Shown: positions 1-46,171, counted from the stretch's first letter. The stretch: DNA of 46,171 nt from Acidobacteriota bacterium (GCA_024641545.1 JAHECW010000021.1:1-46171), one strand, 5' to 3'. Program-made: numbers and translations. The notes: generated by a model not told the origin, from the letters alone.

Positions 1-416
1 TCGAGGGCGTCGGCGGGCGCCGCCACCGGCACCGGAGCCGGTTCGGTTCCCGGGCACTCGTCGGTGCCGGCCACGGCCAGGGCGGCGTACTTCTTGGCCA
101 CCCGCTGGGCGACGCCGGTGAGGCTTCCGCCCGACCACTCGAGACTGTCTCCGTCACCCTGACCCCGTTGGCCGGTGAGAGCGGTCATCAGATCATCGAC
201 GTGGTTCATGACATTGCCGCTGCGGGCGCTGAGCAGCATGACCAGGCCGCCGCTGTCGCCGATCTCGACACTCTCGACCACGAGCAAGGAAGCAATGGGC
301 AGATCCACGTCGGTATCGGTGGAGCCCTTGCAGAGCTCGACGCCGAAAAAATCGACGGCGGATGCCGTCGGCGCGATCATCACGAGCGACAAGACCACGG
401 CTGGAGTGATTCTCAT
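1..416 (-). CDS. Secreted hypothetical protein, C-terminus cut by the window edge
   Basis: An open frame runs from ATG at 416-414 to the window edge without a stop, giving about 138 residues. The N-terminus (MRITPAVVLSLVMIAPTASA) looks like a Sec signal peptide with an A-x-A cleavage site, so the mature protein is probably periplasmic or secreted. The visible mature part has DFFGVELCKGSTDTDVDLP near its start, a hydrophobic stretch (SGGLVMLLSARSGN) and a Pro/Val/Ala-rich run at the edge, which may be a linker to a further domain. A second cysteine lies in TDECPGTE. I do not recognise the family. GC-rich third positions and sensible composition support it as a real gene. Confidence 0.6.
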   Translation of the reverse strand, partial: MRITPAVVLSLVMIAPTASAVDFFGVELCKGSTDTDVDLPIASLLVVESVEIGDSGGLVMLLSARSGNVMNHVDDLMTALTGQRGQGDGDSLEWSGGSLTGVAQRVAKKYAALAVAGTDECPGTEPAPVPVAAPADAL

Positions 417-758
417 TTTGGTTGCTCCCATCCATCGTGTCGGACCTTCCGTCCGTTGGATTGTACGGACGATCTGCATTATTCACCATTATCCCCCGAT
501 CGACGTGGCGGCGACCGGAGTTGGCGCTCGATTCCCGGCGGCGTCGATGTCCGGAGCCTCACCGAAAGCCACCGCTCGGACTCGTGGGACCGCACGGGCA
601 TCGAAGCCGATCGCGTCCTTCGTGGCTTCTTGTGGTTCTTCGTGATCTTCGTGTTTCAAGAACGCCTACGCAGAATCCTGCACATCGATGAAGGATGTCG
701 ATCCTCGATGCAAGTTGCGCCGCCTGTCAACCGTCGACTGCCAACTCGTGATCGACTT
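417..758. other. Intergenic stretch with ACGAAG-type short repeats
   Basis: About 340 bases without a convincing gene. Positions 617-657 read on the minus strand as a run of irregular direct repeats built on CACGAAG (acacgaagatcacgaagaa, then ccacaagaagccacgaagg). The rest shows no stem-loop or open frame with real protein character. Confidence 0.4.
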
Positions 759-1694
759 CTACCTGCTCTCCACCTGCTGCCGGATCTCGATGGCGGCTTC
801 GAGGGCGGCGGCGCCGGTTGTGCCGTCGACGTGGGGCGAACCCTGGCCGCGGCAGGCGGCGACGAAGGCGGCGAGCTCAGCCTTGAGCGGTTCGTCTTTG
901 ACGACCTCGATGACCCGCGGGGCGATCTCGACGCCGTTCGCCGTACGGACCAGGCTCGCCGAGTTGACGCTCTGCTCGGCGTAGTCGACCGAGAAGTAGG
1001 CCTCGCCGCCGAAGAGCCGGAGCTTGCGGATCCTCTCCGACGAGACCCGGCTGGCGGTGAGGTTGGCGACCAGTCCGCTCGGGAACTCGATCCAGGCGTG
1101 GCACTGGTCGACCTTGTCGGTGAGCACCGGCACCCCGACGGCGCGGATCTCCGACGGCGCCTCGCCGGCCACCGCCAGCATGATCTGGAGATCGTGGATC
1201 ATGAGATCGAGGATGACGTCGACATCGATGGAGCGGGCGGTGAAGGGCGAGAGCCGTTGGGTCTCGAGATAGCGCACCCCCTTGGCGAGCGCGAGCGCCG
1301 CCTGTACGGCGGGGTTGTGGAACTCGACGTGGCCGACGGCGAGGACGAGGTCCCGTGCGGAGGCCATGGCGATGAGCTCGGCGGCCTCCTCGAGGGTGGC
1401 GGTGATGGGTTTCTCCACCATCACGTTGCAGCCGTGCTCGAGGAGCATCCCGGCGGTGGCGCGGTGGTTGACCGTCGGGGTCGCCACGACCACGGCGTCG
1501 GCCTCGCCGGCGGCCTCGGCCGAGGGCAGGGCGGCGACGCCGTACTCGGAGGTGATGACTTCGAGCTGCTCTGCATTGGCGTCGTAGGCGCCGATGAAGT
1601 CGATGCCGGGCATCCGGCTGAGAATGCGGGTGTGGTGGCGACCGAGGTGGCCGGTCCCGACGACGGCGGCTTTGAGGATCGTGTCATTCATCAC
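759..1694 (-). CDS. Gfo/Idh/MocA-family NAD(P)-dependent oxidoreductase
   Basis: Cytoplasmic sugar-type dehydrogenase of 311 residues. The N-terminal Rossmann fold has a GTGHLG nucleotide loop (about residues 13-18), an acidic residue after strand 2 (GAYDAN), and the family's VEKP motif near residue 94 whose lysine takes part in catalysis. The DLMIHDL segment supplies the conserved aspartate and histidine of the substrate site. The remainder matches the alpha/beta C-terminal domain. The frame opens with GTG at 1694 followed at once by ATG at 1691; the ATG is the more natural start. It stands alone on its strand, back to back with the aminopeptidase gene, so the substrate cannot be read from context. 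Members of this family also occur in lipid A gene clusters, but no lpx gene is in view. Confidence 0.85.
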   Translation of the reverse strand: MMNDTILKAAVVGTGHLGRHHTRILSRMPGIDFIGAYDANAEQLEVITSEYGVAALPSAEAAGEADAVVVATPTVNHRATAGMLLEHGCNVMVEKPITATLEEAAELIAMASARDLVLAVGHVEFHNPAVQAALALAKGVRYLETQRLSPFTARSIDVDVILDLMIHDLQIMLAVAGEAPSEIRAVGVPVLTDKVDQCHAWIEFPSGLVANLTASRVSSERIRKLRLFGGEAYFSVDYAEQSVNSASLVRTANGVEIAPRVIEVVKDEPLKAELAAFVAACRGQGSPHVDGTTGAAALEAAIEIRQQVESR

Positions 1695-1855
1695 CGGCAG
1701 GATACTTCAAGCCCGGCGAAGGAGTACAATCTGTCGCCGGAAGCCCGAGTGTCAGCGGCTCTGTGTTCTCCTCGGTCATCGCACCGCTGGTGCGTGGGAG
1801 GCGGGAGAACTCTCGTCGCGACCGGCTTCACGCGGAGATGATCCAGGAGGATGCA

Positions 1856-2935
1856 ATGTTCGATCTCAAGAAGCTCTTGATCGATGTCTTCGACCCGCAG
1901 GCCGGCGAGCTCGTGGCGATCGTGGTGGATGAGCCCACCGAGGCGGTCCCCGACAACGATGGCTGGCGCGCGCGGCGAAAGATGGCTGAAGAATGGCGCG
2001 GCGCGTTCACCAAGCTCGGCGCCGAACGGGGCTTCGAGGTCCGGCCGATGGTGAGTTTCCCGGCGACCGGCGCCAACAACAGCGATCTGCCGTCCCGGGG
2101 CACCGTGGGCGTCGAGGCCGTCGATCTTCTCGAGGTGCTTTCGGGCTCGACCCTGGTGGTGGCGATGACCGAGTATTCGGCGACGGCGCCGTTGGCCAAG
2201 ATCGCCGACGACGCCGATGATTTTCGAGCGGCCTCCATGCCCGGCGTGGAGAAACGGATGGAGGGCACCGCCCTGGCCGCCGACTACGCCCAGGTCGCCG
2301 CCCGCTGCAAGGCCATCTACGACGCCATGGACGGCGCCCAGCTCTGTGATGTGCTCTTCACCACCGGTCATCGTTGCTGGTTCGACCTGAGGCAACGCTC
2401 GGCCGAGATGGACGACGGCTTCCTGCCGCGCGGCAAGGAGGGCGATCCGATCATCAACCTGCCGTCGGGCGAGACCTTCATCGTACCTTACGAGGGCGAG
2501 ATCCTCGGTCTTCCGTCGTGGACCGCGGGGACGATCCCGGTCGTAGAGGACGACGAGATGGTGCTCTTCCACGTCGTCGCCAACTGCGTCCAGGTGGTCG
2601 AGGGCGACGGACCGGTTGCCGAGCGCTACGCCGAGTTCTTCAACGACGACCCGGCGCGGTCGAACATCGCCGAGGTCGCCTTCGGGGTCAACGACATGGC
2701 CGAGGTCACCGGCTGCGTCCTCGAGGACGAGAAGGCCGGCTTCCACTGGGCGTTCGGTCGCTCTGACCATCTCGGCGGCGTGGTCGGGGTCGATGATTTT
2801 CAGGCTCCGGGGAACGTCGTCCACCAGGACATCGTCTATGCCAAGGGCAACCCGATCCAGATCGAGCGGGCCGACATCGTTCACCCGGATGGGAAGCGCG
2901 TCACCATCATCGAAAACGGCGAGTACAAGGTCTGA
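1856..2935 (+). CDS. M29-type metalloaminopeptidase
   Basis: A 359-residue protein that resembles thermophilic M29 aminopeptidases (AmpS/AmpT), which remove N-terminal residues using a two-metal centre. The candidate metal ligands can be placed: E206 in NLPSGETFIVP, E273 in NIAEVAFGVND, H297 in LEDEKAGFHWAFG, and H323/D325 in VVHQDIVY. These follow the family order E...E...H...HxD. The N-terminal third is less typical. An earlier in-frame start exists at 1763, but ATG 1856 has AGGAGG at 1845-1850, so I use it. It is about 50 residues shorter than usual M29 enzymes. A perfect 8-bp hairpin overlaps the stop codon. Substrate preference cannot be told from sequence. Confidence 0.75.
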   Translation: MFDLKKLLIDVFDPQAGELVAIVVDEPTEAVPDNDGWRARRKMAEEWRGAFTKLGAERGFEVRPMVSFPATGANNSDLPSRGTVGVEAVDLLEVLSGSTLVVAMTEYSATAPLAKIADDADDFRAASMPGVEKRMEGTALAADYAQVAARCKAIYDAMDGAQLCDVLFTTGHRCWFDLRQRSAEMDDGFLPRGKEGDPIINLPSGETFIVPYEGEILGLPSWTAGTIPVVEDDEMVLFHVVANCVQVVEGDGPVAERYAEFFNDDPARSNIAEVAFGVNDMAEVTGCVLEDEKAGFHWAFGRSDHLGGVVGVDDFQAPGNVVHQDIVYAKGNPIQIERADIVHPDGKRVTIIENGEYKV

Positions 2936-2954
2936 CGGCCGACGAAGCCGTCAG
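2932..2954 (+). terminator. Hairpin over the stop codon of the aminopeptidase gene
   Basis: CTGACGGC (2932-2939) pairs perfectly with GCCGTCAG (2947-2954) around a 7-base loop, and the TGA stop lies in the left arm. No T-tract follows, so it may protect the mRNA end or terminate only weakly. The AT-rich element at 2964-3071 comes directly after it. Confidence 0.4.
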
Positions 2955-2963
2955 CCGTCAGAC

Positions 2964-3071
2964 AATTATGAATTCTCAATTATGAATTTTGAATTCCATC
3001 ACACCATCGCACCATTGCCCCGACGGTCTTGCGATGGTCATTCATAATTCATCATTCATGATTCATCATTC
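2964..3071. repeat. AT-rich inverted element with CCATCGCA/TGCGATGG core, copy 1
   Basis: Left arm 2963-2995 is built of ATGAATT/CTCAATT units; right arm 3040-3071 is built of the complementary AATTCAT/GATTCAT units. The centre holds CCATCGCA (3004-3011) and its exact reverse complement TGCGATGG (3030-3037). The AT content contrasts sharply with the flanking genes. Two related elements lie at 3654-3762 and 40602-40690. This copy is between two genes on the same strand, just upstream of the SD of the next gene. Confidence 0.7.
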
Positions 3072-3108
3072 GTGTGGTGCGCTACCCTGTCCTTGAAGCG
3101 GAGGATCT

Positions 3109-3651
3109 ATGACTGACGAAAAATCGACCCTGAGAGACGCCATCGAAGCCCGCGGTCCGCTGGCGGTGTGGGATCTGATGACGGACGACGAGAAGAAACT
3201 GGCTGCCGCGGCGCTCTGGGACAACGCCGACCGCGAGAGCCGGTCGGCCATCGAGATGGCTCTCGCCAAGGAGATGAAGTTCCGGCCGCAGTCGGTGAAG
3301 AGGCTGGCCACCGAGCGTGTGGCGCCGAGACTGGCGCGGCTCGCCGAAGAGCTGCCGGAGGCCGCCTTCTTCCAGTTTCTCTTCCACCTCCACATGGTCG
3401 AGCGCCGGGAGCTGATGGTGGAGTACCTCGATGCGGTGGGCCTGCCGCACAACGAAGGGGTCCTCGATCTGCCCGACGATGCCGAGGCGCCGACCGCCGA
3501 AGCCGCCGCCGGACCGGCCCGCGACCTCCTGGCGAAACACGGTCGCGAGGCGCTGGTCTACCTGGGGACCCTGGCCGTCGCCGACGCCGATTTCTGGGCC
3601 GGGATGCTGCCGGTGCTCGAGGAGTGGAACGAAGAGGGCGAAGCGATCTAG
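3109..3651 (+). CDS. Small helical cytoplasmic protein of unknown function
   Basis: 180 residues, rich in Ala, Glu and Leu and predicted mostly helical, without signal peptide or membrane segment. The start ATG has GGAGG at 3100-3104. The first 120 residues (for example DLMTDDEKKLAAAALW and RRELMVEYLDAVGLPHNEGV) look like a compact helical domain. An Ala-rich linker near residues 125-140 joins it to a short C-terminal helix pair ending WNEEGEAI. No catalytic motif is visible and I do not recognise the family. It lies alone between two AT-rich inverted elements (2964-3071 and 3654-3762). Confidence 0.75.
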   Translation: MTDEKSTLRDAIEARGPLAVWDLMTDDEKKLAAAALWDNADRESRSAIEMALAKEMKFRPQSVKRLATERVAPRLARLAEELPEAAFFQFLFHLHMVERRELMVEYLDAVGLPHNEGVLDLPDDAEAPTAEAAAGPARDLLAKHGREALVYLGTLAVADADFWAGMLPVLEEWNEEGEAI

Positions 3652-3653
3652 GT

Positions 3654-3762
3654 CAATTCTGAATTCTCAATTTTGAATTCTTAATTGCATCGCAGCCGGC
3701 TACGATCGCATTCTGGGTCCGGTGCAGCGAAATTAAGAACTGAGAATTCAAAATTGAGAATT
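3654..3762. repeat. AT-rich inverted element, copy 2
   Basis: Left arm AATTCTCAATTTTGAATTC plus TTAATT (within 3654-3686) is matched by right arm AATTAAGAACTGAGAATTC plus AAAATTGAGAATT (3731-3762) in reverse complement, with only a small insertion. The centre starts with GCATCGCA (3687-3694) as in the other copies, but the TGCGATG partner is degenerate. It separates two converging genes, so it could work as a two-way terminator; this is inference. Confidence 0.75.
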
Positions 3763-3773
3763 TGCAGCTTCGA

Positions 3774-4196
3774 TCAGTAGTCGAAGCTCCGCCGGTAGGT
3801 CGCCGAATTCCGATCCGTTTCGTGCACGGTGACTGCGGCGAGGCGGACGGCAGCGGGCACCTCGGGTTCGATCCGGTCGAAAAAGACCCGCGCCAGATTC
3901 TCCGAGGTCGGGTTGATCCCGGCAAGCCAAGGGACCTCGATCGAGAGGTGGCGGTGGTCGCAATCGCTGACCACGACCCTGCGGATGATCTCCTTGAGGT
4001 CCTTCATGTCCATGAGATAGCCGGTCTCGGGATTGGGTTCGCCCTCCACCGCGACTTCGAGGACGTAGTTGTGGCCGTGGCCGTGAGGGTTGTTGCACTT
4101 CCCGTAGACCTCACGGTTCCAGTCTTCCGGTTTGCCCGGATTGTGGAGCCGGTGAGCGGCTTCGAAGTAGACCTTGACGGTGACGGTGGTAGCCAT
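3774..4196 (-). CDS. queD: 6-carboxytetrahydropterin synthase / PTPS-family protein
   Basis: 140 residues, the normal size for the family. QueD converts 7,8-dihydroneopterin triphosphate to 6-carboxytetrahydropterin, the second step of queuosine precursor synthesis. Zinc ligands are H15 (FEAAHRL) and H40/H42 in NNPHGHGHNY. The catalytic cysteine is C34 (GKCNNPHG), the Asp-His pair is D80/H81 (SDCDHRHL), and E126 lies in VHETDR. All key residues are present, so the enzyme should be active. A 6-pyruvoyl-tetrahydropterin synthase role cannot be excluded because the two activities share these residues and no other que or folE gene is in the window. It converges on the 3109-3651 gene across an AT-rich inverted element. 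Confidence 0.85.
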   Translation of the reverse strand: MATTVTVKVYFEAAHRLHNPGKPEDWNREVYGKCNNPHGHGHNYVLEVAVEGEPNPETGYLMDMKDLKEIIRRVVVSDCDHRHLSIEVPWLAGINPTSENLARVFFDRIEPEVPAAVRLAAVTVHETDRNSATYRRSFDY

Positions 4197-4324
4197 TCAA
4201 TTCCCTTCATTAGAAGCAAATCAAAGGGGGTGCTGTATTCCGGGCGAGGCCGATTCTCGTCGTTTTCATCACCGCCCGGGAATTGAGGCGGCTTCTCGCT
4301 TCGCTCGGCGCCGATCGGTAATGG

Positions 4325-5194
4325 TCATGGATCCCGGGAGGGAGGCACCGGGACATAGCACCCTTGCAGATCACGAGCCAGCCGGGTGTGAAAAACGATG
4401 CGCTGACCATCCGAGAATCCGCGCTCCCACGCCTTGCTCTTGTCCGAAGGAGGGCTTTTCCTCCGACCCGTGAAGGAGACCTCGACGAGCTGTGGGCAAT
4501 CGCCGAGGTCGATCGCCTGCATTGCTTCGGCGCCGGCGGCGAAACCGGCGAGATAGTCGGCGCCGTCCTCGATGTCCTCGGCCGCCGAGGCGGCCTCGGT
4601 GACGGCTCGATCGCTGGCGGCCGCGACGGCGGTGTTGGTCTGTTCAGCCTTCCAGATTTCGTGCCGGACAAGGGTCTGCTCGTAGTCGTCGGGGTAGGGC
4701 CTGCGTTCCCGACCGTTCCAATCGGCGGCGTCCATGGCGGCGCTCTGAGATGAGTACAGGGTCAAAGCGGATCCGATGGCGGCCAGAACCGCATCGGCGT
4801 CCCCCGACTTGACGACCTCGCGGGGCAGCTCGAAGATGAGCTGCGCCTTGCACTCCCGCTCGTTGTAGAGCTCGAAGGGACCATCCTGGATCGCGACCAG
4901 AACGGGTTCGGAGAAGGTCGTCAGGAGATCGACGCGCGATCGTTTGACCTTGATCTTGTCGATTTTGACCAGCTCACCTGGATCGAATCGGCGGCCGGCC
5001 TTGCTCGCGATTCCGGCGGCGCCGACCCGATTGTCCGAGTAGGTGCCGGAGCAGGACGAATAGACCTCGTGCCCGAGGATGGCCCACGCGCCCCTCAGCT
5101 GCCGGTCGAGCCGGTCGTCGAGGTCGGCGGCCGCCGCGTGAAACGCGACGAGCACGATGCACGCGGTGGCGAGTGCGGCAACGAATCGAGACAT
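4325..5194 (-). CDS. Secreted hypothetical protein
   Basis: 289 residues starting MSRFVAALATACIVLVAFHA, a clear Sec signal peptide with an AAA cleavage area, so the mature protein is exported. A longer in-frame start reaches 5608, but that part overlaps the rhomboid gene on the other strand and precedes the signal peptide; I use ATG 5194. The mature protein has four visible cysteines (SSCSGTY, ERECKAQ, LGDCPQL, LQGCYVP) that could form disulfides. It also has a helical Ala/Glu-rich middle. The segment VEVSFTGRRKSP resembles a beta-rich domain end. I do not recognise the family. It is divergent from the rhomboid gene, with under 100 bases between the starts. Confidence 0.65.
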   Translation of the reverse strand: MSRFVAALATACIVLVAFHAAAADLDDRLDRQLRGAWAILGHEVYSSCSGTYSDNRVGAAGIASKAGRRFDPGELVKIDKIKVKRSRVDLLTTFSEPVLVAIQDGPFELYNERECKAQLIFELPREVVKSGDADAVLAAIGSALTLYSSQSAAMDAADWNGRERRPYPDDYEQTLVRHEIWKAEQTNTAVAAASDRAVTEAASAAEDIEDGADYLAGFAAGAEAMQAIDLGDCPQLVEVSFTGRRKSPPSDKSKAWERGFSDGQRIVFHTRLARDLQGCYVPVPPSRDP

Positions 5195-5229
5195 GGCACC
5201 TCCCGGTCCGGGTCCGAGCCTACACGAAA

Positions 5230-5258
5230 TTCGGACGGCGGGCCGGTTCTGCCATAAT
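5230..5258 (+). promoter_or_regulatory. Possible sigma70-type promoter of the rhomboid gene
   Basis: TTCGGA (5230-5235) and CATAAT (5253-5258) are separated by exactly 17 bases, and CATAAT lies 24 bases before the chosen GTG start. The -35 matches consensus poorly, so this is tentative. Confidence 0.3.
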
Positions 5259-5282
5259 GCAGCCACCATTCTTGGAGGATGT

Positions 5283-6122
5283 GTGAGTACAGGATTCGAC
5301 AACGGTGAAAGCGGTCTGAGACAGCGCGAAAACCCCATGGACCGGCGAGTCTTGGCGGTGCCGGTGATCATCGCCATCAACGTGTTGATCTTCCTCGCCT
5401 GGCTGGCGGCGCACGTCGATCCGTCGCTCGAGCAGGTCATGGCCGCGAACTTTCTGGTCAGCACCTCCCATCTTGTCCACGGGTACTGGTGGACGTTGGT
5501 CACCGCGGCGTTCTCGCACATCGAGTTTTGGCACATCGGACTCAACATGATCGTCCTCTGGAGCTTCGGCACGGTTCTCGAGAAGCTCTGGGGAACCCCG
5601 ACCTTCATCGCGTTCTATCTTGCGGCGGCGGTGGTGGCGTCGGCGAGCCACTGTTTCGTGTCGTCGGTTTTGATGGGCAATCCTGATATCAACGCCCTCG
5701 GCGCCTCGGGTGCGGTTTCCGGGTTGCTCCTCGCGTTCGCCCTGCTTTTTCCGAAACATCGGATTCTGGTGTTCGGTGTGATCCCGGTGCCCGCCCTGGT
5801 CGGCGCCCTTGCCTTCGTCGCCATCGATCTCTGGGGGCTCTTCGCCCAGACCCGTGGCGGCGGGATCGGGATCGGCCACGGCGCCCACCTCGGCGGCGCG
5901 CTCTGCGGGTTTATTTTCTGGGTGTCGTACCTGCGGACCCGCTTCAAACGGCCGGCCGCGGGTCACAGCGCTCAGATGGTGATGACTCCCGACGAGATCC
6001 GGGAGTTCCAGAGGCTGCGGCAGAAGCTCGACTACGAAGGGCCGGGCGCCTTGACGCCCAAAGAGAAGGTTTTTCTCGAGGAGATCCGCGAGCGCGTGAT
6101 GCAGGCGCATCTGCAGCAGTAG
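5283..6122 (+). CDS. Rhomboid-family intramembrane serine protease
   Basis: Integral membrane protease of 279 residues that would cut substrate helices inside the inner membrane. The catalytic serine is S142 in LGASGAVSG and the catalytic histidine is H202 in GHGAHLGG. The upstream HxxxN oxyanion motif is HIGLN (H84, N88). Roughly six hydrophobic segments cover residues 25-215, the core rhomboid size. A charged cytoplasmic tail (about 220-279) ends with helical MTPDEIREFQRLRQ and KEKVFLEEIRERV, as in many bacterial rhomboids. The start is GTG 5283 with GGAGG at 5274-5278; ATG 5338 is an alternative. Its stop abuts the remains of an OmpR-type regulator on the other strand. Confidence 0.88.
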   Translation: MSTGFDNGESGLRQRENPMDRRVLAVPVIIAINVLIFLAWLAAHVDPSLEQVMAANFLVSTSHLVHGYWWTLVTAAFSHIEFWHIGLNMIVLWSFGTVLEKLWGTPTFIAFYLAAAVVASASHCFVSSVLMGNPDINALGASGAVSGLLLAFALLFPKHRILVFGVIPVPALVGALAFVAIDLWGLFAQTRGGGIGIGHGAHLGGALCGFIFWVSYLRTRFKRPAAGHSAQMVMTPDEIREFQRLRQKLDYEGPGALTPKEKVFLEEIRERVMQAHLQQ

Positions 6123-6283
6123 CCGACAACCCACCCGGAGAAAATGGACCGAGAGCGTGACGGCGCGATCTCGAGCGTGCCGCGCAGTCGATTGATGTGG
6201 GTGTTGACGGTGGGTTCGTGGTCCTCCCTGCGTCGAAAGATCGCCATGACCCGAGCGACGAGTTCGCGAATCTCACGGTGCGA
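6119..6283 (-). pseudogene. Remnant of an OmpR/PhoB-family response regulator
   Basis: Read on the minus strand, the frame gives REIRELVARVMAIFRRR, which resembles the end of a receiver domain, then jumps after a short linker to VNTHINRLRGTLE...SRSRSIFSGWVVGY. The latter matches the recognition-helix and C-terminal hairpin part of an OmpR winged helix. About 60 residues of the DNA-binding domain appear deleted, a TGA lies just upstream (6286-6284), and no start or receiver domain remains. I read it as a decayed gene fragment. Its C-terminal end runs into the rhomboid stop region. Confidence 0.55.
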
Positions 6284-6427
6284 TCAACCAATGATCACGA
6301 TTTCATAAACCGCGAACGTCGTCCGGGCCGTTCCGGGGTTCGGGGCGGGTCGTAACCTCGCGGCCGTTTGCTGCGTACACCATCAAGGGGAACATCCCAC
6401 TGTAATATGGCCGCGAGGAAAGCCTTC

Positions 6428-8191
6428 ATGATTTCATTTGCCCGATGCGCGCTTCTTGTTACTTTTTCGCTGCCGGCGGTTGCATTGTTCGCTTCCGCCC
6501 AAGATGAGGGTGCGCCCTTTCGGGGGGAGACGACCGTCAATGTGGTCGAGGTCCCGGTGCGGGTGGTCGATCAGAAAACCGGGGAACCGGTGGTCGGACT
6601 CGGCGCGGCCGACTTCGAGATCCTCGAGGACGGCGCCGTCCAGCCGATCTCCAACTTCGCCGAGCTCTGGCGCAGCGAGGACGATGCGGTGGAAGTCGGC
6701 GGGTTCGATCCGGAGGTCTCGGCCGCCGGGGCGGACGACATCCGCACCCGTACCGTGGAGCTCGTCTATCTCCTCGATCTGTACCTGATGAACAAGGAGG
6801 GGAAGGGCCGGGCGATCGACGGCCTCCGCTCGGCCTATGAGCGCGGCGTGCCGGAAGGCCAGAACATCAGCCTCGTGGTCTTCGACGGGGCCCTTGAGAC
6901 CTTTGCGGACAGGACCGACGACAGACACGAGATCCTCGGCGCTCTCGAAGAGATCGAGGATGTCAAGGCGCGCGGGAACCAACAAACCATCGCGTTCTCG
7001 CAGGAACTGGTCGACGAAGATGTCTCGGGCGAACGAGATCACGCCTGGTACGAACGGCGGCAGCGGAACCGCGAGTTCGTCCGCGAGTTGGAGGAGAAGG
7101 TCCTCCGGGTCGGGGATGCTGCGGTGGCGACCATGGCGCGCTATGCGGCCGCCGACGGCAGGCGGGCGCTGGTGGTCTTCACCCCGGGCCAGCCGCGGAC
7201 CGACTGGGCGCCCGACTACTCGACGGTGGATTTCGTCAACGCCGAAGCCAAATATCCGACCCATGATCTGTGGCACGAGCTCGCGCTCGAGGCCGCCGAC
7301 CTCGGGTTCACGCTTTTTGTCGTGGACTCTTCAGGGGTTCGGGTGAGCTTCGGCTCGGATGTCGAGGTGGGCATCACCGATACGCTGAGCGACTCGTTTG
7401 ACCGGGGATCGGTCTTCAGGGGGAACGACGATCCGAGCGTGGAATCCGCCACCGGCGACGGCGCCTTCGCCTTCGACCCGGGTGGCGAGACCCAGAACCT
7501 GGGATCCTGGCTCGAGCAGACCAGGAGGAGCATGATGATCCTCGCCTCCACCGCCACCGGAGGCGAGGCCCTGTTTGCCGGCGACGTCAACACCGCGCTT
7601 GGCGATATCAACCGGGCCCTCGGCCACCACTACCTCCTTGCCTACGCCGCCGATCACGCCGGTGACGGGAAGGCACACTCGATCAAGGTCAGAGTGCCGG
7701 GGCATCCGAACTCCCGGGTGGTCTACCGGACCGGCTACGTCGACCAGTCGGCGGCGGTGCGATCGGGACAGCGGTTGCGATCCGCCATGCTCTTCGGCGC
7801 CGACGCCAACCCGCTCGGCATCCGCGTCGAGATCGGTGATGCGGAGAGCCGGTTCCGACTCGGCGCCGCCGGGTCGAAGCGAATCCAGGTGCCGCTGCAG
7901 GTGAAGATCCCGTACGGCCGGCTCGAGATGATCGAGCGCGGCGATCTCTACTGGTCAAAGGTCTGGATCACCCTCTTCGCCGAGGACGCGCAGGGCAACC
8001 AGTCCGGATTGTCGAGTCACGAACAACCCATCACCGTCGAGGCCGATCGCTATCAGCAGGCGGTGGCCAAGGGCTATTTCAGCTATCGCACGACGGTGGA
8101 GATCGAAGGTGGAGGGCAGCAGGTCTTCATCGGCGTTCAGGAGGAGCTCAGCGGGCGCACGTCGATCATGCCGATCGACTTCGGGAACTAG
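6428..8191 (+). CDS. Secreted VWFA-related protein (acidobacterial type)
   Basis: 587 residues. The start ATG 6428 follows AGGAAAG and gives a signal peptide (MISFARCALLVTFSLPAVAL), so the protein is exported. After it comes TVNVVEVPVRVVDQKTGEPV and LGAADFEILEDGAVQPI, the beta-rich lead-in that defines the VWFA-related proteins common in Acidobacteriota. A von Willebrand factor A fold follows (about residues 95-400). The metal-binding DxSxS motif is not intact: the expected site reads YLLDLYLMNKEG, so classic MIDAS metal binding is doubtful. The C-terminal 150 residues are beta-rich (VRVPGHPNSRVVYRTGYVD onwards). The family's function is unknown; adhesion or a surface role is plausible. It stands alone between a regulator remnant and a transporter. 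Confidence 0.85.
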   Translation: MISFARCALLVTFSLPAVALFASAQDEGAPFRGETTVNVVEVPVRVVDQKTGEPVVGLGAADFEILEDGAVQPISNFAELWRSEDDAVEVGGFDPEVSAAGADDIRTRTVELVYLLDLYLMNKEGKGRAIDGLRSAYERGVPEGQNISLVVFDGALETFADRTDDRHEILGALEEIEDVKARGNQQTIAFSQELVDEDVSGERDHAWYERRQRNREFVRELEEKVLRVGDAAVATMARYAAADGRRALVVFTPGQPRTDWAPDYSTVDFVNAEAKYPTHDLWHELALEAADLGFTLFVVDSSGVRVSFGSDVEVGITDTLSDSFDRGSVFRGNDDPSVESATGDGAFAFDPGGETQNLGSWLEQTRRSMMILASTATGGEALFAGDVNTALGDINRALGHHYLLAYAADHAGDGKAHSIKVRVPGHPNSRVVYRTGYVDQSAAVRSGQRLRSAMLFGADANPLGIRVEIGDAESRFRLGAAGSKRIQVPLQVKIPYGRLEMIERGDLYWSKVWITLFAEDAQGNQSGLSSHEQPITVEADRYQQAVAKGYFSYRTTVEIEGGGQQVFIGVQEELSGRTSIMPIDFGN

Positions 8192-8348
8192 CCCTTCGCT
8201 TCTCACCAGCTTCCGTCCGAATCCGAACGGCGCCCGTGCCCGGCTGCGGGAACCCGTATGATGCCCCTCAGAACGATTTTCAGTCGCTTCGTTTCCAGGA
8301 CCGGCGCCGCTCGTCGGTTCGGGGGACGAGAGAACGAGCGGAGCATCG

Positions 8349-9866
8349 ATGTCTGAGAGCCGCGGCATCCTGAGTCAGTTTCCCCGGTCATTCTGGATGG
8401 CCAACGTCATGGAGATCTTCGAGCGGATGGGGTGGTACGGTTTCTACGCCGTCTCGACGCTCTATCTCACCAACCCGGTGGCCGACGGCGGACTCGGTTT
8501 CTCGTCCGAGGACCGCGGCGTCATCCAGGGCATCGCGACGTTCTTTCTCTATCTCTTTCCGGCGGTCTTCGGCGCCCTCGCCGACCGTTACGGGTTCAAG
8601 CGGATGTTTCTCGCGTCCGCGGTGGTGATGGCGCCGGCATACATTCTGCTCGCCGCGCCCCGGACCTTCTGGGGCTTTCTCGGGGTCTATTTTCTGGTCG
8701 CTGTCGGCCACGGGATGTTCAAACCGGTGGTGATCTCCACCGTCGCCAAGACCACCAATGAGAAGACCGGTTCCATGGGTTTCGGGATCTTCTACATGAT
8801 GGTCAACATCGGCGGATTCCTCGGCCCCATCGTCGCCGGGGTGGTTCGCGGTTGGGACTGGAAGTATGTCTTCTGGGCCTCGGCGGGGTGGATTGTCATC
8901 ATGGGTATCGCGTGCGTGATCCTCTACCAAGAGCCGCCGCGCGATGAAGCGGCCGAGAGCCGCCGCACCCTCAGGGAGGTCTTCGGAGGCATGATCGGGG
9001 TCGTAGGCAACCTCCGCTTCTTCCTCCTCGTGGCCGGGTTGCTGGTCATGCTGGTGATGGGCTCGAAGTGGTGGAGCTTCCCGAAAGTGGCCCTGGTCGC
9101 GGGGGCCTGGCTCGCGTTCAATCTGATCGTCGATGCTCTCCTCCGCAGCGCGGGCAAAGGGCCGGCGACCGCCTGGTACCTCCAGCCCATGCGGGTGGGC
9201 GAGGGCCGCTACCTCGTCTTCCTGCTGCTCATGGCCGGGTTCTGGACCTCGTTCAACCAGATCTTCATGACCCTGCCCGAGTACATCCGCGACTATGTCG
9301 ACACCGCCGATCTCTGGGCCAGCATGCAGGCCGTGACCGGCGCGTTCGGCATGGACATCGCCTCGTGGAGCCGGGCCCTGCTCGAGAACGGCCAGGTCAA
9401 ACCCGAGTATCTGGTCAATCTCAATGCCTTCGGCATCATCTGCTTCCAGGTGCTGATCTCCTTCCTGGTGCGCAGGACATCGCCGCTGGTGAGCATCATC
9501 ATCGGGGTTACGGTCACCGTGGCGAGTTTTCTCGTCTATCTGGCCGGGTCCACCGGCTGGGTGGTGGTGAGCGCCATTCTCGTCTTCTCGGTGGGTGAGA
9601 TGCTCGCGAGCCCCAGATCCAAGGAGTACGCCGGTCGTATCGCGCCGCCGGAGAAGGTCGGCATGTACATGGGCTACTTCTACTGGTGCGTCGCTCTCGG
9701 CAATCTCTTCGGCGGACTGGTCTCGGGTGTCGCCTACCAGTACTTCGGGCCCAGCGGTGTCGACAACCCCGATCTCATGTGGGTCCTCTTCGCGGTCCTC
9801 GCGGCGTCGACCGCGGTGATGCTCGTTGTGTACAACAAGGTGGTGTTGAAGCGTTCCGCCGGCTGA
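8349..9866 (+). CDS. POT (PTR2)-family proton-coupled oligopeptide transporter
   Basis: 505-residue inner-membrane carrier of the major facilitator superfamily with 12 or more hydrophobic segments. The N-terminal EIFERMGWYGFYA matches the ExxERxxYYG signature used for proton coupling in peptide transporters. GALADRYGFKR is the MFS loop 2-3 motif and FYMMVNIGGFLGP matches the PTR2 signature FYxxINxG. It should import di- or tripeptides with protons. The MSES start lies at ATG 8349, just after AGCGGAGCATCG, which gives a weak ribosome site. A region around residues 240-300 (KWWSFPKVALVAG and TAWYLQPMRVGEG) is longer than in E. coli DtpA and may hold extra helices. Single gene, no operon partner. 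Confidence 0.85.
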   Translation: MSESRGILSQFPRSFWMANVMEIFERMGWYGFYAVSTLYLTNPVADGGLGFSSEDRGVIQGIATFFLYLFPAVFGALADRYGFKRMFLASAVVMAPAYILLAAPRTFWGFLGVYFLVAVGHGMFKPVVISTVAKTTNEKTGSMGFGIFYMMVNIGGFLGPIVAGVVRGWDWKYVFWASAGWIVIMGIACVILYQEPPRDEAAESRRTLREVFGGMIGVVGNLRFFLLVAGLLVMLVMGSKWWSFPKVALVAGAWLAFNLIVDALLRSAGKGPATAWYLQPMRVGEGRYLVFLLLMAGFWTSFNQIFMTLPEYIRDYVDTADLWASMQAVTGAFGMDIASWSRALLENGQVKPEYLVNLNAFGIICFQVLISFLVRRTSPLVSIIIGVTVTVASFLVYLAGSTGWVVVSAILVFSVGEMLASPRSKEYAGRIAPPEKVGMYMGYFYWCVALGNLFGGLVSGVAYQYFGPSGVDNPDLMWVLFAVLAASTAVMLVVYNKVVLKRSAG

Positions 9867-9943
9867 CCAGGGCCCGCAGGGGTTGCTGACGGCAGAGCGA
9901 CTGCCGCCCGGGGATCTTTGGAACACGCCGAGCGCCATTGTGG

Positions 9944-9962
9944 TGCGGGCGTCCCGCCCGCA
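9944..9962. repeat. GC-rich perfect hairpin repeat (copy 1 of 3)
   Basis: TGCGGGCG (9944-9951) and CGCCCGCA (9955-9962) form a perfect 8-bp stem with a TCC loop, preceded by CCATTGTGG. A second copy with one changed base is at 13154-13172 and a looser one at 45744-45760; all three are preceded by ATTGTGG and lie between genes. REP-like. Confidence 0.55.
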
Positions 9963-9993
9963 AAGTGACGATTCGGGTGCGCGGGGCCGAGGA

Positions 9994-10318
9994 TCAGGTC
10001 GAGCGGCCCAGCAGTCGACGCCACCACGGCCTTGTATCTTCGGTTGGTGGACCCACCGCCGGATCGTCGTCGGTGGGTTGATTGTCCTCTCGCCTTCCGG
10101 TCAGGTCGTGGACCGATCCTTCCTCATCGAGGTAGGAGGGGACCGTCGGATCGAAGGGCGTGTCGTGGATGCGCCCGTCGAGTGCTCGGTACTTTGCCGC
10201 CAGGGCGTCGTCGACGGCGATTGCCCGGAGCCAACTCGATTTCGTGCCACCACCGGCCGTGCGCCGCGATCCGCCGGCGGATCTCCTCCGGGTCGGTGAT
10301 GGGTTTCGGACCGGTCAT
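9994..10318 (-). pseudogene. Small protein gene broken by a single-base frameshift
   Basis: The minus strand opens with ATG 10318 and reads MTGPKPITDPEEIRRRIAAH then GRWWHEIELAPG. After an extra base near 10219-10224 the next frame continues IAVDDALAAKYRALDGRIHD, TPFDPTVPSYLDEEGSVHDL, and ends TRPWWRRLLGRST with TGA at 9996-9994. The total of 325 bases is one more than a multiple of three. Both halves have good protein character, so this looks like one gene of about 107 residues with a +1 insertion, either real decay or a sequencing or assembly error. I do not recognise the family; the WWHEIEL segment is reminiscent of the start of some methyltransferases, but no SAM motif is present. Confidence 0.5.
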
Positions 10319-10392
10319 GGTTTTGACTGTGTACGCTGCTCGACCGCCCGCCGGTGCTCGGTGCACGTTACAATCGGGCGGGGGTTCACCTA

Positions 10393-11766
10393 GTGACGAT
10401 TTCAACGACAACTGCTTTGCTGGTTTTGGCAGCGTTGGCGGTCGGCGGCGTGCTCGGATGGGTGGTGGCGGCGCTCCGCGAACGCGCGCGCACCGCGGCG
10501 GCCGAGTCGCGCGCCGAGGCCGCCCTCGAGCGCCGGCTCAAGCTTGAATCGGAGGTCGCCGATCTCGCCGAGGAGCGCGGCGCCCTCGAACGCAAGGTGG
10601 CTGGGGCCGAGGTCGAGATCCGCACCGCCCGCGAGCAGCTCGAGGCGCAGAAAGCCTTCATCGACGACTCGCGCAAGCAGCTCGAGGACGCCTTCAAGGC
10701 GCTCGCGTCGGACGCCCTCGAGGGCAGCTCGCAACAGTTCCTCAAGCTCGCGGAGCAGCGCTGGCGGACGACCCGCGAAGAGGCCGCGGGCGAGCTCGAG
10801 AAGCGGAAGGCGGCCATCGAAACCCTCCTCGAGCCCCTCAAGTTGACGCTCAAGAACCTCGACGAGAAAACCGGCGTCATGGAGAAAGAACGGCGCGGCG
10901 CCTACGACGCGCTGAAAGAGAACCTGAGATCGCTGGAGAGCGCGACCTCGAGCCTGCAGGAGAGGACCACCACCCTGGCGTCGGCGCTGCGCGGCACCCA
11001 GGTGCGCGGGCGGTGGGGCGAGATCGCGCTGAGAAACATCGCCGAGCTCGCCGGGATGAGCGAGCACTGCGACTTCGTCGAACAGGCGACGGTGGGCGAC
11101 GGCAAGCGCCCGGACATGGTTGTCAAGCTGCCGGAGGGCCGCCTCATCGCCATCGACTCGAAGGTCCCGCTGGCCGGCTACCTCAAAGCGGTCGAGGCGG
11201 TCGATGAGGGCGCGCGCGAGGCCGGCCTGCGCGAGCACGTGCAGGCGGTGCGCAGCCACATCAGGAATCTCGCTGCCCGCGACTACGCCGCCGAGCTCGA
11301 GGGAGATGTCGATCTCGTGGTTCTCTTCCTGCCGGGTGACCCGTTCCTCGCGGCGGCGTTCGCCAAGGACCCCGATCTCCAGGTCGAGGCGCTGCGCTCC
11401 AGGGTCCTGGTCGCAACCCCGACCACCCTCGTCGCCCTCCTCCGTACGGTGGCCATCTACCACCAGCAGCGGTCCCTCGCCGAGAACGCGCGCGAGATCG
11501 CCGACACCGCCCGCGAACTCTACGATCGCGCCGCCAAGGTCGGCGACGACCTCGGGCGCGCCGGACGCGGCCTCAAGACCGCCGTCGACGCCTACAACGC
11601 CGCCGTCGGTTCATTCGAGCGCCGCTTTCTGCCCATGGGGCAGAGGCTCGCGGAGCTCAAGGTCACCGAGCAGTCGAGGCGTGAGCTCACCGCACCCGAG
11701 CCCCTCGACGTGACGCCGCGGATCATCGGCGGCAATGACGAGACGGCCCCAGGCGAGGAGACCTGA
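10393..11766 (+). CDS. rmuC: RmuC-like DNA recombination protein
   Basis: 457 residues from GTG 10393; an ATG at 10354 would add 13 residues of poor character. The first about 25 residues form a membrane anchor (LLVLAALAVGGVLGWVVAAL), followed by a long coiled coil to about residue 190. The RmuC nuclease-like core follows: GTQVRGRWGEIALRNIAELA, then RPDMVVKLPEGRLIAIDSKV with the PD-(D/E)xK-like D...DxK residues, and FLPGDPFLAAAF. RmuC limits inversion of short repeats and aids DNA maintenance in E. coli. That is of note here because the window is rich in inverted repeats, although no direct link is shown. It begins just after the frameshifted gene on the other strand. Confidence 0.9.
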   Translation: MTISTTTALLVLAALAVGGVLGWVVAALRERARTAAAESRAEAALERRLKLESEVADLAEERGALERKVAGAEVEIRTAREQLEAQKAFIDDSRKQLEDAFKALASDALEGSSQQFLKLAEQRWRTTREEAAGELEKRKAAIETLLEPLKLTLKNLDEKTGVMEKERRGAYDALKENLRSLESATSSLQERTTTLASALRGTQVRGRWGEIALRNIAELAGMSEHCDFVEQATVGDGKRPDMVVKLPEGRLIAIDSKVPLAGYLKAVEAVDEGAREAGLREHVQAVRSHIRNLAARDYAAELEGDVDLVVLFLPGDPFLAAAFAKDPDLQVEALRSRVLVATPTTLVALLRTVAIYHQQRSLAENAREIADTARELYDRAAKVGDDLGRAGRGLKTAVDAYNAAVGSFERRFLPMGQRLAELKVTEQSRRELTAPEPLDVTPRIIGGNDETAPGEET

Positions 11767-11811
11767 ACCGCGGGGGCGCAAGGGGCGCGAGGACATCGCA
11801 ACCATCGCAGA

Positions 11812-12165
11812 TCAGGGTTTGGGGTGGAGGAGACGCCAGGTCATGGCTCGGACGTCGTCGAAAAGTTGGAGAGCGGACTCGGCTTGTGAGACGTCGATGG
11901 CACCGGCGCCGAGGAGAAGACGGAAATGGGTGTCGATCTCTCTGGCGGATCCGTAGGAAATTCGCCAGTGGTGGAGTCGATCGCGACCAGCGCGGCCCCT
12001 GCCCTCGGCGATGTTTGCGGGAACCGATGAAGCCGATCGAATGACCTGGTCTGCGATGGACTTCAGAGGCGCGGGAACGCGCATCACGAGCGAGATGGCG
12101 ATGATTGCGGCTCTATTGGCTTTATCCTGGGGATCGGATCCGGTTTTTCGAGCTGTCTGTTGCAT
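11812..12165 (-). CDS. Four-helix-bundle protein of the S23/23S rRNA intervening-sequence family
   Basis: 117 residues. ATG 12165 has an ideal GGAGGTG ribosome site, so I reject the earlier start at 12186. The signature stretch SVPANIAEGRGRAGRDRLHH, then HWRISYGSAREIDTHFRLLL, is typical of the S23 family, the fold shared with Avd proteins of diversity-generating retroelements. Many members are encoded in intervening sequences of 23S rRNA, but others are free-standing as here; no rRNA or reverse transcriptase is nearby. Role unknown; nucleic-acid binding is suspected for the family. The 5' leader is one arm of a near-perfect inverted repeat that continues to 12313. Confidence 0.85.
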   Translation of the reverse strand: MQQTARKTGSDPQDKANRAAIIAISLVMRVPAPLKSIADQVIRSASSVPANIAEGRGRAGRDRLHHWRISYGSAREIDTHFRLLLGAGAIDVSQAESALQLFDDVRAMTWRLLHPKP

Positions 12166-12313
12166 GGTCACCTCCGGGTTGTTCATGGACCCTTCACAGT
12201 CGATGGGATCTCCGGTGTCAAGGGGTCGCCTTCGAGGCGATGCATTTCACCCCTTGACTCCGGAGATCCCATCGACTACCCGTGACTTCAAGAACAACCC
12301 GGAGTGACCATGC
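12163..12313. repeat. Roughly 150-bp inverted repeat with nested hairpin in the S23 gene leader
   Basis: The arms are about 64 bases each. Outer part: CATGGTCACCTCCGGGTTGT (from 12163) against the reverse complement of ACAACCCGGAGTGACCATG (ending 12313). Inner part: an 18-bp perfect stem between 12198-12215 (AGTCGATGGGATCTCCGG) and 12260-12277, one mismatch, then 10 bp between 12217-12226 and 12249-12258. The loop holds its own small hairpin TCGCCT-TCG-AGGCGA (12226-12240). The left arm contains the SD and start codon of the S23 gene; the right arm mirrors them toward the flavoprotein gene. Confidence 0.8.
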
Positions 12314-12362
12314 GACGGTCAGCGGTTCCGGTTCCGGGCAGGGGAAACGCTATCCTCTCTGC

Positions 12363-13040
12363 ATGACGCAAGAGAAGAACCCCACCATCCCCTTCGTCTT
12401 CGAGCGCCGCCACGACAAAGAGTCGAAGTTCCGCGGCCAGGCCATGCTCTCGAGCCTCAGCCGGCGGCGCTCGATCCGCGAGTTCTCGCGCGACCCGGTG
12501 CCGCGGCCGCTCATCGAGATCGCCGTCGCCACCGCGGCCACCGCACCCTCGGGGGCCAACCGCCAGCCGTGGCACTTCGTGGCGGTCTCGGATCCCGAGA
12601 CCAAGGCGAGGATCCGCGCCGCCGCCGAGACCGAGGAGCGTGAGTTCTACGAAGGCGGCCGCGCCACGAAAGAGTGGCTCGATGCCCTCGCGCCGTTGGG
12701 AACGGACTGGCGGAAGCCATTCTTGGAAACCGCCCCGTGGCTGGTGGCGGTGTTCAAGGAGATCCACGGTGTCGCCGAGGATGGATCCAAGATCACCAAC
12801 TACTACGTCAACGAATCGGTCGGCATCGCCTGCGGACTCTTCATCAACGCCATCCACCACATGGGCCTCGTGACCCTGACCCACACGCCGCAACCCATGC
12901 GTTTCCTCAATGACATCCTCGGCCGGCCCGCAAACGAGCGGCCGTTCATTCTCTTTCCGGTCGGCTATCCCGCCGACACCTGCACCGTGCCCGATATCTC
13001 AAAGAAGCCCCTCGAGGAGGTCCTGACCTGGGTCGAGTGA
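12363..13040 (+). CDS. Nitroreductase-fold flavoprotein resembling iodotyrosine deiodinase
   Basis: 225 residues from ATG 12363. The FMN-binding start RRRSIREFSRDPV and SGANRQPWHF is typical of the nitroreductase fold. The rest follows iodotyrosine deiodinase closely: APWLVAVFKEIHG, ITNYYVNESVGIACGLFINA, GLVTLTHTPQPM, LGRPANERPFILFPVGYPAD, and the end TVPDISKKPLEEV. The three residues that grip the halotyrosine zwitterion in the animal enzyme (Glu, Tyr four later, Lys) have counterparts here at E92, Y96 and K118. I infer reductive dehalogenation of halotyrosines or related phenols. From sequence alone a generic nitroreductase role remains possible. It appears to be transcribed alone. Confidence 0.8.
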   Translation: MTQEKNPTIPFVFERRHDKESKFRGQAMLSSLSRRRSIREFSRDPVPRPLIEIAVATAATAPSGANRQPWHFVAVSDPETKARIRAAAETEEREFYEGGRATKEWLDALAPLGTDWRKPFLETAPWLVAVFKEIHGVAEDGSKITNYYVNESVGIACGLFINAIHHMGLVTLTHTPQPMRFLNDILGRPANERPFILFPVGYPADTCTVPDISKKPLEEVLTWVE

Positions 13041-13421
13041 GTGATCCGAGGACCGTCGCAATCATCGCAGGGGTGAACCGCAATGACGCAGGAGAGGCGA
13101 AGGCATCGAAAAGCGGTTCCTGCAACCCCGGCCTGCCGGGCCGCGCATTGTGGTGCGGGCGTCCCGACCGCAGGATGGCGTTGTGTCTCGGCACAATCGG
13201 GAATAGGCGCGGCACGCGGATTCCTGGTGCTCCGGCCTTCTGGTCCGCCTCCGGCGACCACGCCGCTCGCGTGCTCGGATGGTCCGACGTAGGGTGGGCC
13301 TGGGCCCACCTTCAGAGGCATTGATGCAACCGAAGCGTTCCACGCGAGTCCACAGGAGGAGCCGTCGTTGATGTGGCCGCCGCCCCTGCCGCCGCCCCTG
13401 CCGCTGCCCCGGACGCGGAAG
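13041..13421. other. Intergenic stretch with several GC-rich repeats
   Basis: 380 bases with no convincing gene. It holds the second GC hairpin (13154-13172), a copy of the CTCCGGCCTTCTGG repeat (13228-13255), and a perfect hairpin GGTGGGCC-TG-GGCCCACC (13293-13310). A low-complexity CCGCCCCTGCCG run lies at 13378-13405, just beyond the end of the roadblock gene on the minus strand. Confidence 0.6.
13154..13172. repeat. GC-rich hairpin repeat (copy 2 of 3)
   Basis: Same unit as at 9944: GCATTGTGG then TGCGGGCG-TCC-CGACCGCA, with one stem mismatch. Confidence 0.5.
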
Positions 13422-13979
13422 CTACAGCAACACCGAGAAGCTGTGCTCGAGCTGCCGCGCGATCTGCTCCTGAGTGGTCTTGTTGAATCCCTCGGCATCG
13501 ATGAACGCCACCACGAATCCCTCGCCGCCGGCGACCTCGGAGCGGAATCCCGAGAGTCGCCGGTTTGCGAACTCCAACGCGATGGACCTGAGGGAACCCA
13601 TCTCCGGATTCATGACGTCAGCCTGGCTCATGACATAGCTGAGCTCGGCCCCGGTTCCCTCGAAGCCGTCTTCGGGCACGTTGCCGCTCGAGCCGATGAC
13701 AAAGCCCTGCGGGTCGACTGCGAAGGCGGCCGACGACCGGACGGTGTTGAGGCTCCACTCGAGGAACTCGTCCCAACGGGTGAAATCGTTGAGCTCCGCA
13801 GCGACCGGTTCCCCCCGGGTTTCGGCGGCGGGCGGAACCGGAGCGGCCGATGGGGTGAATCGGAGGTAGGGCTGCGCTCCGGACGCGGTCGGCCCGGGAC
13901 CGGAGCCGAGACCGCTGAGGCGGCGCGAGAGGGCGCGGGCGATGTCCACGTCAGACGAGCCGACGGTGTTCGTTGTCAT
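13422..13979 (-). CDS. Roadblock/LC7-like domain protein with N-terminal linker
   Basis: 185 residues. Residues 1-65 are a low-complexity Gly/Pro/Ala linker; residues 65-185 look like a roadblock fold: FLEWSLNTVRSSAAFAVDPQ, GFVIGSSGN, then SIALEFANRRLSGFRSEVAG and GEGFVVAFIDAEGFNKTT. Roadblock proteins act as partners or regulators of small GTPases or, here possibly, of an ATPase. The start overlaps the 3' end of the ParA-like gene by 29 bases, so translation is probably coupled. It is the last gene of a three-gene minus-strand operon (PATAN-roadblock, ParA-like, this gene). No lipid anchor or membrane segment is seen. Confidence 0.65.
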   Translation of the reverse strand: MTTNTVGSSDVDIARALSRRLSGLGSGPGPTASGAQPYLRFTPSAAPVPPAAETRGEPVAAELNDFTRWDEFLEWSLNTVRSSAAFAVDPQGFVIGSSGNVPEDGFEGTGAELSYVMSQADVMNPEMGSLRSIALEFANRRLSGFRSEVAGGEGFVVAFIDAEGFNKTTQEQIARQLEHSFSVLL

Positions 13980-14757
13980 CCTCGACTCCAGTCATTTGGT
14001 TGATCCGTGCTTCGATTTCGTCGGAGAGCAGGGTGAAACGACGGGCCTCGGGTCGGGTGCGGCCGCCGAGGAAGCTCAAGGGAATTCCGAGCTCGCTCGC
14101 CTCGGTGAAGACCCCGGAGCGCGGGATGACGGTGTCCAGCACACCGCCGAATCCGGACCAGACGGCGCTCATGACGTTGAGGGAAGGGTCGCTGTCGAGT
14201 TGGACCATGGTCGGGAGGATTCCGAGCAGCTGCAGCGAGGGGTTTTCGTGCCGCTGAACATGATCGATCACCCGCAGCGTCTGGCTCATGGTGCGGAAGG
14301 CCACCGGTTCGGCCTGCAGCGGCAGGAGCACGAATCTGCCGACGGCGAGGGCGGCGCGGGTGACCGGGCCGAGCCCGGACGGGGTGTCGATGAGGGTGAA
14401 GTCGACATCCTCCTCGATGGCGTCGAGGGTGTTCGAGAGCACATCGCCGTTGTGGAGTCGGAGTTCGTACTCACAGGTGTCGACGGGGTCGATCCGGCCA
14501 CGTGGGAGGATTCGGAGGGTCGGCAGCGAAGTCGTCATGAGAACCTCGTTCGGCGAGGCTCCCGTGATCATGACCTCGGCGAGACCGCCCCAGTCGCTGT
14601 CTTCCTTGGCCAGGAAGAGCCCGATGGCTCCCTGCGGATCGAGGTCGACCACGATGGTGTTGCGCCCGCGTTCGGCGAGGGCCACCGCAAGGTTCAGGGC
14701 GGTGGTGGTCTTGCCGGTGCCCCCCTTGGAGCTCGTCAGGACGATTCGATGACTCAT
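13951..14757 (-). CDS. ParA/MinD-type ATPase
   Basis: 268 residues with the deviant Walker A loop KGGTGKTT (about residues 11-18) that marks ParA/MinD/Soj proteins. It also has DLDPQGA as switch I/Walker A' and DFTLIDTPSGLGP as Walker B. These ATPases dimerise on ATP and position cargo such as DNA, cell-division or chemotaxis proteins on the nucleoid or membrane. No ParB gene, membrane-targeting amphipathic tail or helix-turn-helix is seen, so it is not an ordinary chromosome segregation pair. Its operon partners on both sides are roadblock-domain proteins, which suggests they are its regulators or cargo adaptors; that is inference. It is 102 bases downstream of the PATAN-roadblock gene. Confidence 0.85.
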   Translation of the reverse strand: MSHRIVLTSSKGGTGKTTTALNLAVALAERGRNTIVVDLDPQGAIGLFLAKEDSDWGGLAEVMITGASPNEVLMTTSLPTLRILPRGRIDPVDTCEYELRLHNGDVLSNTLDAIEEDVDFTLIDTPSGLGPVTRAALAVGRFVLLPLQAEPVAFRTMSQTLRVIDHVQRHENPSLQLLGILPTMVQLDSDPSLNVMSAVWSGFGGVLDTVIPRSGVFTEASELGIPLSFLGGRTRPEARRFTLLSDEIEARINQMTGVEDDNEHRRLV

Positions 14758-14859
14758 GGTTGCTACCTCGCTTCGACGTTGCCACGAGTCGTCGATGCTC
14801 GACGCCCGGACACTCTCGGGTTGGTGGTTGTGTGCCGCATCTCGGTTCCTGTTCCTCTA

Positions 14860-15579
14860 TCAAACGCGGAGCACCTTGGCCAGGGCATCGGCCAGGTGCT
14901 GGGTCTTGTGTCGGATGACTCCGAGTTGCGCTCGCCCGGGGGCCACGACAACGAGCACGGCGCTGGCAACAGGAAGGCAGAGGAGCTGGAATCGGTCGTA
15001 CTCGATGAAGAGACCTCCGAACGGTTGACAGCCCTGCGCCCGGCCGAGGCCATCGACGGTTTCGATGAGCGTCTTCAAACCCGTGCCGAGCTCTTCCATC
15101 TTCACCGTTTCGTCCGGACTTGCCGACGCAATCGGTGACCCGTCCCGCGCCGTCAGAATCGCGGCGAGGACTCCGGACGAATCCGCAAAGGAGCTGAGCA
15201 GCCGTTGCGGCGCCTCTTTTTGATCACACTCAGCGATCTCCCGCCGGCGCTCGTCGAGGCGGCGAGCTGCCTCGACAAGGGCATTCTGCAGACTGACCTC
15301 GATGGTCACGGTCGGGCACGCTTTGTTTGTCGAGAAGATGAACGTGCCCTCGACCCACGAGATGATCGCGACCAGCGCGTCAATTCCGGTGGTGGTTCCC
15401 TCCTGCGCGTGATAGACGGCGCCGCGATCGAAGTAGACCTGAGAAGTCTGTTTGTCGGGGCCGCCCTCCACCCACAGCTCGCCGGTTCGCCCGGTTGTGT
15501 TGAGGAACTGCAACACGTCGGTCAGCGTCGTAAAAGCCAGCGAGCCGCGAAGATCTTCGACCGGTTCAACTCCCATCAT
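14860..15579 (-). CDS. PATAN (DUF4388) plus roadblock-like two-domain protein
   Basis: 239 residues. The N-terminal part (about 8-105) is a PATAN/DUF4388 domain: LRGSLAFTTLTDVLQFLNTT, GRTGELWVE, SQVYFDRGAVYHA and WVEGTFIF are its usual landmarks. The C-terminal part (about 118-239) looks like a roadblock fold (SSFADSSGVLAAILTARDGS, GLFIEYDRFQLLCLPV, SAVLVVVAPGRAQLG). PATAN domains are known from response regulators and signalling scaffolds. It is the first gene of the minus-strand operon. Two ATGs occur in tandem (15579, 15576), with an AGGAG-like ribosome site upstream. It has the same domain order as the protein at 16260-16946, transcribed away from it on the opposite strand. Confidence 0.75.
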   Translation of the reverse strand: MMGVEPVEDLRGSLAFTTLTDVLQFLNTTGRTGELWVEGGPDKQTSQVYFDRGAVYHAQEGTTTGIDALVAIISWVEGTFIFSTNKACPTVTIEVSLQNALVEAARRLDERRREIAECDQKEAPQRLLSSFADSSGVLAAILTARDGSPIASASPDETVKMEELGTGLKTLIETVDGLGRAQGCQPFGGLFIEYDRFQLLCLPVASAVLVVVAPGRAQLGVIRHKTQHLADALAKVLRV

Positions 15580-16259
15580 GCACGCCCTCTCCTGTCAGAA
15601 TACCGCAATTCCAGCCGAGAGGGTCGGTTGGTCGCGGAGAGAGCGGTGCGAGCGCTCGCCGAGCGGGGGCGGGGGACCGACGTCGGCGATCGGGCCCCGG
15701 CGGCAGCTCGGATGGGCTCGCCACGGCTCGCTGCGATTGCAGGGATGGTTCGGAGGTGAAGACCGGAAGTCGGCGACGATGGAGCAGCACCTGTTCACTA
15801 TCGGGAAGACGCATTCCCATTATTGAACAGGCACGAATATTTCTTGATATTGAGACAAAGTATTCATCGCAGATGAGTGACTTGCGGATGGTCTCGGTTC
15901 GAGCCGTCTCAGGCTCAAAAGCGCGACGAGTAGGAGGTTTTGCCGACCCGTGTGTACAATAGTGGTTGGTCCCGTTGTACCAGGTGCACCGGAAGGCACA
16001 TGGTCGCGACGGGCGGCACGGTTCATGCAAGTGGCTCACCTGCGTTGAATGTGGAGGGCATTCGTGGCGAGAACTGTCGGTCCAGGACCCCGCAGGGGAA
16101 TCCGATGACGGTCTTGTTCGAGATCACCGCTCGTCTCGAAGCGGCAACGCGTCTCACGTCGTCCTGCCTGTCGGCTCGGCGCAGACCGGTCGACCCCGTG
16201 CCCCAAACCATCACTGCCGCCGGTTCCGTGGGAAGACAGCCACGATGGGGGGTGGATCG
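15580..16259. other. Long divergent intergenic region between two PATAN/roadblock operons
   Basis: About 680 bases separate two diverging starts. Frames extend through it but have poor protein character. Positions 15785-15880 are AT-rich compared with the neighbours and contain a 42-bp two-part dyad (15790-15831). TGTACAAT at 15953-15960 is -10-like, but no convincing -35 is seen. Both operons are probably controlled from here. Confidence 0.55.
15790..15831. promoter_or_regulatory. 42-bp interrupted dyad in the divergent promoter region
   Basis: CCTGTTCA (15790-15797) pairs with TGAACAGG (15824-15831), and on the same axis GGGAA (15803-15807) pairs with TTCCC (15814-15818). The shared centre suggests a binding site for a dimeric regulator, or an RNA hairpin on either transcript. 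Confidence 0.45.
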
Positions 16260-16946
16260 ATGCTGAGGGGTTCTCTGGCTGATCTCGCGATCGTGGATCT
16301 GGTGCAGATCCCGCTTGGCAACCGCAAGACCGGCGAGCTCCTGATCGCCACCGAGGAGCAGGATGCCCGTTTGTACTACGTCGATGGAAGCCTGGTCCAC
16401 CTGGTTTCGGGCGATGTCGAGGGAACGGCCGTCCTCGATCTCATCATCGGTTGGAACGACGGCGAGTTCGAGTTCCGGCCGGATGTCCTGACCGAGGATT
16501 CGAGTTTTTCGGGCGATCTCACTCCGAAGCTGGTTGCCGCGGTGGAGCAGTTGAACGACACGGAGAAGGCGCAGAGAACCGCCGGCAAGAACGCCGACAA
16601 GATTCGACGGCTGTTGTACGACTTCCTGGCCGACAACGACTACGCCATTCATGCCTGCTTGATGTACTCCAACGGAACGATGGATGTCTGCGGCGCCGAA
16701 CGGGTGGAGACCCCGCCGTGGCTCGAGAAGATCCGCGCCACCGTCCTCGATGTCGTCGAGAGCTATCCCCGACGCCGTCTCAATCGAATGTTTTTCGAGG
16801 ATGAGGACGGGACGCTGGTCGTGACCTGCTATCCGGAGAACCGGGCGGCGCTCCTGGTTGCCGCCAAGCAAGGGGCCACCCTCGGGGCGGTCTCCATCGG
16901 TGTCGATCGTCTCGCGAGAAAGATCGGGCATGTCAAATCGACCTGA
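16260..16946 (+). CDS. PATAN (DUF4388) plus roadblock-like two-domain protein
   Basis: 228 residues from ATG 16260, which follows a GGGGGTGG ribosome site; ATG 16245 is also possible. A frame from 15966 lacks protein character before this point. Residues 1-78 are the PATAN domain: LRGSLADLAIVDLVQIPL, RKTGELLIAT, ARLYYVDGSLVHLVSGD and WNDGEFEFRPD. After a helical linker, residues 105-228 resemble a roadblock fold (RRLLYDFLADNDYAIHACLM, RMFFEDEDGTLVVTCYPENR, AALLVAAKQGATLGAVSIGV). Its domain order matches 14860-15579, so the two arose by duplication or shuffling. It is followed after 69 bases by a single-domain roadblock gene. Confidence 0.75.
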   Translation: MLRGSLADLAIVDLVQIPLGNRKTGELLIATEEQDARLYYVDGSLVHLVSGDVEGTAVLDLIIGWNDGEFEFRPDVLTEDSSFSGDLTPKLVAAVEQLNDTEKAQRTAGKNADKIRRLLYDFLADNDYAIHACLMYSNGTMDVCGAERVETPPWLEKIRATVLDVVESYPRRRLNRMFFEDEDGTLVVTCYPENRAALLVAAKQGATLGAVSIGVDRLARKIGHVKST

Positions 16947-17015
16947 GACTTTGATTTCGAGAGAACGGTTTTCCGGCGGGACGCCGCCGGCGAGCCCGGA
17001 AAGGGGAATGGCGCC

Positions 17016-17372
17016 ATGTCGCAACTGACGGATTTACTCAACGAGCTCGTCAACGTGGAGGGCATCAACTCGGCGGTGGTGGTCGGGCGCGACGGATTCG
17101 TGATCGAGGGTGTCGCCTCGGGGACGAGCCTCGATGCCGACGCGGTGGGCGCGGTGATCTCCACCGGAATCGGATCGTCCGAGGTCATGGGTCGCGAGCT
17201 CGAGGTCGGCGCCATGACCCAGGGCATGGTGGAGTACGACGACGGGCTGATCGTGATGGCCCTGCTCGGCGAGGAGGCCATCGTCGCGGTGGTTGCGGAT
17301 CTCAACGCCAACCTCGGCAACGTGCGTTTTCAGATCAAGAAACGCCTGAAGGCCATCGAGAAGGCGTTGTGA
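17016..17372 (+). CDS. Roadblock/LC7 domain protein (MglB-like)
   Basis: 118 residues forming one roadblock/LC7 domain: LTDLLNELVNVEGINSAVVV, GRDGFVIEGVA, DADAVGAVISTGIGSS, GMVEYDDGLIVMALLGEEAI and NLGNVRFQIKKRLKAIEKAL. This resembles MglB-type proteins, which act as GTPase-activating or guanine-exchange partners for MglA. No MglA GTPase is in the window; the nearest nucleotide-binding partner is the ParA-like ATPase at 13951. AAGGGG precedes the start. The hydrogenase operon begins 169 bases downstream on the same strand, so read-through is possible. Confidence 0.85.
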   Translation: MSQLTDLLNELVNVEGINSAVVVGRDGFVIEGVASGTSLDADAVGAVISTGIGSSEVMGRELEVGAMTQGMVEYDDGLIVMALLGEEAIVAVVADLNANLGNVRFQIKKRLKAIEKAL

Positions 17373-17541
17373 GGCTGCTGGGGAGCGGCACCACCCCCGA
17401 AGAATTCGGACGCGCCGCAACCCGGCAAAGACTGATATCAGTTCCCATTCTCAACAGTAACGACACGACCCGGCAGCGGTTTCCGATCTGTTCGACAACG
17501 GACGAACCGCAGGCGGCGGCGTTGCCGGAAGGGAGGCGCGG
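17373..17541 (+). promoter_or_regulatory. Leader of the hydrogenase operon with a 12-bp palindrome
   Basis: The perfect palindrome ACTGATATCAGT lies at 17431-17442, about 100 bases before the first hydrogenase-operon gene. A-T rich for this genome, it could be an operator. I see no convincing -35/-10 pair, nor the GG...GC spacing of a sigma54 promoter. Confidence 0.35.
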
Positions 17542-18030
17542 ATGAGTCGAGAGCTGCAGACGCTCCACAACGTTGCATACTTCGTCGGTGCATTGGCTCA
17601 CGGCGCGGAGCAGAACCTGGGCCGCGGCAGTCTCTCCATCTGTTCCCTGGCGGGAAAGAAATTCGGCCAGGAGGCGGTGGAGGGGTCTCGCCAGACCGAC
17701 AACCCCGAGGAGGCGGTGGCCATCCTCCGCGAAGCCCTCAAGAAACAGGGGATCGTCTGGAATTTCGAGCCCTTTTCGGGCGAACGCGGATCCTCGATTG
17801 AATCGGACGGCGAAACCCACAAGATGCGTCTCGTCTTCAGAACGTGCATGGTGCGGAACGCGCTCTTCAGATACGGACACGAGCAGAAGCAGTCGCTGTG
17901 CTACATGGCCCACGGCGTCTTTGCCGGCGCCATGGAAAACGTCATGCCCGGCACCAAGGTCGAGCTCAACATCATCCACGCCGGCCCCAACGGGTGCCTC
18001 AAGGAAATGGTGTGGGAGGTCAAACAATGA
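17542..18030 (+). CDS. V4R-like domain protein, first gene of the hydrogenase operon
   Basis: 162 residues with a good SD (GGGAGG) before ATG 17542. The C-terminal part (about 95-160) has C102 (FRTCMVRN), C120 (QSLCYMAHGVFAGA) and C152 (PNGCLKEMVWE). This resembles V4R (4-vinyl reductase) or ATC-hydrolase-type small-molecule-binding domains. It aligns over almost its full length with the C-terminal two thirds of the operon ferredoxin (20368-21084): cysteine spacing is 18 and 32 here versus 18 and 30 there, and LAGKKFGQEA...EEAVAILREAL...WNFE matches MAGRTLARHL...NEALALAEKQF...WEFS. It lacks the iron-sulfur region. It is translated into the small subunit gene with an ATGA overlap. A sensor or an assembly factor are both possible. 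Confidence 0.75.
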   Translation: MSRELQTLHNVAYFVGALAHGAEQNLGRGSLSICSLAGKKFGQEAVEGSRQTDNPEEAVAILREALKKQGIVWNFEPFSGERGSSIESDGETHKMRLVFRTCMVRNALFRYGHEQKQSLCYMAHGVFAGAMENVMPGTKVELNIIHAGPNGCLKEMVWEVKQ

Positions 18031-18962
18031 AAGCTCGAGTCTCCACCGACTGGTTGTCAGGTTGTTCGGGCTGCCACGTGGCCATGGTCGACCTCCACGA
18101 GAAGCTCCTCGGTCTCGTCGAGGAGGTCGACTTCGTTCGGGTTCCGGTCCTCATGGACGAGAAGAACTACCCCAGGGCTGATGTCGGCGTGGTCGAAGGC
18201 GCGGTGCGGTCCGACCACGACCGGGTGGCGCTGGAGAAGATGCGCGCCAGTGTCGACAAGCTCATCGCCTTCGGTAGCTGTGCGGTCTATGGCGGCCCTT
18301 CAGGTCTCGGTTGGCTGCACGAACGCGAAGGCGTGATGGCGGCGATCTACGACGGCGGTCCCACCAACGCCGGTGGCGAGCGACCCGACTCGGATGCGCC
18401 GATTCTCGAAGACAGCGTCGTGCCCATTGATGAGGTGGTCGAGGTCGATGCCTACCTGCCCGGTTGTCCGCCGCACCCCTACTTCATCGCCGCCGGCCTG
18501 CGGGCGGTGCTCGGGGTCTCGGATCTCGAGCTCACCGCGATGAGCGTCTGCGCCGACTGCGATCGGAAGATGCACAAGAACCAGGGCGCGGCGTTGCGCC
18601 GGGGCGAGGTCACCGCGGAAAAGGACAGCCTTTGTTTTCTGAGCCAGGGAGTTGTCTGCCTGGGCTCGGTCACCCTCAACCGTTGTCAGGCGCCGTGTCC
18701 GCAGTCGGGTGTCGCCTGTTTCGGCTGCGCGGGGCCATCGGTGGATCTCATCACCGAGCCGCACCTCGATCTTCGGAACCTCATCGGGCGGCGGCTCAAC
18801 ATGCTGACCGGGATCTCGGAAGACGATGTCACCCGGTACTTCCAGGAGGATGCCAAGACTCTGTACGCCTACGCGGTCGCATCACCGGTGATCCACGGCA
18901 AGCCCACCGTGGAAATGAGGGCGTGGGCCGGTGACAAACCGGCCGTCGAGGGAGGTACGTGA
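18027..18962 (+). CDS. [NiFe]-hydrogenase small subunit, group 3 (Mvh/Frh type)
   Basis: 311 residues; ATG 18027 overlaps the previous stop (ATGA). It passes electrons between the NiFe site and acceptors through iron-sulfur clusters in the cytoplasm; no Tat signal is present, as expected for group 3. The proximal cluster ligands are C13 and C16 (LSGCSGCHVAM), C85 (FGSCAVYGG) and C147 (LPGCPPHP). The C-terminal part has C175/C178 (VCADC), then C203, C211, C220, C224, C231 and C234 in the order SLCFLSQGVVCLG, RCQAPCPQSGVACFGCAGPS. This is the arrangement of MvhG/FrhG, which hold two further 4Fe-4S clusters. The AVYGGPSGLGWL stretch also favours Mvh/Frh over HoxY. No hdrA, mvhD or frhB gene accompanies it. 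Confidence 0.88.
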   Translation: MKARVSTDWLSGCSGCHVAMVDLHEKLLGLVEEVDFVRVPVLMDEKNYPRADVGVVEGAVRSDHDRVALEKMRASVDKLIAFGSCAVYGGPSGLGWLHEREGVMAAIYDGGPTNAGGERPDSDAPILEDSVVPIDEVVEVDAYLPGCPPHPYFIAAGLRAVLGVSDLELTAMSVCADCDRKMHKNQGAALRRGEVTAEKDSLCFLSQGVVCLGSVTLNRCQAPCPQSGVACFGCAGPSVDLITEPHLDLRNLIGRRLNMLTGISEDDVTRYFQEDAKTLYAYAVASPVIHGKPTVEMRAWAGDKPAVEGGT

Positions 18963-20371
18963 TGGGAAGCCGCATTGTCGTCAACCCGGTGACCCGGATC
19001 GAGGGCCACGCCAAGATCATCCTCGAAATCGAGGATTCGGGCGCGCTCAAGAGCGGCCACATGCAGGTGCTCGAAATCCGCGGGTTCGAGAAGCTCCTCC
19101 AGGGAATGGAGTTGCTCAAGATGCCGCAGATGACCGCACGGCTGTGCGGCGTCTGTCCGGCGGCCCACCACCTGGTGGCCACCGCCGCCATCGAGCAGGG
19201 AATGGGGGTCACTCCGCCACCGGACGCCAAGGTTCTGCGCGAGCTGCTCTACGCCGGCCATGTCCTGCACTCGCACGCGCTGTCGAATTTCGTGCTCACC
19301 GGTCCCGACATTCTTCTCGGGATCAACGCCGCGGCCGACAAACGCAACGTCTTCAACCTCCTCGCCATCGACCCGGAGTTGTCAAAGTCCCTGCTCCGGA
19401 TCCGCAGCATCGGACAGCGCACGGTGGAGCTCGTCGGGGGCCGGGGGGTGCACCCGGTGACGGCCGTCCCCGGCGGAATAGCCTCCCGACCCAGTGCGGA
19501 GAAGCTCGAGCTGATGGCCGGTTGGGGCCTAGAAGCCACGGCGTTGTTGGAAAAGGTCATCGAGGTCCTCAAGCCCAAGCTCGATGAACTCGACCCGCTG
19601 CGGCAAGCGACACAGCTGCCGTATCACTCCCTCGCCCTCTCCAACAACGGGGTCGTCGATCTCCTCGAAGGCGAATGGGTGGCCATCGACCCCGACGGTC
19701 ATGAAGAGCGGCGTTTCGCGGGGCCCGGCTACGGCGACAATCTTATCGAGCACGTCATGCCGGGCTCCTACATGAAGAGCGTTCAGCTCAAGAACCCCGG
19801 ACCCAAGAACTTCTTTGTCGGGCCGCTCGCCCGGCTCAACGTCAACTCGAAGATGACCACCCCCAAGGCCCAGGCCCACCTCGACGCCTTTCGCGCATCG
19901 GGCCAGCCCAGGCTCTCGGCGGTGGACTTCATCAGTGCCCGGCTCATCGAAATGCTCAACTGTGCCGAGCGGATCGGTGTCATCGCCGGTGGCGAGATCG
20001 GTGACGGCCCTCTGAGGGTCGGCATCCCAGCGGTCAAGGCGGGCCGCCATGTCGGGGTCATCGAAGCCCCGCGCGGGATTCTGGTGCACGATTACACCAC
20101 CGACGACGACGGCCGAATCGCAACTGTCAACCTCATTGTCGCCACCCAGAACAACTACGATGCCATCGACTCCGCGGTCGAGGGCCTCGCCCGGCACTAC
20201 CTGTCCGAAGGCGACGACGAACAACTCCTCAACGGTGTCGAGTTCGCCATGCGGTGCTTCGATCCGTGTCTCGCCTGCGCCACCCACACCGCCGGGCGGA
20301 TGCCCATGATCGTCGAGATGCGGCGCGGCAGGGAGCTGGTGCGGACCATCCGAAGGGGGGCGGCATCATGA
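18959..20371 (+). CDS. [NiFe]-hydrogenase large subunit, group 3
   Basis: 470 residues; starts 4 bases inside the small subunit stop region. It carries the NiFe(CN)2CO active site that splits or makes H2. The L1 motif is RLCGVCPAAHH (C62, C65, H69) and the L2 motif is DPCLACATH (C437, C440, H443), so all four metal cysteines are present. A 27-residue tail follows H443 and is the expected substrate of the maturation protease at 21081-21551, which would cut after H443. Length and motifs fit MvhA/FrhA-type group 3 enzymes better than membrane-bound uptake enzymes. Direction of catalysis cannot be read from the sequence. Nickel-insertion genes (hypA-F) are not in this window. Confidence 0.92.
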   Translation: MMGSRIVVNPVTRIEGHAKIILEIEDSGALKSGHMQVLEIRGFEKLLQGMELLKMPQMTARLCGVCPAAHHLVATAAIEQGMGVTPPPDAKVLRELLYAGHVLHSHALSNFVLTGPDILLGINAAADKRNVFNLLAIDPELSKSLLRIRSIGQRTVELVGGRGVHPVTAVPGGIASRPSAEKLELMAGWGLEATALLEKVIEVLKPKLDELDPLRQATQLPYHSLALSNNGVVDLLEGEWVAIDPDGHEERRFAGPGYGDNLIEHVMPGSYMKSVQLKNPGPKNFFVGPLARLNVNSKMTTPKAQAHLDAFRASGQPRLSAVDFISARLIEMLNCAERIGVIAGGEIGDGPLRVGIPAVKAGRHVGVIEAPRGILVHDYTTDDDGRIATVNLIVATQNNYDAIDSAVEGLARHYLSEGDDEQLLNGVEFAMRCFDPCLACATHTAGRMPMIVEMRRGRELVRTIRRGAAS

Positions 20372-21084
20372 TTGAGATTACCGTTGACGAGAAAGCCTGT
20401 GTCTCCTGTTCGCTGTGCGCCGAAATCTGCCCGACCGATGTCTTTGTCTGGGATGAGGACAGAGGCCTCCCCGGAGTCGCCAAACCCGGCGAGTGTTTCG
20501 GCTGCCTCAGCTGCTCCGAAATCTGCCCGCCGCACTGCATCAGCCATGCGGGCGTCGAGCTCGCCGAGAGCCACTACCACGATCCGTACGCGCTTCGGCT
20601 CGCGAGCCGGCTCGCCGCCGATGTCGACGGCCGGTTCAACGTGCCCTCGGAAGAAGCGTCCCAGCGCCAGGCGGCGGTCGATCTCGGAGTCCGGCTGCGC
20701 TCGGTTGCGGAGGTCTTCAAGAGGACTCTCGGGGGCTCGCTGCCCGCCGTCGGCACGATGGCCGGCCGAACTCTGGCGCGGCACCTGCCGCGTTATCGAG
20801 AGCCCAAGGGCCTCAACGAAGCCTTGGCTCTGGCCGAGAAACAGTTCGCACCGGCATGGGAGTTCTCCACCACCCGCGACGGTGATGCCCTGACCATCAA
20901 CGTTGATCGCTGTTTCGTACGCGAGACCTGCGAGCGCGAGGGCCAGGAGATCGGCGGCGAGATGTGCGTGCTGTTCTACAACTACCTCGCCGGTTATCTC
21001 GGAAAGATGGGCAAGGTGCGGTTGCGGCTGATGAACGCTGAGCGCGGGGCCACGTGCTGCTATGGGGTGAAAATCTACGAGTGA
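20368..21084 (+). CDS. Ferredoxin with two 4Fe-4S clusters fused to a V4R-like domain
   Basis: 238 residues; ATG 20368 overlaps the large subunit stop. Residues 1-60 are a two-cluster ferredoxin: C11, C14, C17, C21 and C43, C46, C49, C53 in the usual CxxCxxCxxxC spacing, with an extra C57. Residues about 120-238 form a V4R-like domain with C182, C200 and C230/C231, homologous to the stand-alone protein at 17542. It probably takes electrons from the hydrogenase small subunit, and the extra domain may bind a ligand or a metal that controls or receives them; this is inference. It has no membrane segment. The fusion replaces the usual heterodisulfide or F420 partners in this operon. Confidence 0.8.
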   Translation: MIEITVDEKACVSCSLCAEICPTDVFVWDEDRGLPGVAKPGECFGCLSCSEICPPHCISHAGVELAESHYHDPYALRLASRLAADVDGRFNVPSEEASQRQAAVDLGVRLRSVAEVFKRTLGGSLPAVGTMAGRTLARHLPRYREPKGLNEALALAEKQFAPAWEFSTTRDGDALTINVDRCFVRETCEREGQEIGGEMCVLFYNYLAGYLGKMGKVRLRLMNAERGATCCYGVKIYE

Positions 21085-21551
21085 CCCGCCCGGCACGAAT
21101 TGCCGTTGTCGGCATCGGCAACACCCTCGCCGGTGACGACGGCGTCGGGGTGGTCATCGCCGACCGCCTGCGGCAGCGCTGGATGCACAGCGAAGAGGTC
21201 CTCGTGGCGGTCCTGCCCGGGGACCTGTTTTCGGTCGCCGATCTCCTCGACCGCGCCGAGGAGCTTCTCTTCGTCGACGCCGTCGCCGGCGACACCCCCG
21301 GTGAGATCCGGATCCTGGGCTCGGCCCTGCGCGCCTTCGCCCCATCGCTCCATCAGACCGACATCGGCAGCGTCATGGCGGCGCTCAGAGAGCTCGATGT
21401 GGCCGACCCGTTTCCGGCCTGGCAGGTGTGGGGGATCACCATCGAGACCCCCGACGAGCTCGGCGAGGGGTTGAGTCCCGAGATCGCCGCCGCGGCAAAG
21501 CGGCTCGAAGCGAGGATCATCGAGCATGTGGAAGCGCTGCTGGCCGGATGA
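21081..21551 (+). CDS. Hydrogenase maturation endopeptidase (HycI/HyaD family)
   Basis: 156 residues from GTG 21081, which overlaps the previous stop as GTGA. This nickel-dependent protease removes the C-terminal tail of the large subunit once the metal site is filled. The GIGNTLAGDDGVG motif at residues 11-23 supplies the first acidic ligand (D19), D66 lies in LLFVDAVAGD, and H91 in SLHQTD; these match the Asp/Glu, Asp and His of HybD. It is the last gene of the operon. A long repeat-rich spacer follows. Group-specific substrate recognition fits the large subunit encoded just upstream. Confidence 0.88.
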   Translation: MTRPARIAVVGIGNTLAGDDGVGVVIADRLRQRWMHSEEVLVAVLPGDLFSVADLLDRAEELLFVDAVAGDTPGEIRILGSALRAFAPSLHQTDIGSVMAALRELDVADPFPAWQVWGITIETPDELGEGLSPEIAAAAKRLEARIIEHVEALLAG

Positions 21552-21570
21552 GGCCGCGTCCACGGCTTCC

Positions 21571-21601
21571 CGGAGCTCCGGCCTTCCGGGCCGCCTCCGG
21601 C
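21571..21601. repeat. GC-rich 30-base repeat, copy A
   Basis: Begins CGGAGCTCCGGCCTTCC and ends GGGCCGCCTCCGGC. Copy B at 21680-21710 differs by one base; a shorter copy C is at 13228-13255. The unit contains overlapping palindromes (GGAGCTCC and CCGGAA-like arms). Confidence 0.6.
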
Positions 21602-21679
21602 ACAATGCCGCGCCCGGCACGCCCCGGTGGAGGTCTGCCGCTGCCCCCTGTTGCTGTCCGTGTGGCTGCCCCGGTTTCG

Positions 21680-21710
21680 CGGAGCTCCGGCCTTCTGGGC
21701 CGCCTCCGGC
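21680..21710. repeat. GC-rich 30-base repeat, copy B
   Basis: Same unit as 21571-21601 with C to T in CCTTCTGGG. Confidence 0.6.
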
Positions 21711-21841
21711 GTCCCAGCGTCGCATTGGCAGCGCGGTCACGAAGGTCCGACGGAAGAGGAATGACCGCGCGGCCCGCGCGCCGGCGGCCTCATTCGTAGC
21801 CGGGAGAGATGCACCGGAGCGCTTCGCCGCGAGGGTTGCCC

Positions 21842-21904
21842 GGCATGACATTGTGCAGGGCGTGGCGCGCTCCCGGTGGGCCGGTGCAGGCACAATGTCA
21901 AGCC
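21842..21904. repeat. Inverted repeat around GACATTGTGC
   Basis: GGCATGACATTGTGC (21842-21856) matches the reverse complement of 21890-21904 at 14 of 15 bases. The loop is GC-rich. It lies between the hydrogenase operon and the converging UbiA gene, so it could terminate either. Confidence 0.55.
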
Positions 21905-21979
21905 CGGCACGCCCCGGTGAGCTTTGGTCATGCGCGTGCTCGGAACGCTGTCGCTACCTCTGCGCAAGGCTCCATAGCG

Positions 21980-22882
21980 TCAACTGGGAAGCATCATCAC
22001 CGCTGCAACCAACCCCACCGCGATCAAGCTGTTGGTTGCCAGGTTCCACGCCACATTCGCACCCATGGCGGGGATCGGGACCGGTAGATCGGTGTCCCCG
22101 AAGGCCCACTGGAGGGGCTTCACAAGCAGCAACGAGGGGAGGGCGCCGATCAGGGCAAGGGCCGGGAGCCAGCCGACGATCACGGACACGATGATCGAGA
22201 TCGGCGTCGCGATGGCGGCGGCGGCGTAGACCAGCGCAGCGGGCTTCCGACCGAGGAGAATGACGAGGTTTCTGCGGCCGCCCCTTCGGTCGGCGTTCTC
22301 ATCCGGAAACTCGTTGAGGAACAACAGGTTGAAGGTCATGAAGAAGGCCGGGACCGAGGCCGCGACGGCGGCTCGGCTCCAGCTGCCGTCCTGAACCAGA
22401 GCGGTGCCGACGACCGGCCCGGCGCCGAGGCCGAAGCCGGCGGCGAGCTCCCCGATCCCCATCCGCGCGAGCAGATCCGTGTAGGCGAGGACGCTGATCC
22501 CGCCTACGATGATGATGGGCACCAGAGCGGCGCCGATGCGGGGAATGAACCAGATCCCGATTCCCAGGCCGACGGCGGCGCACGCCATCCCGAAGATCAA
22601 CGCCGTCCGTGAGCTCATCCCGCCGCCCGGCAGGGTGCCGCTGCCGCCGGAGAACGGGGTCCGTTCGGTTTCGAGATCGATGCCGGTGCGCATGTCCGAC
22701 CACTCGTTGAGGATGTTGACCGCCATGTGCAGGGCCACCAGACCGACCAGGGCCACGATCGTGTGCAGCCACGAGAAGTGGCCGTTCCAGGCGGCGGACG
22801 CGGCGCCGCTGGCGATCAGCGTGGGTGGAAGCAGCAGGAAGGGGGCGCGCGCGACTCCGGCGTAGTCCTTGATTCGTGCCAT
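21980..22882 (-). CDS. UbiA-family prenyltransferase (MenA-like)
   Basis: 300 residues; ATG 22882 has GGAGG upstream, and the longer frame to 23221 overlaps the cation exporter. UbiA enzymes attach isoprenoid chains to aromatic or other acceptors in the membrane. The first Mg-diphosphate motif is NILNEWSDMRTGID (N-x3-D-x3-D form) and the second is NEFPDENADRRGG. About eight hydrophobic helices fill the rest. The pattern resembles MenA (1,4-dihydroxy-2-naphthoate polyprenyltransferase), which would make menaquinone, but no men gene is adjacent. It follows the cation exporter stop by only 13 bases, so the two are co-transcribed. ispA-type prenyl donor synthase is elsewhere in the window (38385). 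Confidence 0.82.
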   Translation of the reverse strand: MARIKDYAGVARAPFLLLPPTLIASGAASAAWNGHFSWLHTIVALVGLVALHMAVNILNEWSDMRTGIDLETERTPFSGGSGTLPGGGMSSRTALIFGMACAAVGLGIGIWFIPRIGAALVPIIIVGGISVLAYTDLLARMGIGELAAGFGLGAGPVVGTALVQDGSWSRAAVAASVPAFFMTFNLLFLNEFPDENADRRGGRRNLVILLGRKPAALVYAAAAIATPISIIVSVIVGWLPALALIGALPSLLLVKPLQWAFGDTDLPVPIPAMGANVAWNLATNSLIAVGLVAAVMMLPS

Positions 22883-22895
22883 TAGTTCCTCCGGA

Positions 22896-23789
22896 CTACT
22901 CGTCACCCTCGTGCGGCTCGATCTGAACCACCACGTCGGCCACCATTGGCCCTTGTTCGAGGAGATCGGTCTTGACTTGGCGGGCGATGGAGAAACCATC
23001 GGCAACGGTGAGGTCGGCATCGACCTCGATGTGGATGTCCACCGCCAGTTCGGAGCCGATGTAGCGGGTCCGCATCGCATGGACGCCCCGCACGCCTTCA
23101 ACCTGGATGGCGAGCTGTTCCAGTTCGCTGCGGTGGGCTTCCGGAGCGCCGGCGTCGACGAGTTGATCGAGGGCCGGCCGGATGATCCGGAACGCGGCGT
23201 GGAGCACGAAGATCGCGACAATCAGCGCTCCGATCTGGTCGATCATTCCGAGCCGGTGATCGACCATGGCGATCGCCACGGCGATCGCCACCGGCACCGA
23301 AGAAAGGGCATCGGTGCGGTGGTGCCAGGCGTTCGCGATCAGCGCCGACGATCCGATCTTCTCTCCGATCCTGGCGGTCCAGCGGTAGAGCGTTTCCTTG
23401 ACGACGACGGAGAGCAGGGCGGCGGTCAGAGCGATCATGGAAGGGGGGTGGGATGGTTTCCCAAAGGACCTGATCGCATCCCAGCCGATACCGACGGCGG
23501 CGGTCGCCACGGTGAGGCCGATGAAGACGGTGACCAGGGTCTCGAATCGTCGGTGGCCGTGTGGGTGTTGCTCATCGGCGGGGGCCGACCAGTAACGGAC
23601 GCCGAGGATCAGGGCGATGTCGGTGACGGTGTCGGACAACGAGTGAATCGCGTCGGCCACGACCGCCTGGCTGTGACCGAGCAGACCCGCTGCCAGCTTC
23701 ACCACGACCAGAATGAGGTTGACGATCAACCCCACCCAGCCGGTGAATCGCACTCGAGAAACCATGAACTTCATGGCCGCGCTGTCCAT
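22896..23789 (-). CDS. Cation diffusion facilitator (zinc/iron exporter)
   Basis: 297-residue inner-membrane metal/proton antiporter. Transmembrane metal-site residues appear in ADAIHSLSDTVTD (TM2) and NAWHHRTDALSSV (TM5), both holding the HxxxD pairs seen in FieF-type exporters. A histidine-bearing loop (EQHPHGHRRFE) lies between them. The C-terminal cytoplasmic domain (about 205-297) has the small ferredoxin-like fold with EGVRGVHAMRTRYIG and AVDIHIEVDADLTV. Metal preference (Zn, Fe, Cd or Mn) cannot be fixed from this. It is the first gene of a two-gene unit with the UbiA prenyltransferase. The start may alternatively be ATG 23774. Confidence 0.88.
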   Translation of the reverse strand: MDSAAMKFMVSRVRFTGWVGLIVNLILVVVKLAAGLLGHSQAVVADAIHSLSDTVTDIALILGVRYWSAPADEQHPHGHRRFETLVTVFIGLTVATAAVGIGWDAIRSFGKPSHPPSMIALTAALLSVVVKETLYRWTARIGEKIGSSALIANAWHHRTDALSSVPVAIAVAIAMVDHRLGMIDQIGALIVAIFVLHAAFRIIRPALDQLVDAGAPEAHRSELEQLAIQVEGVRGVHAMRTRYIGSELAVDIHIEVDADLTVADGFSIARQVKTDLLEQGPMVADVVVQIEPHEGDE

Positions 23790-23875
23790 CGCGCGAGATC
23801 ATAACATGATGAATTCACGAGTCGGTCATCTCATAATCGGGCCGGTCGTCGACAGGAGCGGGAGGCGACCCGAAG

Positions 23876-24676
23876 TCAGGTAAATCGAGTGACGTGAACC
23901 TCGTCGCCGACCCGCAGGGCGCCCGTCCCCAGGTGCACCAGGTTCTGCCCGAAGAGCACCTTACCGTCGACCTTGCGATATCCGGCGAGGGTCCGAAGCG
24001 GCTCGGCCGAGCGGGCCCCGCTCTTCTGGTCGGTGGTGATCACGATGCAGCGGGCACACGGCTTAGCGACCCGGAAACCCACCGTGCCGATAGTGATCTC
24101 GGACCAACGGTCTTCGGCGTGGGGGTCACAGCCGTCGACGACGATGTTGGCCCGGAACCGATCGGCGGGGACCGGTTCGCCGAGGCGGCGGTTGAGCTCC
24201 TCGACCGAGGCGCCTGAGATCAGGAGAAACGGAAAACCGTCGGCAAACGCCACCCGGTCGCCCGGGGTCGAGTAGTCGGTGTCCACCTGACGAAAACCGG
24301 CATCCGGTTGTCGGACCAACCCGCACGGCGTTCCCAGCACCGACGAGAACCACTCGGCCGCCTCGGGGCCGGCAGCGACCGCCTCGCAGCGATCGTTCCA
24401 CACCGTGACCGGCCGCCGATCGCCGCCGATCTCGTCGGCAACCACCTCGAGCCGGTTTCGACCGGGTGCGTCGAGAATCAGGCGATCGCCTTCGATCCGG
24501 GTGCTGACCAGAGCCAATTCGGGGTTGGATCGTTGACTGAGGAAACCGCCACCGGGGGTGACCACCATCCACTGGCGGTCGAAGCGAAAACCGGTCGGCG
24601 CGACGACGGCGCTGTCGAGGTCGATTCCCCGGCACGACTTGACCGGGTAGATGTGGAGGGACCGGACCGTGATCAT
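23876..24676 (-). CDS. MOSC-domain protein (YcbX/mARC-like)
   Basis: 266 residues. The N-terminal MOSC_N barrel starts SLHIYPVKSCRGIDLDSAVV and FDRQWMVVTPGG, and the C-terminal MOSC domain follows (about 110-266). The molybdenum-binding cysteine is expected in AKPCARCIVITTDQ, and RFRANIVVDG and LFGQNLVHLGTG are further family landmarks. Relatives (YcbX, mARC) reduce N-hydroxylated compounds using molybdenum cofactor and outside electron donors. This copy has no fused 2Fe-2S domain, so it needs a separate reductase. ATG 24676 overlaps the CpeT-like stop by 4 bases, placing it third in the pheA operon. Confidence 0.85.
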   Translation of the reverse strand: MITVRSLHIYPVKSCRGIDLDSAVVAPTGFRFDRQWMVVTPGGGFLSQRSNPELALVSTRIEGDRLILDAPGRNRLEVVADEIGGDRRPVTVWNDRCEAVAAGPEAAEWFSSVLGTPCGLVRQPDAGFRQVDTDYSTPGDRVAFADGFPFLLISGASVEELNRRLGEPVPADRFRANIVVDGCDPHAEDRWSEITIGTVGFRVAKPCARCIVITTDQKSGARSAEPLRTLAGYRKVDGKVLFGQNLVHLGTGALRVGDEVHVTRFT

Positions 24677-25422
24677 TCGGGTGGCGAAAGCGCTTCCGGC
24701 TCGACATCGCGCTGCAGGTCGGTCATTCCCTCTCCCTCTGCCGCTTCGGTCTCGGACCCGGACCCGATCCCGGTACCGGGATCGTCGGGCACGATGCGGT
24801 CAAGAACGTACCCGCCCTTGACCGCGCCCCAGATCTGGCTGCCGTCGGCCGCAAAACCGCGGTCCCAGCTGACCATGCCCTCCGGGGTGACGATGACCTC
24901 GGAGGTGGCGTATGACGCGCCGCGCAGGGTGCTGGAACACAGCGAGGCGAGGGTCGAACCGATGAAGCCGTCGCCGCGTCGCCGGAGCAGGATTTCACAG
25001 CCTTCGCGCGCTTCGAGATCTTCGGGAGCGAGATCGGCCAGGGGGGCATCGACACGCCACGCGCCGATCACGGCGGCGGGATCGGGCAGGGTGAAGACCC
25101 GGATCTCGAAAAGCCCTGGCACGAGCTCGACGACACGGTAGACGCGTTGCCGGTAGGGTTGGTCCTGGTGCTCGCTCACCGCCTGTTCGACATAAAGCCA
25201 ACGGCCGTCCGAGCGGTCGCTCCAGATCAATACCGCGCGCAGGCTGATGTCGAAGAAGTCCGGGTCTTCGGCATCCTGGGCGGCGCTCGAGAATGTCCCG
25301 GCCAGCCACGAGGCCAGAAGATCCAGGTCATTGGTTTCGTTTTCGGCGGCTTGGATGATCGGCGCCAGGACGATGAGCACGATCCCGAGGACGGCCGAGC
25401 GACTGAGGCGCGGATCGATCAT
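24673..25422 (-). CDS. CpeT/CpcT-family protein with signal peptide
   Basis: 249 residues; ATG 25422 sits one base after the pheA stop. The N-terminus (SRSAVLGIVLIVLAPIIQAA) is a signal peptide. The following domain carries the CpeT/CpcT pattern: LASWLAGTFSSAAQ, RWLYVEQAV, YRQRVYRVVEL, REGCEILLRRRGDGFIGST, GASYATSEV and SWDRGFAADGSQIWGAVKGG. In cyanobacteria this fold attaches bilin pigments to phycobiliproteins. Here nothing else suggests phycobilisomes or phototrophy, and the protein is exported, so a different ligand is likely. The C-terminal 35 residues are acidic and disordered (GSGSETEAAEGEG). Confidence 0.82.
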   Translation of the reverse strand: MIDPRLSRSAVLGIVLIVLAPIIQAAENETNDLDLLASWLAGTFSSAAQDAEDPDFFDISLRAVLIWSDRSDGRWLYVEQAVSEHQDQPYRQRVYRVVELVPGLFEIRVFTLPDPAAVIGAWRVDAPLADLAPEDLEAREGCEILLRRRGDGFIGSTLASLCSSTLRGASYATSEVIVTPEGMVSWDRGFAADGSQIWGAVKGGYVLDRIVPDDPGTGIGSGSETEAAEGEGMTDLQRDVEPEALSPPE

Positions 25423-25423
25423 G

Positions 25424-26620
25424 TCATCGGCCTTTCGGTTCGTGTGCGGTGGATGCCCGCACCCGGTCCACCGTCCCATCAACGGTGGTGCGCGCGGGAT
25501 AGGTCCCGAGCACCCGAAGATAGGGACACGTTCGACGAAGCCCGGCCACGGCGAGCGACGCATCGTCGCTGTGGAGGGTGCCTTCGAGATCGACGTAGAA
25601 GAGGTACTCCCACGGGCGCCGGGGAACCGGTCTCGACTCGAGCTTGCTCAGGCTCAGACCGTGTTCGGCGAGGAGGTTGAGGCACTCGGCCAGGGCGCCC
25701 TGATGGTGTGGTGTGGTGAACACCAGAGATGTCTTGGCAGGAATCCTCGGGTCGATGTCGATCTCGATCCCCGAAATGATGACAAACCGGGTCCAGTTCT
25801 CGTCCTGGTCGGCGATGCCGCGGGCCAGGACCTCGAGCTCGTAGACCTCGGCCGCCTCCTCGCTCGATATCGCCGCCTGGGTCGGGTCCCCCACTCGGGT
25901 GACCTCCTGCGCCGCAGCCGCGGTGTCGATGAACGCAACCTGCTCGACCCGCCCGAGGGAGGCGAGGAAGTTGGCGCACTGGATCAGGCCCTGGGGATGG
26001 GAGAGCACTCGTCGAATGTCTTTCAGTGATGTTCCGGGAAGCCCCGCCAGACAGTGCCGCACCTGGAGGATCTCCTCGCCGACGATCTGCAGCGAGGTGG
26101 CCCGCAGCAGATCGTAGACCTGGTTGATGGACCCGGCGGTGGTGTTCTCGATGGGCAGCACCGCGTACCCGACTTTTCCGATTTCGGCGAGTTCGAGGGC
26201 CTCGGCAAACGTTTCGGTGCCGATGAACTCCATCTCCACCGAACGCGCGGCGAAGTACTTGCGCGCCGCCATGTGGGAGTAGGCCCCGATGGTGCCCTGG
26301 AACGAAGCCCGCAGGGCCGCGCCGGTCGAACGCTCGACCCGCGCGCGGTGGAGCAGGGCCTCCTCCTGCGCTTTGAGCGACATGGCGATGATTTCGCGAA
26401 AGATCTCCTGGACCCGGAACTGGTCGATGCCGAGCTCTCGGGCCCAGCCTTCGATTCGGGACAGGAGCTCGGACTCACGATCGTGGTCGCGAAGAAAGAT
26501 CAGGCCGTCGGCCTTGATCTTTGCGATCTCGGCCACGGTTTTCAGACGTTGATGGAGGAGTTCGACGAGTTGGCGGTCAACCCGGTCAAGAATGAGCCGC
26601 GCGTCGGTCAGGTCAGTCAT
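25424..26620 (-). CDS. pheA: Bifunctional chorismate mutase / prephenate dehydratase
   Basis: 398 residues in the usual P-protein order. Residues about 5-90 form an AroQ-type chorismate mutase (LILDRVDRQLVELLHQRLKT and HDRESELLSRIEGWA). Residues about 105-285 form prephenate dehydratase (FQGTIGAYSHMAARKYF, VLPIENTTAGSINQVYDLL, NWTRFVII with the catalytic TRF). Residues about 295-380 form the ACT domain with GALAECLNLLAEHGLSLSKL and ESRP, where phenylalanine would bind for feedback control. It converts chorismate through prephenate to phenylpyruvate. It is the first gene of an operon with the CpeT-like and MOSC genes, whose links to phenylalanine synthesis are not obvious. Confidence 0.93.
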   Translation of the reverse strand: MTDLTDARLILDRVDRQLVELLHQRLKTVAEIAKIKADGLIFLRDHDRESELLSRIEGWARELGIDQFRVQEIFREIIAMSLKAQEEALLHRARVERSTGAALRASFQGTIGAYSHMAARKYFAARSVEMEFIGTETFAEALELAEIGKVGYAVLPIENTTAGSINQVYDLLRATSLQIVGEEILQVRHCLAGLPGTSLKDIRRVLSHPQGLIQCANFLASLGRVEQVAFIDTAAAAQEVTRVGDPTQAAISSEEAAEVYELEVLARGIADQDENWTRFVIISGIEIDIDPRIPAKTSLVFTTPHHQGALAECLNLLAEHGLSLSKLESRPVPRRPWEYLFYVDLEGTLHSDDASLAVAGLRRTCPYLRVLGTYPARTTVDGTVDRVRASTAHEPKGR

Positions 26621-26689
26621 CGGAATATTGTAGCCGTTGTTGAGGGAACCTAATCGGAGGATTTCCGTTCCCTTGTCATGGAGGGAACG

Positions 26690-27196
26690 ATGAACAAACT
26701 CCGAGTCTCGATCACGACCGCTCTCATTTTGGCGGCCCTGTCACCCCAGGTCATGGGATCCGGCACGGTGTCGAAGAGGGAATCCAAGTCGCTGTCGATC
26801 TCCGAGAGCAAGAACGGAGACGGGCTGGTGGTTGCTGTGTCCGAAGCGCTCGCCCGGTCGCTGCTCGAAGGGATGGTGGGCGCCGAGTTGGCGTGCGGAT
26901 CGGATCTCGACCCCGACTTCGCCGCCATGCTCCGCAAGCTCGATCGTGGAGGCCGGGGAAGCCGGGCCTCGATTCGCGATGACGACGGGGTGATCACCGC
27001 CCGTCGCTCGGGCAACAGCCTCAAGATCAAACTCGATGACGCCGACGGTGACGGCGGTCTCCGAGTCAAGATGCCCTGGGCCGTGGCCGAGTGCCTCCTC
27101 GACGGTTCGGCAACCCTCAGAGCCGAGGACGTCGCTTCGATCAGCGTCAAGCTGGTCGGCGAAGACGGCGGCAGCTTCGAGTTCAAGATCGACTGA
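26690..27196 (+). CDS. Exported hypothetical protein
   Basis: 168 residues from ATG 26690, with GGAGGG at 26680-26685; an in-frame ATG at 26678 lies before that ribosome site. The N-terminus (KLRVSITTALILAALSPQVM) is a signal peptide. The mature part is charged and glycine-rich with DDGVITARRSGNSLKIKLDD and GDGGLRVKMPWAVAECLLDG, suggesting a beta-rich adhesin-like or lectin-like fold. Two cysteines (ELACGSD, AECLLDG) could pair. I do not recognise the family. It is divergent from pheA and converges on the lamin-tail protein, with a hairpin terminator between the stops. Confidence 0.65.
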   Translation: MNKLRVSITTALILAALSPQVMGSGTVSKRESKSLSISESKNGDGLVVAVSEALARSLLEGMVGAELACGSDLDPDFAAMLRKLDRGGRGSRASIRDDDGVITARRSGNSLKIKLDDADGDGGLRVKMPWAVAECLLDGSATLRAEDVASISVKLVGEDGGSFEFKID

Positions 27197-27202
27197 AGAA
27201 AA

Positions 27203-27228
27203 GGGCCGCGGCGAGAGCACCGCGGCCC
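27203..27228 (-). terminator. Rho-independent terminator between converging genes
   Basis: GGGCCGCGG (27203-27211) and CCGCGGCCC (27220-27228) form a perfect 9-bp stem with an 8-base loop. On the minus strand it is followed by TTTTCTTC, so it is a canonical terminator for the lamin-tail gene; on the plus strand the T-tract is missing. Confidence 0.75.
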
Positions 27229-27252
27229 GGGTTGAGCGATCGGCTCGGCGGC

Positions 27253-29169
27253 CTACTCGATGGTGAAGCTCATCAGCTCGACCGGCACCATGATGCAGTC
27301 GATTGTGGCGCCGAAGTTGGGAAGGCCGGGGGAATTGCAGCGGCCGGACAGATCGACGTTGTTGACGTTCGTGTCGATCCCGTCCGGGTAGCGGGAAACG
27401 CTGTAGAAGTCGATCGCCGGGTCGTCCACGAGACCGACGCCGGATACCTCGGTGTAGGGGGCGCCGGTGTCGCCTTCATAGCTGACGGTGTCGACGAGGG
27501 CCCCCGTCGGGCCGCGGAGGCCCACCGCATCGGGCGCGCCGTTCTGAATCAGGTTGGTGTCGGGGCTGACGTCGAGATCGCAGTTGGGAACCAGGCCCGC
27601 GTTGCCGCAGACAACATAGTAGTCACCGGCCAGGAGATCGACATTCGGCAGGTCGATGGTCTGGTAGATCACGGCGCCGCCGCCGTTCCCGTTGACCAGT
27701 TCGAGGGAGTAGTTGTCGATGTTGATCGTCCTCGCGGTCGGGTTGAGGATCTCGATGAACTCCTCGGTGTCGGTGCTCGCCTGATCGTAGTCGATCTCGT
27801 TGACGACGAGGTCGGCCGCGCCGCACGACGGCAGGTCGAGGGCGATGATCGCTTCGACGGGGCCGGCGCCGTAGTCGAGGTCGACCTCGATGAATACTCT
27901 TCCATCCTCGGCGAGCCAGAGACCGGGCCCGATGGCGCTCGAGGCGTTGAAGTCCGTGACCACAGCATCGGGCCCGCCGCCGTCGAAGTCGACGTCGTCG
28001 TCGACCGACAGCACCGCGACCGAGCTGGCGGTGAGATCGGATGCGTCACAGGCGAAAAAGAGGGTCTCGGTTCCCCCCGAGTGGGACCAGATGAATGCGG
28101 CGTGCCCGAGGTTGTTGAGGCTCAGCGTGCTGACCGATGCCGTCGATGCCAGCGTGATGCCGCCGATGGCGTCCCCCTCGCGGATCGAGATCACGCCGTT
28201 GTAGGCGATGAACTCATCGCTGCCGGTGGCGCCGTCGGTGTCACCGGAGAACAGGTAGTTGCCGGCGTTGTTGATGCTGACGTTGTCGAAGTTGTCCCAG
28301 TTGTCGCCGCCGCCCGTCGGGAAGGTCTCGCGCGCGATGACGGCGCCGTCGACGTAGACGATGCCGTCGTCGTTCGTCGAGCCGGTGTCGAGGGTCAGCG
28401 AGTGGATGTGGTGCGAGGCGTCGTCCGAGAGATGGTAGTCGAAATCGATCCCGTTCGATCCCGAGGCGATGGGAAACCCGCCCACCATGTCGCCCGAGGC
28501 GAGGACCCGGGTGATGGTGGCGGGCGTCGAGTCGCTCGAGCCGTAGAGCACCCGGGCTTCGGTGCTCGTCCCGCCGCTCAAGCTCACCCCCGCCACCCAG
28601 TACGAGGCGCCGCCGGGAAGCATGGTGGGGCGAGAGTTGAAGGTGTTGAGGGCCGGCGGCGGGAAACCCGGCGCCGCGGCTCCGTCGGTAAGCAGCAGGC
28701 CATTGTGCGTCCACACGCTGTCGTTGCCGTCGACGGACGGGCTGTAGATGAATCCGCCGGTGTTGCTGACGCCCATGGTGCCCTCGCCGCCGGTGAGCAC
28801 GCTGGGCAGACCGTCGCTGTTGAGCCACGTGACGCCGGTGTCGTACCAGACGAAGTTTTCGCCGGCGGAGCCGGTGAAGCCGACCACGCCGTTGCCGTTG
28901 GTGAACGGCGAGTTGAGAGCGGTCACCGGACCGGGTGCGCCGGCCGGGGTGTCCCCCTCCTGGACAATGAGGCTCGCCGCGACGGTGGCTCGGTTGCTCT
29001 TCACAACCGCCCTCGCGCTCGGTTCCGCCGGCGGAACCGAATCGAGCCCGGCGGCCTCGAGCTCCGCCTGAGTCGGGATTGCGTGGTCGTTCGGTTCCGC
29101 TGCGATGAGAATCGACGCTGCCGCCGCCACCAGCGCAAGGACGCCGAAAACCTTGCTCCCTCGTTTCAT
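27253..29169 (-). CDS. Secreted protein with C-terminal lamin-tail domain
   Basis: 638 residues; ATG 29169 follows GAGGAGG, and the signal peptide is KVFGVLALVAAAASILIAAE. The body (about 40-440) is rich in Gly, Asn, Asp and beta-strand repeats such as DGNDSVWTHNGLLL and GDNWDNFDNVSINNAGNYLF, like bacterial beta-propeller or jelly-roll surface proteins. Residues about 455-610 form a lamin-tail domain (LVVNEIDYDQASTDTEEFIE, YSLELVNGNG, GDYYVVCGNAG, GLVDTVSYEGD-like). The protein ends PVELMSFTIE, a short motif that also begins the C-terminal part of many sorted proteins of Bacteroidota, here without the following domain. Surface exposure is likely; function unknown. Confidence 0.75.
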   Translation of the reverse strand: MKRGSKVFGVLALVAAAASILIAAEPNDHAIPTQAELEAAGLDSVPPAEPSARAVVKSNRATVAASLIVQEGDTPAGAPGPVTALNSPFTNGNGVVGFTGSAGENFVWYDTGVTWLNSDGLPSVLTGGEGTMGVSNTGGFIYSPSVDGNDSVWTHNGLLLTDGAAAPGFPPPALNTFNSRPTMLPGGASYWVAGVSLSGGTSTEARVLYGSSDSTPATITRVLASGDMVGGFPIASGSNGIDFDYHLSDDASHHIHSLTLDTGSTNDDGIVYVDGAVIARETFPTGGGDNWDNFDNVSINNAGNYLFSGDTDGATGSDEFIAYNGVISIREGDAIGGITLASTASVSTLSLNNLGHAAFIWSHSGGTETLFFACDASDLTASSVAVLSVDDDVDFDGGGPDAVVTDFNASSAIGPGLWLAEDGRVFIEVDLDYGAGPVEAIIALDLPSCGAADLVVNEIDYDQASTDTEEFIEILNPTARTINIDNYSLELVNGNGGGAVIYQTIDLPNVDLLAGDYYVVCGNAGLVPNCDLDVSPDTNLIQNGAPDAVGLRGPTGALVDTVSYEGDTGAPYTEVSGVGLVDDPAIDFYSVSRYPDGIDTNVNNVDLSGRCNSPGLPNFGATIDCIMVPVELMSFTIE

Positions 29170-29310
29170 GATTTCCTCCTCCCTCAACGGGTCCATGAAT
29201 ATTCCGGGCATGTCTCCATCACGGGTCTTTGTCACCCGGATTCTCGCACACCCAGAGCGAAATCGCCCGGGTGGGTGTTCGAATCGTGCGCGGCCGGCAC
29301 CGACCGCCGT

Positions 29311-31437
29311 TCAGGCGGGCAGGCCGCCGTCTCCGGTGAACCAATCGGGTCCGGCGGCGAGGAGGTTGCCGGCGGCGTCGGCGGTCACGGGCCGTGAGAA
29401 CCAGAATCCCTGGCCGTGCGGACAGGCCATCTGGCGCAAGCGGTCGGCCTGCTCGGCGGTTTCGACCCCTTCGGCGACGACACCGATCCCGAGATTGCTT
29501 GCCAACCCGAGAATGGTCTCGACGATGGCGCGCGAGTCCGAACCGTGGCCGAGCCGGCTGACAAACGAGCGGTCGATTTTCAGCTCGTCGTAGTGAAAGC
29601 GCTGGAGATAACTCAGCGACGAGTACCCGGTGCCGAAGTCGTCGATGGAGAGCTGAATCCCGAGGGCCCGGAGCTGCTGGAGGTTGTCCAGAGCGGTATC
29701 GACGTGTTCGAGCACCACGTTCTCGGTGACCTCGAGGCGGAGGCTCTCAGGCGGCAGCCTGGTGGATTCGAGAATGCTCACGAGCCGTTCCACGATGCCC
29801 CGCTTCAAGAAGAGCTTGCCCGAGACGTTGACACTGATGAAAAGGGGCGGATCGCTGGCGAAGCGCTCCTGCCAGTGACGGGTCTGGCGGCAGCTCTCCT
29901 CGAGGACCCACCAGCCGAGGGGGACGATGAGGCCGGTTTCCTCGGCGATCGCGATAAAGCTGTTCGGCGAGACGATGCCGCGTTCGGCGTGCATCCAGCG
30001 CACCAGCCCCTCGAAGCCGACGATGCGACCGCTCTTGAGATTGACGATGGGCTGGTAGTGCATGGCGAAATCGTTGTTCTGAACCGCAAGACGGAGCTCG
30101 GTCTCGAGCTTGAGAAGGGCGACCGCGCTTTGGTGCATGTCGCGATCGAAGACCTCGTACCTGGCCTTGCCCGCGGCCTTGGCGCGGTACATCGCGATGT
30201 CGGCGTCGCGCATGATCTCATCGGGGCTGCGGTACCCGGTGGCGCTGTGGGCGATGCCGATGGATGCGGTGACGAAAACCTCGTGGCCTTCGATGGAGAA
30301 CGTCATTCCGAGCAGTTCCTGGATCCGTTCCGCGACATGGATCGCGCCGGGGATGTCGTTGATCCGGTTCAGGAGGATTGCGAACTCGTCGCCGCCGATG
30401 CGGGCGACGGTATCGCCGGGCCGGAGGTAGTGTTCGAGGCGTTGAGCGATGCCTTTGAGCAGCTTGTCCCCGAGAGGATGTCCGAGGCTGTCGTTGACGT
30501 TCTTGAAACGGTCGAGATCGAAGAAGAGCACGGCGAACTGGTTTGTTGGAGTCCGTTCGTAGTCGGCCATCGCGCACGACAGGCGATCCATGAACAGGAC
30601 CCGGTTCGCGAGACAGGTGAGATCGTCGTGCAGGGCATCGTGCTGGAGTTTCTCCTCCGCAACCTTGCGGGCGGTGATGTCCGATTGCGACCCGGCCATG
30701 CGCGCCGGCCGGCCGTCGGGTCCGCGGACCGCCAGTCCACGGGTCAGGACCCAAAGCCAGGTTCCGTTGGCCGATTTCATCCGGTGCTCGAGGCGGAAGT
30801 GCTCGGTCTCGCCATCGAGGTGTGCGCCGAGTTTGCGTCGAAACGAGGGCTCGTCGTCGGGGTGAATCCGTTCGAACCACTCGCGGGGGCTCGGGCTGAC
30901 CTCGAGCTCCGAGTAGCCGAGCATCTTCTTCCAGCGGGGAGAAAAATAGATCGAGTCCGACCGGAGATCCCAGTCGAACACACCGTCATTGGCGCCCTGG
31001 ACCGCGAGGGCGTAACGCTCTTCGCTGTCGCGGAGCGCGTCGTCTGCGGTCTGACGAGCGATGGCGTAGCGGATCGAGCGCACCAACAACCGGGTGTCGA
31101 CCTCGCGTTTGACGAGGTAGTCCTGGGCCCCTTCGCGGACCGCATGGGCCGCGAGCTCGTCGTCGTCGAGGCTCGTGAGAACAATCACCGGAACCCTCGG
31201 GTCGGCCTCGTGAATACTGAGAAAAGTATCCAGGCCAAAGCTGTCGGGGAGCGAAAAATCGAGCAGGACCACGTCGAACCGGTCGTTTTTCAGACGATTG
31301 ACGCCCTTGACAAGGCGATTCTCGTGGCTGATCACGAACGTGGCCTCGGTCGCCTTGCCGAGCAGCACCTGGATCAGCCGGGCATCATCGGGACTGTCTT
31401 CCACGAGGAGCACCCGGATTCGAGGGTGTTGGCTCAT
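29311..31437 (-). CDS. Response regulator with PAS, GGDEF and EAL domains
   Basis: 708 residues; ATG 31437 follows an AGGAG site. Order: receiver (about 5-125, VLLVEDSPDDARLIQ, phosphoacceptor in VVLLDFSLPDSFG, and VLTSLDDDE), PAS/PAC (about 145-270), GGDEF (about 280-435), EAL (about 445-700). The GGDEF site is intact (IGGDEFAIL), so c-di-GMP synthesis is possible. In the EAL domain the signature reads EGLVRW instead of EALxR, while DDFGTGYSSL and ELKIDRSFVSRL are present, so hydrolysis is probable but not certain. It lies downstream of the RR-PAS-kinase gene in the same direction, with 72 bases between. A role in c-di-GMP switching under a two-component input is inferred. Confidence 0.9.
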   Translation of the reverse strand: MSQHPRIRVLLVEDSPDDARLIQVLLGKATEATFVISHENRLVKGVNRLKNDRFDVVLLDFSLPDSFGLDTFLSIHEADPRVPVIVLTSLDDDELAAHAVREGAQDYLVKREVDTRLLVRSIRYAIARQTADDALRDSEERYALAVQGANDGVFDWDLRSDSIYFSPRWKKMLGYSELEVSPSPREWFERIHPDDEPSFRRKLGAHLDGETEHFRLEHRMKSANGTWLWVLTRGLAVRGPDGRPARMAGSQSDITARKVAEEKLQHDALHDDLTCLANRVLFMDRLSCAMADYERTPTNQFAVLFFDLDRFKNVNDSLGHPLGDKLLKGIAQRLEHYLRPGDTVARIGGDEFAILLNRINDIPGAIHVAERIQELLGMTFSIEGHEVFVTASIGIAHSATGYRSPDEIMRDADIAMYRAKAAGKARYEVFDRDMHQSAVALLKLETELRLAVQNNDFAMHYQPIVNLKSGRIVGFEGLVRWMHAERGIVSPNSFIAIAEETGLIVPLGWWVLEESCRQTRHWQERFASDPPLFISVNVSGKLFLKRGIVERLVSILESTRLPPESLRLEVTENVVLEHVDTALDNLQQLRALGIQLSIDDFGTGYSSLSYLQRFHYDELKIDRSFVSRLGHGSDSRAIVETILGLASNLGIGVVAEGVETAEQADRLRQMACPHGQGFWFSRPVTADAAGNLLAAGPDWFTGDGGLPA

Positions 31438-31509
31438 GTGGATCTCCTCCCGGTCTCGCACTCGGGCGAAACGCCGCTGGCGCCACCCTTTCGCAGCGAC
31501 GGGCGTCGT

Positions 31510-33006
31510 TCAGTCTGGCGCCTCATCTTCCCCTCCAGAACGTTGTGGCAACGTGAAGACAAAAGTCGATCCACGGTGCGGTTGGCTCTCGACCCAGATC
31601 CGGCCGCCGTGGCGTTCGACGATTCGTTTGCAGATAGCGAGTCCGATCCCGGTACCCGGATACTCATCCTGGGTATGGAGCCGCTGGAACATGACAAAGA
31701 TCCGTTCTCCGGTGTCGGGCTCCATTCCGATTCCGTTGTCGCGCACCGACACCTGCCAATCGGTGTCGTTCCGTTGTGCGCTGACGTGAATACGCGGCGG
31801 GCGTGGGCCGACGAACTTGATGGCGTTGCTGAGCAGATTGTGGAGCAACTGGTGGAGTTGCGTGCCATCGGCGACCACCGTCGGCAAATCGTCGTGGCTG
31901 ATCTTCGCTTTTGCGGCGTCGATCGACTCTTTGAGTTCTTCCACGACACTTTCGAGAACCGCGGTGAGATCGACCGGGCGGAAGTCGCCGCCGCGGGTGT
32001 CGACGCGGGCATACCCGAGGACGGCATCGACCATCTCCTGCATTCGGTCGGCGCCGCGAGCAACCCGATCGAGATAGTCTCTGGACTCGTCATCGAGGTT
32101 ATCGCCGACCGAGGTCTCGAGGAGTTCGAGATAGCTCGAGATCATCCCCAGGGGTTGCTGGAGATCGTGCGACACCACGTATGCGAACTGCTCGAGCTCG
32201 GCGTTGGACCGAGCGAGCGCCTGCGAGCGCCGCGCGAGCTCGAACTGGGCGGCGTGGAACTCGTCGGTCTCCTCGATGATGCTCTGGATCTGCCGGACCC
32301 CATTCGGGCCGCTGTCGACGGCCCAGGACGAGATCCGAACCCACATCGTGGTGCGATCGGTTCTTTTCAGCTGCACATCGAGGTTGCCGACGGTCAGTGA
32401 CTCCTCGAGCTGGGAGCGCCAACTCGACGCCGCCGACGGTTGAGCGAAGAACTCGGTGAAGGACCGCCGGCTCAGGGCTTCCGGGTTGGCGAGCCCGAGC
32501 ATGGTGGCAAACGCCGGGTTGGCTTCGAGGATCTCACCGCCCGGGGTCGAGACCACAACCCCGACGGGAAGACCCTCGACGAGCCGCCGGTACGGCGCGT
32601 CCTTGGCCGTGGCCAGGGCGCGCCGGCGGGCCCGGAAGAGGGCTGCGCGAACTGCCGCCGGCAGTTCGACAAAGCCCTCACTCGACTTGCCGACATAGCC
32701 GTCGACATGGAGTCGGAGAGCGTCGTTCCAGAGCTCGGTTCCGGTCGAGGCGGTGAAGAGAATGATGGGGCAGTCGGGGCGGAGATCCCGAATCAGCTCG
32801 ATGACCTCGAGACCATCACTCCACTCGAGATCTGCGTCGGCGATGACCAGCCCGAAGAGGCCTGCCGACATGGCGGCGGAGAACTGGGCGGCGGATCCGA
32901 CCTGATCGATGTCAACACGATCGAACGCGCCGGACAATACCACCGAAGCGAGTTCTCGATCACCCTTGCGGTCATCGATCAATAAGATGCGTGGAAGGCT
33001 GCTCAT
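31510..33006 (-). CDS. Hybrid protein: receiver, PAS and histidine kinase
   Basis: 498 residues. Residues about 5-120 form a receiver domain (ILLIDDRKGDRELA, FGLVIADADLEWSDG, PIILFTASTGTE, VGKSSE). A PAS domain follows (about 140-255, LVEGLPVGVVVSTPGGEILE). The kinase has the H-box FAYVVSHDLQQPL (about residue 280) and an HATPase domain with NAIKFV, DNGIGM and GTGIGLAICKRIVERHGG. The receiver comes first, so this is a receiver-headed cytoplasmic kinase with no membrane segment, likely fed by another phosphotransfer protein. It is the middle gene of three signalling genes on this strand. Its promoter region holds a CRP/FNR-like site at 33081-33094. Confidence 0.9.
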   Translation of the reverse strand: MSSLPRILLIDDRKGDRELASVVLSGAFDRVDIDQVGSAAQFSAAMSAGLFGLVIADADLEWSDGLEVIELIRDLRPDCPIILFTASTGTELWNDALRLHVDGYVGKSSEGFVELPAAVRAALFRARRRALATAKDAPYRRLVEGLPVGVVVSTPGGEILEANPAFATMLGLANPEALSRRSFTEFFAQPSAASSWRSQLEESLTVGNLDVQLKRTDRTTMWVRISSWAVDSGPNGVRQIQSIIEETDEFHAAQFELARRSQALARSNAELEQFAYVVSHDLQQPLGMISSYLELLETSVGDNLDDESRDYLDRVARGADRMQEMVDAVLGYARVDTRGGDFRPVDLTAVLESVVEELKESIDAAKAKISHDDLPTVVADGTQLHQLLHNLLSNAIKFVGPRPPRIHVSAQRNDTDWQVSVRDNGIGMEPDTGERIFVMFQRLHTQDEYPGTGIGLAICKRIVERHGGRIWVESQPHRGSTFVFTLPQRSGGEDEAPD

Positions 33007-33080
33007 GTCTCCCGTGCCAGGCCTGTCGGTCGCCTGAATCCATGATCCCCAACCGGCCCCCCTGCGGTGAAGATCATACC

Positions 33081-33094
33081 GTGATCCCGATCAC
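33081..33094. promoter_or_regulatory. CRP/FNR-type binding site
   Basis: GTGA-TCCCGA-TCAC fits the TGTGA-N6-TCACA dyad except at one outer base. On the minus strand it is followed by TATGAT, a good -10 for the kinase gene at 31510-33006, in a position suiting an activator that overlaps the -35. Confidence 0.4.
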
Positions 33095-33259
33095 AAGCTC
33101 TGATGTGCGGAGTATAACACGAGGCCGGCAGGAGTCACGGCATCCGCAGCCAAGTATCTGATTTCAAGAGATCCATCTCAATATGAGGATATTGGTTATT
33201 TGGAAGGTGGATGACGGGATCGAAACCCGCACCGGCGAGAGACGCGCCTTCCGATGGGT

Positions 33260-36200
33260 TCAGCCGTTCAGGTTTCTGTTGATCGCGAACTTGAGCGTTC
33301 GCGCCAGGTCGGCGAGGCGATAGGGTTTGACGGCGACCCCGGAAAATCCGTGCTCGCGGTAGTTAGCCATCACCGGGTCGGTGGAGTAGCCGCTCGAGAC
33401 GATCGCCTTGACCCCGGGGTCGATGGCGAGCAGCCGGGTCATGGTCTCCCGCCCGCCGACGCCCTCGGGAACCGTGAGGTCAAGCACCACGGCATCGTAG
33501 GGGTTGCCTTCCGCCATCGCCCGGGTGTAGAGGGTGACGGCTTCGGAGCCGTCGGCGGCGGTGGCGACCTTGTAGCCGATGGTCTCGAGAAGCTCCGCCG
33601 CCGCCGATCGAACCGCTTCGTCGTCGTCCATGATCAACAGCCGGCCGTGGCCGTGCATGGAATCCTCGGCGCCGACGGCTCGCTTGATCTGCTCTTCTTC
33701 GGATGCGGGCAGGAAGACCGAGAACCTCGAACCCCGGCCAGGCTCCGAATGGACGACGATGGCGCCGCCGTGGCTGCGGACGATGGAAAACGCCGTCGCG
33801 AGGCCGAGACCGCTGCCGCCTTTCTTGGTGGTGAAGAAGGGGTCGAAGACACTCTCGAGTTCCTCTTCCGGGATGCCGCAGCCGGTGTCGACGACCTCGA
33901 TCCGAATGTACCGCCCGGCCTCGAGAGTCGACACATCACCCTCGACGAGGTGGGCATTGTCGGCCGTGACGGAGACCGTGCCGCCGTTGGGCATCGCTTC
34001 GATGGCGTTGGCAACCAGGTTCTGAATCACCTGGGCGATCTGCCCGACATCGACTTCGACCGGCCAGAGCTCGGGGTTGGACCGACAGTCGTAGTGGCAG
34101 TTGCCGCCGCGGGCGGCGGTTGCGGTGGTCTCTTCGATCAGTCGACCGATGGTGGCGGTGTTTCGAATCGGGCGGCCACCCTTGGAGAAGGTGAGCAGCT
34201 GCTGCGTCAAACCGGTGGCGCGAAGGCAGACCTCCTCCGCCTCGTTGAGCCGGCGGAGGGTTTCGTCCGGGGCCGCGGCGGATCTCTTCGCCAGGCTGAT
34301 GTTGCTCAGGATCGCCATGAGCATGTTGTTGAAATCGTGCGCGATCCCTCCCGCGAGAACGCCGAGGCTTTCGAGCTTCTGGCTCTGTTGGAGCTGGAAT
34401 GCCAGCCGCCGGCGGTCTTCTTCGGCGCGGTTCCGATCGGAGACATCCATGGCGATCCCCTCGATGAGGTCGCCGTCGTCGGCTCCATCGTCGATTCGCC
34501 CGGCGTTGATGAGGATCGTCACCAACTCACCGTTTCGGGTCACCATGGTGAACTCGCGATTGTGGAGCTCACGTTTGAGGCTGAGCTCCTGGAGGAAGAG
34601 CTGGAATTCCTCCGGTGCGGTGGTGAAATCAATAATGGCCCGACCGCTGAGCTCGTCGCTGTCTTTGAAACCGAGCATGGTGGCGAACGCCCGGTTGGTC
34701 GTGCCGATGGTGCCGTTGAGATTGGTTTGGAATACCCCGGCGAGGTTGCGTTCGAAGAGCAGACGGTGGCGTTTCATGCTCTTGAGAAGCGCCGCGTCGG
34801 CACGCTGGCGGGCCTCGATCTCGCGCCGTCTGGCGAGCACGCGATGCCATCCCGCGGCGGCAATGATCGCGAGCAGGATGATGCCGATGATCAGTGAATT
34901 CCGCCACAGACGCTGGTGGCTCAGCGCCAGCGCCTGGAGTTCGTTGTTCTTCCTCAGCAGCTGGATTTCGGTGGTCTTCTCTCTCGCGTCGTACTCCGCC
35001 TGGAACTCCGCGAACTTGCTGAGGACCTCGGACTTGGCCAGCTCCCTTTCAATTTCGCGGGCGAGGGTTTGGTAGTGCATCGCCGTTTTCGTGTCGCCGG
35101 CGGCCGTCTGCGCAGCGGTCATGGCATCGAGCGCGACCACTTCGCGGCCCTTCATCCCGAGCATGCGAGCAAGGTCGAGACCTTCGGAGGCCGACGCGAT
35201 CGCCTGAGAACTCTGTCCCAGAGCGGCCAGTATCTCGGCCTCGATGGGCAGACAGGCGGCGACCTCCGGCGCCAGATCCAGGCGCCTGACGATCTCGAGG
35301 GCGTTCTTGACTTGGGAGAGCGCTTCGCGGTCACGGCCGGCGGCGTGGAGGGCTGCGGCGAGGCTGCGGTGGGACAGGGCGACACGAGCTTCGCCGCCTT
35401 CGGCCAGACGCAGGCGCAGCGCCTCGCGGTGGATCTCGATGGCCTCTTCGGACTTGCCCTGGAGGTGCTTGATGTCGCCGATGTTGGACAGGATATCGGT
35501 GACCCCGGCGGTCTCCCCGAGTTCGGTCTTGAGAACTCGTGCGCGTTGAAGATACTCGAGGGCCGGCTCGTGGTCTCCCAGATACATGTGGGCGACGCCG
35601 ATGTTGTTGAGGAGGATCGCCTGGGCGTGTTTGTCGCCCGCGCGAACCCGATCCTCGAGGGCGTGGGAGCTGGTCTTGACGGCGGCTTCGAAGTCGCCCT
35701 GATGGAGCTGGACCGCAGCCTGGATGTTCTGAAACAACCACGAACGATCGGGGTTTCCGGCGACGCTCGGCAGGTCGAGCGCTTCGCGGCATGCCGCATC
35801 GCATTCTTCGAAATCACCGAGCTGGAACCTGGCCCGGGCGAGGTTGGCGAGGCTGCGGGACTGCAGATCTTCCCGTCCGGCCTGGTGCGCGAGATCGGCC
35901 GCGGCGCGGAGCTCGATCACCGCCCCTTTGAACTGTTCATCGACCAGGAGAGCGAGGCCGATTCCGGCGCGGACCTCCGACTCGAGGGCGGGTTGGTTCC
36001 TGCCCGGGTGGGTGGCGAGCAGCTCGCGGGCGAGTTGGATGTACCCGGTCGGGTCCTCCTCCGGAGAGAGGGCGCGAAGTCGTGCGAGGCTGTCATCCAC
36101 CGTCGAGCTCGATGCGGCGGCGCCCGGCCGGTCATCGGGCTGCTCGGCTCCGACGTCGACCGGCCCGGCGAGGGTCTGGGCAATGACAAGAAGACACGCA

Positions 36201-36265
36201 CACGAAAAACAAAAGAGCGTCAGACGACGCCACTCTCCGCGTCGGCTCCCTTCCTGTCGGGACAT
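33260..36265 (-). CDS. Large TPR-containing hybrid sensor kinase
   Basis: 1001 residues. A signal/anchor segment (LTLFCFSCACLLVIAQTLAG) places residues 40-450 outside the cytoplasm. Several TPR-like repeats follow (SRSLANLARARFQLGDFEEC, LLNNIGVAHMYLGDHEPALE, ILSNIGDIKHLQGKSEEAIE). A coiled coil leads to a membrane helix (NSLIIGIILLAIIAAAGW, about 455-475). Inside are PAS (about 500-620), a kinase with H-box GVLAGGIAHDFNNML and HATPase boxes NAIEAM, DTGCGI and GSGLGLATAF, then a C-terminal receiver (LLIMDDDEAVR, VVLDLTVPEG, VAVKPYR). The TPR part probably reads a periplasmic protein or peptide signal. Start ATG 36265; it is divergent from the Trm112-like gene. Upstream of the other two signalling genes. 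Confidence 0.9.
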   Translation of the reverse strand: MSRQEGSRRGEWRRLTLFCFSCACLLVIAQTLAGPVDVGAEQPDDRPGAAASSSTVDDSLARLRALSPEEDPTGYIQLARELLATHPGRNQPALESEVRAGIGLALLVDEQFKGAVIELRAAADLAHQAGREDLQSRSLANLARARFQLGDFEECDAACREALDLPSVAGNPDRSWLFQNIQAAVQLHQGDFEAAVKTSSHALEDRVRAGDKHAQAILLNNIGVAHMYLGDHEPALEYLQRARVLKTELGETAGVTDILSNIGDIKHLQGKSEEAIEIHREALRLRLAEGGEARVALSHRSLAAALHAAGRDREALSQVKNALEIVRRLDLAPEVAACLPIEAEILAALGQSSQAIASASEGLDLARMLGMKGREVVALDAMTAAQTAAGDTKTAMHYQTLAREIERELAKSEVLSKFAEFQAEYDAREKTTEIQLLRKNNELQALALSHQRLWRNSLIIGIILLAIIAAAGWHRVLARRREIEARQRADAALLKSMKRHRLLFERNLAGVFQTNLNGTIGTTNRAFATMLGFKDSDELSGRAIIDFTTAPEEFQLFLQELSLKRELHNREFTMVTRNGELVTILINAGRIDDGADDGDLIEGIAMDVSDRNRAEEDRRRLAFQLQQSQKLESLGVLAGGIAHDFNNMLMAILSNISLAKRSAAAPDETLRRLNEAEEVCLRATGLTQQLLTFSKGGRPIRNTATIGRLIEETTATAARGGNCHYDCRSNPELWPVEVDVGQIAQVIQNLVANAIEAMPNGGTVSVTADNAHLVEGDVSTLEAGRYIRIEVVDTGCGIPEEELESVFDPFFTTKKGGSGLGLATAFSIVRSHGGAIVVHSEPGRGSRFSVFLPASEEEQIKRAVGAEDSMHGHGRLLIMDDDEAVRSAAAELLETIGYKVATAADGSEAVTLYTRAMAEGNPYDAVVLDLTVPEGVGGRETMTRLLAIDPGVKAIVSSGYSTDPVMANYREHGFSGVAVKPYRLADLARTLKFAINRNLNG

Positions 36266-36385
36266 GCTGTCGCTCCCCTCGGTTCACGCCGCAGTTGAGT
36301 GTATCGCAGACCGAAGCCGCGCGTGACCCGGCCGGTATGCGGAGACCCCGTCCGGTGTAGACTGAAGGCCCGATTTGGAGGTGCC

Positions 36386-36634
36386 ATGGCCATCGACCCC
36401 AAGCTGCTTGAAATTCTCGTCTGTCCGGTTGACAAGACACCGCTCGAGGTCGTCGAGTTGCCCGACGAGATCCGCGCGCGACTGGTGGAGAAGTACCGCG
36501 AGCAGTTCAAGGATGAGGACCCCGTTGTGGAGGTCGGTCTGGCGTCTCCAGCGGGGCGGGTGTATCCGGTGGTGTCCGGGATACCCGTGATGCTCGCCGA
36601 CGAAGCGCTGTCCCGCGCCGAGATCGAAGGCTGA
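36386..36634 (+). CDS. Trm112-like small zinc-ribbon-type protein
   Basis: 82 residues from ATG 36386, with TTGGAGG in front. The start LLEILVCPVDKTPLEVVELP and the end GRVYPVVSGIPVMLADEAL match the Trm112/UPF0434 family, small proteins that stabilise or activate partner methyltransferases in some organisms. One CP pair remains from the zinc knuckle (LVCPVDK); the second cysteine pair is absent, as in YcaR-type relatives. It may be longer by 25 residues than E. coli YcaR because of an inserted charged segment (ARLVEKYREQFKDEDP). It is the first gene before xseA, with 67 bases between. Confidence 0.8.
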   Translation: MAIDPKLLEILVCPVDKTPLEVVELPDEIRARLVEKYREQFKDEDPVVEVGLASPAGRVYPVVSGIPVMLADEALSRAEIEG

Positions 36635-36701
36635 GAATCGCCCGTGGCGTTTTTCTTGGTTTGACTGCCAGAGTCGGGTTCAGGATCGCCGGGGTCGCGA
36701 C

Positions 36702-38138
36702 ATGAATGACCGAGTCTTCAGCCCGTCAGCCCTCATCGCCGAGGTCAACTCGCTGCTCGAGAGCGGTTTCTCGGGGATTTCGGTCGAGGGCGAGGTCACC
36801 AACGCCAGCACCTCCGGGCGGGGGCATATTTACTTCACCCTCAAAGATGATCACGCCAATCTCGACTGTGTGATGTGGGGGTCGCGGGCCGACAAGCTCA
36901 GGTTCGACCTCGAGGATGGGCTCGCGGTTCGGGCCAGGGGTTCGCTGACCATCTACCGCCAGCGCGGTCGTTTTCAACTCGTGGTCAGCGCCCTCGAACC
37001 GCAGGGAATCGGCGCCCTCCAACTCGCCTTCGAACAGCTCAAAAAGCGCCTCGATGCCGAGGGGCTCTTTGCGCCGGAGCGCAAACGGCCGATGCCGGCA
37101 TTGCCGATTCGAGTCGGCATCGTGACATCGGCCACCGGCGCCGCCCTGCAGGACATGCTCAAGGTCCTTCGGCGCCTGCCCCAGCTTGACGTGGTGGTGG
37201 CCCCGACACCGGTGCAGGGCGACGGTGCGGCAGAGAAGATTGCCGACGCCATCGACCGCCTCGGCGCCAGCGGCCTCGTCGAGGTGGTCATCGTCGGCCG
37301 CGGCGGCGGCAGCCTCGAAGACCTGTGGGCATTCAACGAAGAGCCGGTGGCGCGCGCCATCGCGGCGTGTCCGGTGCCGGTCATCTCCGGGGTCGGCCAC
37401 GAGGTGGATTTCACCATCGCCGACTTTGTCGCCGATATCCGAGCGGCCACTCCGACCCAGGCCGCGGAGCTTGTCGCCAGTCGCCTCGAAAACCAGGACC
37501 GGCGTCTCACCACCGCCGCCGCGGCCCTCGACCGCGATCTCCGCCGCCACCTCGCCCTCGCTCGTTCGCGCCTCGCCGGTCTCGAAGGCTCTCGCGGCCT
37601 CGCCCGGGTGCCGCAGCGGCTCCTGGTGCTGCGGGACCGCCTGGATCGGACCCGGAGGCTGAAGCCGGCGCTGCGCGGGATGACCGACCGGGTCAGGGCC
37701 CGTCTCGTCCGGGCTGAAACGGTCCTCGCCAGGGTGCCGGCCAGGATCGCCGCCGGCGGCCATCGTCGGTTGCTCGCAAGCCGGTGCGAGCAGATGGCGC
37801 AACTCATCCGCTCGAGGCTCCAGCAATCGACGGGAGAACTCGCCGCGAAACGGCGGGCCCTCGAGAGCCTGAGCCCGAAACGGGTCCTCGAACGTGGTTA
37901 CTCCATCACCACCATCAAGGGCAGCCGAAAACCGATCAAGGACCCGGCCGAGGTCCGCACCGGCCAGATCCTCCTGACCCGGCTTGCCGGCGGCGAGATC
38001 CGGTCCTTGGCGGCCGATCGTCCGTCGCGCCGCCAACCCGCCAAGGTTCAGGCCGAAAACCAACCGTCGCTCTTCAGCGCCGCCACCGATGAACCGGGAG
38101 ACCGAAATGCCACCGACCAAGAAATCGACCGAGAGTGA
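36702..38138 (+). CDS. xseA: Exodeoxyribonuclease VII large subunit
   Basis: 478 residues. The N-terminal OB-fold (about 10-105, SPSALIAEVNSLLESGFSGI, SVEGEVTNAS, GHIYFTLKDDHANLDCVMWG) binds single-stranded DNA. The catalytic domain (about 125-330) has VGIVTSATGAALQDMLKVL, VIVGRGGGSLEDLWAFNEE and PVISGVGHEVDFTIADFVAD, followed by a long coiled coil and the ERGYSITT end that contacts the small subunit. With XseB it degrades single-stranded DNA from both ends. ATG 36702 starts the frame with no strong ribosome site visible. Its 3' end overlaps xseB by 32 bases, so their translation is coupled. Confidence 0.95.
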   Translation: MNDRVFSPSALIAEVNSLLESGFSGISVEGEVTNASTSGRGHIYFTLKDDHANLDCVMWGSRADKLRFDLEDGLAVRARGSLTIYRQRGRFQLVVSALEPQGIGALQLAFEQLKKRLDAEGLFAPERKRPMPALPIRVGIVTSATGAALQDMLKVLRRLPQLDVVVAPTPVQGDGAAEKIADAIDRLGASGLVEVVIVGRGGGSLEDLWAFNEEPVARAIAACPVPVISGVGHEVDFTIADFVADIRAATPTQAAELVASRLENQDRRLTTAAAALDRDLRRHLALARSRLAGLEGSRGLARVPQRLLVLRDRLDRTRRLKPALRGMTDRVRARLVRAETVLARVPARIAAGGHRRLLASRCEQMAQLIRSRLQQSTGELAAKRRALESLSPKRVLERGYSITTIKGSRKPIKDPAEVRTGQILLTRLAGGEIRSLAADRPSRRQPAKVQAENQPSLFSAATDEPGDRNATDQEIDRE

Positions 38139-38388
38139 TCGTTTCGAGGATCAACTCGAGCGGCTCGAAGAGATCGTCGCCAGTCTAGAGGACGAGACCG
38201 TCGGCCTCGAGGAGGCCCTCGGGCTCTTCGAAGACGGGGTGAAGCTGGCCAAGAGCTGCCGCGCCCGCCTCGAGGAGGTCGAAAACCGGGTCCGCCAGCT
38301 GCTCGAAACCGAGGAAGGCGAAGCACCCGCAACCGCGCCCTTGGAGGGCGACGGCGCGACCGCCGAAGATGGGGAGCCAAGCTGGTGA
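38107..38388 (+). CDS. xseB: Exodeoxyribonuclease VII small subunit
   Basis: 93 residues from ATG 38107, inside the end of xseA. The core FEDQLERLEEIVASLEDETV, GLEEALGLFEDGVKLAKSCR, ARLEEVENRVRQLL is the two-helix XseB signature. Several copies bind one XseA. After residue 65 it has a disordered acidic tail (EGEAPATAPLEGDGATAEDG), longer than in E. coli. The stop overlaps the ispA start as GTGA. Confidence 0.93.
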   Translation: MPPTKKSTESDRFEDQLERLEEIVASLEDETVGLEEALGLFEDGVKLAKSCRARLEEVENRVRQLLETEEGEAPATAPLEGDGATAEDGEPSW

Positions 38389-39281
38389 CCGACCGAATGC
38401 TGGATCGGGAGCGCGCAGCCGTCGAGTCGGCGCTGGCGCGGTTGCTGCCGGTCGACGCGTGGCCTGAACGGCTCCATCGCGCCATGGCGCACGCGGTCTT
38501 CGCCGGCGGGAAGAGGATCAGACCCATCCTGGCCCGCCTGGCCTCCCGCGCCGCCGGGTCCGACCCCGATGTCATCACCGAGGCGGCGTGCGGCCTCGAG
38601 TTCATCCACACCTACTCCTTGATTCACGACGATCTGCCGGCCTTTGACGATGATGTCCTGAGGCGCGGCAAGCCGACGGTTCACGTCGCCTTCGATGAGG
38701 CCACGGCCATCCTGGCCGGTGATGCGCTGCTCACAGAGGGTCTGCTGGTCCTGGCCCGGTATCCCTGCGGACCCGACTGGGCGGCCCGGCGCGCCGAGGC
38801 CGTCGCGCTGGTGGCCGAAGCGGTGTCGGCGCGCGGCATGGTCGGCGGCCAGATGGAGGACGTCGAGGCCACCGGTCAGGTGGAGAGCCGGGAAGAAGAC
38901 CCGAAACTGCGGCTCGAACGCATTCACCGCGCCAAGACCGGCTGTCTCTTGGCGGCCTCGGTGGAACTCGGCGCCGTTCTGGCTGGAGTCAGCGACGATG
39001 TCCGCAGGAAGTTCGCCGACTTCGGCGCCGGGCTCGGTCTCGCGTTTCAGATCGGCGATGACATTCTCGACGCCACCGCCTCGGCCCAGGATCTCGGGAA
39101 GTCTCCGGGGAAAGACGCCGAGGCCGGCAAGCTCACCTATGCCACTCTCTATGGTCTCGACACGGCTCGTCGGCGTCTTGCCGATCTCGAGGAACAGCTC
39201 ATCGGCGAGGCCGCCGAGATCGAGGGGCCGGACGGCGATCTCGCCGCCATCGCCCGCTTTGTCGCGCGAAGGCGGAGCTGA
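38385..39281 (+). CDS. ispA: Farnesyl/geranylgeranyl diphosphate synthase
   Basis: 298 residues from GTG 38385. The first aspartate-rich motif is SLIHDDLPAFDDD, the second is FQIGDDILD, and AGGKRIRP near residue 45 binds isopentenyl diphosphate. Chain length is set by residues before the first motif (GLEFIHTYSLIHDD), which fits the short-chain IspA type making FPP or GGPP from IPP and DMAPP. It sits in the xseA-xseB-ispA order common in bacteria. In many genomes dxs follows; here the next gene is tlyA, 7 bases later. The product could feed the UbiA enzyme at 21980 and quinone or cell-wall lipids. Confidence 0.93.
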   Translation: MTDRMLDRERAAVESALARLLPVDAWPERLHRAMAHAVFAGGKRIRPILARLASRAAGSDPDVITEAACGLEFIHTYSLIHDDLPAFDDDVLRRGKPTVHVAFDEATAILAGDALLTEGLLVLARYPCGPDWAARRAEAVALVAEAVSARGMVGGQMEDVEATGQVESREEDPKLRLERIHRAKTGCLLAASVELGAVLAGVSDDVRRKFADFGAGLGLAFQIGDDILDATASAQDLGKSPGKDAEAGKLTYATLYGLDTARRRLADLEEQLIGEAAEIEGPDGDLAAIARFVARRRS

Positions 39282-39288
39282 GGGGCGG

Positions 39289-40041
39289 ATGATCGAGCGC
39301 TGGCGGCTCGATGTTGCCGTCGCCGAGCGCGGTCTGGCGCCGTCCCGAGCGCGCGCCCAGGCCCTGATCCTCGCCGGCAAGGTGACGGTGAACGGTCAGA
39401 CCATGACCAAAGCCGGCGCTCAAGTGACGGCCGACGCCGTGATCGAGGTCGCCGAACCCGATCACCCCTACGCCTCTCGCGGCGCGCTCAAGCTCGAGGC
39501 CGCCCTCGACGCCTTCGCCATCGATCCCGCCGGGCTCGACTGCCTCGATGTCGGGGCTTCTACCGGTGGCTTCACCGATCTCATGCTCGCGCGGGGCGCT
39601 CGCCGGGTGATCGCGCTCGACGTCGGCCGCGGCCAACTCGACTGGCGGCTGCGGACCGACGACCGGGTCACGGTCATGGAGGGCATCAACGCGCGCCACC
39701 TCGGACCCGGCGACCTTCCGTTCAAGGTGGGTCTCGCGACCATGGATCTCAGCTTCATCTCGTTGCGCCTCGTGGTGCCGGCGCTGCTGCCCCACCTCGA
39801 TCCGGGCGCCCACCTCGTCTGTCTCGTCAAACCCCAGTTCGAAGCCGGCCGCGACCAGGTCGGCAAGGGCGGCATCGTCCGTGATGAGGCGGTCCGGCGC
39901 ACGGTCATCGATGCCACCGTCGCCGCCATCGCCGAGCTCGGGTTCGAGCTCATCGGCGTCATTCCTTCGCCCATCCGCGGCCAGAAGGGCAACCAGGAGG
40001 AACTCGCGGTCTTCCGGGTGCGCAATACGCCTTCCGGGTAG
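39289..40041 (+). CDS. tlyA: TlyA-family rRNA 2'-O-methyltransferase
   Basis: 250 residues from ATG 39289 after GAGGGGCG. Residues 1-65 form an S4-type RNA-binding domain (RLDVAVAERGLAPSRARAQA, LILAGKVTVNGQ). From about residue 65 on is a Rossmann methyltransferase: SRGALKLEAALDAF supplies a catalytic lysine, and LDVGASTGGFTDLMLARGA binds SAM. MDLSFISLRLVVPALL and LVKPQFEAGRDQVGKGGIVR follow. TlyA proteins methylate 16S and sometimes 23S rRNA at the 2'-O of cytidines near the subunit interface. It ends the xse-isp operon; an inverted repeat follows the stop (40060-40121). Confidence 0.93.
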   Translation: MIERWRLDVAVAERGLAPSRARAQALILAGKVTVNGQTMTKAGAQVTADAVIEVAEPDHPYASRGALKLEAALDAFAIDPAGLDCLDVGASTGGFTDLMLARGARRVIALDVGRGQLDWRLRTDDRVTVMEGINARHLGPGDLPFKVGLATMDLSFISLRLVVPALLPHLDPGAHLVCLVKPQFEAGRDQVGKGGIVRDEAVRRTVIDATVAAIAELGFELIGVIPSPIRGQKGNQEELAVFRVRNTPSG

Positions 40042-40059
40042 GATCAAGATTGCCGATGT

Positions 40060-40121
40060 GGCGAATGAACCGCAACGAGCCAGAAGGTCGGCCGCAAAGA
40101 GGACATCGCGGTTCACTCGCC
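40060..40121. repeat. Inverted repeat after tlyA
   Basis: GGCGAATGAACCGC (40060-40073) matches the reverse complement of GCGGTTCACTCGCC (40108-40121) at 13 of 14 bases with a 34-base loop. No T-tract follows. It could stop transcription before the OsmC gene. Confidence 0.45.
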
Positions 40122-40208
40122 GCTGAAGCGTTGATAGCAGCTGGTACGAAGTCACGGGCTGATCAGCAACGAGTATCCGCGCTATCATCCACCTTCAATG
40201 GAGGTCCG

Positions 40209-40610
40209 ATGAGCTCTGAGATGACGGTCAGCTTTCCCGGCGGCAAGAAGGTCACGGCCCACTACGACGGCTTCGAGATCGCCACTGACCAGGGCGTTGA
40301 TTCCGGCGGCGAAGGCACCGCTCCCGAGCCCTTCGATTTCTTCCTCGCCTCCCTCGCCACCTGCGCCGGCTACTACGTGCTCAAGTTCTGCGAGGGCCGC
40401 GGCATCTCGACCGAAGGGATTTTTCTCCACCAGAGCTGGGAACGCAACGAGAACAAGAAGCTCGTCCGCATCGCCATCCGAATCCAGGTTCCGTCCGGGT
40501 TTCCGGCCAAGTACCACAAAGCCCTCGTCCGCGCCGCCGACACCTGCGCGGTGAAGAAGACCCTCGCCGATCCACCACAGATCACGACCGAAACCGTAGT
40601 AAATTCTTAA
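40209..40610 (+). CDS. OsmC-family peroxiredoxin-like protein
   Basis: 133 residues from ATG 40209 with GGAGG at 40200-40204; a longer frame to 40050 lacks character. OsmC/Ohr proteins reduce organic hydroperoxides with two cysteines. The first lies in LASLATCAGYYVLKFC and the second in AADTCAVKKTLADP, at the usual places. The PFDFFLASLATCA pattern is closer to the YhfA/OsmC branch than to Ohr. The second cysteine in YVLKFC is unusual in position and may not be catalytic. It converges on the PhoH gene, and its TAA stop lies inside an AT-rich inverted element. Confidence 0.87.
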   Translation: MSSEMTVSFPGGKKVTAHYDGFEIATDQGVDSGGEGTAPEPFDFFLASLATCAGYYVLKFCEGRGISTEGIFLHQSWERNENKKLVRIAIRIQVPSGFPAKYHKALVRAADTCAVKKTLADPPQITTETVVNS

Positions 40611-40690
40611 TTCTCAATTCTTAATTACCATCGCAAGTTTTCTTCGAACTTCTGCGATGTAATTGAGAATTGAGAATTCAAAATTAAGAA
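40602..40690. repeat. AT-rich inverted element with CATCGCA/TGCGATG core, copy 3
   Basis: Left arm AATTCTTAATTCTCAATTC plus TTAATT (40602-40626) and right arm AATTGAGAATTGAGAATTC plus AAAATTAAGAA (40661-40690) are mutually complementary. The core CCATCGCA (40628-40635) pairs with TGCGATG (40653-40659) around AAGTT...AACTT. The OsmC stop codon is in the left arm and the PhoH stop is 6 bases beyond the right arm. Best preserved of the three copies. Confidence 0.8.
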
Positions 40691-40695
40691 CTGAT

Positions 40696-42207
40696 TTAGA
40701 GCTTGTCGGCTCTGGTCGAGATCGGTCCGCGGTAGTTGTGGACCAACCGCACCTGCGCGACCTCGGGGCCGAAACCCTTGTAGGTCTCCTTGATCCGGGT
40801 CAGCGCATTGGACCGCCAGTCGACATAGGGGTTGTCGATCTGGACCGGGTCGAGACAACCGGCGAGCGCGACCTTCGATGAGGCGCAGAAGCGCGACATG
40901 AGGGTCTTGGCCAGGTGGCGGTCGCCGTTCTGGAGCTCGTCGACGAGGACGATGGAGCGCTCGATGTCGAGACCGCGCAGCATCGACGTCGACACCATGG
41001 TGAGGCGGTCCGTCGACTGCAGCTCGTCGAGAAAATCGTGCTCATTGGCCAGCGACAGCGAGCGCACGGCCTGGAAGAAGGGCTCGAGCCACGGGCTCAG
41101 TTTGGACTCGTAGTCACCGGGCAGATAGCCCAGGTCGTACTGACTCGATGCGTGCTCGGGTCTGAGCAGGAGCATGCCGTGGTCATAGCCGTATTCGGGG
41201 GTCAGCGGTTGCGAGGTCGGTGCCACCCGCCAGGTCGTGGGTTGGCCGATGAGCATGTAAAGCCCGGTGGCCACCATCATCCGGGTCTTGCCGGAACCGG
41301 CCGGCCCGTCGAGCACCACCAGCTGAACCTCGGGGTCGAGGAGAAATTCCATGGCCAGGATCTGCTGTGGGTCGCGGGGGGTGAAGCCGAGAATCGGCCG
41401 CGGCCTGTAGTCCTCGCGTTTGCGGTCCCAGTACTGGGCGTACTTGAGGTCGTCGACCCGCCCGGCGTCGGCGTTGACCCGGCCGAGGACGGTGTGCTCG
41501 CCGCAGGTCAGCACGACACCCATGTTCCACAGGTACTCAACCGGACCGGGGGTCTTCACCCGGTCGAGGGAGAGTGATCGCTCGCCCGGGGCGCCGCTTT
41601 CGATGAAATCCTGCAGTGCGTTGCCGTCGATTCCGCCGCAGACCAGACCCTGGTAGATCTCGTCGACATTATTGAGGGTGACCTTGCCGTAGCGGAGGTT
41701 CTCGGCCGCGATGCCGAGAGCGTCGCACTTGAGCAGGAGGTTGGAGTCTTCCGAAATCACGACCACCTGGTAGTGGGGCTGTCCGTTGGACTTGGCGACC
41801 GCGGCAATGCGGTGGGCGCTGGCGAGAATGTGGTTGTCGCCCGACTCCGAGGGATAGGGGTCGCCGGTCGCACCGTCGGGTTCCCAGGTCAGAAGCCCGC
41901 CCGATGGCGTCCGTTTGAACTCTTCCGGATCGACCCGGTTTTGGAGCAGGCGGTCAACGCCGTGGTGGATGAGATTCTGCCGGCGGTACTCGAGCATCTT
42001 GCGCGTCACCAACCGCGCGGCGTGTCGAACGCCGTCGGACTTCGACCGCGAGGTTTGGAGCCGCCCGAGTTCTTCGATGACCTTGTGCATCAGAACGACG
42101 ATGTTCCCGTCCATGAGAAGGCGGTCGAGAGCATCGGGATTCTCGATCAAGGCCGAAGTGTCGGGGATATAGACGGTGCCTGAAAGATCGTCAGCGGTGA
42201 TGTGCAT
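40696..42207 (-). CDS. PIN-PhoH fusion ATPase (PhoH2 type)
   Basis: 503 residues from ATG 42207; 21 further residues upstream in frame are unlikely. Residues about 10-180 form a PIN RNase domain: YIPDTSALIENPDALDRLL, VIEELGRLQ, GDNHILASAHRIAA and VVVISEDSNLLLKCDALG hold its acidic ligands. Residues about 255-495 form the PhoH ATPase: VVLDGPAGSGKTRMM is the Walker A, RSIVLVDELQNGDRHLAKTL the Walker B, and FCASSKVALAGCLDPVQIDN the sensor region. PhoH2 proteins in mycobacteria unwind and cut RNA. No small antitoxin-like gene precedes it here. It is divergent from the thiamine pyrophosphokinase gene. Confidence 0.9.
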   Translation of the reverse strand: MHITADDLSGTVYIPDTSALIENPDALDRLLMDGNIVVLMHKVIEELGRLQTSRSKSDGVRHAARLVTRKMLEYRRQNLIHHGVDRLLQNRVDPEEFKRTPSGGLLTWEPDGATGDPYPSESGDNHILASAHRIAAVAKSNGQPHYQVVVISEDSNLLLKCDALGIAAENLRYGKVTLNNVDEIYQGLVCGGIDGNALQDFIESGAPGERSLSLDRVKTPGPVEYLWNMGVVLTCGEHTVLGRVNADAGRVDDLKYAQYWDRKREDYRPRPILGFTPRDPQQILAMEFLLDPEVQLVVLDGPAGSGKTRMMVATGLYMLIGQPTTWRVAPTSQPLTPEYGYDHGMLLLRPEHASSQYDLGYLPGDYESKLSPWLEPFFQAVRSLSLANEHDFLDELQSTDRLTMVSTSMLRGLDIERSIVLVDELQNGDRHLAKTLMSRFCASSKVALAGCLDPVQIDNPYVDWRSNALTRIKETYKGFGPEVAQVRLVHNYRGPISTRADKL

Positions 42208-42381
42208 TCCGGGATTCAGTTTACCATCTTGGGATGGAAAACCCCCAACCTGTGCGGAGGGCTGATCCATCGAAGCGGGTTTTCATCGTCGCGTGAGTTT
42301 CTCGTGAAGCGGACGTTCGGGGCGGATGCGTCTTCGGTTGCCGAAGACAGGTCGCGATGGATCCGGGCTATGATCCTCCCG

Positions 42382-43038
42382 ATGTCTGATCTGCGCCCGG
42401 TCCTCGTCGCCAACGGTCCGGTTCAGTGGACCGAAGAGTCCGCCGCTCTGGCCGCCGCCGCCGCGCCGCTCCTCGCCGCGGATGGCGGCGCCAATCACCT
42501 CGGGAGGATCGGGCTGAGGCCCGTGGCGGTCATCGGCGACCTCGACTCCATCACCCCCGGGATTCGCGCGTTCATCGGCGAGGAGCGGATGGTTCACCGC
42601 CCCGATCAGGATCGAACCGACCTCGACAAGGCCCTCGGATACGTCTTCGACGAGCTCGGCCTCGAGTGCCTGACCGTGCTCGGGGCCACCGGTGGGCGTC
42701 TCGACCACGCCGTCGGCAACCTCGGTCTGCTCGCGCGCCGCGCCCTCGGCATGAAGCTGGATTTTCTGAGTGCGAGCAGCTCGATCGTCGCCGTCCGCGG
42801 TCAGGCCGTCCTCGACGCGGTGGCGGGGGAAACATGGTCCTTCTTCACCTTCGACCCGGCAGTGAGGGTCAGCCTCGCCGGCGTGAGGTGGCCGATCGCC
42901 GATACCGCCGTCGATCTCGCCGGGAGTCCTTCGATATCGAACGAGGCAGCCTCGAATCGGGTCACGGTCCGCGCCGAGGGCGGTGCGGTGGTGGCGGTGC
43001 GGTGGTTTTCAGACGGTGCGAACGAAGGCAACGTGTAG
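42382..43038 (+). CDS. thiN: Thiamine pyrophosphokinase
   Basis: 218 residues. It transfers diphosphate from ATP to thiamine. Motifs: ADGGANHL, VAVIGDLDSITPG, DQDRTDLDKAL and VLGATGGRLDHAVGNLGLL, all typical of the catalytic domain; the C-terminal beta domain (about 140-218) is present. Two ATGs, 42370 and 42382, are in frame; I take the second because the first lies in TATGAT, a probable -10. A further frame upstream to 42202 overlaps the PhoH gene on the other strand. A perfect palindromic terminator follows. Confidence 0.88.
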   Translation: MSDLRPVLVANGPVQWTEESAALAAAAAPLLAADGGANHLGRIGLRPVAVIGDLDSITPGIRAFIGEERMVHRPDQDRTDLDKALGYVFDELGLECLTVLGATGGRLDHAVGNLGLLARRALGMKLDFLSASSSIVAVRGQAVLDAVAGETWSFFTFDPAVRVSLAGVRWPIADTAVDLAGSPSISNEAASNRVTVRAEGGAVVAVRWFSDGANEGNV

Positions 43039-43090
43039 GCCGTGCCGTCCGGCCCTGCGATCGATCCGTTCCCGCCTCTCCGCGCAGCGG

Positions 43091-43130
43091 ATCACAAAAG
43101 CGCCCGGCTCGAGCCGGGCGCTTTTGTGAT
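43091..43130. terminator. Perfect 40-base palindromic bidirectional terminator
   Basis: The 20 bases ATCACAAAAGCGCCCGGCTC are followed directly by their exact reverse complement, giving a 20-bp stem with no loop base left over. The CTTTTGTGAT arm provides a short T-run for the plus strand and AAAAG reads as CTTTT on the other. It serves the thiamine pyrophosphokinase gene and the tRNA-Gln gene, which converge. Confidence 0.85.
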
Positions 43131-43136
43131 TTGATT

Positions 43137-43210
43137 TGGCTGGGGTGCAGGGACTCGAACCCCGATACTACGGTCCAGAGCCGCATGTCCTGCCATTGGA
43201 CGACACCCCA
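43137..43210 (-). tRNA. tRNA-Gln (anticodon CTG)
   Basis: On the minus strand it starts TGGGGTGTCGTCC and ends CACCCCA-G-CCA with the CCA encoded. Acceptor pair TGGGGTG/CACCCCA, anticodon stem-loop TGCGG-CTCTGGA-CCGTA with CTG in the loop, and T-arm with GGTTCGAGTCC are all present. It reads CAG codons, common in this GC-rich genome. Confidence 0.93.
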
Positions 43211-43280
43211 ACAGAACCCCGTACAGGGACCGGCATTATAGCAACGGCTGGGCTCCCGTCAACTTCGGTGTTACGACCCT

Positions 43281-43379
43281 CCCGCAGCGGTTTTCGTTTT
43301 CCTGTCGGTGACGATCGGAACTCGTCGACTCGAGACCGATGGGCTCGGGCACGGGCAGGGAAAAGGAAACCGCTGCGGG
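43281..43379. repeat. Long imperfect inverted repeat between tRNA-Gln and the ABC permease gene
   Basis: CCCGCAGCGGTTTTCGTTTT (from 43281) matches the reverse complement of the arm 43354-43379; the first 13 bases match exactly and the rest with few differences. The 47-base loop itself holds GTCGACTCGAGAC. It lies just downstream of the permease stop. Confidence 0.6.
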
Positions 43380-43387
43380 TGGCGGGA

Positions 43388-44738
43388 TCAAGCCTCGCGG
43401 ATCCACCTCCAGATGTCCTTGAGCTTGGGTTTGGAGCCGTGCATCAGGATGCCGACGCGGTAGATCTTCCCGACCATCCACGCCGATCCCAGGATGGTCG
43501 CGCTCATGATCACCACCGACGCCGCGAGCTGGATCGCCGGCACCGGGGTCAGCGTCATCCTGAGGAACATGAGCATGGGGGTGAAGAACGGGAAGAGCGA
43601 CAACGCCACCGAGAGCGGCGCGTCGGGCTGGTTGAGGATGTACATCATGAGCACCAGGGGCACGATCAGGAACATGGTGATGGCGCCCTGGAAGTTCTGC
43701 GCCTCCTGTTCGGTGTCGAAGGCGGCGCCGATCCCGGCGTAGAGGGTGCCGTAGAGCAGGAAGCCGAGGACGAAGTAGACCACGAAGAAGACGATCTGGA
43801 CGGCCGGCACCGCCGGCAGCTCGAGCCCGCCCATGCCGACGGCCGCCGCCGCCCCCGGCGCCGAGATGGCCACCATCAAGACCGACCACAGGAGGAACTG
43901 GGTGAGTCCCACCGCGCCGATGCCGAGGATCTTGCCGAGCATGAGCTCGAAGGGTTTGACCGTGGAGATGATGACCTCGACGATGTGGGAGGCCTTCTCC
44001 TCGAGCACCCCGCGCATGACATAGATGCCGTACATGAGCACGGTCATGTAGATGATCATCATGAAGACGTAGGACAGCATGAATCCCTGGCCCTGGTCGT
44101 GGGTCTCCTGGCCCTTGGCGCCGAGCTTCATGGTTCTGAGATCGACCCGGCGGGTGAGTTTGCCCACCGCTTCGGGGTCGAGCCCGGCCGAGGTCAGCCG
44201 ATCGGCGACCATGACGTTGCTCACCGAACGCTCGAGGATGCTGAGCATCTGGAACGCCGAGACGTTGGGCGCGACATACTCCGCCTGGCCCTCGTCCGGC
44301 AATGTAGCGGGGATGACCAGCAGGCCGTCGAACTCGCTCGAGTGAACCCGGCTCTTGGCTTCTTCTCGAACCAGATCCGGATCGCCGTCGATGGCGAGCG
44401 GGACCAGCGTGAGATCGAGGATGGACTCCTCCATCATCTCGCCCATGGTCTCGGCCTGTTCGGCCGGTACGATCCCGGACTCGTCGAGGGCCGCGGTCGC
44501 CGTCGATGTCTGCCGTCTCAGCATGTCGTCGAGTTCGGTGCGGATGGGTTCGGCGAACCTGCCGGTGAAATCGAGGACCGCGACGGTGAAGGTGCCGCCG
44601 CCGCGGGCGGCGAGCCAGGCCGGGATGATCATCACCGCGCCGAGAAAGACCGGCACCAAGAGGGTCGAGATCCAGAAGGCTTTGGTCTTGATCCTCTCGA
44701 GGTACTCGCGACGGATGATCGCGAGGATTCGGTTGAGA

Positions 44739-44746
<8 letters not shown>
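43388..44746 (-). CDS. ABC-2 type permease (NatB-like)
   Basis: 452 residues from ATG 44746, overlapping the ATPase gene by 8 bases. The first membrane helix (TKAFWISTLLVPVFLGAVMI) is followed by a large extracytoplasmic domain (about 50-225), then five or six helices (FMLSYVFMMIIYMTVLMYGI, FLLWSVLMVAISAPG, VFFVVYFVLGFLLYGTLYAG, ITMFLIVPLVLMMYIL, LAASVVIMSATILGSAWMVG). This is the layout of NatB, which with NatA exports sodium ions; drug or peptide export is also possible. The loop EEKASHIVEVIISTVKPFEL is the ATPase coupling helix of this family. Confidence 0.87.
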
Positions 44747-45653
<907 letters not shown>

Positions 45654-45950
45654 GTTCCTCCCCGTGAGTCGGGTGAATGATACGCGGTTTCTGTGCCTGG
45701 GTTCCAGAATCCGCATCTGCATCCGTACTCGATGATTGTGGCAGCGGGCCTCCCGCCCGCCGTCGGACTTTCAAAAAACCTGGACCCGTTGTTACGACTG
45801 ACGTCCAATTCGCGCCCTGCAGGACGCGCCAATAGTCCGCGGTGTTGGGTTGGGTCCGCACTGGCGCGAACGGAGAGAGCGCCACCGCAATTCGTTCGAC
45901 GAATTGCCTTGCATCGAGGAATACCCTGTGGCACAATGCGCTCCCGGTGT
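45654..45950. other. Intergenic region before tRNA-Arg with GC hairpin remnant
   Basis: About 300 bases. A third, looser copy of the GC hairpin repeat lies at 45744-45760 (GCGGGC-CTCCC-GCCCGC after GATTGTGG). CTGACGTCCAATTCGCG (45797-45813) and TCCGCGG mark a region without open frames of protein character. GTGGCACAATGCGCTCCCGG (45929-45948) echoes the GCACAATG repeats at 21.6-21.9 kb. Confidence 0.45.
45744..45760. repeat. GC-rich hairpin repeat (copy 3 of 3, degenerate)
   Basis: GCGGGC and GCCCGC arms around CTCCC, preceded by GATTGTGG as in the other copies. Confidence 0.4.
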
Positions 45951-46027
45951 GCGCCGGTAGCTCAATTGGATAGAGCATCTGACTACGGATCAGAAGGTCG
46001 GGGATTCGAGTTCCTCCCGGCGCGCCA
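45951..46027 (+). tRNA. tRNA-Arg (anticodon ACG)
   Basis: Acceptor stem GCGCCGG pairs with CCGGCGC, then G and an encoded CCA (46025-46027). The anticodon arm is TCTGA-CTACGGA-TCAGA with ACG, normally edited to ICG to read CGU/CGC/CGA. D-arm TAGCTCAATTGGATAGAG and T-arm GGGGATTCGAGTTCCTC are present. Confidence 0.94.
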
Positions 46028-46043
46028 CTGAAATCAATGACTT

Positions 46044-46069
46044 ACGACCACCGTCGCGGTGGTCGTTTT
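46044..46069 (+). terminator. Rho-independent terminator of tRNA-Arg
   Basis: ACGACCACCG (46044-46053) and CGGTGGTCGT (46057-46066) form a perfect 10-bp stem with a TCG loop, followed by TTTCAATT. Confidence 0.85.
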
Positions 46070-46088
46070 CAATTGCCACACCAGTCTC

Positions 46089-46171
46089 ATGGCGCTGCCC
46101 GTTTTCCGGTTCGGCAAGTCGCGGTCGATGACGTTGCTGCGGCGGTTCCTCGCAACCGTGGCCACTGGGCT
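46089..46171 (+). CDS. Possible start of a gene cut by the window edge
   Basis: ATG 46089 opens a frame of 27 codons to the edge (MALPVFRFGKSRSMTLLRRF and LATVATG), basic then hydrophobic, as at a membrane anchor or signal. No ribosome site is visible, so this is weak. Confidence 0.3.
   Translation, partial: MALPVFRFGKSRSMTLLRRFLATVATG

Follow-up and report, generated by a model that had tools for sequence, protein, structure and literature searches.

A [NiFe]-hydrogenase operon with two V4R-fold domains, proposed as a cytoplasmic hydrogen sensor

Introduction

The window analysed here, the whole stretch of 46,171 nucleotides, is an entire contig of a 5.4 Mb genome from the Acidobacteriota, of which the close relatives are Thermoanaerobaculales bins. 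It contains a [NiFe]-hydrogenase operon that raises the question of where electrons from H2 would go in an enzyme that is encoded together with two V4R-like domains. The original prediction was a cytoplasmic enzyme of which the electron outlet is gated by, or delivered to, a ligand-binding domain. Group 2b [NiFe]-hydrogenases are known to sense H2, and the same is suspected of group 2c and of group C of the [FeFe] enzymes; HydDB places sensors only in these groups (PMC5037454). The V4R fold is itself a known sensory fold, with phenol as the ligand and a three-Cys-one-Glu zinc site in DmpR and MopR (PMC7264223, PMC10715001), and it has been proposed as the ancestor of the eukaryotic TRAPP subunits (PMC2253512). 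On the basis of gene neighbourhoods, we consider it probable that the operon encodes a soluble cytoplasmic H2 sensor, in which a V4R pair receives the signal of an Fe-S chain and passes it on to exchangeable signalling modules. It would then be an H2-sensing hydrogenase, a known kind of system, on an unrelated hydrogenase lineage.

Operon structure and encoded proteins

The operon (17542-21551) consists of five ORFs on the + strand with successive overlaps of 1-4 bases, and both the ORF coordinates and the Pfam assignments agree with the original description. The first gene (17542..18030) encodes V4R1, a stand-alone protein of 162 amino acids with a predicted V4R/Bet3 fold. It is followed by an MvhG/VhuG-like small subunit (18027..18962; Oxidored_q6), an MvhA/VhuA-like large subunit (18962..20371, alternative start GTG at 18959; NiFeSe_Hases), a 2[4Fe-4S] ferredoxin (residues 1-66; Fer4) fused to a second V4R-like domain, V4R2 (residues ~96-238; gene at 20368..21084), and a maturation protease of the HycI/HupD type (21081..21551; HycI; TIGR00072 at 88.7 bits, over cut-off). 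Among the five ORFs, all four Pfam families named here score over cut-off. The best NCBIfam model for the large subunit is VhuA (253.8 bits, cut-off 800), and the small subunit matches VhuG at 189.7 bits, under the cut-off of 450.

The ligand motifs of the large subunit are intact (L1 RLCGVC, L2 DPCLACATH) and its C-terminal extension is kept. The 12 cysteines of the small subunit, as needed for three [4Fe-4S] clusters, are conserved in 34/34 relatives, and the eight cluster cysteines of the ferredoxin in 44/44. With the RxCGxC and DPCxxC ligands and a maturation protease encoded, the enzyme is predicted from sequence to be catalytically competent; the exception to the L1 ligand set, one subgroup in which UGA replaces the codon of the second L1 cysteine, is discussed below. 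Pfam and NCBIfam searches revealed no HdrABC, MvhD or FrhB partner in the locus, in agreement with the original description, and neither a diaphorase in the locus nor FlpD in the operon.

Upstream of the operon lies a group of genes (13951-17372) that fell outside the region considered originally and that turns out to matter. Conserved neighbours are a roadblock/LC7 protein resembling MglB (17016..17372, + strand; Robl_LC7, 9e-14) and a DUF4388 protein (16245..16946, + strand, start codon assumed; DUF4388, 5.2e-11). A divergent gene (14860..15579, - strand) encodes a protein with DUF4388 (1.7e-19) and a weak roadblock match (Robl, 8.7e-4, below cut-off), next to a ParA/MinD-family ATPase (13951..14757, - strand; AAA_31, 1.1e-28) that is also a neighbour in loci L013, L014, L015 and L066. 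A protein of 185-203 amino acids without a Pfam match (window 13422-13979, - strand; L066:3816-4427, - strand) is encoded as a pair with the ParA-like ATPase (cluster 20), and two different subclades have this gene pair next to the operon.

The two V4R domains

Pairwise, the similarity of V4R1 to the C-terminal part of the ferredoxin is weak (22% identity, E 5e-4), but a comparison of profiles gives 98% probability (E 1.7e-13, 136 columns), and HMMs of V4R1 and V4R2 each recover the other family among the relatives. By their profiles the two are homologous paralogues, which bears out the earlier alignment and the shared fold assumed with it. The matched cysteine triads that had been pointed out, C102/C120/C152 in V4R1 and C182/C200/C230 in V4R2, show no variation among the relatives (41/41 and 37/37, respectively).

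Since searches of Pfam, NCBIfam and PDB sequences with V4R1 gave no significant match, fold prediction was needed. The V4R1 model (pLDDT 87.4, pTM 0.84) has among its best solved matches Bet3 (Z 11.7, 139 aligned, 3.4 A), MopR, PoxR and DmpR, and residues 101-238 of the ferredoxin-V4R2 model match a TPC6-type chain, a Trs33 homologue (Z 13.3, 132 aligned, 3.0 A), with residues 1-66 matching ferredoxins at Z ~9.5; matches that differ by less than one Z unit were treated as tied. The models thus predict the V4R/TRAPP-Bet3 fold for both domains, and the original label of V4R-like is right by fold. Neither family reaches the gathering cut-off of Pfam V4R (V4R1: best E 0.02, 16/41 at E <=0.5; V4R2: 3/37, best E 0.011), and for the fused domain ATC_hydrolase is the better-scoring family (best E 1.9e-7). 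The ferredoxin-V4R2 fusion is found in 30 loci, whereas the two parts are separate genes in a subclade with Geobacter, Eisenbacteria, Latescibacterota and others, which argues that V4R2 is an independent domain.

In TRAPP, Bet3 and Trs33 form a heterodimer. By this parallel, which is suggestive only, a V4R1:V4R2 heterodimer is plausible, and such a pair would hold a metal or cluster through its cysteines and make contact with signalling proteins. The zinc ligands of DmpR are C151, E172, C177 and C185 (PMC7264223); because the cysteines of V4R1, with 17 and 31 residues between them, and of V4R2 are spaced differently, the predicted cysteine site is related to the DmpR zinc site at most.

The fold also invites the explanation that a small hydrophobic molecule, such as a quinone, fatty acid or aromatic compound, sits on the V4R pair and either opens the flow of electrons or accepts them, as phenol-binding MopR/DmpR and acylated Bet3 share this fold. 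We consider such a ligand-gated hydrogenase quite improbable, as the invariant residues, including the shared cysteine triad, are not confined to a hydrophobic pocket and no recurrent gene of a ligand pathway occurs near the family loci. Of the outlet proposed originally, a route of electrons to the V4R domains is possible, but the gene neighbourhoods point to H2 signalling and not mainly to ligand gating.

Phylogenetic position and distribution

A tree of large subunits, as had been suggested for classification, places the V4R family on one side of a branch with SH-aLRT support 100, and thus outside group 3c; bacterial 3c-type enzymes and the references MvhA, VhuA, HoxH and Acetomicrobium are on the other side. 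With a midpoint root and few references, the family may provisionally be regarded as sister to group 3c. The closest solved large subunit is 5odc_F (305 bits). The large subunit is not of the group 2 type found in the 2b sensors, as the best-matching chains are of group 3 and the best NCBIfam model is VhuA. Two further hydrogenases are encoded in the window's genome, a group 1-like one (contig C237) and a four-subunit sulfhydrogenase-like enzyme (C243, probably continued on C280), and these could serve its H2 metabolism.

When genome contigs were searched with a profile of the V4R1 alignment, 49 further loci from ~9 phyla were found, in Acidobacteriota, Fermentibacterota, Thermodesulfobacteriota, Myxococcota, Eisenbacteria, Latescibacterota, Chitinispirillaceae and others; metagenome bins account for nearly all of the members. 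Each V4R1 gene found lies in this operon, adjoining the small subunit in 49/49 loci and, barring contig ends, accompanied by the remaining genes as well. A weak V4R1 match in genome G172 was dropped, as there is no hydrogenase there. At L042:10486-13535 (Candidatus Sabulitectum silens) the small-subunit, large-subunit and ferredoxin-V4R genes are split over several frames, probably by sequencing frameshifts.

The reverse test was done with the small-subunit alignment against two whole-phylum samples. Among 396 genomes of the window's phylum, V4R1 accompanies all three small subunits that score >470 bits and 0/27 of the next-best loci checked (<=212 bits). In the phylum to which Geobacter sp. 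OR-1 belongs (395 genomes), it accompanies 6/6 top-scoring small subunits and 0/28 lower hydrogenase loci checked (<=231 bits), a set that also takes in lower matches from other probed genomes. Pooled, this amounts to 9/9 above 470 bits versus 0/55 next-best (<=231 bits); close relatives thus do not lack V4R1, which would have counted against the original proposal.

As obligate companions, the V4R proteins resemble maturation factors, and they could be seen as assembly factors or structural caps that stand outside the function of the hydrogenase. This is very improbable in our judgement, given that V4R2 is fused to an electron-carrying ferredoxin in the 30 loci mentioned and that V4R is absent beside sister hydrogenases.

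Signalling neighbours

A roadblock, DUF4388, Ras/Arf-like GTPase or chemoreceptor gene is present within 8.5 kb in 46/50 family loci, whereas the sister loci of group 3c have none (0/19; Fisher p 2e-13), the control being made with HMMs trained on the neighbours of the V4R family itself, so that distant relatives in the controls could be missed. Three of the four loci without such a neighbour are at contig ends; L039 is full-length and a true exception. One control locus, L171 of Geobacter sp. OR-1 (G424), has a second, 3c-type hydrogenase adjoining two response-regulator/GGDEF genes (L171:8928-12255), which is possibly another H2-signalling arrangement.

The output module swaps along the phylogeny. 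In one subclade a chemoreceptor is present in 15/15 loci and never together with roadblock/DUF4388 genes, which are found elsewhere. In the four receptors inspected with Pfam, it consists of HAMP repeats and an MCP signalling domain, with no recognised sensor or input domain, and hydropathy analysis indicated no transmembrane segment. A receptor built in this way should depend on another protein for its signal. Upstream of the operon, loci of the Fermentibacterota type carry two roadblock genes and genes for a Ras/Arf-like GTPase, a DUF4388 protein and a DnaA-like ATPase. In L025:6421-8595, L030:6357-8599, L032:5800-8268 and similar loci, the two roadblock genes and the GTPase precede the V4R pair by a few kb, so that roadblock, GTPase and Bet3-like V4R, the fold types of eukaryotic TRAPP/Ragulator or bacterial MglAB, are found in one cluster. 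In loci of the Myxococcota type the neighbour is DUF4388, a Ser/Thr kinase-type protein or roadblock; downstream of the operon in L046, L048, L050, L059 and L069, the roadblock gene is followed by genes for an OmpA-domain protein and for a long protein without annotation (cluster 16), which in some cases has an N-terminal hydrophobic segment. In L066 there are also a histidine kinase and a response regulator. Neighbours of the AAA/DnaA-like, cNMP-binding, OmpA and coiled-coil types are conserved only within subclades and were left out of the model. A signalling role of the roadblock/DUF4388 proteins in these phyla is putative.

These neighbourhoods also bear on whether the enzyme could simply be a metabolic hydrogenase, in which soluble ferredoxins or flavodoxins exchange electrons with the fused ferredoxin, the V4R domains serve as scaffolds and the signalling neighbours only regulate expression. 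The intact catalytic ligands, maturation protease and complete Fe-S relay fit such a role, as does the separate small ferredoxin gene in the Geobacter subclade, which would suit a mobile carrier, and the Mvh enzyme of Geobacter sulfurreducens has been listed among hydrogenases with a possible role in H2 production (PMC7894505). However, sister 3c loci encode a NuoF-like diaphorase, FAD enzymes or MvhD, and no homologues of these partners, nor Hdr, were found near any locus of the V4R family. Moreover, control of expression does not explain why a soluble receptor without an input domain follows the operon throughout its subclade. We therefore regard a metabolic, ferredoxin-linked role as unlikely and prefer an H2 sensor over a fuel enzyme, because the signalling neighbours are nearly always present, the V4R pair is always present and a metabolic electron partner is not visible.

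Proposed mechanism and its implications

In the proposed sensor, H2, which we infer to be the input, would be split at the large subunit, and electrons would pass through the three [4Fe-4S] clusters of the small subunit and the two ferredoxin clusters to the V4R pair. Up to this point the path is suggested by the conservation of the ligands and by what is known of electron transfer in group 3 enzymes. The electrons might then alter the redox or metal state of V4R1:V4R2 via the tri-Cys sites, and the pair would switch a docked partner: in one branch the cytosolic chemoreceptor that lacks a sensor domain, and in other branches, including that of the window, roadblock/DUF4388 proteins, in some cases with a Ras/Arf-like GTPase. 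A bolder version, possible but doubtful, is that this undescribed [NiFe] lineage is a modular H2 sensor in which a Bet3/Trs33-like V4R heterodimer reads the Fe-S redox state and drives interchangeable outputs, the roadblock pair and Ras/Arf-like GTPase of the Fermentibacterota-type branch acting like a bacterial TRAPP- or MglAB-like switch under H2 control.

If H2 sensing by this family is correct, it would represent a third, group 3-related solution over ~9 phyla, and the V4R fold would gain a redox-sensing role. The reading of environmental genomes would also change, as such genes are otherwise counted as H2-metabolising. H2 taxis would become testable in cultured Geobacter.

Probable selenocysteine in the L1 motif

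Two members of the V4R family carry an in-frame UGA at the second L1 cysteine (L066:11601-11603 and L067:3121-3123; RICGT-U-PQAHH), with L2 intact. The same replacement (RICGxU) occurs in L087, L089 and L096 (= L151, L152 and L153) and in L149. A strict pattern search found it in 5/396 genomes of Acidobacteriota, with 0 for the reversed-pattern control; in four of the five genomes it concerns other group 3-type hydrogenases. Pseudogene formation in L066 and L067 was rejected, as the same UGA occurs in other genomes and the rest of the frame is intact. SelB and tRNA-Sec score over cut-off in the L066 genome; in that of L067, tRNA-Sec is just over cut-off and SelB is present only as fragments. 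The hairpin downstream of the UGA is not significantly stronger than in shuffles (z ~-1.3 and -1.0) and does not fold in L149 and L151-L153, and for these reasons it was not used as proof of a SECIS element. The second L1 cysteine is the one that bridges Ni and Fe, and the sequences indicate a probable selenocysteine at this bridging position in several hydrogenases of Acidobacteriota. The selenocysteine known from such subunits takes the place of the first L2 cysteine (UxxC), the only type listed in a 2026 selenoproteome review (PMC13188914); the enzymes described here are not [NiFeSe]-hydrogenases of that type, as L2 reads DPCxxC wherever it is covered.

Comparison with known systems

In the literature searched, no paper connects V4R with a [NiFe]-hydrogenase of this kind. 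The only named member that we could trace is the Mvh enzyme of G. sulfurreducens, of which the cluster GSU2416-2423 includes the chemotaxis transducer MvhV. It is a cytoplasmic Mvh-type hydrogenase with a methyl-accepting chemotaxis gene (PMC7894505, PMC8691401), like the Geobacter-type V4R loci, and Mvh with MvhV is thus probably a member of the family; the accessible parts of the description give no settled partner, V4R pair, link to other phyla or tested function.

Group 3c (MvhADG/VhuADG) provides the closest solved large subunit and a small subunit with the same 12 cysteines, whereas the V4R family stands on its separate, fully supported branch and has no MvhD/HdrABC. The regulatory group 2b and the diguanylate cyclase-linked group 2c (PMC5037454) report H2 to a signalling protein, as proposed for the V4R family, but they belong to another hydrogenase lineage and their output, according to HydDB, is a histidine kinase or diguanylate cyclase instead of V4R with roadblock, DUF4388 or chemoreceptor proteins. 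Coupling of H2 sensing to a chemoreceptor has its counterpart in the putative chemotactic [FeFe] group C2 of HydDB, which has an [FeFe] site and is an unrelated protein family. Finally, the V4R sensors DmpR, MopR and PoxR and the TRAPP subunits Bet3 and Trs33 have the fold predicted for the V4R domains of the operon. DmpR has a Cys-rich zinc site and TRAPP forms heterodimers, whereas the domains described here carry a cysteine triad with different spacing and are tied to a hydrogenase ferredoxin.
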